DNA of 64,000 nucleotides from contig JAGWJY010000001.1 of assembly GCA_028865545.1 (NCBI GenBank), positions 1 through 64,000 on the forward strand, written 5' to 3'. A program made the translations under genes and the position numbers. Each line of letters starts with the position of its first letter. The first letter of the stretch is position 1. Below are positions 1-64,000 of the stretch, piece after piece. The notes beneath the pieces were generated by a model that had not been told where the DNA came from, ran no database searches, and saw nothing but the letters and a program-made list of their open reading frames with translations. Source of the stretch: Alphaproteobacteria bacterium. GTDB lineage: Bacteria; Pseudomonadota; Alphaproteobacteria; Micropepsales; Micropepsaceae.

Positions 1-2390
<2,390 letters not shown>

Positions 2391-2421
2391 GTCAGACCCC
2401 TTCTGGTCATGAAGCCGGCAG

Positions 2422-2476
2422 TACCTTCTACCGGACTTGGTTAACCACCGGAAAGAAGGTAAGCGGAAATGGTTAA
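2422..2476. promoter_or_regulatory. Dyad and TTAACC motifs upstream of ctrA
   Basis: A 40-bp interrupted dyad (2422-2461) has outer arms TACCTTCT/AGAAGGTA and inner arms CCGG/CCGG. At its centre is the perfect palindrome TGGTTAACCA. A second motif, TTAACCAT on the minus strand, lies at 2469-2476. TTAACC is a CtrA half-site, so this looks like an autoregulatory region 31-86 bp upstream of the ctrA start. It could also fold in the leader RNA. No full TTAA-N7-TTAA box is present. Confidence 0.5.
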
Positions 2477-2566
2477 TATCCACTTTCCAACATTCGGCGG
2501 ATTTCATGGGATGCGAAGGTGCCTTAACGGCGCCGGAACGAACCCGAAGCTCTGTAACATCCCATT

Positions 2567-2597
2567 GATTCGATTTGTTAAGTTTACCGCGACTTAA
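2567..2597. promoter_or_regulatory. GANTC methylation site and TTAA half-sites upstream of fliI
   Basis: GATTC at 2567-2571 is a CcrM-type GANTC site. It is followed by TTAA at 2578-2581 and TTAA at 2594-2597. The two half-sites are 12 bp apart rather than the 7 bp of a CtrA box, so only half-site binding is plausible. The elements are 50-80 bp upstream of fliI and about 180 bp upstream of ctrA. Confidence 0.3.
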
Positions 2598-2647
2598 ATC
2601 CTTTCCGGCAAGATGTCTTTTTCGGCCGCTCTGCGGAAGGATGCTTG

Positions 2648-3988
2648 ATGCTCGCATTACAGAAGGAAATCGAGGCGGTCCCCGCCTTGCGCCGCTTTGG
2701 CCGGGTGGCCCGTATCGAGGGCCTGATGGTCGAAGTGACGGGGGCGGCCGGGGCTATCAGCCTGGGTGGGCAGGTGCACGTAACCCCTCATTCCGGCAAG
2801 CATATTTCCTGTGAAGTGGTCGGATTCCGCGAGGGCCGGGCGCTCGCCATGCCGCTTGGCGTGCTGGAGGGCATCACACTTGGCGCCCGTGCGGACTTCG
2901 AGGCCAATGCGGCCTGTATTTACCCTAGTCAGGCCTGGCTGGGACGGGTGCTGGACGCCTTCGGACGGCCCAGCGACGGCAAGGGTCCCTTGCCGCAGGG
3001 CCACATTCCCTACCCCCTGAAGGCCGCCCCGCCCAAGGCGCAAAGCCGGGCCCGGGTTGGCGGCAAGCTGGATCTGGGCGTGCGCGCCCTGAATGCCTTT
3101 GCAACCTGCTGCAAGGGCCAGCGCATGGGCATTTTCTCGGGTTCGGGCGTCGGCAAATCGACGCTGCTGGCCATGCTGGCGCGCAACACCGACGCCGACG
3201 CCATCGTCATCGGCCTGGTTGGCGAACGCGGCCGCGAGGTGAAGGAATTCGTCGAAGACGATCTCGGCGACGAAGGTTTGAAGCGATCGGTGGTGGTGGC
3301 CGCTACCTCCGACGAACCGCCGCTGGTGCGCCGTCAGGCCGCCTATGTGGCGATGACGATTGCCGAACAGCTTCGGGACCAAGGCTTGCATGTGCTGTTG
3401 CTGATGGACAGCGTCACCCGTTTCGCAATGGCACAACGCGAAGTCGGCCTCTCCGCCGGAGAGCCGCCGGCCTCGAAAGGCTATACGCCGACCGTGTTCG
3501 CCGAACTGCCGCGCCTTTTGGAACGCGCGGGTCCTGCACTCCAGGGTGCGAGGGGATCGATCACCGGGCTGTTTACCGTTCTGGTGGAAGGCGACGACCA
3601 CAACGAACCGATTTCCGATGCGGTGCGCGGCATTCTCGACGGCCACATCGTGCTCGACCGTGCCATTGCGGAACGTGGAAGGTTTCCGGCCATCAACATT
3701 CTTAAATCGGTCAGTCGTGCCATGCCGGCCTGCAACTCCGACGAGGAACAGAACATCGTGGCGCAGGCGCGCAAGCCGATCGCCGTTTACGAAGACATGG
3801 CGGAGCTGGTCCGGCTGGGCGCCTACAAAACGGGCACCAATGCCGAGGTGGACGCGGCCATTAAAATGCACGCCCAATTTGAGGATTTCTTGAGCCAGAA
3901 AAAGGATGAACGGGCGACGTTAACCGAAGGGTATGAAGCATTAGGCAAAATAGTCGGCAGTGGGTTGGGGAAGGCTAAGGTGTCATGA
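2648..3988 (+). CDS. fliI: Flagellum-specific ATPase FliI
   Basis: F1-beta-like ATPase that energises the flagellar type III export gate together with FliH and FliJ at the cytoplasmic base of the motor. It has 446 residues, normal for the family. The Walker A motif SGSGVGKST lies near residue 165. The Walker B region [11 protein letters not shown] and the catalytic GERGREV segment are intact. A GGAAGG RBS ends 7 nt before the ATG at 2648; a TTG one codon upstream is a weaker option. The stop overlaps the fliJ start (ATGA at 3985-3988), so the two are translationally coupled. Confidence 0.96.
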
Positions 3989-4413
3989 AAAGACAAGACA
4001 CATTGATCCGGTTGCGCAGGTTCCGCGTCGACGATCTCAAGCGCCAGTTGGCGACGCTCGACGGCATGAAAGCCGATGTCGAGAAAAAGGTGGCCGATCT
4101 GGAAGACAATGTGGCGCGCGAACGTCAGCGCGCCGGCGAAAGCGACATCGGCCGACTGGCTTTTCCATCCTTCCTGCGTTCGATTGAAGAACGCCGCGAG
4201 AATCTCCGTGCGACGCTCAAGAACATCGAGCGCGAACGCGTGCAGTGCCAGGCCGATCTGGCCGACGCGTTCCAGGAACTGAAAAGCCTGGAGTTCGCCG
4301 CCGAGCAGCAGGCAAAGCGTCTGGCCGAGATCGAAGCCCGTCGGGCACAATCGCGGCTCGACGAGATGGCGCTGGTGCGGCATCTCAGGAAACACGCGCT
4401 TAGGGGCGCCTGA
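3985..4413 (+). CDS. fliJ: Flagellar export protein FliJ
   Basis: A 142-residue, highly charged, almost entirely helical protein predicted to form an antiparallel coiled coil, as FliJ does. FliJ couples the FliI hexamer to FlhA and escorts export chaperones. Sequence conservation in this family is low; the call rests on size, coiled-coil heptads over residues 5-135 and the four-base overlap with fliI. The palindromic repeat at 4419 begins 6 bp after the stop. Confidence 0.85.
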   Translation: MKRQDTLIRLRRFRVDDLKRQLATLDGMKADVEKKVADLEDNVARERQRAGESDIGRLAFPSFLRSIEERRENLRATLKNIERERVQCQADLADAFQELKSLEFAAEQQAKRLAEIEARRAQSRLDEMALVRHLRKHALRGA

Positions 4414-4418
4414 AAAAA

Positions 4419-4473
4419 GCGAATAGCGAGTAGCGAATGGATTTCTATTCGCTACTCCCTATTCGCTATTCGC
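4419..4473. repeat. Palindromic intergenic repeat (REP-like)
   Basis: Two 20-nt arms, 4419-4438 and 4447-4466, are reverse complements with one mismatch and enclose the 8-nt loop GGATTTCT. Each arm is itself built from reiterated GCGAATAG / CTATTCGC units, and a further TATTCGC follows to 4473. There is no T-run, so it is not a classical terminator, though it would form a very stable RNA hairpin after fliJ. No second copy was seen in the window. Confidence 0.7.
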
Positions 4474-4535
4474 CTCTTGCCCAAATAGCTTTAGAATCCC
4501 TATGCGTGCGTCGCGCCGCAGGGGGAATCCGTATC

Positions 4536-4961
4536 ATGTCGATATCCGAATATCTTTCGCCGCTGATCGGACGCCTGGTACTTGTCTGGTTCTTTCTCGA
4601 TCAAGTGGCGCATTACGGGGGCGACTGGAGCGGCACCGTATCGCTGATGACCTTCAGTGGGGTGCCCGCCGCTGCCTTCGTGCTCCTGGTCGCGCTGATG
4701 CTGCTGATCCTAGGCAGCCTGTCGCTGCTGTTCGGCTTTCACACGCGCCACGGCGCCGTGCTGCTGTTCGGCGTAATCGTCGTCGCCACCGTGCTGATGT
4801 ATAATTTCTGGGAGATCAACGACAACGCGTCGGCGCGGGCGGCCGATTTCGAGCTCTTCGCGCGCAATGTGGCGATCGCGGGCGGTTTATTGTTGCTGGT
4901 AGGAATGGGACCGGGCCCCGTCGCCCTCGACAACTACCTCACCGGCAAGCGCAAGAAATAA
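4536..4961 (+). CDS. DoxX-like integral membrane protein
   Basis: A 141-residue protein with four predicted transmembrane helices (roughly 8-25, 45-68, 70-92 and 112-130). The first helix carries the GRLVLVWFFLDQ pattern of the DoxX family, and an LYNFWE-like segment (MYNFWEIND) follows the third. DoxX-family proteins are small quinone-linked or otherwise poorly characterised membrane proteins. The start at 4536 has a GGGGGAA RBS; an earlier in-frame ATG at 4437 lies inside the palindromic repeat and is unlikely. No clear functional link with its flagellar neighbours. Confidence 0.75.
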   Translation: MSISEYLSPLIGRLVLVWFFLDQVAHYGGDWSGTVSLMTFSGVPAAAFVLLVALMLLILGSLSLLFGFHTRHGAVLLFGVIVVATVLMYNFWEINDNASARAADFELFARNVAIAGGLLLLVGMGPGPVALDNYLTGKRKK

Positions 4962-5028
4962 CGGCATCACCCGGCGGAAAGCATGCTCTCCGCCGGGATC
5001 CAGCCCTCTATGCCGGTCCGGCAATGGT

Positions 5029-5367
5029 TCAGCGAAAAACCGCCGAGCGAATGACGTGCACCACGGCAATCAAAACGGCGAAGATGACGCCGTACGCAAT
5101 CAGCGTCAGCATCTGCAGACCAAGAAGGTCGTGCCAGCTTGTATGCGCATAGGCCGCAAACGCGTGTCCGCCCATTGTGACGGCGCGCGCGAAAACCAAG
5201 ATCGCAAAACCGACCAAAGCCAGAACCGTCGCCGAGACGATGGAGTTCAGACCCTGAATGGCGAAGCCTGCTGCCAGGACGCAAACCGCGATGAGCGCCA
5301 GCGTGATCCAATCAGCCGAAGTGAGAATGCCGTGAATTGTGTGCCAGATATCCATAAGCGCAGACAT
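5029..5367 (-). CDS. Small integral membrane protein of unknown function
   Basis: A 112-residue protein with three hydrophobic helices (about 20-40, 43-65 and 85-107), the last rich in Val, Ala and Ile. The ATG follows an AGGGGG RBS, so it is likely expressed. I do not recognise a family. It lies on the same strand as, and about 160 bp downstream of, flhG, so it may be the last gene of, or a readthrough from, the fliF-flhG run. No catalytic motif is visible. Confidence 0.6.
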   Translation of the reverse strand: MSALMDIWHTIHGILTSADWITLALIAVCVLAAGFAIQGLNSIVSATVLALVGFAILVFARAVTMGGHAFAAYAHTSWHDLLGLQMLTLIAYGVIFAVLIAVVHVIRSAVFR

Positions 5368-5526
5368 TTATTTTACCCCCTTGGACGCGTGATCTCTTCC
5401 CTTGGCCATACGGTTCTGCACGACATGCAGCGCATGGCCATCCAACAAGCCCGTTAATGCATCATACACCATTTGCCCGCTGCTGAGAATTCGGGCAGGG
5501 CGCGGCGAAGGCCTAGCTTTTGTTGG

Positions 5527-6327
5527 TTAACGAAGCGATTGCGCGACCTGTGGTCTGCCCAATTGTACGCCAAGAGCACTTGCCAATGCGGCGATCGCTG
5601 CGACAGCGGGGCTCTGTGGATAGAGTGTGCACAACATTACCTGATGCCGTATTGCTTCGACGACGCGGGGATCGTTCGGGACGAAACCCAGATAGGCCGG
5701 CGAAGCGTTGAGGAAGACATGCGCCGAACGCATCAGCGCATCAGCCGTGCGCTTCGCGTCGTGTGCACCCGACGCCATGTTGACGACAACTGCGGGAGGG
5801 CGACCGCCAGTGCGTTTCAACATCAGTTTCACGAAGACATAGGCATCGGTGAGGGAGGCCGGATCGGGCGTCGCCAGTACCAAAGTGTCGTCGGCGTGTG
5901 CGGCGAGCGTCATGACCGCGGCGCCAACGCCCGCACCGAGATCGATCAGCACGCGGTCGTAAGCGATGGCGCGTTTGAGAAGCGCCGCGAGATTCTCGGC
6001 GGTTGCAGTGTCGGCATCGACGAGCGAACCCACGCCGGCCGGTGCGGCCAGTAGATCGAAGCCCGCGTGCGGCGGTGTTTCCACCCGCACGACCGCGTCT
6101 TTCAGGAGGCCGAGGGTGCCGGACAGCAAGGCCGGCAGATCGCCGCCATGCGCCAGACCGAGCTGGACGGCGGTGTTGGAAAGTCCCAGATCGGCGTCGC
6201 ATAGCAGCACGCGCTCGCCGAGATCGGCGAAAGTCTGCGCCAGAGAAAGGGTCAGGAACGTCTTGCCGGTGCCGCCTTTGCCCGAGCCGATGGCAGTGAG
6301 GCGCGGTCCCATGGATTTCAGAGTCAT
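5527..6327 (-). CDS. flhG: MinD/ParA-like ATPase FlhG (FleN)
   Basis: Controls flagellar number and placement with FlhF. It has 266 residues with a deviant Walker A motif, GSGKGGTGKT (about residues 14-23), and Walker A' CDADLGLSN. The switch II region reads LIDLGAGVG rather than the usual DTGAGI-type sequence. A hydrophobic or amphipathic C-terminal segment could be the membrane-targeting helix. Its start overlaps the flhF stop by four bases, so it is translationally coupled and last in the run from fliF. It could in principle be another MinD-like protein, but its position makes FlhG the best call. Confidence 0.9.
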   Translation of the reverse strand: MTLKSMGPRLTAIGSGKGGTGKTFLTLSLAQTFADLGERVLLCDADLGLSNTAVQLGLAHGGDLPALLSGTLGLLKDAVVRVETPPHAGFDLLAAPAGVGSLVDADTATAENLAALLKRAIAYDRVLIDLGAGVGAAVMTLAAHADDTLVLATPDPASLTDAYVFVKLMLKRTGGRPPAVVVNMASGAHDAKRTADALMRSAHVFLNASPAYLGFVPNDPRVVEAIRHQVMLCTLYPQSPAVAAIAALASALGVQLGRPQVAQSLR

Positions 6328-7361
6328 TGCGCACTCTCCTGTTCGCTCTCGGCCAACAAGCGCGATAACGCCAGCGGTGTCAGCGACTCCAGACTGCCCG
6401 CCACGAAGGGCGAGCGCGTGATATGGGCAAGCCCGATGCCGGACGTCAGCGCAGCGGCGGCGAGGGCGCCGGCGCGGCGCGTCAGATCGCAGGCGGTGAC
6501 GATCAGACGCTTGGCGCCGATATGGGCGAGAGCGATGGCGATCTCGGCGCTTTCTTCGGCGTCGGTGAGGGCGGAGATGACGCCCAGCGTGTCGACATTT
6601 TCGATTTTGGCGAGCGCCGTGAAGACGGCGGCGATCTTGGGCTGACGCGGATCGAAGCCGGCCGTGTCGATGATGGCGAGGACGCCGTCCTCGACCGCAT
6701 CGCCGACCAGGTTCGCCAGTGTGAAGGCGGAATCGGCGGCTTCGACGCGCGCGTCGAGATGTTCGGCGAATTCCTTGAGCCGTGCCACGGCGCCGGCGCC
6801 CGTCACGTCCCCTGCGATCAGCAACACGGCGCGGCCGGCCAGCTTGGCGTGCGCCGCGAGCTTGGCGGCAACGGCGGTCTTGCCTGCGCCATTGGGACCG
6901 ATCAGCAGAAAGACTTTGGCCGCCGTGAAGTCGATCGGCATGGAGTTCATCCGCGCGTCGACGGCCTTCGCCAGAGCCAGGGTCATATCGCTCAAACCGG
7001 TCTTGGCGCTTTCTTCGGCGAGCGCATGCGCCAGGGCGTCCGGCAGGCGGTGGCGTGCGAAGGACGAAAGCAACTCGCCGCGGTCGAAACGTTTCCGGCC
7101 GCGCTTTTCAATCGGCTTCTCGCGCAGGCGGCGGATCAGCGTTTTGTGGAAGTTGGCGTCGAATTCGGTGACCGCTTCTTCGTCATCCTCGATATCCTCG
7201 CCGAAGACGGGCGTGTCGGGATGGTCGATGGCCGCGCGGACCATGACGCCGCCGCCTTTGGCCTTTTCGCTGGCGACGATGACGGCGTCCGGTCCCATTT
7301 GGGCGCGGACGTCAGCCAGCGCGGCTTTCATATCCTTGGCGAGAAAGGTGCGCAATTGCAT
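6324..7361 (-). CDS. flhF: Divergent SRP-type GTPase FlhF
   Basis: A 345-residue member of the SRP GTPase family that directs polar flagellum assembly. The N-terminal FlhF-specific segment (MQLRTFLAKDMKAALADVRAQMG) is typical. G1 is GPNGAGKT (about 152-160) and G3 is DTAG. Two nucleotide-contact motifs have changed: the family DTYRxGA element reads DVTGAGA, and the G4 TKxD reads TACD (about 289-292). It may therefore bind GTP weakly or be regulated differently. It lies 6 bp after flhA and overlaps flhG. Confidence 0.9.
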   Translation of the reverse strand: MQLRTFLAKDMKAALADVRAQMGPDAVIVASEKAKGGGVMVRAAIDHPDTPVFGEDIEDDEEAVTEFDANFHKTLIRRLREKPIEKRGRKRFDRGELLSSFARHRLPDALAHALAEESAKTGLSDMTLALAKAVDARMNSMPIDFTAAKVFLLIGPNGAGKTAVAAKLAAHAKLAGRAVLLIAGDVTGAGAVARLKEFAEHLDARVEAADSAFTLANLVGDAVEDGVLAIIDTAGFDPRQPKIAAVFTALAKIENVDTLGVISALTDAEESAEIAIALAHIGAKRLIVTACDLTRRAGALAAAALTSGIGLAHITRSPFVAGSLESLTPLALSRLLAESEQESAQ

Positions 7362-7367
7362 GAGCGG

Positions 7368-9482
7368 TTAGACCTGTCCCAATGTCCGCAAACGGATCGA
7401 GGCGTGGATTTCGTTCTGTGACATGACCACGGTCTGCGAGCGGAAGCGTTCGATGATCGAGCGCACGAAGGGCCTGATCTGCGGGCTGGTGAGCAGCACC
7501 GGCACGTCGTTCTTCTGCGTCGCTTCGTCGAAGCGGTCGCGCACGCTGGTGATGAACTGCTGCAGCTGGCTCGGCGCCATGGCGAGCTGACGGTCTTCGC
7601 CCTGGCCGATGATCGATTCGGCAAAGGCCTGTTCCCAGGCCGGCGACAGCGCCAGGATCGGCAGATAGCCGCCGGGCGACAGATTGGCGTGACAAAGCTG
7701 GCGCGCCAACCGGGCACGCACGTGCTCGGTGATGTAAAGCGCATTCTTGGTGTGACCGACGGCCTCGGCGATACCTTCGAGGATCGCCGGGAGATCGCGG
7801 ATCGAAACGCGCTCGGCCAGCAGCGTCTGCAGCACGCGCTGCACGCCGGTGACAGAGATTTGCGCGGGGATGAGTTCCTCGACCAGCTTCTTGTGTTCGG
7901 CCGGCAGATCGTCGAGCAGCTTTTTGGTCTCGGCATAGGAGAGCAGCTCGGACATATGCGACTTGAGCACCTCGGTCAGATGCGTGGTCAGCACCGTGCC
8001 GGGATCGACGACGGTATAGCCGCGGAAGCTCGCCTCTTCGCGCATCGACGACGCCACCCAGGTGGCGGGCAAGCCAAAGGCGGGTTCGGTGGTATGCGTG
8101 CCGGGAAGATCGATCGGCAGGCCTTTGGGATCCATGATCAGCAAGCTGCCCGGATAAAGCTCGCCCCTGCCGGAATCCACTTCCTTGACGGAAATTCGGT
8201 ATTCGTGGGCGCCGATCTGCATGTTGTCGAGGATGCGCACGGCCGGCATGACAAAACCCATCTCCTGAGCGAGCTGGCGGCGCAACGCCTTGATCTGGTC
8301 GGTGATGCGATGGCCCTGCACGTCGTTGATCAGCGCCAGCAAGCCGTAGCCCAGTTCGACGCGCAGCAGGTCGAGCGCCAAAGCGGTGGCGATAGGTTCT
8401 TCCTTGGGGGCGGCGTCCGCCTTGGCTTTTTCCTCGTCGACGCGAACCTTGGTTTCTTCCGCCGCCTTGCGTTTGTGGGACACCCAGGCCAGGCCGCCGA
8501 TGCCGGCGGACAGACCGGCGAAGGCGAAGGTCGGCATGCCCGGCAGCACCGCGACGATCCCCATAACGGCAGCGGCCATACCCAGCGCCTGCGGGTAGAA
8601 CGACAGCTGCTTCATCAGCGCGCGGTCGGTGGACCCTTCGACGCCCGCCTTGGAGACCATCAAACCGGCAGCCGTGGAAACGATCAACGCCGGCATCTGG
8701 CTGACCAAGCCGTCGCCGACGGAGAGCAGCGTAAAAGTGTGTGTCGCGTCCGAGAAGCTCATGCCGTGCTGGGCAACGGCGATGATGATGCCGCCGACGA
8801 CGTTGATGCCGACGATGAGCAGGCCGGCAATGGCGTCGCCGCGCACGAATTTGGAGGCGCCGTCCATGGCGCCGAAAAAGTTCGATTCGGCTTCCAGTTC
8901 CTTGCGGCGCCGGCGGGCTTCCTTCTCGTCGATCAGTCCGGCGGAGAGATCGGCGTCGATTGCCATCTGTTTGCCGGGCATGGCGTCCAAGGTGAAACGC
9001 GCCGCGACTTCGGCGATGCGCCCCGAGCCCTTGGTGATGACCACGAAATTCACCACCACCAGGATCGCGAAGACGATCAGGCCGATGACGAAATTGCCCT
9101 GCATGATCAGCTTGCCGAAGGCCTCGATGACATAGCCGGCAGAGGCTGTGCCCTCGGTGCCATGCGACAGGATCAGGCGCGTGGACGCGAGGTTGAACGC
9201 TAAGCGCATCATCGTGGTGATGAGCAGGATCGCTGGGAACGAACTGAACTCCAGAGGCTTGCGAATGAACACCGCCGTCATCAGGATCAGGATGGCGAAG
9301 GACAGCGAGAAGGCCAAACAGATGTCGAGCAGCCAGGTCGGCAAAGGCAGGATCAACACCACCAGGATCGCCATGATACCGATGGCGAGCGCCAGATCGT
9401 TGCGCTTCAAATAGTCGAGTATGCCGCCGAACGAGAAGGTAAGGCCGGCGGGTGCAGTGGCGGCAGTGCTGATGTCAGCCAT
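7368..9482 (-). CDS. flhA: Flagellar export gate protein FlhA
   Basis: A 704-residue core component of the flagellar type III export gate in the MS ring. The N-terminal half carries about eight transmembrane helices (residues 25-330). The conserved FHIPEP-region signature RIAEVAARFTLDAMPGKQMAID lies near residue 150. The C-terminal cytosolic nonamer-ring domain begins near residue 370. Length and architecture are normal. It starts 15 bp after flbD and is followed after 6 bp by flhF. Confidence 0.97.
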   Translation of the reverse strand: MADISTAATAPAGLTFSFGGILDYLKRNDLALAIGIMAILVVLILPLPTWLLDICLAFSLSFAILILMTAVFIRKPLEFSSFPAILLITTMMRLAFNLASTRLILSHGTEGTASAGYVIEAFGKLIMQGNFVIGLIVFAILVVVNFVVITKGSGRIAEVAARFTLDAMPGKQMAIDADLSAGLIDEKEARRRRKELEAESNFFGAMDGASKFVRGDAIAGLLIVGINVVGGIIIAVAQHGMSFSDATHTFTLLSVGDGLVSQMPALIVSTAAGLMVSKAGVEGSTDRALMKQLSFYPQALGMAAAVMGIVAVLPGMPTFAFAGLSAGIGGLAWVSHKRKAAEETKVRVDEEKAKADAAPKEEPIATALALDLLRVELGYGLLALINDVQGHRITDQIKALRRQLAQEMGFVMPAVRILDNMQIGAHEYRISVKEVDSGRGELYPGSLLIMDPKGLPIDLPGTHTTEPAFGLPATWVASSMREEASFRGYTVVDPGTVLTTHLTEVLKSHMSELLSYAETKKLLDDLPAEHKKLVEELIPAQISVTGVQRVLQTLLAERVSIRDLPAILEGIAEAVGHTKNALYITEHVRARLARQLCHANLSPGGYLPILALSPAWEQAFAESIIGQGEDRQLAMAPSQLQQFITSVRDRFDEATQKNDVPVLLTSPQIRPFVRSIIERFRSQTVVMSQNEIHASIRLRTLGQV

Positions 9483-9497
9483 AAATCCCTATCCGGC

Positions 9498-10883
9498 TCA
9501 CCCGGCCAACCGCTGTTCGCCCGGCTGGGGAACGGCAAGGCCCGACTGCGAATATTCGCGAAGCTTGTTGCGCAATGTACGGATCGAGATGCCGAGGATG
9601 TTGGCCGCGTGCGTACGGTTGCCCAGGCAGTGATCGAGCGTGTCGAGGATCAGGTCGCGTTCCACGTCGGCGACGGTGCGTCCGACCAGTCCGCGAGTCA
9701 CCGCCGCCGCCGATTCCACGGCGGTGCGCACAGGCGCGGGAAGATCGGCATGGCCGGCGCCCAACATGCTGCCGCCGACCTGCGTGCCGTCGGGAAGGCG
9801 GATGGCTTCGGCGCCGATCTCGTTACCGGTGGCCAGCAGCACGGCGCGATGGATGGTGTTCTCCAGTTCACGCACGTTGCCGGGCCAGGGGTGGGAGGTC
9901 AGCAGGCGTTCCGTCGCCGGCGCGATCGCCCGATAGGGCACGCCGTTGGCGTCCGCGTATTTGCGCGCGAAATGCCGTGCCAGCGCCTGGATATCCTTGG
10001 GCCTTTCGCGCAGAGGCGGCAGGCGCAGGTTCACGACGTTCAGGCGATAGAGCAAATCTTCGCGGAAGGTGCCGCGCTTGACGGCATCGGCGAGATCGCG
10101 GTTCGAGGTCGCCACGATGCGGATATCGACCTTGACCGGCTTCATGCCGCCGACGCGGTCGATCTCACGCTCCTGAATCGCACGAAGAAGCTTGGCCTGG
10201 AGCCGGGCATCCATCTCGCTGATTTCGTCGAGCAACAGCGTGCCGCCATTGGCCTCTTCGAACTTGCCGATGCGCCGCGCGATAGCGCCGGTGAAGGCGC
10301 CTTTCTCATGACCGAACAATTCGGATTCCAGAAGGTTCTCGGGAATCGCCGCGCAGTTGACCGAAATGAAGGGCTTGTCGGCGCGCGACGACTTCCTGTG
10401 GACATAGCGCGCCAGCACTTCCTTACCCGACCCGCTTTCGCCGGTGAGCAGGATCGAGGCGTCGCTGCCCGCCACCTGATCGGCGAGCGAGATGACGGCG
10501 GCCATCGCCTCATCCTCATAGATCATCTGGTGCGATTCGTCGGCCACCGCGGCGAGGACCGCGGCGATCAATTCGGGATCCGGCGGCAGCGGCAGGTATT
10601 CCTTGGCGCCGGCGCGGATCGCGTCCACCGCTTTGCGCGCATCGGTGCCGACGCCGCAGGCGACCACCGGCGTGCAGATGCGCTCGGCGGCGAGACCGCG
10701 CACGAGCGATCCGATGTCGTGGGTGACGTCGCACAGCACGAGGTCCGCGCCCTGTCCGCTGCGCAGGCTGGCAAGGCCCTGCTCGATGTCGTTCGCATGC
10801 GTGACCTTGGCGCCGCGATCCATCGCGATCTTGGTCGCCGCTCCGATCTGGCCTTGCAGGCTGCCGACGATAAGTAGACGCAT
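9498..10883 (-). CDS. flbD: Sigma-54-dependent flagellar regulator FlbD
   Basis: A 461-residue NtrC-type activator. The receiver domain (1-120) starts with MRLLIVGSLQGQ and retains an Asp near residue 53, but the usual N-terminal acidic pair is absent, as in other FlbD proteins. The AAA+ domain has Walker A GESGSGKE (about 146-153) and the sigma-54 contact loop GAFTGA (about 195-200), so it should activate RNA polymerase-sigma54. The C-terminal Fis-type helix-turn-helix lies near 418-441. In Caulobacter FlbD activates class III/IV promoters and represses fliF. Its gene follows fliN within the fliF operon, as in that organism. The sigma-54 promoter at flgK is a likely target. Confidence 0.95.
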   Translation of the reverse strand: MRLLIVGSLQGQIGAATKIAMDRGAKVTHANDIEQGLASLRSGQGADLVLCDVTHDIGSLVRGLAAERICTPVVACGVGTDARKAVDAIRAGAKEYLPLPPDPELIAAVLAAVADESHQMIYEDEAMAAVISLADQVAGSDASILLTGESGSGKEVLARYVHRKSSRADKPFISVNCAAIPENLLESELFGHEKGAFTGAIARRIGKFEEANGGTLLLDEISEMDARLQAKLLRAIQEREIDRVGGMKPVKVDIRIVATSNRDLADAVKRGTFREDLLYRLNVVNLRLPPLRERPKDIQALARHFARKYADANGVPYRAIAPATERLLTSHPWPGNVRELENTIHRAVLLATGNEIGAEAIRLPDGTQVGGSMLGAGHADLPAPVRTAVESAAAVTRGLVGRTVADVERDLILDTLDHCLGNRTHAANILGISIRTLRNKLREYSQSGLAVPQPGEQRLAG

Positions 10884-10906
10884 CTTCGTGATCCTTACCT
10901 AACCGG

Positions 10907-11266
10907 TCAGCTCTGACCGGCCTTGATGATTTCCGTCATGGTGACGCCGAGCCGGTCTTCGACCAGCACCACTTCTCCGCGCGCGACCAGACGGTCGTTG
11001 ACGTAGATGTCGATGGCTTCGCCGACTTTGCGGTCGAGTTCGACGATGGTGCCTTTGCCGAGCTTCAACAGCTGAGCGACTTCCATCGCGGATTTACCGA
11101 GCACCGCCGAGACCGTGACGGGCACGTCGAACACCGCTTCCAGATCCTGAGCGGAGCGCTTGACGTTCTCGTCGGCAGGGCCGTCGGCGTCCAGCAGTGC
11201 TGGTCCGTTCGGATCCTGCGCGTCATGGGAGAGGTCGGGCAGATCGACGTCGTCGTTTCCTGCCAT
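10907..11266 (-). CDS. fliN: Flagellar motor switch protein FliN
   Basis: A 119-residue C-ring protein that joins FliM and FliG to form the switch. The N-terminal 35 residues are acidic and variable. The C-terminal SpoA domain (about 40-117) contains the canonical VPVTVSAVLGK and LLKLGKGTIVELD segments. It sits 3 bp after fliH and 23 bp before flbD. No fliM is present in the window. Confidence 0.95.
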   Translation of the reverse strand: MAGNDDVDLPDLSHDAQDPNGPALLDADGPADENVKRSAQDLEAVFDVPVTVSAVLGKSAMEVAQLLKLGKGTIVELDRKVGEAIDIYVNDRLVARGEVVLVEDRLGVTMTEIIKAGQS

Positions 11267-11269
11267 GGT

Positions 11270-11911
11270 CTATCCTTTCGTCTGCAATGCGGTGGAAGAA
11301 TTGGTGAAATGCCGTGAGATCAGTTCGGCGACGGCGGCCTCGAGCGCGGCAATGCTGCGCTCGGCGCCACCACCGCGCCATTCGATGCGGCAATCGGCGC
11401 CGGTGAGCGAGGGGTCGGCCGATGCGACGATGCGTCCGTCATAGCCTTCTTGATGCGCGATCTCGGCAAGCTTGTCGGAGAGCGCCGCGATCACGGGTTC
11501 GGCGGCGCGCAAAACGACGCGCGGTTCGGTGATTGCCTGATGCATGGCTTCGCGCAGCGCCGCTTCCACATCGCCCGCCGGCAAGGCGGCGATGGCGACG
11601 GGGGCAAGCTTGCGGGCGGCGGCGAAAGCAAGCTGCGACGCCTCTTCGCGGCGTATCTCGATCTCTGTTTGCGCGTGCGCGAAAGCCTCGCGCACGGCGG
11701 CGGTGCATTCGGCGACGGCGGCGGCGATCGCTTCGGCGGCGCGCACCTGACCGGCCTTGAGGCCTTCGCCGCGCGCCTTGGCGCACATCTGGTCGATCTC
11801 GTCCTGCGTGAGAACCTTGCGCTGGCGCGCCCGCGCCGCGTTGGAGACCAGATCGCCTTCGGGGCGGAACTCCGTGTCGAAGGTGAATTTGCTGCTGGGT
11901 TTCGTGTTCAT
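11270..11911 (-). CDS. fliH: Flagellar assembly protein FliH (FlbE-like)
   Basis: A 213-residue protein that negatively regulates FliI and docks it to the C ring. An N-terminal variable part is followed by a long alanine- and glutamate-rich coiled coil (about 35-105) and a C-terminal globular domain that ends in an Ala/Ile-rich helix. Sequence similarity across this family is low. The call rests on the position between fliG and fliN, where Caulobacter has flbE, and on the architecture. The ATG overlaps the fliG stop by one base (TGATG), indicating coupling. Confidence 0.82.
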   Translation of the reverse strand: MNTKPSSKFTFDTEFRPEGDLVSNAARARQRKVLTQDEIDQMCAKARGEGLKAGQVRAAEAIAAAVAECTAAVREAFAHAQTEIEIRREEASQLAFAAARKLAPVAIAALPAGDVEAALREAMHQAITEPRVVLRAAEPVIAALSDKLAEIAHQEGYDGRIVASADPSLTGADCRIEWRGGGAERSIAALEAAVAELISRHFTNSSTALQTKG

Positions 11912-12945
11912 CAATACACCAGCTCGTCTTCGCCCTGCTTATTGGCGATCATGATCTCACCCTTGTTGGCGAGATCCTTGGCGACGTTGACCATGCGCAT
12001 CTGTGCTTCGTCGACATCCTTGAGGCGCACCGGGCCCATGGCTTCCATGTCTTCGCGCAGGATCTTGCCGGCGCGTTCGCTCATGTTGGAGAAGAAGACG
12101 TCGCGCAGCGAATCGGTGGCGCCCTTGAGCGCCAGCCCCAGCTTGTCCTTCTCGACATGGCGCAGCAGCGTCTGGATGGAGCCGGGATCGAGCTTGCCGA
12201 GGTCTTCGAAGGTGAACATTAGGGCCTTGATGCGCTCGGCCGAGTCGCGGCTGCGCTCTTCCAGCGCGGTAACGAAGCGATTTTCCGTCTGGCGGTCGAA
12301 ATTGTTGAAGATTTCCGCCATGTGCTCGTGGGCATCGCGTTTGGCGGTGCGCGCCAGGTTGGACATGAACTCGACGCGCAAGGTCTTCTCAACCTTGTCG
12401 AGGATATCCTTCTGCACGCTTTCCATGCGCAGCATGCGCTGCACAACTTCGAGAGCAAACTCTTCTGGCAACGCTCCGAGCACGCGCGCCGCATGCTCGG
12501 GTTTGATCTTGGAGAGCACCACCGAAACGGTCTGCGGGTATTCGTTCTTGAGGTAATTCGCCAGCACCGTTTCGTTGACGTTGGCAAGCTTGTCCCACAT
12601 CGTGCGCCCGGCCGGACCGCGGATTTCCTCCATGATGGCGCTGACTTTTTCTCCCGGCATGATGCGCGTCAGCATCCGCTCGGTGGATTCGTAGGAACCC
12701 ATCAGCGAGCCGGTGCCAGACATCTGCGAGACGAAGTCGACCAGCAGCTTTTCGACCAGATTCGAACTCACCGTGCCCAGATTGGACATGATCTGGGAGA
12801 TTTCCTTGACCTCGTCCTCGTCGAGCATCTGCCAAAGCTTCGCCGAATGCTCTTCGCCGAGCGACAGCATGAGGATGGCGGAACGCTCCGCACCGGTGAG
12901 CGACCGGATGTCTTCCTTGACGGCTGATTTGAGAGCGCGGGACAT
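11911..12945 (-). CDS. fliG: Flagellar motor switch protein FliG
   Basis: A 344-residue rotor protein that contacts the MS ring through its N-terminal domain and MotA through its C-terminal domain. It begins with the typical [20 protein letters not shown]-like segment. The middle domain has the [12 protein letters not shown] helix followed by the [13 protein letters not shown] motif. The C-terminal torque domain contains LGLALKGA and [14 protein letters not shown]. The charged residues that interact with the stator appear present. It starts 3 bp after fliF. Confidence 0.97.
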
Positions 12946-12948
12946 CTG

Positions 12949-14583
12949 TTACACCGGTTGATGGAGCCAAGTGCGCAGGATCGCCAGCGCTTCCTCGGGA
13001 TGCGCCTGCACCACTTCGCCGACCTTCTTGATCGAAGATTCGCGTACCTGTCCTTCGATGCGGCTGATATCGATCATGCTGTCGCGGGGCGGCGGGATCA
13101 GCGCGGGCCCCTGGCTTGCTTGGGCGCCAGCCTCCGCGTTCTGGGCGCTCGGCGCCGGCAGCTGATTCATGGCAGGGGTGCCGGAAGCGAGCTGCGTCGT
13201 TGTGGTGCTGAAGGAGAGTGGCGCGAACATGCGCGCGATCAGCGGGCGCAGCACGAACAGGCCGATCAGCAGGGCGGTGATCGAAAGAATGGCCGCTTCG
13301 ATGATCTTGAACCAGTCTGGGCCGTCGAGACCGAGGAGCGGCGTCGGTGCGGGCGTGCCGACATCCGTATCGATGCGGGCGAACGGCATGTTGACCACTT
13401 GCACCTGGTCGCCGCGAGCAGCGTCGAAGCCGATGGCCGACTTCACCAGCTCGCTGATCTTCTGCATGTCCTGCGCGCTGCGCGGCTTGTAATCGCCGCC
13501 CTTGCCGGTGATGCCATCGACCACGACGGCAACGGAAAGCTTTTTGAGCGCCCCGCCGTCGTCCGTGCTGGTCTTCACGGTCTTGGAAATTTCGTAATTG
13601 GTCGTTTCTTCGGTGCGTCCGGAAGACGATTTGGTGTTGTCGCCGCCCGAGGTGCTTTGCTGTCCGGGCAGCGCGCTGGCGACGGAGACAGCAGCAGCGC
13701 CGCCATTGGCGTCCGTGTCGGAAGCATTCTGCTCGACGGTCTGGGTGGAGCGCACCACCTTGCTGTCGGGATCAAAGGCTTCGGACGTTGCCGTGGTATG
13801 CGTGAAGTCCATGTCGGCGCTGACCTGCACGCGCACATGGCCCGGGCCGACGATGCTCGCCACCATGGACTCGATGCGGCTGCGCAACCGGTCCTCATAA
13901 TCCGAGGTTTCCTGGTCCTGGGTGGCGGCGTCGGCGTCGGGACCGCTCTGAGCCTGGCCGCCGGCCAGCAGATTGCCGCGATCATCGATGATGGCGACCC
14001 TATCCGGCGTCAGCGAGGCGACGGCGGCGGCCACGAGGTGCTGGATGGCCTGGACCTGGCCGCGATTGAGCACGTTGCGCGTTCGCAGCACGACAGAGGC
14101 GCTGGGCGACTGGTCGTTGCGCGAGAAGATCTGGCGCTCGGGGATGACCAGATGCACGCGCACGCTTTCGATGCCGTCGATGGTCTGGATGGAGCGCGCC
14201 AGTTCGCCTTCCATGGCGCGCAGCATGTTGATGTTCTGTACGAAGGTGGTGGTGCCGAAGGTGTCGGACTTGTCGAAGATCTCGTAGCCGACTCCGGCGG
14301 CGGGCAGATTGTCCTGCGCCATCTCCATGCGCAGCTTGGTGACCTGGTCGGAGGGAACCATGATCGTGCCGCCGTTGCCCTTGAGTTCATAAGGCACGCT
14401 CATGGTGTCGAGCTTGGCGGTGACCTGGGCGGCGTCGCGCGTGTCGAGGCCGGAGAACAGGACGCTCTTGGGCGGCTCGGAGATGACGCCCGCAACATAG
14501 AGGAAAAAGGCGGTAAGTGCGGCGGCCACGCCAGCCATGACGCCGAAACGTGCCGCACCGATCGCTTTGACAAAATCCGGCAA
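12949..14583 (-). CDS. fliF: Flagellar MS-ring protein FliF
   Basis: A 544-residue inner-membrane ring protein, the first assembled structure of the basal body. It has transmembrane helices near 12-32 and 435-455. Ring-building YscJ-like domains lie in the periplasmic part (about 45-230), and a Gly/Ser/Thr-rich region lies around 290-345. The cytoplasmic C-terminal tail binds FliG. It is the first gene of the leftward run ending at flhG. Its leader contains a candidate CtrA box at 14678 and a hairpin at 14618. Confidence 0.96.
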   Translation of the reverse strand: MPDFVKAIGAARFGVMAGVAAALTAFFLYVAGVISEPPKSVLFSGLDTRDAAQVTAKLDTMSVPYELKGNGGTIMVPSDQVTKLRMEMAQDNLPAAGVGYEIFDKSDTFGTTTFVQNINMLRAMEGELARSIQTIDGIESVRVHLVIPERQIFSRNDQSPSASVVLRTRNVLNRGQVQAIQHLVAAAVASLTPDRVAIIDDRGNLLAGGQAQSGPDADAATQDQETSDYEDRLRSRIESMVASIVGPGHVRVQVSADMDFTHTTATSEAFDPDSKVVRSTQTVEQNASDTDANGGAAAVSVASALPGQQSTSGGDNTKSSSGRTEETTNYEISKTVKTSTDDGGALKKLSVAVVVDGITGKGGDYKPRSAQDMQKISELVKSAIGFDAARGDQVQVVNMPFARIDTDVGTPAPTPLLGLDGPDWFKIIEAAILSITALLIGLFVLRPLIARMFAPLSFSTTTTQLASGTPAMNQLPAPSAQNAEAGAQASQGPALIPPPRDSMIDISRIEGQVRESSIKKVGEVVQAHPEEALAILRTWLHQPV

Positions 14584-14617
14584 TGCCTGCTCCCTCGCGA
14601 ACTGGCGAAGAAGCGGA

Positions 14618-14635
14618 GGCGGATCATCATCCGCC
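14618..14635 (-). other. Hairpin in the fliF 5' leader
   Basis: GGCGGAT (14618-14624) and ATCCGCC (14629-14635) form a perfect seven-base stem with a CATC tetraloop. It is about 35 bp upstream of the fliF ATG, between the start codon and the CtrA-like box, so it would be in the leader RNA. Confidence 0.4.
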
Positions 14636-14677
14636 CCGGCACCCCGCCGTGCTAGGCAAACATTGCCGCGTATTGGG

Positions 14678-14693
14678 TAAAGGCGCGCTTAAC
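14678..14693 (+). promoter_or_regulatory. Candidate CtrA box upstream of fliF
   Basis: TAAA-GGCGCGC-TTAAC matches the CtrA consensus TTAA-N7-TTAAC with one mismatch in the first half and the exact 7-bp spacing. It lies about 95 bp upstream of fliF and downstream of sciP. CtrA activation of the fliF operon is established in Caulobacter. Binding has not been shown here. Confidence 0.55.
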
Positions 14694-14757
14694 GCGCGTA
14701 GGAATCGGGCAACGGAATCCGGCGACCCGAGTAAGGATTTCTTCACGCCTTCCGATC

Positions 14758-15039
14758 TCAGTGCCGGTATTGCTGCACGCGTGTGGCGCGCAAACCCGGC
14801 AGGCCGAAGCGGTCGATGGCGCGCTGCCAGGCGAGGAACTCCTCGACCGTCAGCGTGTAGCGGCGGCATGCTTCGTCCAGGCTGAGAAGTCCACCACGTA
14901 CGGCAGCGACGACTTCTGCCTTGCGGCGGATCACCCAACGCTTCGTGTTGGGAGGCGGCAAGTCAGCCATCGTCAGCGGGCTTCCATCGGGCCCAATGAC
15001 GTAGCTCACGCGACCTCTGCGGTCTTCGCCCATGTTCAT
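14758..15039 (-). CDS. sciP: CtrA inhibitor SciP (DUF1153)
   Basis: A 93-residue protein that binds CtrA at promoters and prevents recruitment of RNA polymerase in newborn swarmer cells. The diagnostic core is present: VIGPDGSPLT, PPPNTKRWVIRRKAEVVAAV, GGLLSLDEAC and TVEEFLAWQRAI. Its helical DNA-binding-like fold covers nearly the whole protein. The ATG at 15037-15039 has an AGGAG RBS; a second Met two codons later is possible. It sits between flgE and fliF on the same strand. A GANTC site (15049-15053) lies 10 bp before the start. Confidence 0.93.
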   Translation of the reverse strand: MNMGEDRRGRVSYVIGPDGSPLTMADLPPPNTKRWVIRRKAEVVAAVRGGLLSLDEACRRYTLTVEEFLAWQRAIDRFGLPGLRATRVQQYRH

Positions 15040-15157
15040 CGTACTCCTGACTCCACTACCCGCACGCAAAGTAACCCTGCTGCCTTTAAGAAAGGGCCAA
15101 AGCGAATGGTAAAAAGGTCCATAAGCCATTCCCAACAATTAGACCGACTTATGAAGC

Positions 15158-15191
15158 AAACGCTCCGCCAGCCTTGTGCGACGGAGCGTTT
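15158..15191 (-). terminator. Hairpin directly after flgE
   Basis: Arms AAACGCTCCG (15158-15167) and CGGAGCGTTT (15182-15191) form a perfect 10-bp stem with a 14-nt loop, beginning 4 bp after the flgE stop. The following sequence is only mildly T-rich in the direction of transcription, so termination may be partial. It separates the hook operon from sciP. Confidence 0.6.
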
Positions 15192-15194
15192 ACG

Positions 15195-16520
15195 TCAGTT
15201 GGACGGAAGCTGATCGAGCTGCTGCAACATCTGGTCCACTGTGCTGACGATGCGCGACGCGGCGGAGTAGGCACGTTGTGTCGTGATCAGATTGGTAAAT
15301 TCGGTCGCCAGGTCGACGGTCGAGCCTTCGAGCTCCTTCGCATTGACTGTGCCGGCGCCGCCCGAGTCGGCGCTGTTAACGATCGGCGTGCCCGAGTTTG
15401 GCGTGGTCGTGTAGGCGTTGCCGGAAACTTCTGCCAAGCCGTCGGGGTTGGCGAAGGTCGCCAGCGGAATCTTGAACACGGCCTGGCTGAGACCGTTCGA
15501 GAAATTCGCTGAGACCGTGCCGTCGGTCGCGATCGACAGGCCGTTGACGCTGCCGTACACCGCACCGTCCACATTGGCGCTGGTCAGCGTCGAGGCGGTA
15601 TCGTACTGCGTGACACCATCGGTGTTGCCGACCGTTCCCATGTTGACGGTCAGAGGTTGCGCGGTGAGTCCGGAAGCCGCCGACCACGGGATCGAAATCG
15701 ATATCGAGCCGGAGGCGGGTGAGCCGGACCCGCCGGTGGGCACCACGTTCTTCAGCGAGCCGTCGGCATTGAAGGTCATCGTGCCGGAGGCGATGGGATT
15801 GCTGCCCGTGATGTTGGTGGCGGCGCCCTGGTAGGAAACTTCGTAGGCCCAGGTATTCGCCGCGGTTTTGACGAAGGAGAATTCCAGAGGCTGCGTGCCG
15901 CCCTGGCTGTCGTCGACATTGACCGTGCGCTGGAAGTCGGGCGTCACCGCGCCCGACGCCATATTGTTCGTCGCGACGTTATAGGTGCCGACGGTCGTCG
16001 CGCTCGCCTGGAGGTTGGCCTGCAGCCCGATCTTGGAAGAGGCCACCGCCTTGCCCGACAGGTTGCTGACGTTGATCAGCGACAAATTGCTCGGGTTGGT
16101 CGGTGGATTGCCGCTGGTGTCGAGCTGCCAGCCGAGGAGATAGAGCCCGTTGGCGTTTTTGAGATTGCCGCTGGCGTCGGTCGTGAAGCTGCCGGCGCGG
16201 GTATATTGGAGCGACCCCGTGGCCGACGCCGTCGGGCTTACCATGAAGAAGCCGTTGCCCGAGATCGCCAGATCGGTGTTCGAGGAGGTCGAGGTCAGAA
16301 GACCTTGCTGGGTGACGTTCTGTCCCGATGACGCGACCACGCCCGCCGAGGCCGGATCGCTGGTGCCTGCCGCGGCGGCGAGCAGGGTCGAAAAGCTGTT
16401 GGTTGCCGTCTTGTAACCGATTGTGTTGACATTTGCGATGTTCGACGAGGCGACGCTGAGCGCGTTGCCGTTCGCGGTCAGGGCCGCAACGCCGGTCATC
16501 ATGGCGCCATAGAGACTCAT
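15195..16520 (-). CDS. flgE: Flagellar hook protein FlgE
   Basis: A 441-residue structural protein of the flexible hook. The N-terminal rod/hook signature (MSLYGAMMTGVAALTANG, SSNIANVNTIGYK) and the C-terminal helix (LATEFTNLITTQRAYSAASR) that form the D0 domain are both present. The middle D1/D2 region is Thr/Ser/Gly-rich and variable, as expected. It is the last gene of the leftward fliK-flgD-flgE group, 81 bp after flgD. Confidence 0.96.
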   Translation of the reverse strand: MSLYGAMMTGVAALTANGNALSVASSNIANVNTIGYKTATNSFSTLLAAAAGTSDPASAGVVASSGQNVTQQGLLTSTSSNTDLAISGNGFFMVSPTASATGSLQYTRAGSFTTDASGNLKNANGLYLLGWQLDTSGNPPTNPSNLSLINVSNLSGKAVASSKIGLQANLQASATTVGTYNVATNNMASGAVTPDFQRTVNVDDSQGGTQPLEFSFVKTAANTWAYEVSYQGAATNITGSNPIASGTMTFNADGSLKNVVPTGGSGSPASGSISISIPWSAASGLTAQPLTVNMGTVGNTDGVTQYDTASTLTSANVDGAVYGSVNGLSIATDGTVSANFSNGLSQAVFKIPLATFANPDGLAEVSGNAYTTTPNSGTPIVNSADSGGAGTVNAKELEGSTVDLATEFTNLITTQRAYSAASRIVSTVDQMLQQLDQLPSN

Positions 16521-16601
16521 TTGCTTTCCTTCTCGGCATTCCGGGCTTCGCCCGACAGCCGTCCTTCAGATCGTGCGACCGTTTCTCGGCCGCGGTTGTT
16601 G

Positions 16602-17273
16602 TCAATTCGTAACGATCGTCGCATTCGTGAGCGGGATCTCTGCGGTTCCGATCACGAGCTGCGGTGTGCTGCCCGACATGTCGACGCCGCTGACCAGCGC
16701 CTTGCTGGCGACGGACGTCGTCACGGGGGTGCCGTCGGTGGCGGTGGCGCTGGCGGTCAGCGTGTAGCTGCCGTCCGGGAGCTGGTTGCCGATGTTGTCC
16801 TGGCCGTTCCAGGCGAAGTCGTGCGTGCCCGCGGTGGTCGCGCCGGCGCCGCTATAGACGACCTTGCCGTTCGAATCCGTCACCGTGAGCGTTGTCGCTG
16901 CCGCCGCGTTGTTCAGGCCGTAGGTCCAGTCGGCGGCGCCGTTGGTCAGCGCGCCCTGGCCGTTGCTGAGCACGACGTTCTTGCCGATGTAGTTCATGGC
17001 ATAGCTGTTGGACTGGCTCTGGCTGAGCGAAATCAGAGAGTCGAGCTTGGTGTTGCTGTTTATCTGCTGTTCGACCTGGCTGTATTCCACCAGCTGCTGC
17101 GTGAACTGGTTGGAGTCCATCGGCGACAGCGGATCCTGGTTCTGCAGCTGCGTCGTCAGCAACTGCAGGAAGGTGTTGAAGTTGCCGGCCAGCTGTTGCT
17201 GGGCGCTGGACGACGCACTCGAGGTCGTCGTCGTGGCGGGGGTCGGCGTCGTCACAGGGTTGGTGGTGGTCAT
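16602..17273 (-). CDS. flgD: Hook-capping protein FlgD
   Basis: A 223-residue scaffold needed for hook assembly that is later replaced by FlgK. The conserved N-terminal helix FLQLLTTQLQNQDPLSPMDS lies near 34-55. It is followed by the FlgD Ig-like and tudor-like regions, with PDGSYTL-type sequence near residue 165. The first 25 residues are Thr-rich and unstructured. It begins 12 bp after the fliK stop. Confidence 0.95.
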   Translation of the reverse strand: MTTTNPVTTPTPATTTTSSASSSAQQQLAGNFNTFLQLLTTQLQNQDPLSPMDSNQFTQQLVEYSQVEQQINSNTKLDSLISLSQSQSNSYAMNYIGKNVVLSNGQGALTNGAADWTYGLNNAAAATTLTVTDSNGKVVYSGAGATTAGTHDFAWNGQDNIGNQLPDGSYTLTASATATDGTPVTTSVASKALVSGVDMSGSTPQLVIGTAEIPLTNATIVTN

Positions 17274-17285
17274 GGCAATGCGTCC

Positions 17286-19001
17286 TTAAACGCGGATATC
17301 GAGCCGTACGCTGTCAGGCGCAAGGCTTGCGATGGGATTGGAGTGCGAGATTGCGTCCGTAGCAGCGACGGCATTGATGGTCAGTGCACGGCCACGCCCA
17401 TTGGGCGAATTGCCGTTTCCATTCTGCCGCTCCTGACCACCTCTTAACGAGAAATTGAGGCCATTGTTCGACAGGTTCAGCCCGGCGTCGGTCAGCGATC
17501 GCGCCAGATTGGCGGAATCGCTTTGCAGCAATTGCAGCGTCTGCGGCCGGTCGGCGACAATGGTGGCCTGAGTCTTACCGGAATTGTCGACCGAAAGATG
17601 AACCTGCACGCTGCCGAGTTCGGCAGGATCCATGCGGATATCGAAATGGTTGAGGCCGTCATGGGATTTGGTGGCGATCGTCAAACCGAGCGCGCTGAAC
17701 GGGGTTGACGCCGCGGCATCGTAGTGCTGCGGCACGACCTGCAGATTGGCGGCAAGCGTCGTTGGCGCGGCAAGCGACGTGTTTGTAGCGGAAGTTGTCT
17801 GAGCGAGGGTCGCCATCACAGATGGCGCCGGCTGACTGTTCAATGATGTGGAGGTCGATGACTGCCCAGTTGGGCTCGCCTGCTGCGTTGCCGCAGTCTG
17901 CGAGGCGGCGGCATTGTCCTTGGCGATTTTCCCGCCATCGACGGGTTTCCCCGGCGCGATCGGTTCGGCGCTTTGTTTGGAAGCGGTCGGTTTGCCGGAA
18001 TCCACCGGAGCCGCGGCGCCGGTGGCGGGCGGCGGCTGATCGGCTGCGACCGTCGGCGCAGCTTTGGCGTCCGTACCCGATCCGGTCGGCTTGGCGCCGT
18101 CGACGGCAGCCGTCTTCGTGCCGCTCGCCTGGCCGCCGGTCTTCACCGGTTGCGGTGTCTGCGTCTGCTGTGCGGACATAAGTGCAGCCAGAATGCCCGG
18201 GTCCTGTGCCGCCGCCGGGTCGGCAGCAGGCTTCGCATCGCTGCTGCCTGTTGTCTTCGCATCGGTCGCGGCTTTTTGTTTGTCGGCGGTTGCGGTCTTG
18301 GCGGCAGGTGCGTTGTTTTGCACGGGTTGCAGAATTGCCGCCGTCGCGTCCGGCACCATCTTAAGATCATTGGCGACCGTCACCTGTGCGGCAGCGGATT
18401 TGGTCTCGTTGTCGGCCGCGGTTGTGGCAGCCGCCTTCGGCGCATTGCTGCCGCCCTTCGCCGGATCGCCGTTGCCGCCATTCGCGACATTGCCCGCGGC
18501 GCTGTCCGCGGGGTTACCCGTGATGGATGTGGCGCCGCCTGCCATATTGCCGTTGGCGGGCTGCGGCAGAACCGCGATGGCATCGGCGGCGGCGGAAATC
18601 TTGGTGCCGGCGGTGCTGTTCGCCGCATCTTTCGCCGTCTGTGCGCCGGCCGCCAGCGTATCGGCGGGTGCGTCCGGCTGCGGCAAGGCGTCATTGTTTG
18701 CAGGGGCGGGCTTGGCGGCGGCCTGCAATGTCGCGACCAGTTTCGCCATGTCGGGCTGCGTATTCGGCTGAGACGGATCCGCGGCATTGTCGTTTTGTGT
18801 GGCGGGGGCGTCGTTGGCGGGAACCGGCTTGCCGGTTGCGCCTTGCGAGGCCTGCTGCAACATCGCCACGAACAGCGCGTCGGGACCGCTTGGCGCTTTC
18901 GCACCCGCGCCCGTCTGGACGTTCGACGACGTCGCTTTAGGCACAGCCGTAACCATTGCGATGTTCGCCACGCTGCCGATCCGAAAATCTTCCGTGTCCA
19001 T
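17286..19001 (-). CDS. fliK: Flagellar hook-length control protein FliK
   Basis: A molecular ruler that is secreted during hook growth and switches export specificity. A long Ala/Thr/Gln/Asn/Pro-rich N-terminal ruler (to about residue 440) precedes the Flg_hook domain. That domain has the signature FDIRMDPAELGSVQVHL near residue 460. The full reading from 19001 gives 571 residues. No strong RBS marks either this start or the Met at 18956 (556 residues). A sigma-54-like element at 19006-19020 would favour the shorter protein. The upstream open frame to 19853 overlaps flgK and its promoter and is not credible. Confidence 0.88.
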   Translation of the reverse strand: MDTEDFRIGSVANIAMVTAVPKATSSNVQTGAGAKAPSGPDALFVAMLQQASQGATGKPVPANDAPATQNDNAADPSQPNTQPDMAKLVATLQAAAKPAPANNDALPQPDAPADTLAAGAQTAKDAANSTAGTKISAAADAIAVLPQPANGNMAGGATSITGNPADSAAGNVANGGNGDPAKGGSNAPKAAATTAADNETKSAAAQVTVANDLKMVPDATAAILQPVQNNAPAAKTATADKQKAATDAKTTGSSDAKPAADPAAAQDPGILAALMSAQQTQTPQPVKTGGQASGTKTAAVDGAKPTGSGTDAKAAPTVAADQPPPATGAAAPVDSGKPTASKQSAEPIAPGKPVDGGKIAKDNAAASQTAATQQASPTGQSSTSTSLNSQPAPSVMATLAQTTSATNTSLAAPTTLAANLQVVPQHYDAAASTPFSALGLTIATKSHDGLNHFDIRMDPAELGSVQVHLSVDNSGKTQATIVADRPQTLQLLQSDSANLARSLTDAGLNLSNNGLNFSLRGGQERQNGNGNSPNGRGRALTINAVAATDAISHSNPIASLAPDSVRLDIRV

Positions 19002-19005
19002 CAAA

Positions 19006-19020
19006 GCAAGGCCTGGACCA
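19006..19020 (-). promoter_or_regulatory. Weak sigma-54-like promoter for fliK-flgD-flgE
   Basis: On the minus strand TGGTCC-N5-TTGCT gives GG and GC at the correct 12-bp spacing and a perfect -12 element, but two changes in the -24 element. Transcription would start near 18995, inside the longest fliK reading, supporting translation from 18956. Confidence 0.35.
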
Positions 19021-19097
19021 CAAGCGCGGGGCCCGCAATTCCGTCGTGGATATAGAAGTGTGCGTGCGGCGACGACGCGTTTGGGTAGGGCATGATC

Positions 19098-19143
19098 TGC
19101 CGCATGCGGCAAACTCTGCCGCGTCGGACGGCGGTTTCGGCAG
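19098..19143. promoter_or_regulatory. Inverted repeats upstream of the flgK sigma-54 promoter
   Basis: The perfect palindrome TGCCGCATGCGGCA (19098-19111) is followed by CTGCCG (19116-19121) and CGGCAG (19138-19143). The position, 30-75 bp upstream of the -24 element, fits an enhancer for the sigma-54 activator. FlbD sites (ftr) in Caulobacter also contain CGGC/GCCG-type repeats. Which protein binds is inferred. Confidence 0.45.
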
Positions 19144-19173
19144 CTTTTCCGCGCCTGTCGCGGTCTCGCATCA

Positions 19174-19188
19174 TGGCACAAGGCTTGC
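19174..19188 (+). promoter_or_regulatory. Sigma-54 promoter of flgK-flgL
   Basis: TGGCAC-AAGGC-TTGC matches the -24/-12 consensus (TGGCACG-N4-TTGCW) with the GG-GC distance of 12 bp. The predicted transcription start is near 19200, 30 bp before the TTG start of flgK, which excludes the longer upstream reading frame. FlbD, encoded at 9498-10883, is the obvious activator. Confidence 0.8.
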
Positions 19189-19229
19189 GACCCGTTTGGT
19201 CGGCGACAAAGCTTTTCGGGACGCAGACC

Positions 19230-21365
19230 TTGAGTCTCAATGGAATCATGTCGAGTGCGCTGTCGGCGCTGAAGACGAACTCTTCGGCGCTCAGCATCGT
19301 GTCGAACAACGTCGCCAATATGAACACCACCGGCTATGCACGCCGCGTGGTCAACCTGCAGACGCTGTCGGCCGGCGGCCAGGTGGCAGGCGTCGACATT
19401 GCCGACGTGCAGCGCGTCGTCGACCAGTATCTCAACCAGGAAGCGCTCTCTGCCGGCGCGTCGGCGTCGAACTACGATACCCAGAGCTCTGTCTACAATC
19501 AGATTAACGCCCTGCTGGGTTCGCCGGGCGACGGCACCGCGCTGACCTCGAAATTGAGCAATGTGTTCACGGCACTGGGGCAGGCGGCATTGTCGCCGAC
19601 CTCGTCGTCGAGCCAGACCAGCACGCTCAACGCCTTTCAGGATTTTGCGTCGTCGGTCTCGTCCTTGTCGAGTTCGCTGTCTGATCTGCAGCAGCGGACC
19701 GACGGCCAGGTGGCCTCGACGGCAAATTCGGCGAGCGGACTGATCAAGCAGATCTACGATTTCAACCAGCAGATCACGACGGCCTACGCCGCTGGCAACA
19801 CCAGCTCGGCGCTTCTGGATCAGCGGGACACGGCGCTGCAGAGCCTTTCGCAACTGATGGACGTTCGAACCGCCCAGCAGGCGGACGGCACCGTCACGGT
19901 GATGACGCAGGACGGCGTCAGCCTGGTGGGCTCCAACAGCTACGCCACACTTTCCTATACGGCGGGCGGATCGAGCGGCACCTATCAGTCGATCATGCTG
20001 CAGACGGTCAATCCGCAGAGCGGCCAGCCGATCGGCACTTCACAGGCCCTGGATCCACACCTCTCCGGCGGTCAGCTCGAAGGCCTCCTGCAGATGCGCG
20101 ACGGCACGATCGCCGATCTGCAGAACGAACTCGGCGCCTTCGCCCAAGGCGTGGCGCAGTCTTTCAACCAGCAGCACAACGCCAACACCGCTTTCCCGCC
20201 GCCAACCACGATGACAGGCCGCAACACCGGCCTGTTGTCGACCGATGCGCTCAATTTCACAGGCAAGACCACCGTTGCGGTGACCGATTCCAGCGGTAAT
20301 CTCGTCGAGAGCGTCAATGTGGATTTCGGCACCAACAAATATTCCACCGACGGCGGCTCGACCTGGACGGCGTTTCCCAGCAACACCGTCGGCGGACTGA
20401 CCAGCGCGTTGAACACCGCGCTCGGCGCCAACGGGACGGCGAGCTTCACCAACGGCGAGCTCTCCATTTCGGCCACCGGGACGAACGGCATCGTGGTGCA
20501 GGACGACGCGACCACGCCGGCGAACCGCGGCGGCGTCGGCTTCTCGCAGTTCTTTGGCCTGAACGATCTGTTCCAATCGGCGGCGCCGTCGATCTTGTCG
20601 ACCGGATTGTCGGCCAGCGATTCCAGCGGGCTTGCCGCGGGCAGTGAGATCGATCTTTCGCTGAAAGGCCCCAACGGCGACGTCCCCAAGACGGCAACCG
20701 TCACGATCACCGCCGGCATGACCATCGGCAACGTGGTCAGCGCCCTTAACACCGCGATGGGCGGTACGGCGACGTTCACGCTCAACAGCGACGGCTCCAT
20801 CACCACCGCGCCGTCCTCGTCCTATCCGGGCTATCAGCTTCAGGTGTCGGCGGACACCACGCAGCGCGGCACGACCGGCATGAGCTTCACCGAGATGTTC
20901 GGGATCGGGGCCAATCAGCAGGCGCAGCAGGCCGCCAGCTTCTCGGTCAATCCGGCAATCGTGAATTCGCCAAGCCGGCTGGCGTTCGGCCAGGCGAATC
21001 TTTCCGCCAGCGGTCCCGTCGTCGGCAGCAGCGACTCGAGCGGTCTGCTCGCCCTGCAAAACCTCGAGACCAAACAGCAGACTTTCAGCAAGGCCGGTTC
21101 TCTGGCGCAGCAAGCCACGTCGCTCGGCAATTACGCCGCGTCCTTGTATCAGGATATTGCGACGCGCGGCACCAATGTCGCCACGAACAAGACCGCGCAG
21201 GATGCCCGCCTCACCGAAGCGCAAACCCGACAGTCGTCGGTCTCCGGCGTCAATCTGGACGAAGAATTGTCCAACATGATGATTTACCAGCGTGCCTACA
21301 GCGCCGGCGCGCGGCTGCTGACCGTGGCGGACCAGCTCTACCAAACGCTGCTGCAGATTCAGTAA
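19230..21365 (+). CDS. flgK: Flagellar hook-filament junction protein FlgK (HAP1)
   Basis: A 711-residue junction protein between hook and filament. It starts at TTG (19230-19232) to give the canonical SLNGIMSSALSALKTNSSAL beginning. The N-terminal D0 motif SNNVANMNTTGYARR and the C-terminal SGVNLDEELSNMMIYQRAYSAGAR helix are diagnostic. The central region is variable and repeats Ser/Thr/Gly-rich beta motifs. An ATG at 19248 would delete the conserved start. It is followed by flgL after 10 bp. Confidence 0.95.
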   Translation: MSLNGIMSSALSALKTNSSALSIVSNNVANMNTTGYARRVVNLQTLSAGGQVAGVDIADVQRVVDQYLNQEALSAGASASNYDTQSSVYNQINALLGSPGDGTALTSKLSNVFTALGQAALSPTSSSSQTSTLNAFQDFASSVSSLSSSLSDLQQRTDGQVASTANSASGLIKQIYDFNQQITTAYAAGNTSSALLDQRDTALQSLSQLMDVRTAQQADGTVTVMTQDGVSLVGSNSYATLSYTAGGSSGTYQSIMLQTVNPQSGQPIGTSQALDPHLSGGQLEGLLQMRDGTIADLQNELGAFAQGVAQSFNQQHNANTAFPPPTTMTGRNTGLLSTDALNFTGKTTVAVTDSSGNLVESVNVDFGTNKYSTDGGSTWTAFPSNTVGGLTSALNTALGANGTASFTNGELSISATGTNGIVVQDDATTPANRGGVGFSQFFGLNDLFQSAAPSILSTGLSASDSSGLAAGSEIDLSLKGPNGDVPKTATVTITAGMTIGNVVSALNTAMGGTATFTLNSDGSITTAPSSSYPGYQLQVSADTTQRGTTGMSFTEMFGIGANQQAQQAASFSVNPAIVNSPSRLAFGQANLSASGPVVGSSDSSGLLALQNLETKQQTFSKAGSLAQQATSLGNYAASLYQDIATRGTNVATNKTAQDARLTEAQTRQSSVSGVNLDEELSNMMIYQRAYSAGARLLTVADQLYQTLLQIQ

Positions 21366-21375
21366 GGAGTAAGCC

Positions 21376-22320
21376 ATGTCCGTCGATCGCGTCGCGACCA
21401 ACAGCCAATCCCAGTTCATGCTGTCGCAGATCATGCAGGCGAACAACGCGCTCAACACCACGCAGCAGCAGGTCGCCAGCGGCATGGTCTCGACCAATTA
21501 TGTCGGCATCGGCGACAAAACCGCCACGCTGGAAGCGGCGCGCGCCGCCGCCGACCGGGCCGATGCCTACGCCTCGAATACGCAGCAGGCGGTCACCCAG
21601 ACCGATCTGCAGAATACCCAGCTGACCACGCTTTCGGGTCTGGCCGAACAGTTGAAACAGGCGATCACCAGCGCCGTCGGCAACAGCGACGGCACCAATC
21701 TGATGGCGACCGCACAGAATGTTTTCCAGCAGGCCTCGGCGATCCTCAATTCGACTGATGCCAGCGGCAACTACATCTATGGCGGCGGCCAGGGCAACAA
21801 ACAGCCGTTCACCGCTACCTCGCTGTCCGCTCTCACCGGCGGCACGGTGGCGAGCTTCTTCCAGAACGGCACGCAGAAGCAGTCGGTGATGGTGGGCGAC
21901 GGACAGAGCGTGCAGATTGGCGTGCTTGCTTCCGACATCGGCACCCAGTTGATGACGGCGCTGCAGAGCCTGCAGAACGCCGACAGTCCGGCCGGGAGCC
22001 TGGACAGTCAGCTGACCGCGGCCCAGACCACCACGCTGACCGGTATTCTGCCTTCGGCGACGACGGCCTATACCAGTCTCAATGCCGTGACGGCGGCGAA
22101 CGGCGACACCTACAACCGGCTTACCCAGGCGGTCACCAACCAGCAATCGCTGTCCACGATGTACAAGGGCTTCGTCTCGGACATCCAGGACGTGGACATG
22201 ACCAAGGCGATCACCAATCTCAACCAGAACCAGATGGCGCTGCAGGCCGCCCTGCAGGTCACGTCCAAGCTGGGGCAGCTTTCGCTGCTGAATTATATGC
22301 CAACCACCTCGGCCGGATAG
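21376..22320 (+). CDS. flgL: Flagellar hook-associated protein FlgL (HAP3)
   Basis: A 314-residue junction protein adjacent to the filament. It has the flagellin-like N-terminal helix ([22 protein letters not shown]) and a matching C-terminal helix ([20 protein letters not shown]). The ATG is preceded by AAGGAG at optimal distance. It is cotranscribed with flgK. No flagellin gene lies in the window. Confidence 0.93.
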
Positions 22321-22364
22321 CCTGGGCCTTGCGAGGGCGTGGGTCAGCGGATAAGACGCGCCGG

Positions 22365-23471
22365 ATGAGCGCCACGTCCTCCAGAATGCGCATCGTCGCA
22401 GCCATGTCCGGCGGCGTCGATTCGTCCGTGACCGCCGCGCTGCTCAAGCGCGAAGGCCATGACGTGATCGGCGTGACGCTGCAGCTCTATGACGCCGGCG
22501 CCATGTCCGGGCGCAAGGGCGCCTGCTGCGCCGGGCAGGACATCTACGATGCCAAGCGCGTCGCCGAGAAGCTCGGCATTCCCCATTATGTGCTCGACTA
22601 CGAACAGCGCTTCCGCGAACGCGTCATCGCCGATTTCGCCGAGACCTATGCCAAGGGCCAGACACCCATCCCCTGCGTGCGCTGCAACGAGCGCGTGAAA
22701 TTCGCCGATCTGATGGACAGCGCGCGCGATCTCGGCGCCGAAGCGCTGGCCACCGGTCATTATGTGCGCCGCATCGACGGACCGAACGGACCGGAGCTGC
22801 ATCGCGCCGCCGACGAAAGCCGCGACCAGAGCTACTTCCTGTTCGCCACCACGCAGCAGCAGCTTTCCTATCTGCGCTTTCCGCTGGGTGGCATGGAAAA
22901 ACCGGCGGTGCGCGCCATCGCCGCCGAACTCGGATTGGCCAACGCCGAAAAGCCCGACAGCCAGGACATCTGCTTCGTGCAGGACGGCCGCTATGCCGGT
23001 CTGGTCGCCAAGCTGAAGCCCGAGGCCGTATGCCCGGGCGAGATCGTCGACGAGGCGGGACAGGTGATCGGCCGCCACGACGGCGTCATCCGCTTCACCG
23101 TCGGCCAGCGCAAAGGGCTCGGGCTTTCGGGAAACGGCGAGCCTTTGTTCGTCCTGAAGATCGACGCCGCGCGCGCCCGCGTCGTGGTCGGACCGCGTTC
23201 ATCGCTCCGCACACGGAATATTCTGCTGCGGGACGTCAACTGGCTGGCCGATCCTTCCGCGGCCGCCGACTGTTCCGTCAAGGTCCGTTCCATGCGCGCG
23301 CCCGTCGCGGCGTCGGTGACGGCGGCGGACGGGCGCAGGGCGGCGGTCGAACTCGCCGAGCCGGAGGAGGCGATCGCGCCCGGTCAGGCCTGTGTTTTCT
23401 ACAAGGGCGCACGCGTCCTGGGCGGGGGCTGGATTGCGCCCGCCGAGCCGGCTTTGGCGGCGGCGGAATAG
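22365..23471 (+). CDS. mnmA: tRNA-specific 2-thiouridylase MnmA
   Basis: Uses ATP and a persulfide to thiolate U34 of tRNA-Lys, -Glu and -Gln. It has 368 residues. The PP-loop AMSGGVDSS lies near residue 13. The two catalytic cysteines are in IPCVRC (about 104) and QDICFV (about 203). The C-terminal beta-barrel domain carries the VGPRSSL-type motif. The start is uncertain: ATG 22365, the inner ATG 22386 (MRIVAAM) and an upstream TTG are all possible, and none has a good RBS. The following gene is a tRNA. Confidence 0.94.
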
Positions 23472-23534
23472 TGCGCCAAGCCGGTTCTTGACAGGGCGCG
23501 GCCCGCGCTCCTACATCCCCCGCCTCACGGGCAC

Positions 23535-23609
23535 GGCAGCGTAGCTCAGTGGTAGAGCAGGGGAATCATAATCCCTTGGTCGGGGGTTCAAATCCCTCCG
23601 CTGCTACCA
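23535..23609 (+). tRNA. tRNA-Met (anticodon CAT, elongator type)
   Basis: A full cloverleaf can be folded. The acceptor GGCAGCG pairs with CGCTGCT, the D arm is TAGCTCAGTGGTAGAGCA, and the anticodon loop ATCATAA carries CAT. The T arm is GGGGGTTCAAATCCCTC and the CCA tail is encoded (23607-23609). The loop ATCATAA resembles elongator tRNA-Met rather than the lysidine-type tRNA-Ile2, which usually has CTCATAA. The first acceptor pair is G-U. Confidence 0.95.
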
Positions 23610-23651
23610 GCCTTGCGCGACGGATATTCCGCGAAAAGGCGTTGAAGCCCC

Positions 23652-24536
23652 ATGGGATGGAAGATACTCGCTCTCGGCTTGCTGGTTGCGTGGACGGTCT
23701 GCGCGCAGGCCGCCGATACGCGCTCGTTTGAATTTGACGGGCGGGCGCGGAGCTACATCGTCTTTCGTCCGCCCAATCTCGCGCGCAGCCACGCCGTGCC
23801 GCTGGTCGTGATGCTACATGGCGGCTTCGGCTCCGGCAGCCAGGCCGAAGAGGCATACAAATGGGATGAAGAGGCGGACAGGCAGGGCTTTGTCGTCGTC
23901 TATCCCGACGGCATCCGCCGCAGCTGGAATGCAGGCGGCAATTGCTGCGGCAAGGCGCATCGCGACGATGTCGACGACGTCGGTTTTCTTACCAAGCTGA
24001 TTGAGACCGTCGTCCACACCGAGAACATCGACGCCAAGCGAGTCTATCTCACCGGCATGTCGAACGGCGCCGCCATGTCTTACCGCTACGGCTGCGAGGG
24101 AAGCTTCCCCATCGCCGCCATCGGCGCCGTTTCGGGCAGCCTCTCTTATCCCTGCGCCGGGGCGCATGCCGTTTCGGTGATGGAGATCCATGGTCTCGAC
24201 GACACTCGCATTCCCTTTGCCGGTGGACATGGCAACGGCGCGGCGTCCGATGTCGCGTGGCTGGGCGTCGAGAAGACGCTGGATCTGTTCCGCAAGGCGG
24301 ACGCCTGCGGGACGCTGGCCACCGAAGAGAGCGGCGTGGTGCGCAAAGCCGTGTCGCGCTGCGCGCAAGGCCGCGAGGTGGCGCTGATCACGGTCAAGGG
24401 CGCGGGCCACCAATGGCCGGGCAGCAACAAGGCGCGTGGGCTGGTGACTTGGCTGCTGCGCCTTGATCCGCCCTCGACGGCGCTCGATGCCACGCCGGTC
24501 CTGTGGCGCTTCTTCGCGGCGCACGCCGCCGATTGA
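23652..24536 (+). CDS. Secreted LpqC/PHB-depolymerase-like esterase
   Basis: An alpha/beta hydrolase of 294 residues with a signal peptide (cleavage after about residue 20, AQA-AD). The oxyanion motif MLHGGFGSG (about 54) is followed by the nucleophile elbow GMSNGA (Ser about 137). The catalytic His is in GAGHQWPG (about 253). Cysteines suggest disulfides in the periplasm. The family includes extracellular poly(3-hydroxybutyrate) depolymerase-like and feruloyl/acetyl-xylan esterases, so the substrate cannot be fixed. It overlaps no neighbour; ilvA begins 52 bp later. Confidence 0.85.
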   Translation: MGWKILALGLLVAWTVCAQAADTRSFEFDGRARSYIVFRPPNLARSHAVPLVVMLHGGFGSGSQAEEAYKWDEEADRQGFVVVYPDGIRRSWNAGGNCCGKAHRDDVDDVGFLTKLIETVVHTENIDAKRVYLTGMSNGAAMSYRYGCEGSFPIAAIGAVSGSLSYPCAGAHAVSVMEIHGLDDTRIPFAGGHGNGAASDVAWLGVEKTLDLFRKADACGTLATEESGVVRKAVSRCAQGREVALITVKGAGHQWPGSNKARGLVTWLLRLDPPSTALDATPVLWRFFAAHAAD

Positions 24537-24588
24537 TTTCGCCGACAGGCCGGGCCTATACAGCGCGTCCCCCCGCGAAGGAGCCGCC

Positions 24589-25797
24589 TTGCCCCAATTC
24601 GCCATCAACGTCGACGACGTCCACGCGGCTGCCGGTGTCATCGCCGGCGCCGTCGAGCGCACGCCGACGCGGCAGTCGCGCACATTGTCGGAGATCGCCG
24701 GCTGCGAGATCTGGCTCAAATTCGAAAATTTGCAGTTCACCGCCTCGTTCAAGGATCGCGGCGCGCTCAACAAGTTGCTGTCGCTGACGCCTGACGAGCG
24801 CAAGCGCGGCGTCATCGCAATGTCCGCCGGCAATCACGCCCAGGGCGTGGCCTATCACGCCGGCCGGCTCGGCGTTCCCGCCACCATCGTCATGCCGTTG
24901 ATGACGCCGTTCAGCAAGGTCAAGCACACCAAGGGCTTTGGCGCGCGGGTGGTGCTGGACGGGGCGACGCTGTCGGAATCCTTCACGCGCGCGCAGAAGA
25001 TCGCGGCGGAAGAGAATCTCGTCTTCCTGCATCCCTATGACGACGTGAAGGTGATGGCCGGCCAGGGCACGGTGGCGCTGGAGATGCTGGCCGATGCGCC
25101 GGCGCTTGACGCTCTGGTCGTTCCCATCGGCGGTGGCGGATTGATCTCCGGCATCTCCGTCGCTGCCAAGGCACTGAACCCCGCCATCGAAATCTACGGC
25201 GTGCAGACGCGCGCCTATCCCTCCATGTACAACGCGGTGAAGGGCGACGAGCTTCCCTGCGCCGGTCAGACCATGGCGGAAGGCATCGCGGTGAAGCAGC
25301 CCGGCGCGCTGACGACGCCGGTCATCCGCGCGCTGGTGAAGGACATCCTGCTGGTCGGCGAAAGCGATATCGAGCACGCCATCGCGGCGCTGCTGGAAAT
25401 CGAAAAGACGCTGGTGGAAGGCGCAGCCGCCTCGGCCTATGCGGCGGTGACCGCCAACCGCGAACTTTTCCGCGGCCGCAAGGTCGGAGTGGTGCTGTCT
25501 GGCGGCAATGTCGACATGCGGCTGCTGTCCAACGTCATCGTGCGCGAGTTGTCGCGCGAAGGCCGGATCCTGTCCGTCATCGTCGAGATCGAAGACCGCC
25601 CCGGCGTGCTGGCACGTGTCTCGGCGCTGGTCGGCGAAGCAGGCGGCAACATCCTGGAAGTCTCGCACAACCGCATGATCACCGACACCTCGGCCAAGCT
25701 CGCCGATCTCGGCATGACGGTGGAAGCGCGCGACGCCGAACACGCCGCCGAAATCCGCCGCACGCTGCAAGCGGCCGGGTTCAAGCTGAAGGTTTAG
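24589..25797 (+). CDS. ilvA: Threonine ammonia-lyase with ACT domain
   Basis: A PLP enzyme of 402 residues converting threonine to 2-oxobutanoate. The Schiff-base lysine is in FTASFKDRG (about residue 55). The glycine loop PIGGGGLISG that holds the cofactor phosphate lies near 181. The C-terminal ACT domain (about 328-402) likely senses an amino acid. I chose the TTG at 24589 because of a perfect AAGGAG RBS 6 nt upstream and the family-like start PQFAINVDDV; upstream frame is esterase overlap. Biosynthetic versus catabolic role is unresolved. Confidence 0.92.
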   Translation: MPQFAINVDDVHAAAGVIAGAVERTPTRQSRTLSEIAGCEIWLKFENLQFTASFKDRGALNKLLSLTPDERKRGVIAMSAGNHAQGVAYHAGRLGVPATIVMPLMTPFSKVKHTKGFGARVVLDGATLSESFTRAQKIAAEENLVFLHPYDDVKVMAGQGTVALEMLADAPALDALVVPIGGGGLISGISVAAKALNPAIEIYGVQTRAYPSMYNAVKGDELPCAGQTMAEGIAVKQPGALTTPVIRALVKDILLVGESDIEHAIAALLEIEKTLVEGAAASAYAAVTANRELFRGRKVGVVLSGGNVDMRLLSNVIVRELSREGRILSVIVEIEDRPGVLARVSALVGEAGGNILEVSHNRMITDTSAKLADLGMTVEARDAEHAAEIRRTLQAAGFKLKV

Positions 25798-25983
25798 CGC
25801 GAGAATTTTTCCGTGCTTGGATGCGCCGGAACGCTCGTGAAGAACGGGCCTCCGCGCGACTGTTCTCCAAATCGGTTGCCACCATTCGAGAAATCGCTGT
25901 TACGTTTTCCGCGCGGCTGATATGTCCGCGTTAATAGGCGCAAAGCGTGGGACACGCGCCATCGCGCCAGGGGAGGAAAGCGG

Positions 25984-28296
25984 ATGAAATTATTCCAGAT
26001 CGCATTGCTTTTCACGCTGGGTGCCGGGCAGGCATTCGGCGCATCCGATGCAGCATCTGTGGTCACCGCAATGACGACGTCGGCCACCGGAATCACGTTG
26101 CAGACGGACCAGGGTACGCTGATCCTGGAACCATGGACGAACCGCATCATCCATGTCGTGGCGTTCCATAATCCGGATTGGAAGGGCGCCTACAACCCCG
26201 CCGTTATCGGCAAACCGCATCAGGTTGCGTGGACGGTCGCGGAAACGTCCGAAGCCTATACGCTGTCGACACCCGCCTTGCAGGTCCGCGTCGATCGCGC
26301 CACCGCGGCGCTGTCTTTCCGCGATCCGTCGGGAAAGATCATTCTGGATGAGCCCGCCCACGCGCGCAGCACGCCCGTCTCGTCCGACGGTCCGCAAGCG
26401 GTTCGCCAGGACTTCGCAGGCTCAGGTGCGTATTTCGGCCTCGGTCAGCATCCCAACGGGCTGATGAACTACGCGGGCAACATCATTCACCTGCAGCAGG
26501 CCAATCGCGATGTCGCGGTCCCGATGCTGGTGTCGCAGTCGGGCTATGGCATTCTGTGGAACGACGCCGCCGTCACCGACGTCGATGTCGGCACGGCCTC
26601 CGACCCCGCCGGGCTGACGTTCCGCTCGGAAGCGGGCGGTGGGATCGACTACGACTTCATCTATGGGCCCACGCTGGACGACGTCGTCGCCGGTTATCGC
26701 GACCTGACTGGCGATGCACCGATGATGGCGCGCTGGACCTGGGGCTTGTTCCAGTCGAAAGAACATTATGCCACGCAGCAGGAGTTGCTCGCCGTGGCGG
26801 CGAAATACCGCGCACTTCACGCCCCCTTGGATGCCGTTGTGCAGGACTGGCAGTACTGGCAGGCCGGACAATGGGGCAGCCACGTGATGAATCCGGCGCG
26901 TTATCCCGACCCTGCCGGCATGATGCAGACGCTGCACGGCGAACACGTCCACGCCATCATCTCGGTATGGCCGCGGTTTGATCTCGGGACAGCCAATCTC
27001 GCGGAACTCGACAAGGCCGGCGGTATGCTCGCGCCCGTCTATCCCAATGTCTATCCCAAGGGCGAAGGCCGTTGGTACGATCCCTTTTCCGCGGCCGGAC
27101 GCGACATCTACTGGCGACAGATCATGCGTACGCTCGGGCGCGACGGCTTCGACGGCTGGTGGCTCGATGCCAGCGAAGCGGAGTTAGGCGGCCAGTGGGG
27201 CCAGATGCGCGACATCACGACCGCCGCCGGTCCCGGTGCGGTGGTCTACAACGCCTATCCGCTGATGCACACGACGGCCGTTCACGACGGCATGCGCCGA
27301 GACATCCCGGGCAAGCGCGTCTTCATTTTGACGCGGTCCGCCTATGCCGGCCAGCAGCGCAACGGCGCGATTACCTGGTCGGGCGACACCAGCGGAAGCT
27401 GGGACAATTTCCGCCGCCAGATTCCGGAAGGCCTGAACTTCAGCCTCAGCGGCATTCCCTATTGGTCCAATGACATCGGCGGCTTCTTTGGCGGCGATCC
27501 CAAGGATCCGGCCTATGCGGAGCTGTTCACGCGCTGGTACGAGTACGGCGTATTCAATCCGATGTTCCGCGTCCACGGCACCGGCGATTCCAAGGAGCTC
27601 TGGCAGTTTGAGCCGGACATCCAGCAGATTCTGCTGCGCTACGATCAGCTGCGGTATCGCCTCTTGCCCTATATTTATTCGCTGTCGTGGGACGTCACAC
27701 ATAATCGCGGCACCATGATGCGTCCGCTGGTCATGGATTTTCAGGACGATCCGCAGGTGGCCGACATCACGAACCAGTACATGTTCGGCAAGGCCTTGCT
27801 GGTCAATCCGGTGACCCAGAAGGGCGCTGCCGTGCGCACCGTCTATCTGCCCGGCAAGACGCCCTGGTATGATTTCTGGACCGGAACGCGCTTCGGCGCC
27901 GGGCAGGTCATTGCCGCCAAGGCCGATCTCGGAACCATCCCGGTGTATGTGCGCGCCGGCAGCGTGCTGCCGCTGGGCCCGGTCGTGCAATACGCGAACG
28001 AAGAGACCGACAAGCCGACCGAACTGCGCGTCTATCCCGGCGCCGACGGGCAATTTCTGCTCTATGACGATGCCGGTGACGGCTATGGCTACCAGAAAGG
28101 TCAATACGCCACGGTTCGCCTGAGCTGGAACGATGCCGAGCACCGTCTCATCATCGGGCGGCGCCAAGGTTCTTATCCCGGCATGGCGAAGTCGCGGCGT
28201 TTCGAAGTCACGTGCGGCTTCACGTCGACGCAAAAGCCCCAGGCCGTAAGCTACACGGGCGGGGAACGATCGGTACTTCTGCCGGACTGTCGCTAG
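25984..28296 (+). CDS. Secreted glycoside hydrolase family 31 (alpha-xylosidase/alpha-glucosidase)
   Basis: A 770-residue retaining alpha-glycosidase with a signal peptide (about 1-19). An N-terminal galactose-mutarotase-like domain is followed by the catalytic barrel. The nucleophile Asp395 lies in GWWLDASEAE and the acid/base Asp468 in TWSGDTSGSW. A proximal beta domain and a C-terminal DUF5110-like domain end the protein. Targets could be xyloglucan side chains or alpha-glucans. RBS GGGGAGGAAA is very strong. The 186 bp upstream contains no obvious operator. It is flanked by ilvA and an ilvA-like remnant. Confidence 0.93.
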   Translation: MKLFQIALLFTLGAGQAFGASDAASVVTAMTTSATGITLQTDQGTLILEPWTNRIIHVVAFHNPDWKGAYNPAVIGKPHQVAWTVAETSEAYTLSTPALQVRVDRATAALSFRDPSGKIILDEPAHARSTPVSSDGPQAVRQDFAGSGAYFGLGQHPNGLMNYAGNIIHLQQANRDVAVPMLVSQSGYGILWNDAAVTDVDVGTASDPAGLTFRSEAGGGIDYDFIYGPTLDDVVAGYRDLTGDAPMMARWTWGLFQSKEHYATQQELLAVAAKYRALHAPLDAVVQDWQYWQAGQWGSHVMNPARYPDPAGMMQTLHGEHVHAIISVWPRFDLGTANLAELDKAGGMLAPVYPNVYPKGEGRWYDPFSAAGRDIYWRQIMRTLGRDGFDGWWLDASEAELGGQWGQMRDITTAAGPGAVVYNAYPLMHTTAVHDGMRRDIPGKRVFILTRSAYAGQQRNGAITWSGDTSGSWDNFRRQIPEGLNFSLSGIPYWSNDIGGFFGGDPKDPAYAELFTRWYEYGVFNPMFRVHGTGDSKELWQFEPDIQQILLRYDQLRYRLLPYIYSLSWDVTHNRGTMMRPLVMDFQDDPQVADITNQYMFGKALLVNPVTQKGAAVRTVYLPGKTPWYDFWTGTRFGAGQVIAAKADLGTIPVYVRAGSVLPLGPVVQYANEETDKPTELRVYPGADGQFLLYDDAGDGYGYQKGQYATVRLSWNDAEHRLIIGRRQGSYPGMAKSRRFEVTCGFTSTQKPQAVSYTGGERSVLLPDCR

Positions 28297-28319
28297 ACTG
28301 CGGATATCCGGCGTGTTCG

Positions 28320-28374
28320 GCACGCGATGTTGAACGCACCGAAGTCCGCAGCAGGCTTCAAGCTGAAAGTGTAG
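28320..28374 (+). pseudogene. Remnant of an ilvA 3' end
   Basis: Reading from 28320 gives ARDVERTEVR, which aligns with ARDAEHAAEIR near the end of the intact ilvA (25728-25797). After a frame change the bases encode AGFKLKV and stop, identical to the last seven residues of ilvA. About eight codons are missing between the two parts. The copy is separated from ilvA by the whole GH31 gene. Confidence 0.65.
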
Positions 28375-28540
28375 CCGGCAAGACTCGCTTTGATCATCAT
28401 CGTCATGGCCCGCAACAGCGGGCCACTCAGTTGACGTCTGGTTGACTTGGAAGAAAAAGCTGAAGCCGTTCTTCGGCAAAGGTGGAGGCTTCACCTCGAT
28501 GGTCCATATTCGTGGGCCATGACAGGTGTGCCTTGGGCCG

Positions 28541-28963
28541 CTATCGCGAAAACTTTTCGCTCAGCACGATCGATGACACGGTCCGCGCCACGCCGTGGAT
28601 TTTGCCGATGCGGTCGAGCGCCGCGTCGAGCCGCGCCGGGCTCTCGGCTTCCACCGTGGCGATGAGGTCGGACGCGCCCGACACGGCCACGAGCGAGCGC
28701 ACTTCCGTCAGCTTCTTCAACTCGGCGCCGACGCGGTCGGCCTGTTTGGGATCGGTCGAGATCATCACCACCGCCCTGAGATGGCCGACGGCTTCCTCCG
28801 ACAGCTTCACCGTATAGCCCTTGATGGTGCCTTCACGTTCCATCCGGGCGATGCGCTCCTGCACGGTGGAGCGCGCCAGCCCCAGCTTGCGGGCCAGCGA
28901 AGCGGTGGGTTCGCGCGCGTTGCCGCGCAACAGGGCGATCAGCTTGGCGTCGGCGGGGCGCAT
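28541..28963 (-). CDS. Lrp/AsnC-family transcriptional regulator
   Basis: A 140-residue feast/famine regulator. The N-terminal helix-turn-helix (about 1-50) includes LARKLGLARSTVQERIARME; the C-terminal RAM/ACT effector domain covers about 60-138. The start at 28963 has an AGGA RBS; a Met 16 bp upstream is possible. It is divergent from the saccharopine/lysine dehydrogenase gene, with three phased palindromes between them, so it probably regulates that gene and itself, with lysine or a related amino acid as effector (inferred). Confidence 0.9.
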   Translation of the reverse strand: MRPADAKLIALLRGNAREPTASLARKLGLARSTVQERIARMEREGTIKGYTVKLSEEAVGHLRAVVMISTDPKQADRVGAELKKLTEVRSLVAVSGASDLIATVEAESPARLDAALDRIGKIHGVARTVSSIVLSEKFSR

Positions 28964-28995
28964 CCGGTGTCCTCGCATTGCCCCAAGGGAAGGGG

Positions 28996-29058
28996 CGGCG
29001 TTCCGCCGGGAAACCCGGCGATTCGCCGGATCATAGCGCAAGTTCCGGCGCTTCGCCG
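28996..29058. promoter_or_regulatory. Three phased palindromes between lrp-type gene and lysine gene
   Basis: Three 13-bp palindromes of the form CGGCG-N3-CGCCG lie at 28996-29008 (spacer TTC), 29016-29028 (ATT) and 29046-29058 (CTT). Their centres are 20 and 30 bp apart, about two and three helical turns. They fill the 155-bp divergent promoter. Lrp/AsnC octamers typically bind such phased arrays, so they are the likely operator. Confidence 0.6.
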
Positions 29059-29118
29059 CCTGCCTTTCGCAGCGGTTTGGCCGCACATTTCTGCTGAGGC
29101 GCAACGGGAGTGTGGTCC

Positions 29119-30189
29119 ATGAAAAACGTGATGCTCATCGGAGGCGGCAAGATCGGCGTTGCCATCGCGGAATTCCTCTCCGGCACCGGCGACTACCGGA
29201 TCACCGTGGTCGACCGCGATTCAGCCAGCCTGTCGCGCATGCCGGAAAAGAACGTCGAGCGGCGCAAGGTCGTCATCGAGGATGCCCGCGCCCTGGCCGA
29301 CGAGATCAAGGGTCACGACATCGTGCTCTCGGCCACGCCCTATCACCTTACTGCCACCATTGCCGAAGCCGCCAAGCGCGCCGGCGCCCATTACCTCGAT
29401 CTCACCGAGGACGTGGAATCCACCCGCGCCATCAAGAAGCTTGCGGAGGGGGCCTCGACGGCTTTCATTCCGCAATGCGGACTGGCGCCGGGCTTCATCT
29501 CCATCGCCGCCTACGATCTGGCGAAGAAGTTCGATAAGCTGCGCGACGTCAATATGCGCGTCGGCGCGCTGCCGGTGTTCCCGACCAATGCGCTCAAATA
29601 CAATCTCACCTGGTCGACCGACGGCCTGATCAACGAGTACTGCAATCCGTGTGAATCGGTGCGCGACGGCGTGCGCGGCGAAGTGCCGTCTCTAGAGGAG
29701 ATCGAACATTTCTCCCTCGACGGTACGGAGTATGAGGCCTTCAACACCTCCGGCGGTCTGGGTACGCTGTGCGACACGCTGGAAGGCAAGGTCGAGAACC
29801 TCAACTACAAGACCGTGCGCTATCCCGGCCATCGCGACATCATCAAGATGCTGGTACGCGATCTGCGCCTCGGCGTCCGCCGTGAGATTCTGAAGGACGT
29901 CCTGGAGACCGCGATCCCCATCACCTATCAGGACGTGGTGCTGATCTTCGTCACCGTCTCGGGCTGGCGCGACGGCCTGCTGACCCAGGAAAGCTATGCC
30001 AAGAAGATCTATGCGCAGCATGTCGGCGGCCGGCTGATGAGCGCCATCCAGGTGACGACGGCGACCGGCATCTGCGCCATGTGCGATCTGCTGGCCGATG
30101 GAAAGCTGCCGCAGAAGGGTTTCGTGCGGCAGGAAGAGACCAGTCTGTCGGACTTCCTCGCCAACCGCTTTGGGAAATATTACGCGTAA
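29119..30189 (+). CDS. Saccharopine dehydrogenase-family lysine-catabolic dehydrogenase
   Basis: A 356-residue enzyme with an N-terminal Rossmann fold (MLIGGGKIGVAIAEF) and the saccharopine dehydrogenase C-terminal domain (NTSGGLGTLCDT, YKTVRYPGH). It is single-domain. It could be a saccharopine dehydrogenase (glutamate-forming) or an L-lysine 6-dehydrogenase, which belongs to the same family. The latter fits better because no lysine-ketoglutarate reductase is encoded nearby. The product, aminoadipate semialdehyde, is the substrate of the ALDH7 enzyme downstream. The ATG at 29119 follows GGGAG at 8-9 nt; a GTG nine bases earlier lacks an RBS. Confidence 0.85.
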   Translation: MKNVMLIGGGKIGVAIAEFLSGTGDYRITVVDRDSASLSRMPEKNVERRKVVIEDARALADEIKGHDIVLSATPYHLTATIAEAAKRAGAHYLDLTEDVESTRAIKKLAEGASTAFIPQCGLAPGFISIAAYDLAKKFDKLRDVNMRVGALPVFPTNALKYNLTWSTDGLINEYCNPCESVRDGVRGEVPSLEEIEHFSLDGTEYEAFNTSGGLGTLCDTLEGKVENLNYKTVRYPGHRDIIKMLVRDLRLGVRREILKDVLETAIPITYQDVVLIFVTVSGWRDGLLTQESYAKKIYAQHVGGRLMSAIQVTTATGICAMCDLLADGKLPQKGFVRQEETSLSDFLANRFGKYYA

Positions 30190-30550
30190 GACGCAAGAGA
30201 CTTGCCCTCCCTCAAAGGGAGGGTGAACCGACAGAGATTCACATGCGCGTCCACTTATCCCTGTTGCGCGGGACCCAATATACGATGGCGGATCAATGCT
30301 TTGATGGAAGGCGCGGGCGACTTATCCCGGTTCTCCAAAACGGGCGTATAATGCTGCCGTGGCGCGCCGGATCTGCATCCGGACGGTGCAGGCCCGCGCC
30401 CGCCACGATCCGGCGAAGCCTCAAGGCACGGTCCTCCTCCCCCCGGTGTTTGGAGCGAGTTCCGAAAAACGACTCTCAAGCAGAAGTATAGCTGGCCGAA
30501 ACACCCACAACATCTAGATGTACGCCAGCAGGTGAAAGGACGAGATCACG
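30190..30550. other. 361-bp intergenic region upstream of the ALDH7 gene
   Basis: Apart from the hairpin at 30205-30223, I see no gene here. A minus-strand open frame of 74 codons (30255-30479) has no RBS or family features. The last 60 bp contain the RBS region (AAAGGACGAG) for the aldehyde dehydrogenase. The CGGCG-N3-CGCCG palindromes found upstream of the preceding gene do not recur. Confidence 0.5.
30205..30223 (+). terminator. Hairpin after the lysine dehydrogenase gene
   Basis: CCCTCCCT and AGGGAGGG form a perfect 8-bp stem with a CAA loop, 15 bp after the stop codon. There is no T-run, so termination would be weak or factor-dependent. It might also be a short intergenic repeat. Confidence 0.4.
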
Positions 30551-32038
30551 ATGCACGCCAAACTCCTCGCCGAATTCGGCATCACACCGTCGGGCTCGCA
30601 CAGTGTGCGTTCGCCGATCGACGGTTCCGAGATCGGCCGCGTCGCCTTCGACGATGCCGCCGCCATCTCGGCGAAGATCGAAGCCAGTGTGGAAGCGTTC
30701 CGCATCTGGCGCGACGTGCCGGCGCCCAAGCGCGGCGAGTTGGTGCGCCTGCTGGGCGACGAGCTGCGTGCTCATAAGGACGCGCTCGGCCGTCTCGTCA
30801 CCGTCGAGAACGGCAAGATTCTCCAGGAAGGCCTCGGCGAAGTGCAGGAGATGATCGACATCTGCGATTTCGCGGTCGGTCTGTCGCGCCAGCTTTACGG
30901 TCTCACCATCGCCTCGGAACGGCCCGGGCATCGCATGATGGAGACCTGGCATCCCGCCGGTCCCGTCGCCGTGATCTCGGCCTTCAACTTCCCCGTCGCG
31001 GTATGGGCGTGGAATGCGGCGCTGGCCTTGGTCTGCGGCGATCCGGTGATCTGGAAGCCCAGCGCCAAGACGCCGCTGGCGGCGCTCGCCGTCCAGGCGC
31101 TGTTCGCCCGCGCGGCAAAGAAGTTCGGTGACGCGCCGGCGGCGCTGTCGCAACTCGCACTGTGCACGCGCGAAGCGGGCGAGTTGCTGACCAAGGATCC
31201 GCGCATTCCCGTGGTCAGCGCCACAGGCTCGACGGCGATGGGCAAGATCATCGGTCCCACCGTCGCCGCCCGCTTCGGCCGCAGCATTCTGGAATTGGGC
31301 GGCAACAACGCGATGATCGTCTGCCCCTCGGCGAAACTGGAGCTGGCCGAGCGCGCCATCCTGTTCGCCGCGGTCGGCACTGCGGGGCAGCGCTGCACCT
31401 CGCTACGACGGCTGATCGTGCATGAAAGCGTCTACGACACGCTGCTGGCGCGTTTGAAGACCCATTACGGCAGGCTGGTGATCGGCGATCCGCTGGCGAA
31501 GGGAACGTTGGTCGGCCCGTTGATCGACGGCACGGCGTTCGAAGCGATGCAACAGGCGCTGGCGGCGGCCCGCGCCGAAGGCGGCAAGATCACCGGAGGC
31601 GGCCGCGCGCTCCAGGCGGAATATCCCAATGCCTATTACGCCCATCCGGCAATCGTCGAGATGCCGGCGCAGACGGCGATCGTCTGCCACGAGACCTTTG
31701 CGCCGATCCTCTACGTCATGCGTTATCGCAAATTCGATGAAGCGCTGGCGCTGCACAATGAAGTGCCACAAGGGCTGTCGTCCTGCATCTTCACGCGCGA
31801 CATGCAGGAAGCGGAGAAGTTCCTGGCGGCGTCCGGTTCGGATTGCGGCATCGCCAACGTCAATATCGGTCCGTCCGGTGCGGAGATCGGCGGCGCCTTC
31901 GGCGGCGAGAAGGAAACCGGCGGCGGACGCGAATCCGGTTCGGATTCCTGGAAGGCCTATATGCGGCGCCAGACGGCAACCATCAATTATTCCGACGCGC
32001 TGCCGCTGGCCCAGGGAATCGAATTCGGCGGAGGGTGA
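30551..32038 (+). CDS. ALDH7-family L-aminoadipate-semialdehyde dehydrogenase
   Basis: NAD(P)+-dependent dehydrogenase of 495 residues that oxidises aminoadipate semialdehyde to 2-aminoadipate (the bacterial AmaB / human antiquitin branch). The catalytic Cys is in GQRCTS (about 282) and the general-base Glu in LELGGNN. The family 7 hallmarks NFPVAVWAWN, CTREAGE and GGEKETGGGRESGSDSWK are present. It follows the saccharopine/lysine dehydrogenase on the same strand after 361 bp, giving a two-step lysine route to aminoadipate. Confidence 0.93.
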   Translation: MHAKLLAEFGITPSGSHSVRSPIDGSEIGRVAFDDAAAISAKIEASVEAFRIWRDVPAPKRGELVRLLGDELRAHKDALGRLVTVENGKILQEGLGEVQEMIDICDFAVGLSRQLYGLTIASERPGHRMMETWHPAGPVAVISAFNFPVAVWAWNAALALVCGDPVIWKPSAKTPLAALAVQALFARAAKKFGDAPAALSQLALCTREAGELLTKDPRIPVVSATGSTAMGKIIGPTVAARFGRSILELGGNNAMIVCPSAKLELAERAILFAAVGTAGQRCTSLRRLIVHESVYDTLLARLKTHYGRLVIGDPLAKGTLVGPLIDGTAFEAMQQALAAARAEGGKITGGGRALQAEYPNAYYAHPAIVEMPAQTAIVCHETFAPILYVMRYRKFDEALALHNEVPQGLSSCIFTRDMQEAEKFLAASGSDCGIANVNIGPSGAEIGGAFGGEKETGGGRESGSDSWKAYMRRQTATINYSDALPLAQGIEFGGG

Positions 32039-32210
32039 ATCGCACGACCTAATCCCCCTACTCGGCGCGCGGTAGATATCCGCCGCGCCCGCCCGCATGA
32101 TCGTTCCGCATCGGGCACGTCCATGACGGTGAAGATCCGAATATTCCATAACCGTTCTGGGCGCTGGCAAGCCGGGTCGCTGGGGTCCCGCGGCAAGGAA
32201 GGGAGGTCCT

Positions 32211-32612
32211 ATGGATGGGTTTGTCACATTGAAGAGTGCGAACGACTTCGCAACGACCCTTGGGCGGCTGACCGATGCACTCAAAGCGAAAGGTGTGACG
32301 ATCTTCGCGATTGTCGATCACGCGGCGGGTGCCGCTCATGCGGGGCTGAGCTTGCGCCCCACAACGCTGGTCATCTTCGGCAATCCGGCGGTGGGAACGC
32401 CGCTGATGCAGGCAGCCCAGACCGCCGGCATCGATCTGCCGTTGAGGACCTTGATCTGGGAAGACGCGAAGGGTGCGGCCTATCTCTCCTACAACGACCC
32501 GTCCTGGATTGCGGAGCGCTACGGCGCGCAAAATCTTCCGGCCGTGGCTGCCCTGACGACGGCGCTGAATGCGGTCGCGCTGCACGCGGCGGCGCCGTTA
32601 ACCTCTCCTTAA
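32211..32612 (+). CDS. DUF302-domain protein
   Basis: A 133-residue cytosolic protein. Its DUF302 core comprises FAIVDHAAGA, the Thr-Leu-Val-Ile-Phe-Gly-Asn-Pro segment and the PLRTLIWED stretch. Typical members cover 120-150 residues and often have a lipid- or cofactor-binding role that is not established. A strong RBS (AAGGAAGGGAGG) precedes the ATG. The stop overlaps the candidate CtrA box of the next gene. Confidence 0.85.
   Translation: MDGFVTLKSANDFATTLGRLTDALKAKGVTIFAIVDHAAGAAHAGLSLRPTTLVIFGNPAVGTPLMQAAQTAGIDLPLRTLIWEDAKGAAYLSYNDPSWIAERYGAQNLPAVAALTTALNAVALHAAAPLTSP
32598..32612 (+). promoter_or_regulatory. Perfect TTAA-N7-TTAA CtrA box
   Basis: TTAA (32598-32601), CCTCTCC, TTAA (32609-32612) followed by G. 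This matches the CtrA core exactly. It lies about 61 bp upstream of the 55-residue membrane protein at 32674 and overlaps the DUF302 stop codon. Confidence 0.55.
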
Positions 32613-32673
32613 GCATTTTCTTCACCCCCGCGCGGCTCCGTCCTAGGCTGCCGGCATAAAAGGGGAGCTGGGT

Positions 32674-32841
32674 ATGCCGAAGGTGGCGCAACTGACAGGC
32701 ATGATCGTTACCGCGATTGTTGTTTTCGGCACCGATGTGGATGTGTTCACCGCTGTGCCGCTGGGCATTTTGGCGGGCGCGATGGCGACCTTTTTCATGG
32801 CGCTGGCGGAAAACCGCCAAACGGCGAAAGTCGACAACTAG
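32674..32841 (+). CDS. 55-residue single-helix membrane protein
   Basis: Reads MPKVAQLTGMIVTAIVVFG at the start. One hydrophobic segment spans roughly 8-22 and a second, Ala/Gly/Met-rich, roughly 27-45. A hydrophilic tail ENRQTAKVDN follows. RBS AAAGGGGAG lies 7 nt before the ATG. A perfect CtrA box sits about 61 bp upstream. It converges on motA with a 15-bp gap. I do not recognise a family; the function is unknown, though location suggests a cell-cycle or motility role. Confidence 0.6.
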   Translation: MPKVAQLTGMIVTAIVVFGTDVDVFTAVPLGILAGAMATFFMALAENRQTAKVDN

Positions 32842-32856
32842 CGACGTACTGTTCGT

Positions 32857-33729
32857 TCAGTGCGGTTCCGGGGGAATGTTGTTCAGCGATTCTTCCAGTT
32901 CCTGGAAGGTCGGCTGAGCCTCGGACGGAACGCTGCTGCGTCCGATTTCGACGGAAACCTGCGCAGCATTGCCGTGGAGATGCGCGACCAGAATGTCGCG
33001 GATCACGTGATAGAACAGTGCTTCCTCGTCGATGATTGCCTTCAGCCGCAGACTGATCGGACCAACGATGCCGTAGGCCAGAAACACGCCCATGAAGGTA
33101 CCGACCAGCGCCGAGCCGATCATGCGGCCTAGTACTTCCGGCGGCTCCGAGATCGCGCCCATGGTCTTGATCACACCGAGCACGGCGGCGACGATACCAA
33201 GAGCGGGTAGGCCGTCGGCCATTGTCTGCAGGGAGTTTGCCGTCAGCAGCGCTTCGTGGTGGTGTTTTTCAAGCTGTTTCTCCATCGCCGCTTCGACCTG
33301 ATGCGGGTCTTCAAGGCTCATAGTCATCATCCGCAACGTGTCGCAGATGAAGGCGAGCGCGAAGTGGTCTTTGCTGATCTTGGGATAGCGCTTGAAGATG
33401 GAGGATTCCTCGGGCCGTTCAATATGAGCTTCGAGGGCGATCAGGCCCTTGGACTTCATCGTCTTGGTCAGCAGGAACAGCAGGCAGAGAAGATCGCGGA
33501 AATCGGCAGGCTTCCATTTTGGGCCGGAAAGGACTTTGCCGAGGTCGCCGCCGATCTTCTTGAGCGAATACATGGACCCGGCGATCAGCAGGGCCGCAAC
33601 CGCGGCACCGAGAATGGTCAGCAATTCGTGCGGTGCAGCCTCGATCACCGAGGTGAGCGAACCGCCCGACATGATGAAGCCGCCGAATACGCAGGCAAAG
33701 AGGACGACAAGACCGCCGATCTGAAGCAT
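32857..33729 (-). CDS. motA: Flagellar stator protein MotA
   Basis: A 290-residue proton-channel subunit of the flagellar stator. Four transmembrane helices lie at about 5-22, 33-52, 170-190 and 200-222. The conserved segment MADGLPALGIVAAVLGVIKTM and the SALVGTFMGVFLAYG helix form the channel face with invariant prolines. The cytoplasmic loop 70-160 holds charged residues that touch FliG. It is last in the response regulator-Hpt-motA group; a TTAAGG-N5-CCTTAA repeat (33759-33775) precedes it. MotB is not in the window, so the partner must be encoded elsewhere. Confidence 0.94.
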   Translation of the reverse strand: MLQIGGLVVLFACVFGGFIMSGGSLTSVIEAAPHELLTILGAAVAALLIAGSMYSLKKIGGDLGKVLSGPKWKPADFRDLLCLLFLLTKTMKSKGLIALEAHIERPEESSIFKRYPKISKDHFALAFICDTLRMMTMSLEDPHQVEAAMEKQLEKHHHEALLTANSLQTMADGLPALGIVAAVLGVIKTMGAISEPPEVLGRMIGSALVGTFMGVFLAYGIVGPISLRLKAIIDEEALFYHVIRDILVAHLHGNAAQVSVEIGRSSVPSEAQPTFQELEESLNNIPPEPH

Positions 33730-33771
33730 AGAACCCGCCCGTGAACCGCAGGCGAGTATTAAGGAAAGGCC

Positions 33772-34317
33772 TTAAGGAGCGATAAATTCGCCCGCCTTTC
33801 CGGTTGCCGAAACGTTAATTTCGGACAGCCGCTTCTCGACCAGAAGGGCCAATTCGTCGGCGACAGTGTCACCTAGCCGCGTCGCTTCGTCCTCGGCGTG
33901 GGCGGCCCGGGCGATGGCTTCCAGGTGGAGCACGACGACCGAGCGCTCCGGCTTACAGCCGGCACGGTCGATCACGTCGATGTATTTGCACAGTCCGTTG
34001 GCGATCCGCCCCGTGGCAGCGAGGCCGGCGTTTCCGGCCAGGCCGCGGATTTCATGCGCCTGCTCGAACACTGCGCCGATATCGGAAATGCGCGCCGCCT
34101 CTTCCAGGCGACCGACATGCGCCAGCACGGCCATACGCAATTCGTCTGCCTTGTCGGCGATGACACGCGCAGCCTTGGTCGTGGTCTCCGGATCACGCAG
34201 TACCCGCGACAGGCGCATCGCGTCCGCTGTGGCGAAGGTAGGATAGGTGCCCGGGGCGATCTTGGTTGCCGTCGTAGACTTCTTTTGCCCGGGCGAGGAG
34301 GGATTTTGGCCGGTCAT
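33772..34317 (-). CDS. Hpt-like phosphotransfer protein
   Basis: A 181-residue, mainly helical protein. The region around His88 (EQAHEIRGLAGNAGL) matches the Hpt consensus H-E-I-K/R-G. A 30-residue Pro/Ser/Thr-rich N terminus precedes it. It overlaps the upstream response regulator by four bases (ATGA) and lies 42 bp before motA, suggesting it exchanges phosphate with, or modulates, that regulator to influence the motor. No kinase domain is present. Alternatively it may be a structural helix-bundle protein. Confidence 0.65.
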   Translation of the reverse strand: MTGQNPSSPGQKKSTTATKIAPGTYPTFATADAMRLSRVLRDPETTTKAARVIADKADELRMAVLAHVGRLEEAARISDIGAVFEQAHEIRGLAGNAGLAATGRIANGLCKYIDVIDRAGCKPERSVVVLHLEAIARAAHAEDEATRLGDTVADELALLVEKRLSEINVSATGKAGEFIAP

Positions 34318-34826
34318 CTGAACTCCAAATCGGATTGGTCGTCATGGCGGCGCCACGGCCCTTTATAGGTTTCTTCCGCGCGTCGCCGCCGATCCGGTCC
34401 GAAATAGCCGTTGCAGCGGACATAGGAACGCGGTCGCTCGACGATCTCGGCCAGCCGCAGAAACAAGTTCTGCGCCGTGATCGGCTTGGCCAGAAACTCG
34501 GTTACCCCGGCATCGCGCGCCATCTCGACGCGATGACGCTCGGTGTGGCCGGTGATCATGACGATCGGGACATAAGGATTGGGGCTCTGCTTCGACAGGC
34601 GTACTTCGCGGGTGAAGGCGATGCCGTCGACCGGCTTCATCGTCAGATCCGTCAGAATGAGATCGGGTGACATGTCGCGAAGAATGGCGAAGGCATTTGC
34701 ACCATTATCTGCTTCGAACACATTTTTTATGTCGAGCGCCATCAACAACGTACGCAACAACGCGCGCATGTGCACGTTGTCCTCGACGATCAGAACCTTC
34801 AGATGATCGAATGCCGCCCCCGACAT
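34314..34826 (-). CDS. Single-domain response regulator with arginine-rich tail
   Basis: A 170-residue CheY-like protein with E15/D16, the phospho-acceptor Asp60 in LILTDLTMKP, Thr in MITGH and Lys in LAKPI. After the receiver (to about 130) comes an unusual tail, YFGPDRRRR followed by KGPWRR, without a DNA-binding domain. Caulobacter Cle proteins are CheY-like regulators with an arginine-rich stretch that bind c-di-GMP and act on the motor. This tail invites the same interpretation, but it is inference. Its operon partners are an Hpt-like protein and MotA. Confidence 0.85.
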   Translation of the reverse strand: MSGAAFDHLKVLIVEDNVHMRALLRTLLMALDIKNVFEADNGANAFAILRDMSPDLILTDLTMKPVDGIAFTREVRLSKQSPNPYVPIVMITGHTERHRVEMARDAGVTEFLAKPITAQNLFLRLAEIVERPRSYVRCNGYFGPDRRRRAEETYKGPWRRHDDQSDLEFR

Positions 34827-34952
34827 CGCGCCTCAACCCGTAAAATCACTGCCAGCACCATCCCGCACGCCAGCAAAGCCATGCTCATGCTCTGCGTCGG
34901 GCAGATGTGATGTATCGCCGCCGCAAACCGATGTGCATGATTCGCATATCAG

Positions 34953-34981
34953 ACCTGTGCTGCTACCACAGGTTACGTAAC
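34953..34981. promoter_or_regulatory. Inverted repeats in the divergent region upstream of the motility operon
   Basis: ACCTGTG (34953-34959) and CACAGGT (34967-34973) form a perfect 7-bp inverted repeat with a 7-nt spacer. The palindrome GTTACGTAAC (34972-34981) overlaps it. Both lie about 130-150 bp upstream of the response regulator and 60-80 bp upstream of the Nudix gene. The binding protein is unknown. Confidence 0.4.
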
Positions 34982-35036
34982 GATTGTTAGTAAGTCATTA
35001 TGCGGTCGCTGATCTGAACGAAAAAATTACTGCGTC

Positions 35037-35495
35037 ATGCCAAACCTCTTTTCCAGAACGCTTTTTTCGCTTTCCTTTGTAGCGCGCACCGCCCTGTCCC
35101 CGGTGGCTTTCGGGGTGCTGGCGATCGTCGAGCGGGACGGAAAGGTGATTCTGGTGCGCCACAGCTATGCGCGGGGGTGGCAATTCCCAGGCGGTGGCGT
35201 GAAGCGCGGCGAGCCTCCGGCCGACGCGCTGCTGCGCGAGTTGCGGGAGGAGATCGGTCTGACGCGGTCTGCGGTACCGGAACTGGTCGGCATTTACAGC
35301 CGCCGAATTTTTCCGATCACCAACGTCATCGCGCTCTATCACGTGCGAGAAGCGGTTTTTGCGTTCAAGCCGAATCTGGAAATCCGCGCGGTGCTGCTTA
35401 CTGATCCCGCAACACCGCCACCGGAAACCAGTCCTGCTGTGCGACGCCGCCTAGCGGAACTCACCGGCCGGGCGCCCCCAAGCCCTTATTGGTGA
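35037..35495 (+). CDS. Nudix hydrolase
   Basis: A 152-residue pyrophosphohydrolase. The Nudix box GGGVKRGEPPADALLRELREEIGL (about 57-80) fits G-x5-E-x7-REUxEExGU. The N terminus includes a hydrophobic stretch (SRTLFSLSFVARTAL) that might be a membrane contact. The substrate is unknown. The gene stands alone, divergent from the motility operon and convergent with the SDR gene. Confidence 0.85.
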   Translation: MPNLFSRTLFSLSFVARTALSPVAFGVLAIVERDGKVILVRHSYARGWQFPGGGVKRGEPPADALLRELREEIGLTRSAVPELVGIYSRRIFPITNVIALYHVREAVFAFKPNLEIRAVLLTDPATPPPETSPAVRRRLAELTGRAPPSPYW

Positions 35496-35499
35496 CCGT

Positions 35500-36417
35500 T
35501 CAGATCGGCGACCAGCCGAACACCGATGTGGTCGCGCCAAGATCGACGAAGCTCGGCTTGAAAGCTTCCATAGCATGTTCGGCGATAGTTTGCGGCGTCC
35601 AGCCTTCCACCTTGCCGATGCCGCGGATCGGCCGCGGTTGACTCATCAAGAAGATCTCATTGCCGCGCGCCACGAACAGTTGGCCCGAAACATCCTTGCA
35701 GGCGGGCGACGTCAGCGCGACGGCAAGTTGTGCCACCTGATCAGCGCGCATGGCGTTCTTCATCCGCTCGACGCGCTTGGCGGATGCTTCGTCCTTCACC
35801 GGGATGGTCTCGATCATGCGTGTCCAGGCGAAGGGCGCGATGGCGTTCGAGCGCACATTCTTCGCCGCGCCTTCCATGGCGATAATGCGCGACAGGCCGG
35901 CGATGCCCATCTTGGCGGCGGCGTAATTCGCCTGTCCGATATTGCCGATCAGGCCGGAGGTGGAGGTGAAGAGCACGAACGCGCCGTCGTTCTGTTCACG
36001 AAAATGACCGATGGCGGCGCGGCAGATGTTATAGGTACCGTTCAGATGGACGTCGATCACCGCGTCCCAGTCCTCATCCTCCATTTTGTGGAACATGGCG
36101 TCGCGCAAGATGCCGGCCGGCGAGATAATCGCATGCAAGCCTTTGAACGTATCCAGCGCTTGCTCGATCATCCGCGCGACGCCGCTCTTGCTGGTGACGC
36201 TGTCGGAGTTGGAGACAGCCAGGCCGCCCGCATGGCGGATCGCCTGCGCGACCTGTTCGGCTGGGGCCGCTGAACCCTCGTCGCCGCCTTTCACGCCGCC
36301 GCCCAGATCGTTGACCACGACGCAGGCGCCTTCCCTGGCTGCCAACATCGCGCATTCCTTGCCGATACCGTTGGCCGCACCCGTCACCAGCACAACCTTA
36401 CCTTCCAGCATGCCCAT
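35500..36417 (-). CDS. Short-chain dehydrogenase, MFE-2-type 3-hydroxyacyl-CoA dehydrogenase
   Basis: A 305-residue oxidoreductase. The cofactor motif TGAANGIG (about 12-19) and the extended NDLGGG segment after it resemble the hydroxyacyl-CoA dehydrogenase part of peroxisomal multifunctional enzyme type 2. The catalytic NYAAAK (Tyr/Lys) lies near residue 166. It probably acts in fatty acid or steroid side-chain oxidation. It is monocistronic, divergent from a GNAT gene. Confidence 0.85.
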   Translation of the reverse strand: MGMLEGKVVLVTGAANGIGKECAMLAAREGACVVVNDLGGGVKGGDEGSAAPAEQVAQAIRHAGGLAVSNSDSVTSKSGVARMIEQALDTFKGLHAIISPAGILRDAMFHKMEDEDWDAVIDVHLNGTYNICRAAIGHFREQNDGAFVLFTSTSGLIGNIGQANYAAAKMGIAGLSRIIAMEGAAKNVRSNAIAPFAWTRMIETIPVKDEASAKRVERMKNAMRADQVAQLAVALTSPACKDVSGQLFVARGNEIFLMSQPRPIRGIGKVEGWTPQTIAEHAMEAFKPSFVDLGATTSVFGWSPI

Positions 36418-36467
36418 GACATTCCCTCAACTTGCTTTTGCTCGGCCGCAACAGTAGCGAGGGTGTT

Positions 36468-37013
36468 ATGACGGCAAAAGACCCGACCTGGCAGATCAGG
36501 CCCGAGCGCCCCGAGGACGCGCCCCTGGTGGAGGCGTTGAACGAAGCGAGCTTCGGCCCTGGGCGCTTCGCCAAATCGGCCTATAGGCTGCGCGAAGGTG
36601 TCGATCCGGTGGCCGGCCTCAGTTTCGTTTCCGTTGAGGAAGGCGAGCTGCGCGGTTCAATCCGCTTCTGGCCGGTCGCCATCGGCATGGAGCAGTCGCT
36701 GCTGCTAGGACCGCTCGCCGTGCAGTCGCATCAGCGCGGACGCGGCATCGGCATCGCCCTGATGAAGCGCGGTATTGAAGAAGCGCGGACGCAAGGCCAT
36801 GCCAGCATCATCTTGGTCGGTGACGAGCCGTATTACGTGCGTGTCGGCTTCGCGGCGCTGCCGCCGGGGCGCGTTCGTTTTCCCGGGCCGGTAGATCCGG
36901 CGCGCATCCTCGGGCAATCGCTGAAGCCGAATGTGATACTGACGCTGGCCGGCGAAGTACGGCGCGCTCACATCGATCACCCGTTCTGTGCGGACGGCGC
37001 CGGGCTGGGCTAA
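36468..37013 (+). CDS. GNAT-family N-acetyltransferase
   Basis: A 181-residue protein with the acetyl-CoA-binding motif A segment HQRGRGIGIALMKRGI near residue 99 and a C-terminal motif B-like YYVRVGFAALPPG. The family resembles YhbS. Substrate unknown. The ATG 36468 has a GAGGG RBS. Convergent with the vWA membrane protein; the two overlap by four bases at the 3' ends. Confidence 0.85.
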   Translation: MTAKDPTWQIRPERPEDAPLVEALNEASFGPGRFAKSAYRLREGVDPVAGLSFVSVEEGELRGSIRFWPVAIGMEQSLLLGPLAVQSHQRGRGIGIALMKRGIEEARTQGHASIILVGDEPYYVRVGFAALPPGRVRFPGPVDPARILGQSLKPNVILTLAGEVRRAHIDHPFCADGAGLG

Positions 37014-39067
37014 CGCCCCTCTTCGCGCCAGGCCAGCATCAGCGTCCCGAGCAACAGCAGCAGCGCCGCCCAAACCGGAAGAAGCTGCGTCTGCTCGACG
37101 CTTATTACCCGCGAAACATTGTTCGCCGCGATCCCCATCCAACCGTCGCCGGCCATTACGCGACCACGCTCGACGCGGCGAATTTCGGGCATGCCGTCGC
37201 TCAGCCAATGCACCGAGCCGCCGCTTTGCTCCGCCACTGGTCCAAGGATCCGATCGGTTGCGCGCATGTCGGCGACTTCTTTGGGATTGAGCGGACCGGC
37301 GGCGGCAACGGCAGACAGTTTGCCATCGGTAACGCGATAGAGACCCAGCGCATCCGCCTTTGCCGTGCCGCGCCACACGCCTGGCTCGACTTTCGTCAGA
37401 GTGACCGTCGATTGCGCGCCCGACGGATCGGTCAACGTGACCGGCGGTGCCGTCGGCGCCATGGTGCGCCGTTCCACGTCGATGTCGCCGCCAGTGATCT
37501 TCGCCGTCAGTCGCTCTTCTTCGAGTTGCGGCTCCTTCATCAGCCAGTGAGCCAGCCGCCGCAGAAGTTCGGCTTCCGGTCCGCCGCCCTCGAAGCCGCG
37601 GGCCCACAGCCAGCCCTGATCGGACAGCAACTCTGCCACACGACCTTGGCCGACGCGATTAAGCACCAGCAGCGGCTTGTTACCCGGCCCGCTCATCACA
37701 GTTTCACCCGACAAAGTTTGCGCGCCGATCAGGCGGAACCATTGCCCCCAGCTCGGCGGCTTGCCGTCGCCGGTGTTGGCGCCGGGTAGATCGGCGGTAA
37801 CGGGATGCGCCAAACCGTCGGCGGTTACGATGGGCTTGAAGGGTTGAGCGATGATCTGGCCGGTCGGTTGCGCCGGCAGCACGGAAGCCAATGGTGTGCG
37901 GTAGATGCTCATCGGACCGGCGAATTCCGGGCCTGCGGAGACTAGTAGAGCGCCGCCGTTCTCGACGTAATCGGCGATGTTCTCGAAATAGGCGAGCGGT
38001 AGGATGCCGTGTTCGCTGTAGCGGTCAAAGATCACCAGATCGAAGCCGCCGAGTTTTTCGGCGAACAACTCCTGGGTTGGGAAGACGATCAACGACAATT
38101 CATTGAGCGGTGTGTCGTCCTGTTTCTCTGGTGGACGCAGGATGGTGAAATGCACCAGATCGACCGAGGGGTCGCCCTTGAGCAGGTTGCGCCAGACGCG
38201 CTCGCCGGCATGTGGTTCGCCCGAGACCAGCAGCACGCGCAATCGATCGCGCACGCCGTTGATCGTTACAACGGCGCGGTTGTTCTCCAGCGTGAGTTCC
38301 GCAGGACCAGGTTCCGCCTCGAGCTCCACCACGCTTTCGCCTTCGTGGGTGATTGGCACCTCGATGGGCGTGTTGCGCCCGAGCGGCACGCTGCGGCCGC
38401 CCGCGTCGCTGCCGTCGATGCGCAGATTGACGCGCGCGAAGCCGGGCTTGTCGCTGCCGAGATCGTCGACGCGAACGATGATCTGTGCCTGTTGTCCGAC
38501 GATGGCGTAACGCGCCGCATCCACCACGGTGAGTTTGCGGTCGCGCTCGCCGCGTTTACCGACGATCAGCGCCTGCAACGGCGCGCCGACGCTGAGCTTC
38601 GCGGGCGCGTCGTGTACTTCGCCGTCGGTGACAAGAAACGTGCCAGCGACGCGCGCCGGGGGAACGTCTGCCAAGGCGGTGTTCAAGGCGGCGAAAGCCT
38701 GCGTGCCATTGTCTTCGCCGGAAGCCTTGGTGGTGACGGTGGCGATGCGCACTTCCAGATTCTTCTGCGCTGCAAGTTTTCTCTTGAGATCGGCAACCGC
38801 CTTGTCGGCATCCTCCAGGCGTGAGCCGAGCGCCATGCTTTGCGAATGATCCACGACGATCACCGCAACGTCAGGGAGCGGCTGCCGGCTCTGATGCACC
38901 ATCAACGGATTGGCGATGGCAAGAACCAGCGTGGTGAGCGCCAACGCTCGCGCCCAGGTTCCACGCGCTCGCATAGCGAAGGCGTATACCGCCAGCACGA
39001 CGGCGATGGCGATCACCGCCCAAAGGACGCCAATTGGAACATGGGGCGCAAAGACAATCGATCCCAT
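37010..39067 (-). CDS. Large vWA-like membrane protein of the MoxR operon
   Basis: A 685-residue protein with transmembrane helices at about 12-30, 40-58 and near the C terminus (about 660-680). A von Willebrand A-like domain (about 65-190) carries a MIDAS-type D-H-S-Q-S sequence and TDGEV. It is followed by Ig-like and glutamine-amidotransferase-like regions. It is the last gene of the moxR-DUF58-BatA/DUF4159 group, with a 3-bp gap. Probably a cell-envelope component acted on by MoxR; the exact role is not known. Confidence 0.75.
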   Translation of the reverse strand: MGSIVFAPHVPIGVLWAVIAIAVVLAVYAFAMRARGTWARALALTTLVLAIANPLMVHQSRQPLPDVAVIVVDHSQSMALGSRLEDADKAVADLKRKLAAQKNLEVRIATVTTKASGEDNGTQAFAALNTALADVPPARVAGTFLVTDGEVHDAPAKLSVGAPLQALIVGKRGERDRKLTVVDAARYAIVGQQAQIIVRVDDLGSDKPGFARVNLRIDGSDAGGRSVPLGRNTPIEVPITHEGESVVELEAEPGPAELTLENNRAVVTINGVRDRLRVLLVSGEPHAGERVWRNLLKGDPSVDLVHFTILRPPEKQDDTPLNELSLIVFPTQELFAEKLGGFDLVIFDRYSEHGILPLAYFENIADYVENGGALLVSAGPEFAGPMSIYRTPLASVLPAQPTGQIIAQPFKPIVTADGLAHPVTADLPGANTGDGKPPSWGQWFRLIGAQTLSGETVMSGPGNKPLLVLNRVGQGRVAELLSDQGWLWARGFEGGGPEAELLRRLAHWLMKEPQLEEERLTAKITGGDIDVERRTMAPTAPPVTLTDPSGAQSTVTLTKVEPGVWRGTAKADALGLYRVTDGKLSAVAAAGPLNPKEVADMRATDRILGPVAEQSGGSVHWLSDGMPEIRRVERGRVMAGDGWMGIAANNVSRVISVEQTQLLPVWAALLLLLGTLMLAWREEGR

Positions 39068-39070
39068 CGG

Positions 39071-41791
39071 CTATTGCCCCAATCGCTGGAGAATCGCGGG
39101 CACGTGCACCTGGTCGGCCTTGTAGTTGCCGGTCAGCGCGTACATGACGACATTGATGCCGAAGCGAATCGCCAGCTCACGTTGACGTGCGCCGCCGGGC
39201 GAAACGTCTACAAGCGGCCGACCTTGCGCATCTACCGCCCAGGCCGCGGCCCAGTCATTACCGCCGATGATCACCGGTGACACACCGTCGCCGCCGCGCA
39301 CCGGCCGGTCGTCGGGTTGGCCTGGCGGCAGGGCCTGAACCCAGACGGTCCCGCCGTCCCAGCGGCCCGGGAAATCCGACAACAGGTAGAACGCCTTGGT
39401 CAGCACGTGATCGGGTGGGAGGGGTTCGAGCGGCGGCAGATCTATCTTGCCCAGCAATCGGCGCAAGGTTTGTTGGCCGGCGGAATCGGGACCGCGCGTA
39501 GGGCCCAACGTCAGATCGCGCGTGTCGATCAGGATCGTGCCGCCGTTGCGCATGTAGTCGGCGATCTTCGACAAGGCCGTCGGCGACAGATCTTTCTCGC
39601 GCGGGTCCATCGGCCAGTAGAGCAATGGGAAGAAACTGAGGTCGTCGGTGTCGAGGTTCACGCCCATCGGTTCTTTCGGCACGTAGGAGGTGCGCGCCGC
39701 CAGCGCGTCTCCCAGCCCTATGAGGCCGGCTTTGCTCATGGCATCTACGTCGGGAACACCGGTGATGACATAAGCAAGCCGGGTGTCGAGTGCCGCCTTC
39801 ATGTCGAAAGTATCGTCGGCACGCGCCTGTCCCGCGTGCAGCAATATGATGCAGCCAAACAGCACCCCGGCGACGCGTGCGAAGGATTTGAGCCGGGGCG
39901 CGTAACCGCGCAGCACGAGCGAGATCGCAAAATCAGCCAGCAGCAGAAGGGCAGCGATCAGCAGCAACGGAGTCTGCAGCGCGATGGCCGTGCGGGAGGC
40001 GTAGAAAACGGCGTTGCGGTCGGTGAACGGCAGCAGAACGGTGTCGCCGCGTGCCGCGTTCAAGGCACGCTCCAGACCGGGTACGCCGTATAGGCCGGGC
40101 GGATGAATGCGCGACGGTTCGGTGCGGGCGATCTCGGCACCGCGGATCGGTTGCGCCTCCGCGCCGGCGGGCGACAGGCGGCCGAAGCCGTCGAGTGTGG
40201 AGACGGCTGGCAGGCTGGTGTTCGCCGCCATCTCCTCGGGATTTGTGCCCGCCGACAGCGGCAGCAGGCGCCGCAGCATCTCAACATACAAGCCGGAAAG
40301 CGGCAGCGTCGACCATGCCGGACTGGCCGTGACGTGGAAGAGCACGATCCAGCCTCTGCCACGGCGCGCCGCAGTGACCATCGGCGTGCCGTCGGTCAAA
40401 CGCGCCCAGGAGTGCGAGGACAATTCGATCGACGGCTCGGCCAATATCTGGCGTGAGACAGAGACATCATCGGGAATCGTCAGGCCGGCGAAGGGCGAGT
40501 CGTCCGGGAATGGCGCAAGATGTTGCGGCGCCGCCCAAGCGAGTGCGCTACCAAGATAGCGTCCGCCGCCGCGCAGCGGCACGGGCACGAGATCGTCGAC
40601 GCCGCTTGCCATGCGATCTCCGGCAAAACGGACCAACAAGCCACCGCCGTCGATAAACTTGGTCACGCGGTCATAATCGGCGCCGGCGATCTTGCCGATG
40701 TCGGCGACGACCAGCACCGAGACGCCGCGTGCCAGCAGTTCGGAGATCGTGCCCTGGTGCAGATCGGCGTAAGGCGACAGGGCGCGTTCCAGATAGTACA
40801 GACCGGAAAGCAGCGGCTCCTCGCCGCCGGCGTTTGTCGCGGCGACCAAGCCGATCGAGCGCCGCGGCGCGCCGCGGTCGAGCAGCCATACGGCGCCCGC
40901 ATCATCGACGTTGTCGACGGCGATGCGTGCCGTTTCGTTGCGCATTTCCAACGGCAGGCCAAGGCGAATGGCTGTCCGGTTGCGTCCGTCGGCAAAATGG
41001 AATTGCGCCGTTCCGAGAATTTGCTCCTGGTCGCCATAGGCGGTGACGGCTCCGGCGCGTGCGCCGCTAGTACCCGGGCGCAAAACGTCCAGCTCGAAGC
41101 CATCGGCGGTATTGGTGATCCCGGTTACCGCCAGCGGGCCCTTTCCGGCGCTGTCAGTATAGATCTGCAGCCGTCCGAGGCTCGACAAAGTCTTAGCGGT
41201 TTCGCGCGCATGCCCGTCGTCTATACCGTCGGAGAGCCAAAGAATTTCCGGGCGCGCCGCGAATTTCATTTTCGTCAACGCCGCAAGTGCCTCGCTGCGA
41301 TCGGCCAGCCATGGCCGGGGCTCCAGCGATCGCACGGCACGCTCGGCGCGACCGGCATCCAGCAGATTTGTGTCCGGCCTTGCCGCGGTTTCGACGATGG
41401 CGACGGCCCGGCGTTGATGCGCGGCAAGGCGCACTACTTCCTCTGCCAGACTCTTGTGCGCATCCCAATTCGACGACGCCGTCCAGCCATTGTCGACCAG
41501 GAGAACGACGGGACCGTTGCCGGGCAGGTCGAGTTTCTGGCCGACCTGTGGCTCCGCCAGGGCCACGATGACGGCGGCCGCGGCGATCAGGCGAAGCAAC
41601 ATCAGCCACCATGGCGTGCCGGCTGGCGTTTGTTCCTCGTCGCGTAATCCGAGCAGCAGGCGCAACGGCGGAAACACCACGCGCTTCGGCAACGGCGGCG
41701 TGACGCGCAGCAGAAACCAGATGATAGGTAGGACGACAAGCGCCGCGAGAATCCACGGTGTGCCGAAACTGATGTTTGCCAGCCAAGCCAT
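39071..41791 (-). CDS. BatA-like / DUF4159 membrane protein
   Basis: A 906-residue protein. Its N-terminal 60 residues match the aerotolerance-regulator (BatA) N-terminal domain with two helices. A vWA-like domain follows; its metal motif is degenerate (D-N-G-W-T in place of DxSxS). Another transmembrane helix is near 600 and the last third (about 690-906) is DUF4159, with PLLYWPMDPREKD and NGGTILIDTRD. It belongs with MoxR ATPase clusters that maintain envelope or stress functions. It overlaps no neighbour but is 6 bp from the DUF58 gene. Confidence 0.8.
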   Translation of the reverse strand: MAWLANISFGTPWILAALVVLPIIWFLLRVTPPLPKRVVFPPLRLLLGLRDEEQTPAGTPWWLMLLRLIAAAAVIVALAEPQVGQKLDLPGNGPVVLLVDNGWTASSNWDAHKSLAEEVVRLAAHQRRAVAIVETAARPDTNLLDAGRAERAVRSLEPRPWLADRSEALAALTKMKFAARPEILWLSDGIDDGHARETAKTLSSLGRLQIYTDSAGKGPLAVTGITNTADGFELDVLRPGTSGARAGAVTAYGDQEQILGTAQFHFADGRNRTAIRLGLPLEMRNETARIAVDNVDDAGAVWLLDRGAPRRSIGLVAATNAGGEEPLLSGLYYLERALSPYADLHQGTISELLARGVSVLVVADIGKIAGADYDRVTKFIDGGGLLVRFAGDRMASGVDDLVPVPLRGGGRYLGSALAWAAPQHLAPFPDDSPFAGLTIPDDVSVSRQILAEPSIELSSHSWARLTDGTPMVTAARRGRGWIVLFHVTASPAWSTLPLSGLYVEMLRRLLPLSAGTNPEEMAANTSLPAVSTLDGFGRLSPAGAEAQPIRGAEIARTEPSRIHPPGLYGVPGLERALNAARGDTVLLPFTDRNAVFYASRTAIALQTPLLLIAALLLLADFAISLVLRGYAPRLKSFARVAGVLFGCIILLHAGQARADDTFDMKAALDTRLAYVITGVPDVDAMSKAGLIGLGDALAARTSYVPKEPMGVNLDTDDLSFFPLLYWPMDPREKDLSPTALSKIADYMRNGGTILIDTRDLTLGPTRGPDSAGQQTLRRLLGKIDLPPLEPLPPDHVLTKAFYLLSDFPGRWDGGTVWVQALPPGQPDDRPVRGGDGVSPVIIGGNDWAAAWAVDAQGRPLVDVSPGGARQRELAIRFGINVVMYALTGNYKADQVHVPAILQRLGQ

Positions 41792-41797
41792 GCGTCG

Positions 41798-42682
41798 TCA
41801 GTTCTGCATCCTGTGTCCGCCGCCGAGATCGGCGTAGAGCGCGACCAGCGCCGTCTGCGGCGATCGGTCCGTGCGATGCGCCATGTAGTTCCAGCCCAGC
41901 TTGCGCGCCAACAGAGCCACGGCTTCGCTGTGCACCTTGAAGAGCGCGCGATAATCGGCGGCGACGCTTTCCGCGCGGCCAAGCGTGTGCGCGTCCGTAC
42001 CATGGACGGATTCAAAACGCGTGCGCCCGGCATAGGGGAAGTCTTCTTCCGCGGGATCGATGATATGCACCAGCCGTCCGCCGGCGTTTTGCCGCGTCAG
42101 CCGGCGGATGGCCGTTTCGATGTCTGCGAGCGGCGCCAGGAAATCGCCGAACCAGACGAACTGCGCGTTGCGCGGCAGAGGCCGGTCCGGCGGCACCGGG
42201 TCGCCGGCAGGCTCGCGTTCCGCCAATGCATAGCCGATCCGCCGATAAGCGGCGCGGGAATTGGCCGGCGCTTCCCGTTCGCCGAACAGCGCGATGCGTT
42301 CGCCGCCGCGCACCAGCAAGACGCCGAGCGCCAGCGCCAGCAAACTCGCGCGGGCGACCTTGCTTTCGCCGCCGGACGAGAACCGCATCGACGGCGAACC
42401 GTCACGCCACAGCCATACGGACTGTGCCGCTTCCCATTCGCGCTCGCGCACATAAAGATGTTCGGACTTCGCCGATTGCCGCCAGTCGATGGCATTGGCC
42501 GGATCGCCGAAGCGATAGTGATGGAATTGCCAGAAACTCTGACCGATGCCCGCCTTGCGCCGGCCATGCATGCCCAGGCTGATCGCGGAAGCCAGCCGCT
42601 CGGCCCGTACCAGCAATGGCGGCAGACTGGCGCCCAACGCCTCGGCGGCATCCTGCAGCGACGGACGGAGCGGTTCGGACAT
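41798..42682 (-). CDS. DUF58 protein
   Basis: A 294-residue cytosolic protein. DUF58 is recognised by the HRRKAGIGQSFWQFHHYRFGDPANAIDWRQSAKS-type region (residues 40-80; conserved DPA..IDW). Members usually accompany MoxR ATPases and carry a vWA-like fold. The start at 42682 overlaps the moxR stop (ATGA). A TTG six codons upstream is a less likely start. Confidence 0.88.
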   Translation of the reverse strand: MSEPLRPSLQDAAEALGASLPPLLVRAERLASAISLGMHGRRKAGIGQSFWQFHHYRFGDPANAIDWRQSAKSEHLYVREREWEAAQSVWLWRDGSPSMRFSSGGESKVARASLLALALGVLLVRGGERIALFGEREAPANSRAAYRRIGYALAEREPAGDPVPPDRPLPRNAQFVWFGDFLAPLADIETAIRRLTRQNAGGRLVHIIDPAEEDFPYAGRTRFESVHGTDAHTLGRAESVAADYRALFKVHSEAVALLARKLGWNYMAHRTDRSPQTALVALYADLGGGHRMQN

Positions 42683-43686
42683 CAAAGAAGCGTCTGGCAA
42701 AGCCGGTCGATCACACGCATCACAGTCATGCCTTCCGCACGCGCGGCGAAATTGATCGCCATGCGGTGGCGCAGCACCGGTCCGGCCAGCGCAACTATGT
42801 CATCGGTGGATGGCGCGAGGCGGCCCTCAATCAAGGCGCGGGCGCGTGCCGCCAGCATGAAGGCTTGGCTGGCGCGGGGGCCCGGACCCCAGGCAATGAC
42901 ATCGCGCAGGTCCGGGTCACCGTCGGCGTCCGGACGCGCCGCGCGCACGAGCCGCAGGATCGAGTCGACCACCTTTTCGCCAACAGGTATGCGCCGCACG
43001 ATCGCCTGCGCGGCGATCAACGCCTCGGGACCACAAACGCGCACCGGCGCGGTCTCGTCGCCGAAGGTGGTGGACAAGAGCATTTGTCGTTCGGCGTCTT
43101 TGTCGGGATAGCCTACATCGATCTGCAGCAGGAAACGGTCAAGCTGCGCTTCCGGCAATGGATAGGTGCCTTCCTGCTCCAGCGGGTTCTGTGTTGCCAG
43201 CACATGGAAAGGATGCGGCAGGTCATAGCGCGCCCCGGCCACCGTGACCTGACGTTCCTGCATCGATTGCAGCAGCGCCGATTGCGTGCGCGGCGAGGCA
43301 CGATTGATTTCGTCTGCCATCAACAGCTGGGTGAAGACGGGGCCTTTAAGAAAACGAAAGGCGCGCTGATGGTCGCCGGATTCCTCCAACACTTCGGAGC
43401 CGATGATGTCGGCGGGCATCAGATCGGGGGTGAACTGAATGCGCTTCCAGTCGAGGCCGAGCACCGTACCGAGCGCTTCCACCAGCTTGGTCTTGGCCAG
43501 GCCCGGCACGCCGATCAGCAAGCCGTGGCCGCCGGCCAACAGCGTGATTAGCGTCTGGTCGATCACGTCTTTCTGGCCAAAGATGACGCGGCCGATGCCC
43601 TCGCGCACCCTGGCGAGAATCTGGGCCGCTTCTTCGGCATGCGCGACGGCCTGGCCCTTCAATTCTTCGCTGATCGTGTCGTTCAT
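42682..43686 (-). CDS. moxR: MoxR-family AAA+ ATPase
   Basis: A 334-residue chaperone-like ATPase. Walker A is GVPGLAKT (about 58-65) and Walker B LLMADEINRA. Sensor 1 follows in ATQNP, and the lid domain has DRF and GPGPRAS. MoxR proteins act with DUF58 and vWA proteins in maturation of enzyme or envelope complexes. First gene of a four-gene leftward operon, divergent from the DUF1285-Nudix-cca operon with a 145-bp gap. Confidence 0.92.
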   Translation of the reverse strand: MNDTISEELKGQAVAHAEEAAQILARVREGIGRVIFGQKDVIDQTLITLLAGGHGLLIGVPGLAKTKLVEALGTVLGLDWKRIQFTPDLMPADIIGSEVLEESGDHQRAFRFLKGPVFTQLLMADEINRASPRTQSALLQSMQERQVTVAGARYDLPHPFHVLATQNPLEQEGTYPLPEAQLDRFLLQIDVGYPDKDAERQMLLSTTFGDETAPVRVCGPEALIAAQAIVRRIPVGEKVVDSILRLVRAARPDADGDPDLRDVIAWGPGPRASQAFMLAARARALIEGRLAPSTDDIVALAGPVLRHRMAINFAARAEGMTVMRVIDRLCQTLL

Positions 43687-43831
43687 TAACCTATGCTATC
43701 CAGGTTGCAGGTGGTGCGCAGCCCCGCCTAATCTCCGGGTCGAAAGCGCGTTGGCCGGAACGTACCGCGCTCCGGCAGGCGCAACAAGGAGAGGCGGGTC
43801 CTGCCACGGTTGCGCCCGCTGTTGCGACTCG

Positions 43832-44398
43832 ATGACGGGCGATTTTCCCCTCGGACTGGCGAGCCTCCAACGCGAGGCCGCGAAAAGCCGCGCTTTGCCG
43901 CCGGTGGAGAACTGGCATCCAACTCATTGCGGCGACATTGACATCCGCATCGCCCGCGACGGTACCTGGTTCCATCTCGGTACGCCGATCGGCCGCAAGG
44001 AGTTGGTGCGCCTGTTTTCCACCATCTTGCGAAAGGATGAAGACGGCTTTCATCTGGTAACCCCGGCCGAGAAGCTGCGAATCAAGGTCGATGACGCGCC
44101 GTTCCTGGCCGTCCTCCTACACAGCGAAGGTGAGGGCGAAGATCAGCGGCTGACCTTCACCACCAATGTCGGCGATGAAGCCGTGGCGGGACCGGAACAT
44201 ATCATCCGTGTCAATACCGATCCGGTGACACAAGAGCCAGCGCCCTATCTGCATGTGCGCAGCGGATTGGAGGCCAAGATCGCCCGTGCCGTGTTCTATC
44301 AGCTTGCCGATCTTGCCGTGCCTGGTGACGGGGCCGATCGCGACGTGCTTGGTGTGTGGAGCGGCGGCGTGTTTTTCCCCCTGGGTAGGCTCGCATGA
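43832..44398 (+). CDS. DUF1285 protein
   Basis: A 188-residue protein of the proteobacterial DUF1285 family. The conserved core includes CGDIDIRIARDGTWFHLGTPI and the LVRLFSTILRKDEDG region, with VTPAEK in the middle. Function unknown. Its ATG (43832) has a weak RBS (GCGACTCG); longer readings from upstream overlap moxR. It overlaps the next gene by four bases, so the two are coupled. Confidence 0.85.
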   Translation: MTGDFPLGLASLQREAAKSRALPPVENWHPTHCGDIDIRIARDGTWFHLGTPIGRKELVRLFSTILRKDEDGFHLVTPAEKLRIKVDDAPFLAVLLHSEGEGEDQRLTFTTNVGDEAVAGPEHIIRVNTDPVTQEPAPYLHVRSGLEAKIARAVFYQLADLAVPGDGADRDVLGVWSGGVFFPLGRLA

Positions 44399-45033
44399 CG
44401 CCCGCCGCACTTCTCGCAGAGTATGGCATCGATTTGTTGCGGACGCGCTTGCTGTCGCAAGCTCCCGTTCTGCCACTCAGACCGACGCGTGGCGACTACG
44501 ATCTGAATCCCACTGCACGATCGCTTGCGCCGCGCGAACTCATGCCGGCGGCGGTGCTCTTGCCCATCGTCGTCCGCGCCGAGCCGATGGTCCTGCTCAC
44601 TCGACGTAGCGAAGATTTGCCGCGTCATGCCGGGCAGATCAGCTTTCCCGGTGGACGCGTGCAGGACAGCGATGCCACCCTCATTGCGACCGCTTTGCGG
44701 GAAATGGCTGAAGAGACAGGCATCACGGCGGATTTCGTCTCGGTGGCCGGTTTTCTTGACGTCTACGAAACGGGAACGGGTTACGCCATCCTGCCCGTCG
44801 TCGGCATGCTACGCGAAGGCTTTGCCTTAAAGCCTGACGCCCGGGAAGTCGCCCATGTGTTCGAAGTGCCCCTCGCCTTCTTGCTCGATCCGGCCAACCG
44901 TCAGGAGCACGTGCTGGAATGGAAGGGCGGCATGCGCCGTGTTTACGCCTTCCAGTACGAAACGCATTATATATGGGGCGCGACGGCGGCGATGCTCGTG
45001 AATTTCGCGGAAAGACTTCATGACGCGTCTTGA
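44395..45033 (+). CDS. CoA pyrophosphatase-type Nudix hydrolase
   Basis: A 212-residue protein. The Nudix box (SFPGGRVQDSDATLIATALREMAEETGI, about 82-109) and the UPF0035-like segment LPRHAGQISFPGG identify the CoA pyrophosphatase (NudL/YeaB) branch. It would degrade CoA derivatives. It starts in the DUF1285 stop and overlaps the CCA transferase by 14 nt, an arrangement common in alphaproteobacteria. Confidence 0.88.
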   Translation: MTPAALLAEYGIDLLRTRLLSQAPVLPLRPTRGDYDLNPTARSLAPRELMPAAVLLPIVVRAEPMVLLTRRSEDLPRHAGQISFPGGRVQDSDATLIATALREMAEETGITADFVSVAGFLDVYETGTGYAILPVVGMLREGFALKPDAREVAHVFEVPLAFLLDPANRQEHVLEWKGGMRRVYAFQYETHYIWGATAAMLVNFAERLHDAS

Positions 45034-46240
45034 TTCCCAGCCCTGGATGAGCGCACCTCAAACGCAAAAGCTGATGGCGGCACTCGGCGAGGCGCGCTTT
45101 GTCGGCGGTGCCGTTCGCAATGCGCTGCTGGGAAAGCCTGTCGTCGATGTCGACATCGCCACGCCGCTGACGCCCGACAAGGTACAGCAGAAGCTGACCG
45201 CCGCCGGGATTCGCGCGGTGCCCACCGGCATAGACCACGGCACGATCACCGCCGTTGTCGACGGCAAGCCCTTCGAAGTCACCACTTTGCGCCGCGACGT
45301 CGAAACCGACGGTCGCCATGCAGTTGTAACCTTCACCACAGATTGGGCGGAAGACGCCCGGCGCCGGGACTTCACGATGAACGCGCTCTATGCCGATGCC
45401 TCTGGCGCGGTGCTCGACGTCGTCGGCGGCGTCGAGGATATGAAGGCGGGCCGCGTCCGCTTCGTCGGCGATGCCGCGACGCGCATTCGCGAAGATTATC
45501 TGCGCATCCTGCGTCTCTTCCGCTTTCATGCCTGGTACGGCAGGGGCGAGATCGATGCTGCGGCGCTGCAGGCCGCGGCGGCGGAGAAAGCCGGCATCGC
45601 CAAGCTTTCCGGCGAACGCATCGCCAAGGAAATGCTGCGCTTGCTAGAAGCAGCAGCGCCGGCATCAGTGCTGCGTCAGATGGCGGCGTCGGGTATCTTG
45701 GCGGAGGTCCTGCCGGACCTGTTGGATATCGCGCGTCTCGAGCGGCTCGCCGAGATCGATGCGGCGAATTTTTTCACCCCGGATGCGGTGCTCAGGCTGG
45801 CGGCGTTACTGCCGCACGACACCAGGGTCGCCGCGCAGGTTTCCGATCGCTGGAAATTGTCGAATGCGGTGCGCGAACGGCTGGAAGATATCGCAGGCTC
45901 AACCGAGAAAATCGTCTCTTATCTGTCCATCCGCGAAGTGCGCAAACTGCTGTACCGATTGGGTCCGCAACCGTTCAAGGATCGCTTGTTCCTGAAATGG
46001 GCGGAGGACCCCAGAGCCGCGATGCAATGGCGCGCGCTGCTGGCGATGGCCGATGCCTGGACGCGTCCGCGCTTTCCGCTGACGGGGCGCGACGTGAAGC
46101 AGGCGGGCGTGCCCGAAGGTCCGCTGGTGGGCCAGGTGCTGGGCGAGGTGGAAGCGTGGTGGATCGACAGCGATTTCACCGATGATGAATTTTCCCTGGC
46201 CGAACGATTGAAGGCCGTAGTGCAGGCAGTGGTGTATTGA
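45020..46240 (+). CDS. CCA tRNA nucleotidyltransferase / poly(A) polymerase
   Basis: A 406-residue class II nucleotidyltransferase. The active-site motif GGAVRNALLGKPVVDVDIAT (about 29-48, metal-binding DxD) and the second motif RRDFTMNALY are intact. An EDxxRxxR-type motif (EDYLRILRLFRF) confirms the CCA/PAP branch. It repairs tRNA 3' ends or polyadenylates RNA; the tRNA gene in this window encodes its CCA, so repair would dominate. Overlaps the Nudix gene by 14 nt. Confidence 0.92.
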   Translation: MTRLDSQPWMSAPQTQKLMAALGEARFVGGAVRNALLGKPVVDVDIATPLTPDKVQQKLTAAGIRAVPTGIDHGTITAVVDGKPFEVTTLRRDVETDGRHAVVTFTTDWAEDARRRDFTMNALYADASGAVLDVVGGVEDMKAGRVRFVGDAATRIREDYLRILRLFRFHAWYGRGEIDAAALQAAAAEKAGIAKLSGERIAKEMLRLLEAAAPASVLRQMAASGILAEVLPDLLDIARLERLAEIDAANFFTPDAVLRLAALLPHDTRVAAQVSDRWKLSNAVRERLEDIAGSTEKIVSYLSIREVRKLLYRLGPQPFKDRLFLKWAEDPRAAMQWRALLAMADAWTRPRFPLTGRDVKQAGVPEGPLVGQVLGEVEAWWIDSDFTDDEFSLAERLKAVVQAVVY

Positions 46241-47091
46241 TGCAGTTCGAGCTTTTGGATTCCTTTTCGATTCCCGCCGATCCCGCAAAAGCCAATGAAG
46301 ATGCCTTTGGTGCGGAGCCCGAGGCTGCCGTGGTGCTCGACGGCGCAACCTGGGTCGGTGAGGAGATGCTGCTGCCGGGACCGAGCGACGCCGCCTGGAT
46401 CGCTCATTTCGGCGCGCGCCGGCTTATGGCGCATATGCGCGACGGCGATGCGCCGCAGAGTGCCTTGCGCCATGCCTTGGCCGACGCCGAGAAGTCCTAT
46501 GCCGGCCTGCGGCGCCGTCCACCGAAAGAGACATTCGAGATACCCTTCGCCTCGATGATGTTCGTGGCGCCGGATGACAATGGCTTTAATGCCTTTTGGT
46601 TCGGCGATTGTGCGGCGCTGGTTGCGCGGCCGGATGCATCGGCGGAAGTCATCGGCGAGGCTTTCGACAAGCGTGCGGCCGAAGCGCGCCGGGTCAAGAT
46701 GCTCGCCGAAGCCAAGGGACTGGCGCCTGCCGCCGGGATGTCGCGCGCCGAATATCTGCCGCATCTGCGCGCGGCACGCAACAAGGTCAACAGCAGTAAT
46801 GGTGACTGGCTGTTTTCGCCGGACACACATGCCGTCGATCATGTTTCGCAATGTCATGTCGAGGCGCCAGCCGGCACGCTGGTGCTGCTGTCGACGGATG
46901 GCTTCCTGGCGCTCGCCAGCGATTACCAAGCCTATGACGCCGGCGGGTTGTTGCGTGCTGTCGAGCAAAAAGGCTTGCAGGCGCTGGGCGTGGAACTGCG
47001 CGCACTCGAAGAAGGCGACGCCGAAGGCCGCCGCTTCGCACGCCTCAAGAAGAGCGACGATGCGACGGCGGTGCTTCTGCGACTGTCGTAA
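46240..47091 (+). CDS. PP2C-like protein phosphatase
   Basis: A 283-residue protein. It keeps the PP2C metal-binding elements: NEDAFG near residue 19, VVLDGAT near 30, STDGFLAL near 224 and a C-terminal KKSDDATAV. The usual GG of the second motif is absent, so activity is likely but not certain. It overlaps the CCA stop by one base (TGATG). It may be a serine/threonine phosphatase tied to RNA metabolism. Confidence 0.75.
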   Translation: MQFELLDSFSIPADPAKANEDAFGAEPEAAVVLDGATWVGEEMLLPGPSDAAWIAHFGARRLMAHMRDGDAPQSALRHALADAEKSYAGLRRRPPKETFEIPFASMMFVAPDDNGFNAFWFGDCAALVARPDASAEVIGEAFDKRAAEARRVKMLAEAKGLAPAAGMSRAEYLPHLRAARNKVNSSNGDWLFSPDTHAVDHVSQCHVEAPAGTLVLLSTDGFLALASDYQAYDAGGLLRAVEQKGLQALGVELRALEEGDAEGRRFARLKKSDDATAVLLRLS

Positions 47092-47103
47092 AGCGGCGCG
47101 GCG

Positions 47104-48390
47104 TTACTCCACCGCGACGGTGGCGTGACGCGCCTGTGCGGCGTCTACCGCACCGGTGCGGCCCGACAGCGCGCGTGCCCAAAGCCGATGTCCCTTGAAC
47201 CGCCGGCGCAGTGCACCCGCCAGTCTCGGTGCCACAAATTCCGCCCCGACCATGAACCGCAGCAGCGGCCCGAACGAGGCCATGGCGGTCATGCCGATCG
47301 TGTAAAGATTCGGCACGGCCGTTTCGAACCGGGATGAAACCGCGGGGCTGCGGCCGTCCGGCGAGATCTGCTTGCGGATGGCCTCCGACAGAAAGCGCAG
47401 CCGCGTCATGTCGACTTGGTAGCCGGTCGCGGCGATCACATGATCGCAGGTCACAATCTTGCGCTCGCCCGACGCCGTCTTGAGCCGCAGCACGACCCGT
47501 CCGTCGGTGAGGTCGGCGCCTTCGATGGCAACGCGCGAGGTCCTCTGGACCGTGCCCTCGACTTTTTCACGCATGAACCAACCACCCGCCGCATGCATAT
47601 GGCTGCGCACAGCGCGTGCGCGCAGATTAGCCGGCAGGAAGTGAACCGCGAGCGGCGCAATGGCGCAGAAATAGGACTTCCAGCCCTGACCGATGGTCGA
47701 TGGCGGATTCTTAAGCTGATAGCTGATCTTATCCGCATCGGGGTTGGGCGTGATGTTGTATTCGATCTGATCCGCGCGGGTGACGATGTGAGGTGTTGCT
47801 CCCGCCTGGTGCAGATCCCAGGCGAGATCGATGGCCGACGAGCCTGCACCCACGATTACGACATCCTGTCCTTTGAAATGATCGAGAGAACGGTGATCGT
47901 AACTGTGTGACACCGCACCTGACGGCAAATTGGACAATTCCGCAGGGACATATGAGAAATGGCTGACGCCGGCCGCGACAACCACGGCGCGGGTCAGGAA
48001 TTTTTCGCCGGTCTCCAGCGTCACCTCGAAACCGTCTTTTTGGCGCTCGACCGATGTTACGAGCACGTCCTCCAAATTCGGGACATTGCGGGCGCGGAAC
48101 CAGTCGCCATAGCCCAGGAATGTATCAAGAGCGATTGGCAAAGCCCGATCGGCATAGGCGATACCCCGCAATGCGCAATAAGCCTTGAGGGTGGAATCTT
48201 TACCCGGAGCGGAGAGATTGGACGCGAAACCTTCCGATTTCAGGAACATGCCCTTGGGCATGTGGGAGCGCCACGTGTCCAGCGGTTTGCCAAAGATGCG
48301 GAAATTGACGCCGGCAGCGCGCAGATGCGCCGCCACGGAAAGCCCGTAGGGCCCTGCACCTATGATTGCGACATCACATGACTTCATCAT
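47104..48390 (-). CDS. Flavin-dependent monooxygenase-like protein
   Basis: A 428-residue FAD/NAD(P)H oxidoreductase. The FAD Rossmann motif is GAGPYGLS near residue 11 and the NADP motif is VGAGSSAIDLAW near 181. A DWFRARN and a FATGY-like IAATGYQV segment match flavoprotein monooxygenases. Substrate unknown. It is divergent from an ATP-grasp ligase, and the two may work together. Confidence 0.85.
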   Translation of the reverse strand: MMKSCDVAIIGAGPYGLSVAAHLRAAGVNFRIFGKPLDTWRSHMPKGMFLKSEGFASNLSAPGKDSTLKAYCALRGIAYADRALPIALDTFLGYGDWFRARNVPNLEDVLVTSVERQKDGFEVTLETGEKFLTRAVVVAAGVSHFSYVPAELSNLPSGAVSHSYDHRSLDHFKGQDVVIVGAGSSAIDLAWDLHQAGATPHIVTRADQIEYNITPNPDADKISYQLKNPPSTIGQGWKSYFCAIAPLAVHFLPANLRARAVRSHMHAAGGWFMREKVEGTVQRTSRVAIEGADLTDGRVVLRLKTASGERKIVTCDHVIAATGYQVDMTRLRFLSEAIRKQISPDGRSPAVSSRFETAVPNLYTIGMTAMASFGPLLRFMVGAEFVAPRLAGALRRRFKGHRLWARALSGRTGAVDAAQARHATVAVE

Positions 48391-48482
48391 TTTGGTCTCC
48401 GTATTCGGGAAATGTGTGTTTCAAAACGCGACAGAAGGCGTGCACTTACGTCTCAGAACCGGGATTATTCGAAATTCGTGCC

Positions 48483-48497
48483 AGGCACGGTTCTTGC
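48483..48497 (+). promoter_or_regulatory. Sigma-54 promoter of the ATP-grasp gene
   Basis: AGGCACG-GTTC-TTGC matches the -24/-12 consensus TGGCACG-N4-TTGC with one change and the exact GG-GC spacing. Transcription would begin near 48509, leaving a 20-nt leader that contains the GGAGG RBS. FlbD is the only sigma-54 activator encoded in the window. Confidence 0.7.
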
Positions 48498-48528
48498 GGC
48501 GGAGCGCTGTGTGGCTGGAGGCCGTGAC

Positions 48529-49674
48529 ATGAGAACCAAGATATTGCTTGCCGCAACGGTCGATTGGCCTTCGGTGGCGCGCTATGCCAGTGGTTTTGCG
48601 GTGTCCGGGTGCTCTGTGGAGGTGCTGACCCCAAAAGGAGCGCCAGCCTGCGTCAGCCGCTACGTTGACAAGTGTCATGCCTATAGCGCCTTCCGGCCGC
48701 TACGCGCCCTCCGGCGCGCGATCCAGGACTCGGGTGCGGCGTTAGTCGTCGCCTGTGACGACCGCATCGTTCATCACTTGGTCCGGTTATACGAAGAAGA
48801 AGCACGCTCCGGATCACCGGTGGCGCGGCTGATCGAAACGTCGCTAGGTTCGCCCCAAAACTATGGGCGCTTGATCTCGCGCAATGAATCGCTCGCCATG
48901 CTCCGAGAGGCCGGTGTGCGTGTGCCACCGACATTTGCGGCCGCATCGGAGGCTGACCTGGAGAAGGCTCTCGAAAAGGTTGGTTTTCCTGCCGTCCTGA
49001 AACAAGACGGCAGCTGGGGTGGCGACGGCGTCATCATTGTCCGCGATCGCACGGAAGCGTTGCAAGCCTATCGCCGTCTCGCGACGCCGCCGTCGCGGCT
49101 GCGCAGCGTGTACCGAGCGGTCAAGCGGCGTGACCCGCATCATATCGTTGCGGCGCTAAAGCCGCCGCGCCGACCGGTGTCCGTTCAGGGATTTGTCGAA
49201 GGCGCGCCTGCGGCCAGCGCCTTTGCTGCCTGGAAGGGCGAGGTCGTCGGTTCGATCTACTACGATGTTCTTGTCGCCGATCGCGAGATCGGACCGCCCA
49301 ATGTGATCAGGCGGGTGGACTGTCCTGAAATCCATAGGGCGACAGAGATCGTCGCCAGAAGCTTCGGCCTGTCGGGTCTCCACGGCATCGATTTCATCCG
49401 CGACAAGTCGGGCGCGGTGCACCTCATCGAGGTCAACCCGCGCGCGACACAGGGCGGGACTCTGGCCTTCGGCAAGAACAAGGACTTGCCTGCGAGCTTG
49501 GCCGCGAAAGTCGCTCCCAACATCGTCGGCCTGCGGAAGGCGATCATCGGCGATGTCGTCGTGTTCTTTCCGCGCGAATGGGTAAAGAATCCGGCCAGTC
49601 CATATCTGGCCATGGGGCATCACGACGTGCCGTGGGACGATCCGGGCGTGCTCAAAGCGGGGCTGTCCTTTTAA
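48529..49674 (+). CDS. ATP-grasp carboxylate-amine ligase-like protein
   Basis: A 381-residue ATP-grasp protein of the carbamoyl-phosphate-synthase-like type. An N-terminal pre-ATP-grasp domain (1-110) is followed by the nucleotide-binding lid (PAVLKQDGSWGGDGV, near 157) and the metal-binding core (GLSGLHGIDFIRDKSG, HLIEVNPRATQGG near 305). It would couple ATP hydrolysis to an acyl-amine bond; the substrate is unknown. The ATG at 48529 follows GGAGG by 8 nt. It lies behind a sigma-54 promoter and is divergent from a flavoprotein. Confidence 0.82.
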   Translation: MRTKILLAATVDWPSVARYASGFAVSGCSVEVLTPKGAPACVSRYVDKCHAYSAFRPLRALRRAIQDSGAALVVACDDRIVHHLVRLYEEEARSGSPVARLIETSLGSPQNYGRLISRNESLAMLREAGVRVPPTFAAASEADLEKALEKVGFPAVLKQDGSWGGDGVIIVRDRTEALQAYRRLATPPSRLRSVYRAVKRRDPHHIVAALKPPRRPVSVQGFVEGAPAASAFAAWKGEVVGSIYYDVLVADREIGPPNVIRRVDCPEIHRATEIVARSFGLSGLHGIDFIRDKSGAVHLIEVNPRATQGGTLAFGKNKDLPASLAAKVAPNIVGLRKAIIGDVVVFFPREWVKNPASPYLAMGHHDVPWDDPGVLKAGLSF

Positions 49675-49728
49675 GCCGGATCGTGTCGGGGGATTATTTG
49701 TTGTGCCGCGACGCGCTTGCGAAACGCG

Positions 49729-50367
49729 TTAACTCGTCATCATCGCCATACCGCCGTGTACGATCATCGACACGGCGACATACAGAACGATCAGGATGCC
49801 GGCGTAACTGATCCAGGGGTAACGGTTCAGCAGCTTCGCCACGAAACTTGCTGCCAGCCCCATCAGCGCGACGGAGAGCATCAGGCCGATGATCAGCACG
49901 CCGATGTGGTGCATCGCGGCGCCGGCGACCGCCAGCACGTTGTCCAGCGACATGGAGATATCGGCCGCGGCGATATGGACAACAGCGCGCCGCACGGCTG
50001 CCGAATTCTTGCAGCGCATAGGTCCGTTTTCAGCCAGATCCGAGTCTGTCAGCAGCTTGGCGGCCTGGTGTTCCTTGTGCGTCTCGCGGATGTCACGCCA
50101 GAGCCGCCAGCACACCCACAGGAGCAGGATGCCGCCGGCGATCATCAGCGGGATGTATTCGAGAAGCTGAACCGCAAATATCGCCAGCACGACGCGCAGG
50201 ACGACGGCGGAGGCCAACCCCCAGAAGATTACCTTCCGGCGGTCAGAGGCATGCACATGCGCCGCTGACATGCCGATGACGACAGCGTTGTCGCCGGCCA
50301 GCACAAGATCGATCAAGATCACCTGAAGCAGTGCGAAGAAGCCGCCTTGTGTGAAGATGTCGAGCAA
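49729..50367 (-). CDS. TerC-family membrane protein (YjbE type)
   Basis: A 212-residue protein with about seven transmembrane helices. It carries LVLAGDNAVVIGMSA near residue 22 and ADISMSLDNVLAV near 135, the two acidic membrane motifs of TerC. Such proteins export metal ions such as Mn2+ in association with translocation. It follows hemF by 27 bp and appears to belong to the trmL-hemF-terC group. No manganese riboswitch is present in that short gap. Confidence 0.9.
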   Translation of the reverse strand: MLDIFTQGGFFALLQVILIDLVLAGDNAVVIGMSAAHVHASDRRKVIFWGLASAVVLRVVLAIFAVQLLEYIPLMIAGGILLLWVCWRLWRDIRETHKEHQAAKLLTDSDLAENGPMRCKNSAAVRRAVVHIAAADISMSLDNVLAVAGAAMHHIGVLIIGLMLSVALMGLAASFVAKLLNRYPWISYAGILIVLYVAVSMIVHGGMAMMTS

Positions 50368-50394
50368 TGCGTTTCCTCGTTTGAGACCGTCTTC

Positions 50395-51243
50395 TTACGG
50401 CCAGCGCGCTTCCGGCGGTAGGGACATCAGGATGGCTTCGGCATTGCCACCGGTCTTCAGACCGAACTGGGTGCCGCGGTCGTAAAGCAGATTGAATTCC
50501 GCATATCGGCCGCGACGCACCAGCTGATGGGCCCGTTCTGCCTCGGTCCAGGTCCGTCCCATGTGCCGTCTTACGATGTGGGGATAGATGTCCAAGAATG
50601 CGAGTCCCACGGCACGGGTGAAGGCGAAGTCCTTCTCCCAGTCGCCGGTGTCCAGATAGTCGTAGAAAATGCCGCCAACACCGCGCATTTCGCCGCGATG
50701 CGGCAGGAAAAAGTACTCGTCACACCACTTTTTGAAGCGCGGGTAATAGGTCGCGTCGGCGTCGTCACAGGCGCGCTTCAATGCCGCATGGAAATCGGCC
50801 GTGTCGTCGGCGTTTGGTGTCATCGGGGTCAGGTCTGCACCACCGCCGAACCAACTTTTGGCCGTGACGATGTGGCGAGTGTTCATATGGACGGCCGGCA
50901 CATGCGGATTCTGCATGTGGGCGACAAGGGAAATGCCGCTGGCCCAGAAGCGCAGGTCCTGATCGGCCCCGGGAATGGTTTTGGCGAACTCCGGCGCGAA
51001 TCTTCCGTGCACAGTCGAGACATTGACGCCGACCTTCTCGAAGACGCGGCCGCGCATGATGCTCGTTACGCCGCCGCCGGTTTCGGCACCGTCTTCCGGC
51101 GGGCGCGTCCAGGCCTTGCGCTCGAAACGGCCCGCCGGGCGGTCGCCTAGCAGGCCGTCGTCCTCGATGGCCTCGAAAGCGGCACAAATCCGGTCGCGCA
51201 GACCCTCGAACCAGGCTTTGGCTCGGGCTTTGCGCTCGGTCAT
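50395..51243 (-). CDS. hemF: Oxygen-dependent coproporphyrinogen III oxidase HemF
   Basis: A 282-residue enzyme of haem synthesis that decarboxylates coproporphyrinogen III using O2. The family signatures [28 protein letters not shown] and the C-terminal [20 protein letters not shown] are present. The start at 51243 overlaps the trmL stop (ATGA) and gives the expected length. Haem production fits the cytochrome bc1 operon across the intergenic region. Confidence 0.96.
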
Positions 51244-51683
51244 GGGAACCCTTTCGTTTGTCTCAGCGCTTCGGCCAGCACGATGGCGCCCGCCTGTGCC
51301 ACGTTCAGTGATCGTTCCTTCACCGGAATGCATAGCCGCGCATCCGCTCGCTCATGCACGGCGTCGGGCACCCCTTCGCTCTCCCGGCCCAAGAGAAGAA
51401 CATCATTGGGGCGAAAGGCAAATTCTACGTAGCTCTGGGCACTCTTGGTGGTGAGCAAAACCAGCCGCGCCCCGGCGCGCGCAATCAGGAAGGCGTCCCA
51501 GGAGGGATGCCGCAGAACCTCAGTACGGCCCAGATAGTCCATTCCGGCGCGGCGCAGCTTGGCGTCGCTGAACAGAAAGCCGCAAGGCTCGATGATGTCC
51601 AAGCCGACGCCGAAGCAAGCGCCTAGCCGGATCAGGGCGCCTGTGTTCTGCGGAATGTCGGGCTGATAGAGGGCGAGGCGCAT
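51240..51683 (-). CDS. trmL: tRNA (cytidine(34)-2'-O)-methyltransferase TrmL
   Basis: A 147-residue SPOUT methyltransferase. The motifs [28 protein letters not shown] and [18 protein letters not shown] form the AdoMet trefoil knot. It methylates the wobble base of tRNA-Leu. I chose the ATG at 51683; a GTG three codons upstream is possible. It overlaps hemF by four bases. Confidence 0.92.
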
Positions 51684-52058
51684 ATCGATCACGTTCCGGT
51701 CAAATAAATCAAATGATTATAATGCCTTACAGGAAGTTGAACGAGCCCTGACGCGGGCATTTTCCGCGGAATTGCCGGCGGAGGCGCGAATTCGGCTTGA
51801 CGGTGGCGATTTGGAACAGTTCTTTGCTCGCCGAAACGGCTGGCGGGGATTCGAGAGCCGTGGGGTGATGAGCATCCGGGAGGGCAACCCCTTGCGTATA
51901 CGAACACATTTCTGCGCTTCTGCGTCATTCTGCCGCAAGACCCCTGCGACGCACCGGTCTAATTTAGCTATTGCGTCTTAGACGCGCCGTTTTTTCGCGG
52001 AACGGCGTGCGTAGAGGTATTGTTTTTTTCGATTCTTCACTCAAGGAAGGTGATCCTC
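51684..52058. other. 375-bp divergent region between trmL and petA
   Basis: Short open frames here have no RBS or family features, so I see no gene. Near petA are two dyads: GCGTC-TTA-GACGC (51973-51985) and CGCCGTT/AACGGCG (51985-52007, 9-nt loop), which partly overlap. They could be an operator or a leader structure of the bc1 operon. No FNR-type TTGAT-N4-ATCAA was found. Confidence 0.5.
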
Positions 52059-52628
52059 GTGGCGACTGCTACCAAGCCGGAACCGACGCGACGCGACTTT
52101 CTCTATCTTGCGACCGGGGCCGTCGGCGCCGTCGGCGCAGCCTTCGCGGCGTGGCCCTTCATCGATCAGATGAACCCGACAAGTGCGGTTCTGGCTCTGG
52201 CTTCCATTGAAGTCGATATCTCGTCCATCCAGCTGGGGCAGCAGGTCGTCTTCAAATGGCGCGGCCATCCGCTTTTTGTCCGCCGCCGCACGCCCAAGGA
52301 AATCGCCGAAGCGCGCGCGGTGCCGGTCTCCGAGTTGATCGATCCGGTAGCCCGCAACGCCAATCTGCCGGACAGCGCGCCGGCAACCGACGCCAACCGC
52401 GAGTTCAAGCCGGAATGGTTGGTACTGGTGGGCGTCTGCACGCATCTGGGCTGTACGCCGACGGTCTCGACGCCGCAATCCCCACAAGGCGATTACGGCG
52501 GTTGGCTGTGCCACTGCCACGGCTCGCAATACGACACCGCCGGACGCGTCCGCAAAGGTCCCGCGCCGCAAAATCTCGCCGTCCCACCCTATTCCTTCAC
52601 TTCCGACACCAAAATCAAAGTCGGGTAA
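52059..52628 (+). CDS. petA: Ubiquinol-cytochrome c reductase, Rieske iron-sulfur subunit
   Basis: A 189-residue bc1 subunit. It starts at GTG (52059) with AAGGAAGG 8 nt upstream. A twin-arginine signal-anchor ([13 protein letters not shown]) tethers the domain. The [2Fe-2S] ligands are in CTHLGC (about 127) and CHCHGS (about 151). The upstream ATG 39 bp earlier lacks an RBS. First gene of petABC. Confidence 0.95.
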
Positions 52629-52639
52629 CGGAGCAAACA

Positions 52640-53914
52640 ATGGCCGGTCATTCGACCTACGTTCCCGCCTCTGGTTTTGAGCGCTGGCTTGACAGCCGTC
52701 TGCCGATCATGCGGCTGATGCACGACACGATGACCACGTTCCCGACACCGCGGAACCTGAACATCTGGTACACCTTCGGCGGCATCCTCACCTTCTGTCT
52801 GGCGGTACAGATTGTCACCGGCATCGTGCTGGCGATGCATTATGTGCCGAGCGCCGATCTCGCCTTCAATTCCGTCGAAGGCCGCATCATGCGCGAAGTC
52901 AACTACGGCTGGTTGATCCGCTATATCCACGCCAACGGCGCGTCGATGTTCTTCTTCGCCGTCTACATTCACATGTTCCGCGGCCTCTATTACGGCTCCT
53001 ACAAGGCGCCGCGCGAAGTGCTGTGGCTGCTCGGTGTGCTCATCTATGTGCTGATGATGGCGACGGCCTTCTTCGGTTATGTGTTGCCCTGGGGGCAGAT
53101 GTCCTTTTGGGGCGCCACCGTCATCACCAGCCTGTTCAGCGCGCTGGATCAGGTGATTCCGCACCTTGGCAGCGCCATCACCACCTGGCTATGGGGCGAT
53201 TTCGCGGTCGGCGACGCCACGCTGAACCGCTTCTTCTCGCTGCACTATCTCTTGCCCTTCGTGATCGCCGGCGTCGTCGGTTTGCATATTTGGGCGCTGC
53301 ATGTGCCGGGCAACAACAATCCGCTCGGCATCGACGTGAAGGGGCCGCAGGACACGCTTCCGTTCCATCCCTACTACACAGTGAAGGACGCGTTTTACCT
53401 GTCGCTGTTCATCATGTTGTTCGCGGCCTTCGTCTTCTTCGCTCCGGATTTCTTCGGCAACCCCGACAACGCCATCCAGGCAAATCCGCTGGTGACGCCG
53501 CCGGACATCGTGCCCGAGTGGTATCTGCTGCCGTTCTACGCGATGCTGCGCTCGATCCCTCAGAAGCTGATCGGCGTGCTGGTTCTGGTCGGCGCACTGC
53601 TGACGCTGGCCTTCATTCCCTGGCTGGACACCTCCAAGGTGCGTTCCTGCCGCTTCCGGCCGCTGATGAAGCAGTGTTTCTGGCTGCTGGTGGCGGATTG
53701 CGTGATGCTGGGTTATGTCGGTTCGCAGAGCGCCGATGCGGCCCTGAGCCTTGGCGGCATGCAGCTGCCGCTGGTCTGGCTGGCGCGACTCGGCACGGCG
53801 TATTACTACGGCTTCTTCTGGCTTATCATGCCGATCGTCGGTCTGATCGAGACACCCAAAGCCCTTCCGGAAAGCATTGCCAAGGCTGTTCTTGGCGCCA
53901 AAGCGAAAGCGTGA
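52640..53914 (+). CDS. petB: Cytochrome b of the bc1 complex
   Basis: A 424-residue protein with eight predicted transmembrane helices. The four haem-ligating histidines lie in helices B and D, in segments such as [19 protein letters not shown] and [24 protein letters not shown]. The Qo PEWY motif is present ([10 protein letters not shown]). It oxidises ubiquinol. Cytochrome c1 follows after 11 bp. Confidence 0.97.
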
Positions 53915-53925
53915 GGAGAACGGAC

Positions 53926-54726
53926 ATGAAGATCGCTCTCCCCCTTGCCGCCGTCGTGCTCGGTATCTCGCTGTGTGCCGCGGCGTCCGCCGAGGACACC
54001 AGTGCGCCGCTGCCAATCAAGCACATGCAGTGGTCGTTCGACGGTCCATTCGGCACCTATGATCAGGCGTCGCTGCAGCGCGGCTTCCAGATTTACAAGG
54101 AAGTCTGCTCGGCCTGTCACAGTCTCAATCTCGTCGCCTTCCACGATTTGGCGGCACCTGGCGGCCCCGGTTTCACCGAGGCGCAGGCCAAGGCGATCGC
54201 CGCCGGCTACAAGATTCCGGCCGAACCAAACGAGCAGGGCGAAATCTTCGACGCAAAGGGCAACCGTTTGACGCGGCCCGGCATTCTCGCCGACCATTTC
54301 CCGCCGCCCTTTCCCAACGAACAGGCCGCACGTTTGGCTTTTGGCGGTGCGCTGCCTCCCGATCTGTCGCTGATCGTCAAGGCGCGTGCCGGCGGACCGA
54401 ACTATGTCTATTCGATCCTGACGGGCTTCGCGCAGCGGCCGCCCAAGGGCTTCAAGGTGTTGGACGGCAAGTTCTACAACCCTTATTTCCCGGGCCGGAA
54501 CATCTCGATGCCGCCGCCGCTGATGGACGGTACCGTCACCTTCTCCGACGGCACGCCGAACAACGTGGCGCAGGAAGCGCATGACGTCGTGACGTTCCTC
54601 TCCTGGGCGTCGGAACCCAATCTCGACCAGCGCCACCGCATGGGCCTGGAAGTGATGGCCTTCCTGGTGCTGCTGTCAGGTCTCCTGTTCCTGTCCTATC
54701 GCAAAATCTGGAAGGACGAGCACTGA
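53926..54726 (+). CDS. petC: Cytochrome c1
   Basis: A 266-residue periplasmic c-type cytochrome with a signal peptide (about 1-22) and a C-terminal membrane anchor (about 240-257). The haem attachment site is CSACH (residues 61-65) and the Met ligand lies in the region NISMPPPLMDG. It passes electrons from Rieske to cytochrome c. Third gene of petABC; RBS GAGGAG. Confidence 0.96.
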   Translation: MKIALPLAAVVLGISLCAAASAEDTSAPLPIKHMQWSFDGPFGTYDQASLQRGFQIYKEVCSACHSLNLVAFHDLAAPGGPGFTEAQAKAIAAGYKIPAEPNEQGEIFDAKGNRLTRPGILADHFPPPFPNEQAARLAFGGALPPDLSLIVKARAGGPNYVYSILTGFAQRPPKGFKVLDGKFYNPYFPGRNISMPPPLMDGTVTFSDGTPNNVAQEAHDVVTFLSWASEPNLDQRHRMGLEVMAFLVLLSGLLFLSYRKIWKDEH

Positions 54727-54733
54727 GCTTCGT

Positions 54734-56095
54734 TCAGTCAACGCGGTAGATGACGCAACCATGCGCCGGCAGCATGATGTCTAGCCGCGCGGACACGGCA
54801 TTGGTTGTGCCGTTCCACAGATCGCTGGCCGCGTGCTCACCGGGAAAGCCGAGTTCGCTCCAGTCCGCGTGCAGCGTCGCCGGTTTGTCGGCGAGATTGA
54901 ACAGCGCCACGTAGCGGACGGGTTTTACGTGCGACCCGGCCGACGCGGTCCAAACCCGGATGTTGTCGAAGCCCGCCGGCAGATCGGTGACGGGATGACT
55001 GTCCCATGACGTCTGATTGACGGCGATCACGGCTTCGTTGGTGATCAGCGAGCGGGTGAAGTCATCCAATTTCGTGAGATTGGCGCCGAGAATTAGCGGC
55101 GAACGGGCGATGGCCCAAAGCGTGAATTGCGTGCGCTCTTCGTCCGGCGTCAGCCGCGACTGGCGCGGATCGCCCCAACCGGGATGCGGCGTCAGCGAAC
55201 CGAACGGCAGCATGTCGGCGTCCGGCCAGTTTCCGGGTTTGGCGTAAGGCGACCACTTGGCCAGATTATCGAACGCCGTCACCAAGCCGTTCGGCCATGG
55301 CGCGGGCGTGAAGTTCCAACCGTCCCAGATGTCGTCGGCGATGCGCCACATCTGCGCGTAACGACCGACCTCGGCGGCATGGCTCAGCTGCGTCGGCCCC
55401 GGTGACAGGCTAAGGACGATCGGCCGGCCGGTCTTCTTGATCGCCGCGGCGATCTGGCGGATTTCAGTGGGCTTGTAGGGATGGTCCGCGATGCAGTCGA
55501 CTTTGACGAAGTCGACGCCCCAATCGGCATAGAGCTGCATCATCGAGTCGTAATAGGCTTGGCCGGCAGCGTTGTCGCGAACACCGTAGTTGCCTTTGTC
55601 CCACGGACAGGTGTCGGAGGTGTCGGCGGCATCCGCGGCATGGAAATTCGTGCCCGCGATGGGCGTATTCTCCTGCACGGCCTGTTTGGGAATGCCACGC
55701 ACGATATGGATGCCGAACTTCAATCCTTGTGCATGCAGCCAATCGGCCAGCGGCTTGAAGCCGGCGCCGGCCGTCGCGTCGGGAAAGCGGTTGACGGAGG
55801 GGATCAGCAGACCGTGGGCATCCAGCTGATAGTTCCGCGCCTCCAGCGTGTCGCCGAACGGGTTGTCCATATACCAACCTTCGTCGATCACCGCGGTGGT
55901 CCAGCCATATGGCTTCAGCCCGGCCAGCACGGTTGCATTGGCCTTGAAGTCGGCTTCGTCGATGGTGAGCCCATAAGCATCCCAGCTGTTCCAGCCCATG
56001 GGCGGCGTGGCGGCAGTGTCTTGCGCTCGAACGGGAGTAGCGGCGGCCGCAAGGATGGCGGACAGCAGCAGGGCAAATCTGATCGCTTTAGTCAT
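54734..56095 (-). CDS. Secreted alpha-galactosidase (GH27)
   Basis: A 453-residue retaining glycosidase with a signal peptide (about 1-24, ending VRAQ). The start of the barrel, PPMGWNSWDAYGLTIDE, is diagnostic. The nucleophile Asp200 is in DFVKVDCI and the acid/base Asp about 254 in RIADDIWDGW. A beta-sandwich follows. It likely removes alpha-galactose from oligosaccharides or galactomannan, complementing the GH31 enzyme 26 kb away. Convergent with petC, with an 8-bp gap. Confidence 0.92.
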   Translation of the reverse strand: MTKAIRFALLLSAILAAAATPVRAQDTAATPPMGWNSWDAYGLTIDEADFKANATVLAGLKPYGWTTAVIDEGWYMDNPFGDTLEARNYQLDAHGLLIPSVNRFPDATAGAGFKPLADWLHAQGLKFGIHIVRGIPKQAVQENTPIAGTNFHAADAADTSDTCPWDKGNYGVRDNAAGQAYYDSMMQLYADWGVDFVKVDCIADHPYKPTEIRQIAAAIKKTGRPIVLSLSPGPTQLSHAAEVGRYAQMWRIADDIWDGWNFTPAPWPNGLVTAFDNLAKWSPYAKPGNWPDADMLPFGSLTPHPGWGDPRQSRLTPDEERTQFTLWAIARSPLILGANLTKLDDFTRSLITNEAVIAVNQTSWDSHPVTDLPAGFDNIRVWTASAGSHVKPVRYVALFNLADKPATLHADWSELGFPGEHAASDLWNGTTNAVSARLDIMLPAHGCVIYRVD

Positions 56096-56212
56096 ACAAA
56101 TACTCTACCACGCTTAGAAACAGACGCGTAGCCGGTTGCTGGCGCCATTTTTCCGCACCGCCGCAGATGGGCGATTCAGGCCTCGCATGTTGTCTCGCCC
56201 ATGCTAAAACCC

Positions 56213-56229
56213 ACCCTTTCCCGAAGGGT
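56213..56229 (+). promoter_or_regulatory. Hairpin overlapping the mtnP ribosome-binding site
   Basis: ACCCTT (56213-56218) and AAGGGT (56224-56229) pair around a 5-nt loop. The right arm is part of the RBS (AAGGGTAGG) of mtnP, 5 nt before the ATG at 56235. A second dyad, ATGGGCGA/TCGCCCAT (56167-56174 / 56195-56202), lies upstream. Together they could control translation. No known riboswitch is recognised. Confidence 0.4.
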
Positions 56230-56234
56230 AGGAC

Positions 56235-57110
56235 ATGACCAGGACAGTTCTCGGCGTCATCGGCGGCAGCGGTGTCTACGACATTGCCGGCCTCGAAAAT
56301 CCCCATTGGGAGCGCGTGAAGAGCCCCTGGGGCGAGCCGTCCGACGCGCTGCTGCTCGGCCGTTACGCCGGCGTGGACATGGCCTTTCTGCCGCGCCACG
56401 GCCGCGGTCACGTCCAGTCGCCCAGCTCGATCAACTACCGTGCAAATATCGATGCGCTGAAGCGGATCGGCGTCACCGATGTGCTGTCGGTCTCCGCCGT
56501 CGGTTCGCTGAAGGAAGAACTTCCGCCGGGCACCTTCGTGATGGTGGACCAGTTCATCGACCGTACCTTCGCACGCGAGAAAAGCTTCTTCGGTCCCGGT
56601 TTCGTGGCGCATGTCTCCATGGCGCATCCGGTCTGCACCCGCCTCTCCGGCCTGCTGGCGGAAGCCGCCACAGAGGAAGGCATCAAGCACGCCAAGGGCG
56701 GCACCTATATCTGCATGGAGGGCCCGCAATTCTCCACGCTGGCCGAATCCAAACTCTACCGTTCCTGGGGCTGTTCGGTGGTCGGCATGACGGCAATGCC
56801 CGAGGCCAAGCTGGCACGCGAGGCCGAGCTGCCTTACGCCACCGTCGCTATGGTCACCGACTACGATTGCTGGCATCCCGATCACGACCACGTCACCGTC
56901 GACGCGGTGATCAAGGTGCTGCTCGAAAATGCCGAGCACGCGCGCAAATTGGTGTGCCGTATGGCGACCAAGTTGGGTCCAACGCATGCGCCGTCGCCGC
57001 AGATCGAGCATGTGCTCGACACCGCTCTAATCACCGCGCCAGAAAAGCGCGATCCTGTTCTAGCCGCCAAGCTCGACGCCGTCGCCGGCCGTATTTTGAA
57101 AAAGGTCTGA
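56235..57110 (+). CDS. mtnP: S-methyl-5'-thioadenosine phosphorylase MtnP
   Basis: A 291-residue enzyme cleaving methylthioadenosine to adenine and methylthioribose-1-phosphate. The N-terminal phosphate motif [11 protein letters not shown] and [18 protein letters not shown] match the family. The active-site region [14 protein letters not shown] and [11 protein letters not shown] identify MTAP. Start 56235 has an AGGGTAGG RBS. The following apt uses the adenine; mtnA uses the sugar phosphate. Confidence 0.95.
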
Positions 57111-57115
57111 ACGTT

Positions 57116-57643
57116 ATGGATTTCAAGTCGACCATCCGCACAATTCCGGATTATCCCAAGAAGGGCATCCAGTTTCGCGACGTCACCACCCTGTTCGGTA
57201 ATCCGCGCGCCTTCCGCGCTGCGGTCGACGCGCTGGTGCAGCCTTACGCCGGCGTGCGCATCGACAAGGTCGCCGGCATCGAAGCGCGCGGCTTCATTCT
57301 GGGCGGCGCGGTGGCGCATCAGCTCTCCACCGGCTTCGTGCCTATCCGCAAGAAGGGCAAGCTGCCCTTCACGGTGATCGGCGAGGAGTACGATCTCGAA
57401 TACGGCAAGGACCAAGTGGAAATCCATATCGATGCGGTAAAGCCGGGCGATCACGTCGTGGTCGTGGACGATCTCATCGCCACCGGCGGTACGGCATTTG
57501 CCGGCATCAGACTTCTGGAACGCGCCGGCGCCAAGGTAATCGGCTGCTGTTTTGTCATCGACCTTCCCGAGCTCGGCGGCGCCGACAAAATTCGCGCGCT
57601 AGGCAAAGAGGTCACCACGCTGGTGCGCTTCGAGGGGCACTGA
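57116..57643 (+). CDS. apt: Adenine phosphoribosyltransferase
   Basis: A 175-residue enzyme. The PRPP-binding loop [14 protein letters not shown] (about 118-131) and the [14 protein letters not shown] segment are canonical. It recovers adenine produced by MtnP. The start is 5 bp after the mtnP stop. Confidence 0.95.
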
Positions 57644-57646
57644 GCA

Positions 57647-58258
57647 GTGAAGCTCTACATGGCCCCTGCCTCTCCCTTCGCCCGCAAGGCGCGGATCATC
57701 ATTCGCGAGCTCGATCTCACGCGGCTGGTCGAGGAAATTCCCACCAACCCCGCCGCCAGCGAAGAGCTGCACCGCGCCAATCCGTTACGCAAGATTCCGG
57801 CGTTGGTGCTCGACGACGGCTCGGCGCTGATCGACTCGCCGGTGATCTGCGAATACCTCAACGAGCTGGGGGGCGGCAAATTCTTCCCCGGCATGAGCAT
57901 CTGGCGCGAGGTCTCCGGCCGCTGGCGGGCGCTCGGCCTGCAGGCGCTCGGCGACGGTATCGCGGAAGCGGCCGTGGCATGCATCTACGAAGGGCGCCGC
58001 CCGGAAGAGCAGCAGAGCAAGGAGTTCATCGACAAACAGATCGGCATCATCACGCGCGGCCTTGACGCGCTGGAGCGCGCCAAATTCGCCAAGGATCCGA
58101 CGATCGGCGAGATCGCAGTCGCCTGCGCCATTGGATATCTCGATTTCCGCATGCCCGACCTCGGCTGGCGCGAGACGCGGCCGAAGCTGGCCTCATGGTA
58201 TGAGGCTTTCGCCAGATATCCGTCGATGCAGGCCACCATGCCGGCGAATCTGACGTGA
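57647..58258 (+). CDS. Glutathione S-transferase
   Basis: A 203-residue protein. The N-terminal thioredoxin-like domain starts [16 protein letters not shown] and has the GSH-binding DSPVICEYL stretch near residue 64. A helical C-terminal domain follows. A GTG start (57647) follows the apt stop by 3 bp. It sits inside the methionine-salvage operon and overlaps mtnA by four bases (GTGA). Its substrate is unknown, but detoxification of a pathway by-product is plausible. Confidence 0.88.
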
Positions 58259-59334
58259 AGATCGCCGGCAAACCCTATCGCACCATCTGGCCGCGCGGCG
58301 ATGAGGCCGTGGAGGTGATCGACCAGACGCGCTTGCCGCACGAATTCGCGACACTCGCACTGCGCGCGCCGGAAGACTGCGCCCGCGCCATCAAGACCAT
58401 GATCGTGCGCGGCGCGCCCCTGATCGGCGCCACCGCCGCTTACGGCATCGCCTTTGCCATGCGCGCCGAGCCGTCGAGCAAGGCACTGGTCGCGGCGCAT
58501 GACATGCTGCTGGCGACGCGGCCGACGGCGGTGAACCTGCGCTGGGCGCTCAAGCGCATGCACGACGTGCTGCATGCGGCCTCGCATGGCGAGCGCTTCA
58601 CCCTGGCCTGGAGGGAAGCCGCCGCGATCTGCGACGAAGACGTCGAAATCTGCCATTCCATCGGTGTGCACGGGCTAAAGCTCTTCCGCGAGATGGCGGC
58701 GAAGAAGAACGGCGCGCCGCTCAACATCCTCACCCACTGCAATGCCGGCTGGCTGGCCTGCATCGATTGGGGCACCGCGACCTCGCCGATCTACCAGGCG
58801 CATGACGCGGGCATTCCCGTGCATGTCTGGGTGGACGAAACGCGGCCGCGCAATCAGGGCGCCTCGCTGACGGCGTATGAGTTGGGGCAGCACGGCGTGC
58901 CGCATACCATCATCGCAGACAATGCTGGTGGCCATTACATGCAGGCGGGGCGCGTCGATCTTTGCATCGTCGGCACCGACCGCGTGACGAAGAACGGCGA
59001 CGTCGCCAACAAGATCGGCACTTATCTCAAGGCGCTGGCGGCGAAGGACAACAATGTCCCCTTCTATGTGGCGCTGCCATCGCCGACCATCGACTGGACG
59101 CTGGCGTCGGGGGCGAGCATTCCCATCGAGGAGCGCTCCGCCGACGAAGTGCTGAAGATGACCGGTCGCCTGCCGGGCGGCGGTGTCGCCACGGTGGAGA
59201 TCGCAGCGCCCGGTTCGCCCGCCGCCAATCCCGGCTTCGACGTCACACCGGCGCGACTGGTGAAGGGCTTCATCACCGAACGCGGCGTGTGTGCGGCGAA
59301 GGAAGAGGGGTTGCGGTCTTTGTTTCCGGAATGA
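58255..59334 (+). CDS. mtnA: Methylthioribose-1-phosphate isomerase MtnA
   Basis: A 359-residue aldose-ketose isomerase converting MTR-1-P to MTRu-1-P. Catalytic Cys162 is in THCNAGWLA and Asp242 in [11 protein letters not shown]. The [15 protein letters not shown] segment is also conserved. It starts at GTG overlapping the GST stop. No mtnB, mtnC or mtnD follows in the window. Confidence 0.95.
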
Positions 59335-59394
59335 CCTACGCTGTGCTCGCCTGTGTCCATCTCGCTTTAGCGGATAGCCAGAACTGGCAGACGC

Positions 59395-60069
59395 TTACTT
59401 TTCGTATTTTCGAAACAGATCCAGAGTCCGCTGGCGCGCCAGCTTGGCGGCGGCAGCATCGTGATGCGTCGGCCGGTCGGAGTTGAAGCCGTGGCCCGCC
59501 TCGTAGACGTAAACCGCGACCTCGGGGCGCTTCGCCTTCAGCTTCTCCACACCGTCCAGCGGAATACCGGCATCCTGGGCGCCGAAGTGGCAGATCGTCG
59601 GGCACTTTGGCACTTCGTGCGCCATCTCCGGTACCAACTTGCCATAATAGCTGGAGGCGGCCGCCAGTCCCGTGCAGCGGCAGGCCGCCGCCCACACCAC
59701 CGAACCACCGAAGCAATAGCCGGTGATGAATACGGGGCCTTTGCTCTTCAGGGCGTCGATGCAGCTCTGGGCGTCGGCAACGCGGATTTCGAGCGGCGCG
59801 CCATAGGCCAGCGCCGCGCCCTTCTGTATCTCGTCCGGCGTGTAGCCGCAGACGAAGCCCGGCGCCGTTCGATCGAACAGTGACGGCGCCAGTACATCGT
59901 AGCCGTCCGCGGCATAAGCATCGCAGACCGCCTTGATGTGATCGGTGATACCGAAAATTTCCTGGATCAACACCAGTCCGCCGCGCCGCGCGCCCGTCGA
60001 TTCAACGTGATAGACGCCGATGGACTGGCCGTCGGACATCTTCATCGAGATCGTTTTTCCTGCGCTCAT
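59395..60069 (-). CDS. Dienelactone hydrolase family protein
   Basis: A 224-residue alpha/beta hydrolase. The nucleophile is Cys119 in GYCFGGSV. Asp and His of the triad appear in FGAQDAGI and GHGFNSD. The oxyanion-side segment QEIFGITDHI (near 36) is typical. Substrates may be dienelactones or other lactones. It overlaps the first MaoC gene by four bases at its start. Confidence 0.88.
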   Translation of the reverse strand: MSAGKTISMKMSDGQSIGVYHVESTGARRGGLVLIQEIFGITDHIKAVCDAYAADGYDVLAPSLFDRTAPGFVCGYTPDEIQKGAALAYGAPLEIRVADAQSCIDALKSKGPVFITGYCFGGSVVWAAACRCTGLAAASSYYGKLVPEMAHEVPKCPTICHFGAQDAGIPLDGVEKLKAKRPEVAVYVYEAGHGFNSDRPTHHDAAAAKLARQRTLDLFRKYEK

Positions 60070-60515
60070 GCTGCGGTTCCTTTCTTTTCTCTGAGAACTT
60101 TCGTGGTCATGCTCATGAATAGCGCGCCGTCGCGGTTGCGCGCTTCGTTGTGGTTCAGCACCAGGCCGAAGCGCGGCCGCGATTTCAATTCGGTCTTGCC
60201 GGTGACTTCGGTGGAGTACAACAGCGTCGTACCCGGCCGCACCGGCTTGTGCCAGCGCAGATTCTCGAAGCCGGGCGAGATCGCCAGGCCGGACTTGTCG
60301 GGGGTATGATGCGCGGTCATCAGCTTCATGAACACCGCCACCGTCATCCAGCCCGAGGCGATCAAGCCGCCGAATACCGACCGCTTCGCCGCTTCGGCGT
60401 CGATATGGTAGCCCTGCGGATCGTATTTTTTCGCGAAGGCGATCATCTCGTCTTCGGCGAAGGTGTATTCGCCGAGCACCAATTTGTGTCCGATTTCAAC
60501 GTCCTCGAACCACAT
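60066..60515 (-). CDS. MaoC-family hydratase, copy 1
   Basis: A 149-residue hot-dog fold protein. The hydratase segment FAKKYDPQGYHID (near 32) has the catalytic Asp/His, followed by SVFGGLIASGWM. It is about the size of a single MaoC unit and would function as a dimer, hydrating 2-enoyl-CoA or a similar substrate. The start ATG at 60515 is followed by FEDVEIG; two bases separate it from the second MaoC gene. Confidence 0.88.
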   Translation of the reverse strand: MWFEDVEIGHKLVLGEYTFAEDEMIAFAKKYDPQGYHIDAEAAKRSVFGGLIASGWMTVAVFMKLMTAHHTPDKSGLAISPGFENLRWHKPVRPGTTLLYSTEVTGKTELKSRPRFGLVLNHNEARNRDGALFMSMTTKVLREKKGTAA

Positions 60516-60517
60516 AG

Positions 60518-60973
60518 CTACGCCTCCCGCCTGAGGAACATCGGCGTGGAGATCAGGCTTGCCACCTGTTCCGTCTGGTTGAAGAGATCCCAGCGGCATT
60601 TGACGAAGCCGATGTCGTTGCGGCTTGCCGGCGTGCGCGTTTCCAGAATCTCGACTTCAAGGCGCAGCACGTCGCCGGGGCGCACGGGTTTGAGCCAACG
60701 GCAATCCTCCACGCCGGCGCCGCCGGCGCCGGCCGACTTGCCGAACAATCCGTCGACGATGAGGCGCATTGCCATGGCGCAGACATGCCAGCCCGAGGCC
60801 GCCAATCCGCCGAGCATGGTGTGCTTCGCCGCTTCGTCATCGAGATGGTGCGGCTGGGGATCGTATTCGCGCGCGAAGGCGATGATCTCGTCCCGCGTCA
60901 CCTCGTAGCGCCCGTCGAAGGCGAGCTTTTGACCGATGAAGAAATCTTCGAAGTGAAGGAGATCGGGCGGCAT
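60518..60973 (-). CDS. MaoC-family hydratase, copy 2
   Basis: A 151-residue hot-dog fold protein related to its neighbour. It has FAREYDPQPHHLD (near 34) with the catalytic Asp/His and MLGGLAASGWHV. It begins the leftward group MaoC2-MaoC1-dienelactone hydrolase. Two related single units may form a heterodimer, or act on different substrates. Confidence 0.9.
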   Translation of the reverse strand: MPPDLLHFEDFFIGQKLAFDGRYEVTRDEIIAFAREYDPQPHHLDDEAAKHTMLGGLAASGWHVCAMAMRLIVDGLFGKSAGAGGAGVEDCRWLKPVRPGDVLRLEVEILETRTPASRNDIGFVKCRWDLFNQTEQVASLISTPMFLRREA

Positions 60974-61051
60974 CCCGATCCACTAGCGGCAAACCGTGCG
61001 CATCGCAATCGCGCCGCGCCCATCTTGTCGTAGGGTTATTTTGTAATCTGC

Positions 61052-62149
61052 CTACGCGTTGAAGCGGAAGTGCATCACGTCGCCGTCCTGCACAACATAC
61101 TCCTTGCCTTCCAGGCGGAACTTCCCGGCATCGCGTGCGCCCGCTTCGCCATTGTGGGCGACGTAATCATTATAGGCAAATGTTTCCGCGCGGATAAAGC
61201 CGTGCTCGAAATCCGTGTGGATGACGCCCGCGGCCTGCGGCGCGCGCGATCCCTTGGTCACGGTCCAGGCGCGGGTTTCCTTCGGCCCTGCCGTGAAGAA
61301 GGTGATGAGGCCGAGCAGCTCATAACCGGCACGAATCAATCTGTTCAAACCCGGCTCTTCGAGACTGAGGCTTGAGAGGAATTCCGTGCGTTCCTCCGGC
61401 GCCAGTTGTGCAACTTCTTCCTCGATGCGCGCGGAAATCACGACCGCGCCGGCGCCCTGCCGCTTGGCCATCTCCTGGACCGCCGCCGAGAACTTGTTGC
61501 CCGTTGCCGCCGAGGCCTCGTCGACATTGCAGACATACAAGACCGGCTTCTGCGTCAGCAGGCCGAGCTGGCGATAGGGTTCGCTTTCCTCGTGCGACAG
61601 TTCCGCCAGACGCGCGGGTTTGCCGTCGCGCAGCAGCACGAGGGCTTTCGTCATCAGTGCCAGCTGTTCCTTGGCTTCCTTCTCGCCGGAATGCGCCTTC
61701 TTCTCGATCGGCTTGACGCGTTTCTCAAGGCTTTCGAGGTCAGCCAGCATCAATTCGGTTTCTACCACATCGGCGTCGCTGGCCGGGTCGATGCGGCCTT
61801 CGACGTGGGTAATGTCACCATCCTCGAAGCAGCGCAGCACGTGCACGACAGCGTCCACTTCGCGAATGTTGGCAAGGAACTGATTGCCCAGCCCTTCACC
61901 CTTCGACGCGCCGCGTACCAATCCGGCGATGTCGACAAAGGTGATGCGCGTCGGAATGATCTCGGCGGACTTGGCAATCTCGGCGAGCTTTTCCAGACGA
62001 GGGTCGGGCACCGCCACGTCGCCGACATTCGGCTCGATAGTGCAGAAAGGATAGTTCGCCGCCTGTGCGGCCGCGGTCTGCGTCAACGCGTTGAAAAGCG
62101 TCGATTTTCCGACATTCGGCAGGCCGACGATGCCGCATTTGAATCCCAT
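61052..62149 (-). CDS. ychF: Redox-regulated ATPase YchF (Obg family)
   Basis: A 365-residue ATP-binding protein. The P-loop GLPNVGKST (about 8-16), the nearby FCTIEPNVG and the [21 protein letters not shown] segment are hallmarks. The C-terminal TGS-like domain ends in the typical [15 protein letters not shown]. Its G4 replaces NKxD with NVDE-type sequence (VCNVDE), as in ATP-binding YchF. It overlaps pth by one base (TGATG). Confidence 0.96.
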
Positions 62150-62772
62150 CAGCTTTTGTCTTTCTCGATTTCCGGCTTCGGCTTATGCGCAGGCGGGTTC
62201 TGGATCAACGCCACCTTGTTCATGAAGCCGATCATGTCGTTTTCCGCAAGCAGCGGTGCGGCCTCGGCGATGGCCGACAGCATCGGTATCAACCAATCCT
62301 CGTCGGCCTTGGAGAAATTCTGCAGCACATGGCCGTGCACGCGCTCCCGGCCGCCGGGATGTCCGACGCCGAGGCGGATGCGGCGGTAGTCCGGGCCAAG
62401 CACGGAGGTGATCGAGCGCAGACCATTGTGCCCGGCGTCGCCGCCGCCCGTCTTGGCCTTCAGCTTGGCGGCCGCGAGATCAATCTCGTCATGCATGACG
62501 ACGACGGCCGACGGCGGCAGTTTCAGGAACCGCGCCGCGGCCCCGACCGAAAGCCCGCTATCGTTCATGTAGGTCATCGGCTTCAGCAGATAGGTCTTGC
62601 GCCGTGCCAACTTTCCCTCGGCGATCATGCCCTGATACTTCGCGCGCCACGGACCGAAGTCGTAGCTCTCGTGAATCGTGTCTACGGCCATGAAGCCCGC
62701 ATTGTGGCGGTTGCGCGCGTATTGCGCGCCGGGGTTCCCCAAGCCGGCGATGAGCAGCGGTGTATCCGACAT
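62149..62772 (-). CDS. pth: Peptidyl-tRNA hydrolase
   Basis: A 207-residue enzyme that releases tRNA from stalled peptidyl-tRNA. It starts with the family motif AGLGNPGAQYARNRHNAGF, including catalytic His23. The segments KPMTYMNDSG and HDEIDL follow. The last 20 residues are Lys/Pro-rich. It is translationally coupled to ychF and follows rplY by 33 bp. Confidence 0.95.
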   Translation of the reverse strand: MSDTPLLIAGLGNPGAQYARNRHNAGFMAVDTIHESYDFGPWRAKYQGMIAEGKLARRKTYLLKPMTYMNDSGLSVGAAARFLKLPPSAVVVMHDEIDLAAAKLKAKTGGGDAGHNGLRSITSVLGPDYRRIRLGVGHPGGRERVHGHVLQNFSKADEDWLIPMLSAIAEAAPLLAENDMIGFMNKVALIQNPPAHKPKPEIEKDKS

Positions 62773-62805
62773 CCTGCGAGATTACCCGCGAAGCGGTGCC
62801 TCGGA

Positions 62806-63537
62806 CTACTTTTTCTCCGGAGCCTTGGCACCGGCGGCCGGCGCAGCGGCACCAGCGGCAGGCGCGGCGCCAGGTGCAGCGGCGCCTTCGGCGGGCGCGG
62901 CCCCTTCCTCGGCTGCCGGAGCGGAAGCAGCCGCGGCGGCGGCGGCAGCAGCGGCGCGCTGTTCTTCGATGACGTGCGTCGGCGCGACAATGGAGGCCAC
63001 CGTGAAATCGCGGTCGATCGTCGGCCGCACACCTTCCGGCAGTTTGAAGGCCGAGATGTGCAGCGAATCGCGGATGTCCATGCCGGACAGATCACCCTCA
63101 ATGAAGTCGGGAATGTTGTCGGCAGGACAGATTAGCTCGACTTCGTGGCGCACGATATTGAGCACGCCGCCGAGCTTGATGCCGGGCGAGCTTTCGCGGC
63201 CCACGAAACGGACCGGAATGGCGAGACGCACGGTGGCGCCTTCTTCAAGCCGCATGAAATCGACATGCACCGGACGATCGGTCACCGGATCGAGCTGCAG
63301 CGCACGCGGAATCACGCGCGTCTTCTTGCCGCCGGTGTCGAGCATGAACAGGGTCGTGAGGAACGAGCCGCGATCCACGAAACGGCCCAGCGTCTGCGCG
63401 TCGACGGCGATGGGCTCCGGCTCCGCGCTGCCGCCATACACGATGGCAGGGATTTTGCCGTTGCGGCGGGCCTGATAGGCCGGGCCCTTGCCCGTGCCGC
63501 CGCGCACTTCAGCGCTGAGTTCCTGGATCTGGCGCAT
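62806..63537 (-). CDS. rplY: Large-subunit ribosomal protein bL25 (Ctc form)
   Basis: A 243-residue protein. The 5S-rRNA-binding N-terminal domain includes GKGPAYQARRNGKIPAIVYGG, and the beta-barrel of the Ctc extension contains VHVDFMRLEEG. The last 45 residues are almost only Ala, Pro, Gly and Glu, ending in KAPEKK, and are probably disordered. The start at 63537 (MRQIQEL) has an AAGGA RBS. First gene of rplY-pth-ychF. Confidence 0.95.
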   Translation of the reverse strand: MRQIQELSAEVRGGTGKGPAYQARRNGKIPAIVYGGSAEPEPIAVDAQTLGRFVDRGSFLTTLFMLDTGGKKTRVIPRALQLDPVTDRPVHVDFMRLEEGATVRLAIPVRFVGRESSPGIKLGGVLNIVRHEVELICPADNIPDFIEGDLSGMDIRDSLHISAFKLPEGVRPTIDRDFTVASIVAPTHVIEEQRAAAAAAAAAASAPAAEEGAAPAEGAAAPGAAPAAGAAAPAAGAKAPEKK

Positions 63538-63642
63538 GCTCGTAAGTCCTTGTTTTTCCAGCAATTTACAAAAGCTGGAGGGCCATTTTGCAGCCGCAAA
63601 GGGCAGGCTTGTAGCGGATGGACGCGGTTGGCGCAACCGGCC

Positions 63643-64000
63643 TTAGATTCGGACGCCGGTGGGCGCCGTATAGACGTCGGAGCGGACATTGCCGGTATTC
63701 ACCACTTCGGCCCGCTCGAAAATGATGACCTCGGCCTCCTTGTCGGCCGCGGTGCGATGCTCGACACCCTTCGGCACAACGATCATGTCCCCGGGCTCCA
63801 TGTCCACGATGCGGTCACGGAACTCGACGCGGAAGCGGCCGCGCCAGACCAGGAACATCTCTTCGCTGTCGTCATGATGATGCCAGGGAAAGACGCCCTG
63901 AACCTTGACGAGCTTGATCTCCTGGCCGTTCACGGCGGCAACCAGCTTGGGCCGCCAATGTTCGGAGAACGACGCGAACTTCTCGATCAGAGTGATTTTT
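63643..64000 (-). CDS. Cupin domain protein (5' end outside the window)
   Basis: At least 119 residues are visible; the true start is beyond the right edge, as the open frame continues through LIEKFASFSEHWRP to the boundary. The metal-binding cupin motif is WHHHDDSEEMFLVWRGRF, with the second motif in PKGVEHRT. Such proteins resemble mannose-6-phosphate isomerase-like small cupins. Substrate unknown. Confidence 0.85.
   Translation of the reverse strand, partial: KITLIEKFASFSEHWRPKLVAAVNGQEIKLVKVQGVFPWHHHDDSEEMFLVWRGRFRVEFRDRIVDMEPGDMIVVPKGVEHRTAADKEAEVIIFERAEVVNTGNVRSDVYTAPTGVRI

Follow-up and report, generated by a model that had tools for sequence, protein, structure and literature searches.

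The binding sites described for regulators of the Lrp family are clusters of palindromes whose centres lie two or three helical turns apart (PMC2995911). For Ss-LrpB from Sulfolobus solfataricus, cooperative binding of three dimers to the control region of its own gene, with wrapping of the DNA, is described. Ss-LrpB recognizes a 15-bp palindromic consensus and also activates a neighbouring operon (PMC4046817). Lysine-responsive Lrp proteins include FL11 from Pyrococcus, for which a co-crystal with a 13-bp palindromic site is described, and LysM from Sulfolobus (PMC2995911). Mycobacterial LrpA is encoded beside lat, a gene of lysine epsilon-oxidation, and according to PMC4726150 binds the DNA upstream of that gene.

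Local Lrp regulators such as BkdR, PutR and MdeR are encoded divergently from their catabolic targets, and BkdR is described as a divergent Lrp-type activator (PMC8707732). The regulator of putA in Rhodobacter is likewise an Lrp-like activator according to the title of a reference in PMC8707732. In Ruegeria pomeroyi, the pair SPO0234-SPO0235 consists of lysdh followed by aasadh, encoding aminoadipic semialdehyde dehydrogenase, with the function listed as verified (PMC4334477). No paper on Lrp control of a bacterial lysine 6-dehydrogenase was found in searches of open-licence texts; such work may be in print.

The window analysed here, a stretch of 64,000 nucleotides from an alphaproteobacterium of the family Micropepsaceae, carries three exact copies of the palindrome CGGCG-N3-CGCCG in the divergent intergenic region between an Lrp/AsnC gene and a dehydrogenase gene. 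The spacing of their centres is 20 and 30 bp. These palindromes, with their centres and spacings, had been given in a preliminary description and were confirmed by exact pattern search. Upstream regions of relatives were compared as aligned rows, 30 from the same genus and 16 from sister genera (together 46); these counts exclude the same-genus loci L080-L083, which encode a 64% identical enzyme and a regulator of a different subgroup. The features of the locus are as follows.

28541-28963, minus strand: Lrp/AsnC-family regulator, 140 residues, Pfam HTH_AsnC-type and AsnC_trans_reg domains above cut-off
28996-29008, no strand: predicted operator site 1, CGGCGTTCCGCCG, centred on 29002, near -94 relative to the predicted start of the enzyme-gene transcript, 72% complementarity in the 30 same-genus rows
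29016-29028, no strand: predicted operator site 2, CGGCGATTCGCCG, centre 29022, about -74, over the predicted regulator start, 85% complementarity in the same rows
29030-29035, minus strand: predicted -10 of the regulator promoter, TATGAT on the minus strand, between sites 2 and 3
29046-29058, no strand: predicted operator site 3, CGGCGCTTCGCCG, centre 29052, about -44, 70% complementarity in the same rows
29060-29061, plus strand: invariant CT just 3' of site 3
29084-29089, plus strand: predicted -10 element of the enzyme gene, reading CACATT in the window; in relatives the second position is A and the sixth usually T
29119-30189, plus strand: probable L-lysine 6-dehydrogenase (lysDH), 356 residues, saccharopine-dehydrogenase superfamily (Pfam)
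30551-32038, plus strand: L-piperidine-6-carboxylate (P6C) dehydrogenase, NCBIfam NF050084 at 811.8 bits, above the cut-off of 730

The arms of the sites are GC-rich, and their central three bases are TTC, ATT and CTT; relatives often have A or T at the centre. A lone copy of the 13-mer is ordinary in this GC-rich genome and has little meaning: over its 3.4 Mb the pattern occurs at 130 places and a reversed control pattern at 73, and the window holds one further exact copy outside the array, at 46443. Close-set copies are another matter. A genome search for two copies no more than 30 bp apart returned two pairs, both within the array, against none for the reversed control, and by arithmetic from the 130 places about 2e-4 triplets this tight are expected per genome. 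The preliminary description had counted a scatter of the same 13-mer over random intergenic sites against its reading; single copies are indeed scattered through the genome, but arrays are not. The genes on the other side of the regulator in the window encode a threonine ammonia-lyase (24550-25797) and a family-31 glycoside hydrolase (25984-28296), and no link between them and the array was seen.

The start of the regulator was set at an M-R-x-x-D stretch common to its relatives, though translation might also begin at an in-frame ATG that lies five codons upstream. The protein scores 42.8 bits against PF13404 (cut-off 27) and 58.6 bits against PF01037 (cut-off 25), as an Lrp/AsnC protein should. 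Its best NCBIfam model is LysM (NF040947), at 89.1 bits under a 180-bit cut-off, a score that does not make it a LysM equivalog. The best matches in the PDB are 2W25 and 2VBW, which we take to be mycobacterial LrpA. The recognition-helix stretch LARSTVQ[E/D]R is present in 24 of 29 same-genus regulators, the remaining five differing by one residue, and in all 16 regulators from sister genera. Residue 2 is R in 28 of the 29 and D in 13 of the 16.

The adjacent enzyme had been called a saccharopine or lysine dehydrogenase. It is most likely an L-lysine 6-dehydrogenase and not a saccharopine dehydrogenase, judging from the fold of its model and from P6C dehydrogenase as the next gene. In an AlphaFold model built with 25 sequences (pLDDT 90.8), the first-ranked fold match is 3ABI, with a TM-score of 0.83 over the full length (E 1.6e-25), and saccharopine dehydrogenases and reductases follow at 0.72-0.78. 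The title of 3ABI names the L-lysine dehydrogenase from Pyrococcus horikoshii, and the enzyme is called L-lysine 6-dehydrogenase in PMC10413350. Of 68 named loci, 47 include a gene for P6C dehydrogenase; among the remainder are loci that are incomplete. With this neighbour, the dehydrogenase would be expected to oxidise lysine to piperideine-6-carboxylate.

The arrangement of the two divergent genes is strongly conserved. The enzyme gene was found in 50 of 96 genomes of the family; 52 of the 96 carry a regulator match at E <= 1e-25, and three of these (G206, G216 and G244) have no enzyme gene; a search at the level of the order returned the same 96 genomes. The regulator is divergent from and adjacent to the enzyme gene in 49 of the 50 family rows, the exception, L038, lying at a contig end, and it stands beside the enzyme gene in 44 of 67 rows from outside the family.

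In the 30 same-genus rows, the three centres are the top 3 of 118 palindrome centres, in the order 29022, 29002 and 29052, and the median complementarity is 26%. Information averages 1.51 bits per column in the sites, 0.62 in the spacers and 0.40 in the flanks across the 30 rows. The upstream stretches compared vary from 117 to 374 bp, whereas the spacing within the array is constant. With 20 and 30 bp, it follows the Lrp norm of two or three helical turns (PMC2995911). Indels are absent from the array in 28 of the 30 rows (L080-L083 excluded); L049 has one added base, and L061 is truncated. At least four of five pairs are kept at all three sites in 15 of the 30 rows, and at two or more sites in 29. 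The placement of the array in the divergent promoter at whole helical turns is thus supported in close orthologues, as the preliminary description had proposed; the exact three-copy form, by contrast, is missing from them. One row, the window itself, has three exact 13-mers, six have two, ten have one and 13 have none.

Two pairs of site 2 covary across the 46 rows. The pair 29018/29026 is complementary in 36 rows against a shuffle mean of 23.6, and the pair 29020/29024 in 41 rows against 25.4; none of 2000 shuffles reaches either value. The other three pairs of this site show no covariation beyond shuffles in the same rows. Since the shuffles ignore relatedness, the covariation is supportive and not proof.

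Sister genera have changed the sequence and partly kept the symmetry, as in CGTCATTATAACG, CGCTATTATAGCG and CGTTATTATAACG. At the columns of the same-genus sites, 11 of the 16 sister rows have one site with four of five pairs and five have none. Two such sites occur in none of the 16 rows, site 3 passes in none, and nine rows have indels of 1-2 bp in the array. The preliminary description had set the GC-rich site apart from the AT-rich sites usual for Lrp. It is indeed an unusual form, but as a variant at the level of the genus only, the sister genera being AT-richer, for example in CGTTATTATAACG. The loci L080-L083 combine their 64%-identical lysDH and different Lrp subgroup (LSRAAVYxRL) with different sites, no exact copy among them, in arrays 1 bp longer. 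Replacement of the whole module by transfer is possible in these loci.

Promoter-like elements stand at fixed positions relative to the sites. When rows are anchored on site 3 without gaps, C29060 and T29061 are present in 46 of 46 rows, as is A29085, and T29089 in 37 of 46. The window's own CACATT is a poor -10 element. In L080-L083, outside these counts, CAAACT or CAAAAT was seen by eye one base further on. A TAnnnT element was read at the same offset from the CT in 17 of 17 betaproteobacterial rows, which were picked by eye from 44 outside rows with a divergent Lrp gene; some of the 27 rows left out, for example Pseudochrobactrum, have no obvious -10 element by eye. The upstream half-sites of the beta rows are shifted relative to the same-genus rows, and for this reason the claim of features common to both groups is limited to the CT mark and the -10. 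The locus L139, from a record titled Bacillus subtilis SK6B4, has a lysDH region that closely resembles the one in Pseudochrobactrum and probably comes from a contaminated or mislabelled assembly.

On the minus strand, the predicted regulator -10 has A29030 in 26, T29034 in 23 and A29035 in 28 of the 30 same-genus rows. No TTGACA-like -35 is visible for the enzyme gene in the 46 rows or the 17 beta rows. A sigma-70 consensus scan of 28900-29200 found no promoters with 0.0 expected and thus had almost no power, so that the missing -35 rests on the reading of aligned rows. Transcription of the enzyme gene would start near 29096 on the plus strand, and the centres of sites 3, 2 and 1 would therefore fall near -44, -74 and -94, positions that suit an activator. 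The regulator transcript would start near 29023 on the minus strand, inside site 2.

Judging from the letters of the locus and its relatives, the array most likely serves the adjacent Lrp/AsnC regulator as its operator. We hold with moderate confidence that this local regulator represses itself and activates the enzyme gene with lysine or a pathway product. Regulator dimers would bind all three palindromes from the same side of the helix, at two- and three-turn spacing, and the bound dimers would probably join into a wrapped higher-order complex. Binding is expected to repress the regulator gene, since site 2 lies over its predicted start and site 3 over its -35 region. Self-repression is known for local divergent Lrp regulators of the BkdR, PutR and MdeR kind. 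The dimer at -44, on the same helical face as the other two, may assist RNA polymerase on the other promoter, that of the enzyme gene. Activation of the enzyme gene by the loaded regulator is the most likely outcome because the sites lie upstream at these three positions, next to a conserved -10-like element with no recognisable -35; the site positions and the missing -35 suggest an activator of the BkdR/PutR type for this divergent catabolic gene. The conversion of lysine to piperideine-6-carboxylate and on to aminoadipate would thereby be turned on. Lysine would be a natural guess for the ligand, by analogy with the lysine-responsive LysM and FL11, with LysM as the best curated model (below its cut-off), and with mycobacterial LrpA upstream of the lysine epsilon-aminotransferase gene.

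The preliminary description had proposed an autoregulatory operator and lysine-responsive switch. The conserved phased array and the predicted regulator start inside site 2 speak for the autoregulatory operator of that proposal. What is new here is the -10-like element of the enzyme gene at a fixed distance from site 3, and a geometry that suggests activation of that gene in addition to autoregulation.

The same operator could also work with the opposite sign, the regulator repressing both divergent promoters until lysine or an intermediate releases it. Such double repression would fit almost as well as the model with activation: the array overlaps both predicted promoters in part and otherwise lies upstream of them, and a repressing divergent Lrp/AsnC regulator, PA2577, is described (PMC8707732). 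The sites, however, occupy activator-like positions 5' of the enzyme -10, with none over the predicted enzyme start, and the TTGACA-like -35 expected of a simple repressed promoter does not appear in the aligned rows. We regard this reading as rather unlikely, yet serious. It is improbable that the sites belong to a regulator other than the adjacent Lrp. In locus L026 (genome G164) an operator-like array lies between lysDH and a divergent gene for a TauE-family permease, perhaps a transporter of the lysine pathway, with no Lrp gene there. Against another regulator stand the co-location of regulator and enzyme genes in most family and wider rows and a site geometry typical of Lrp (PMC2995911), and both exceptions examined encode a relative of the regulator elsewhere. 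The best relative in G164 (47% identity) is on another contig. In G175 the regulator (53% identity) is the third gene of the same operon, behind those for lysDH and P6C dehydrogenase and all on one strand, and a site pair spaced by 20 bp is still found upstream of lysDH. In both genomes, therefore, the regulator is encoded at another place, yet the sites have remained beside the enzyme gene.

The palindromes might instead form RNA hairpins, act as terminators or belong to a mobile REP-like element, a reading we consider highly improbable. CGGCG-N3-CGCCG is able to fold, and REP-like insertions lie nearby in four relatives. The inserted elements are all outside the array, however, and the 20/30-bp spacing is constant across relatives, the genome has no second close-set pair, and site 2 reads CTGCGATTCGCCG in many relatives, with one pair broken. 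A search for terminator-like sites gave none, though only 0.3 were expected by chance. The insertions themselves (L043, L044, L045 and L060) are palindromes with ends GTCATCGCCCG or GTCATCACCCG and CGGGCGATGACG; they separate the operator from the start codon of lysDH and leave the array and the -10-like element intact.

With a loose motif, 29 same-genus rows gave 3.28 sites per sequence against 1.08 in Markov-sampled sequences, and 70 of 104 distances were phased, against an expected fraction of 0.23. The 16 sister rows gave 1.19 against 0.58, with 3 of 7 phased (0.29 expected), and 43 rows outside the family, one row longer than 450 bp having been dropped, gave 1.37 against 0.35, with 12 of 29 phased (0.23 expected). 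Phasing outside the genus is suggestive only. The loose motif is unspecific, because it is also enriched (1.42 against 0.65) at 19 lysDH loci without an adjacent Lrp gene; these remained from 23, one being masked and three too near a contig end.

An extended 16-mer, with one mismatch allowed, matched 32 places in eight same-genus genomes; 11 of them are in lysDH arrays, and the lysDH array was matched in all eight genomes. For 19 of the 21 other places (all but C84 and C87 of the own genome), the proteins encoded within about 1.5 kb on each side (less at contig ends) were compared all against all, which revealed no shared second target. The sole similarity across genomes was weak, at 29% identity between L181 and L165. 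The places L155 and L170 (own genome, C10) were judged from ORF coordinates to lie within coding frames. The 16-mer search tentatively favours a local regulator over one with a wide regulon; degenerate sites would escape it. In G249 (C59:32992-33044), two motif matches 37 bp apart (L171/L178) lie upstream of a TetR-family gene.

More tentatively, the locus may represent an old portable promoter-operator module for lysine 6-dehydrogenase, comprising the fixed -10, the CT mark and phased Lrp sites, and partly common to alpha- and betaproteobacteria. Its half-site would have switched from an AT-richer CGTCA/CGTTA to CGGCG under a constant recognition helix, so that specificity would be set outside the helix. 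Residue 2, R in the CGGCG genus and mostly D in sister genera, is a guess for such a determinant. This conjecture is possible and somewhat doubtful.

Among the described systems, the array resembles in form that of Ss-LrpB, which differs in being archaeal, in its sequence (TTGCAAAATTTGCAA) and in targeting porDAB and permeases instead of lysine genes (PMC4046817). BkdR, PutR and MdeR share the divergent arrangement, but their substrates are branched-chain keto acids, proline or methionine. In the mycobacterial case, lrpA is described as lying upstream of lat, and the enzyme is a lysine epsilon-aminotransferase (PMC4726150). LysM differs in targeting lysine biosynthesis and FL11 in being global (PMC2995911), and the lysdh-aasadh pair of Ruegeria pomeroyi is described without a regulator or operator in PMC4334477.

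For Alphaproteobacteria that are represented chiefly by metagenome-assembled genomes, the locus offers a lysine epsilon-oxidation operon whose predicted regulator, operator and promoter can be checked directly. Its relatives, with steady spacing, drifting half-sites and a constant recognition helix, form a natural data set on change of DNA specificity in Lrp-type regulators. The type of switch is itself well known, and the array is a well-supported addition to the known Lrp phased operators, with an unusual GC-rich site.
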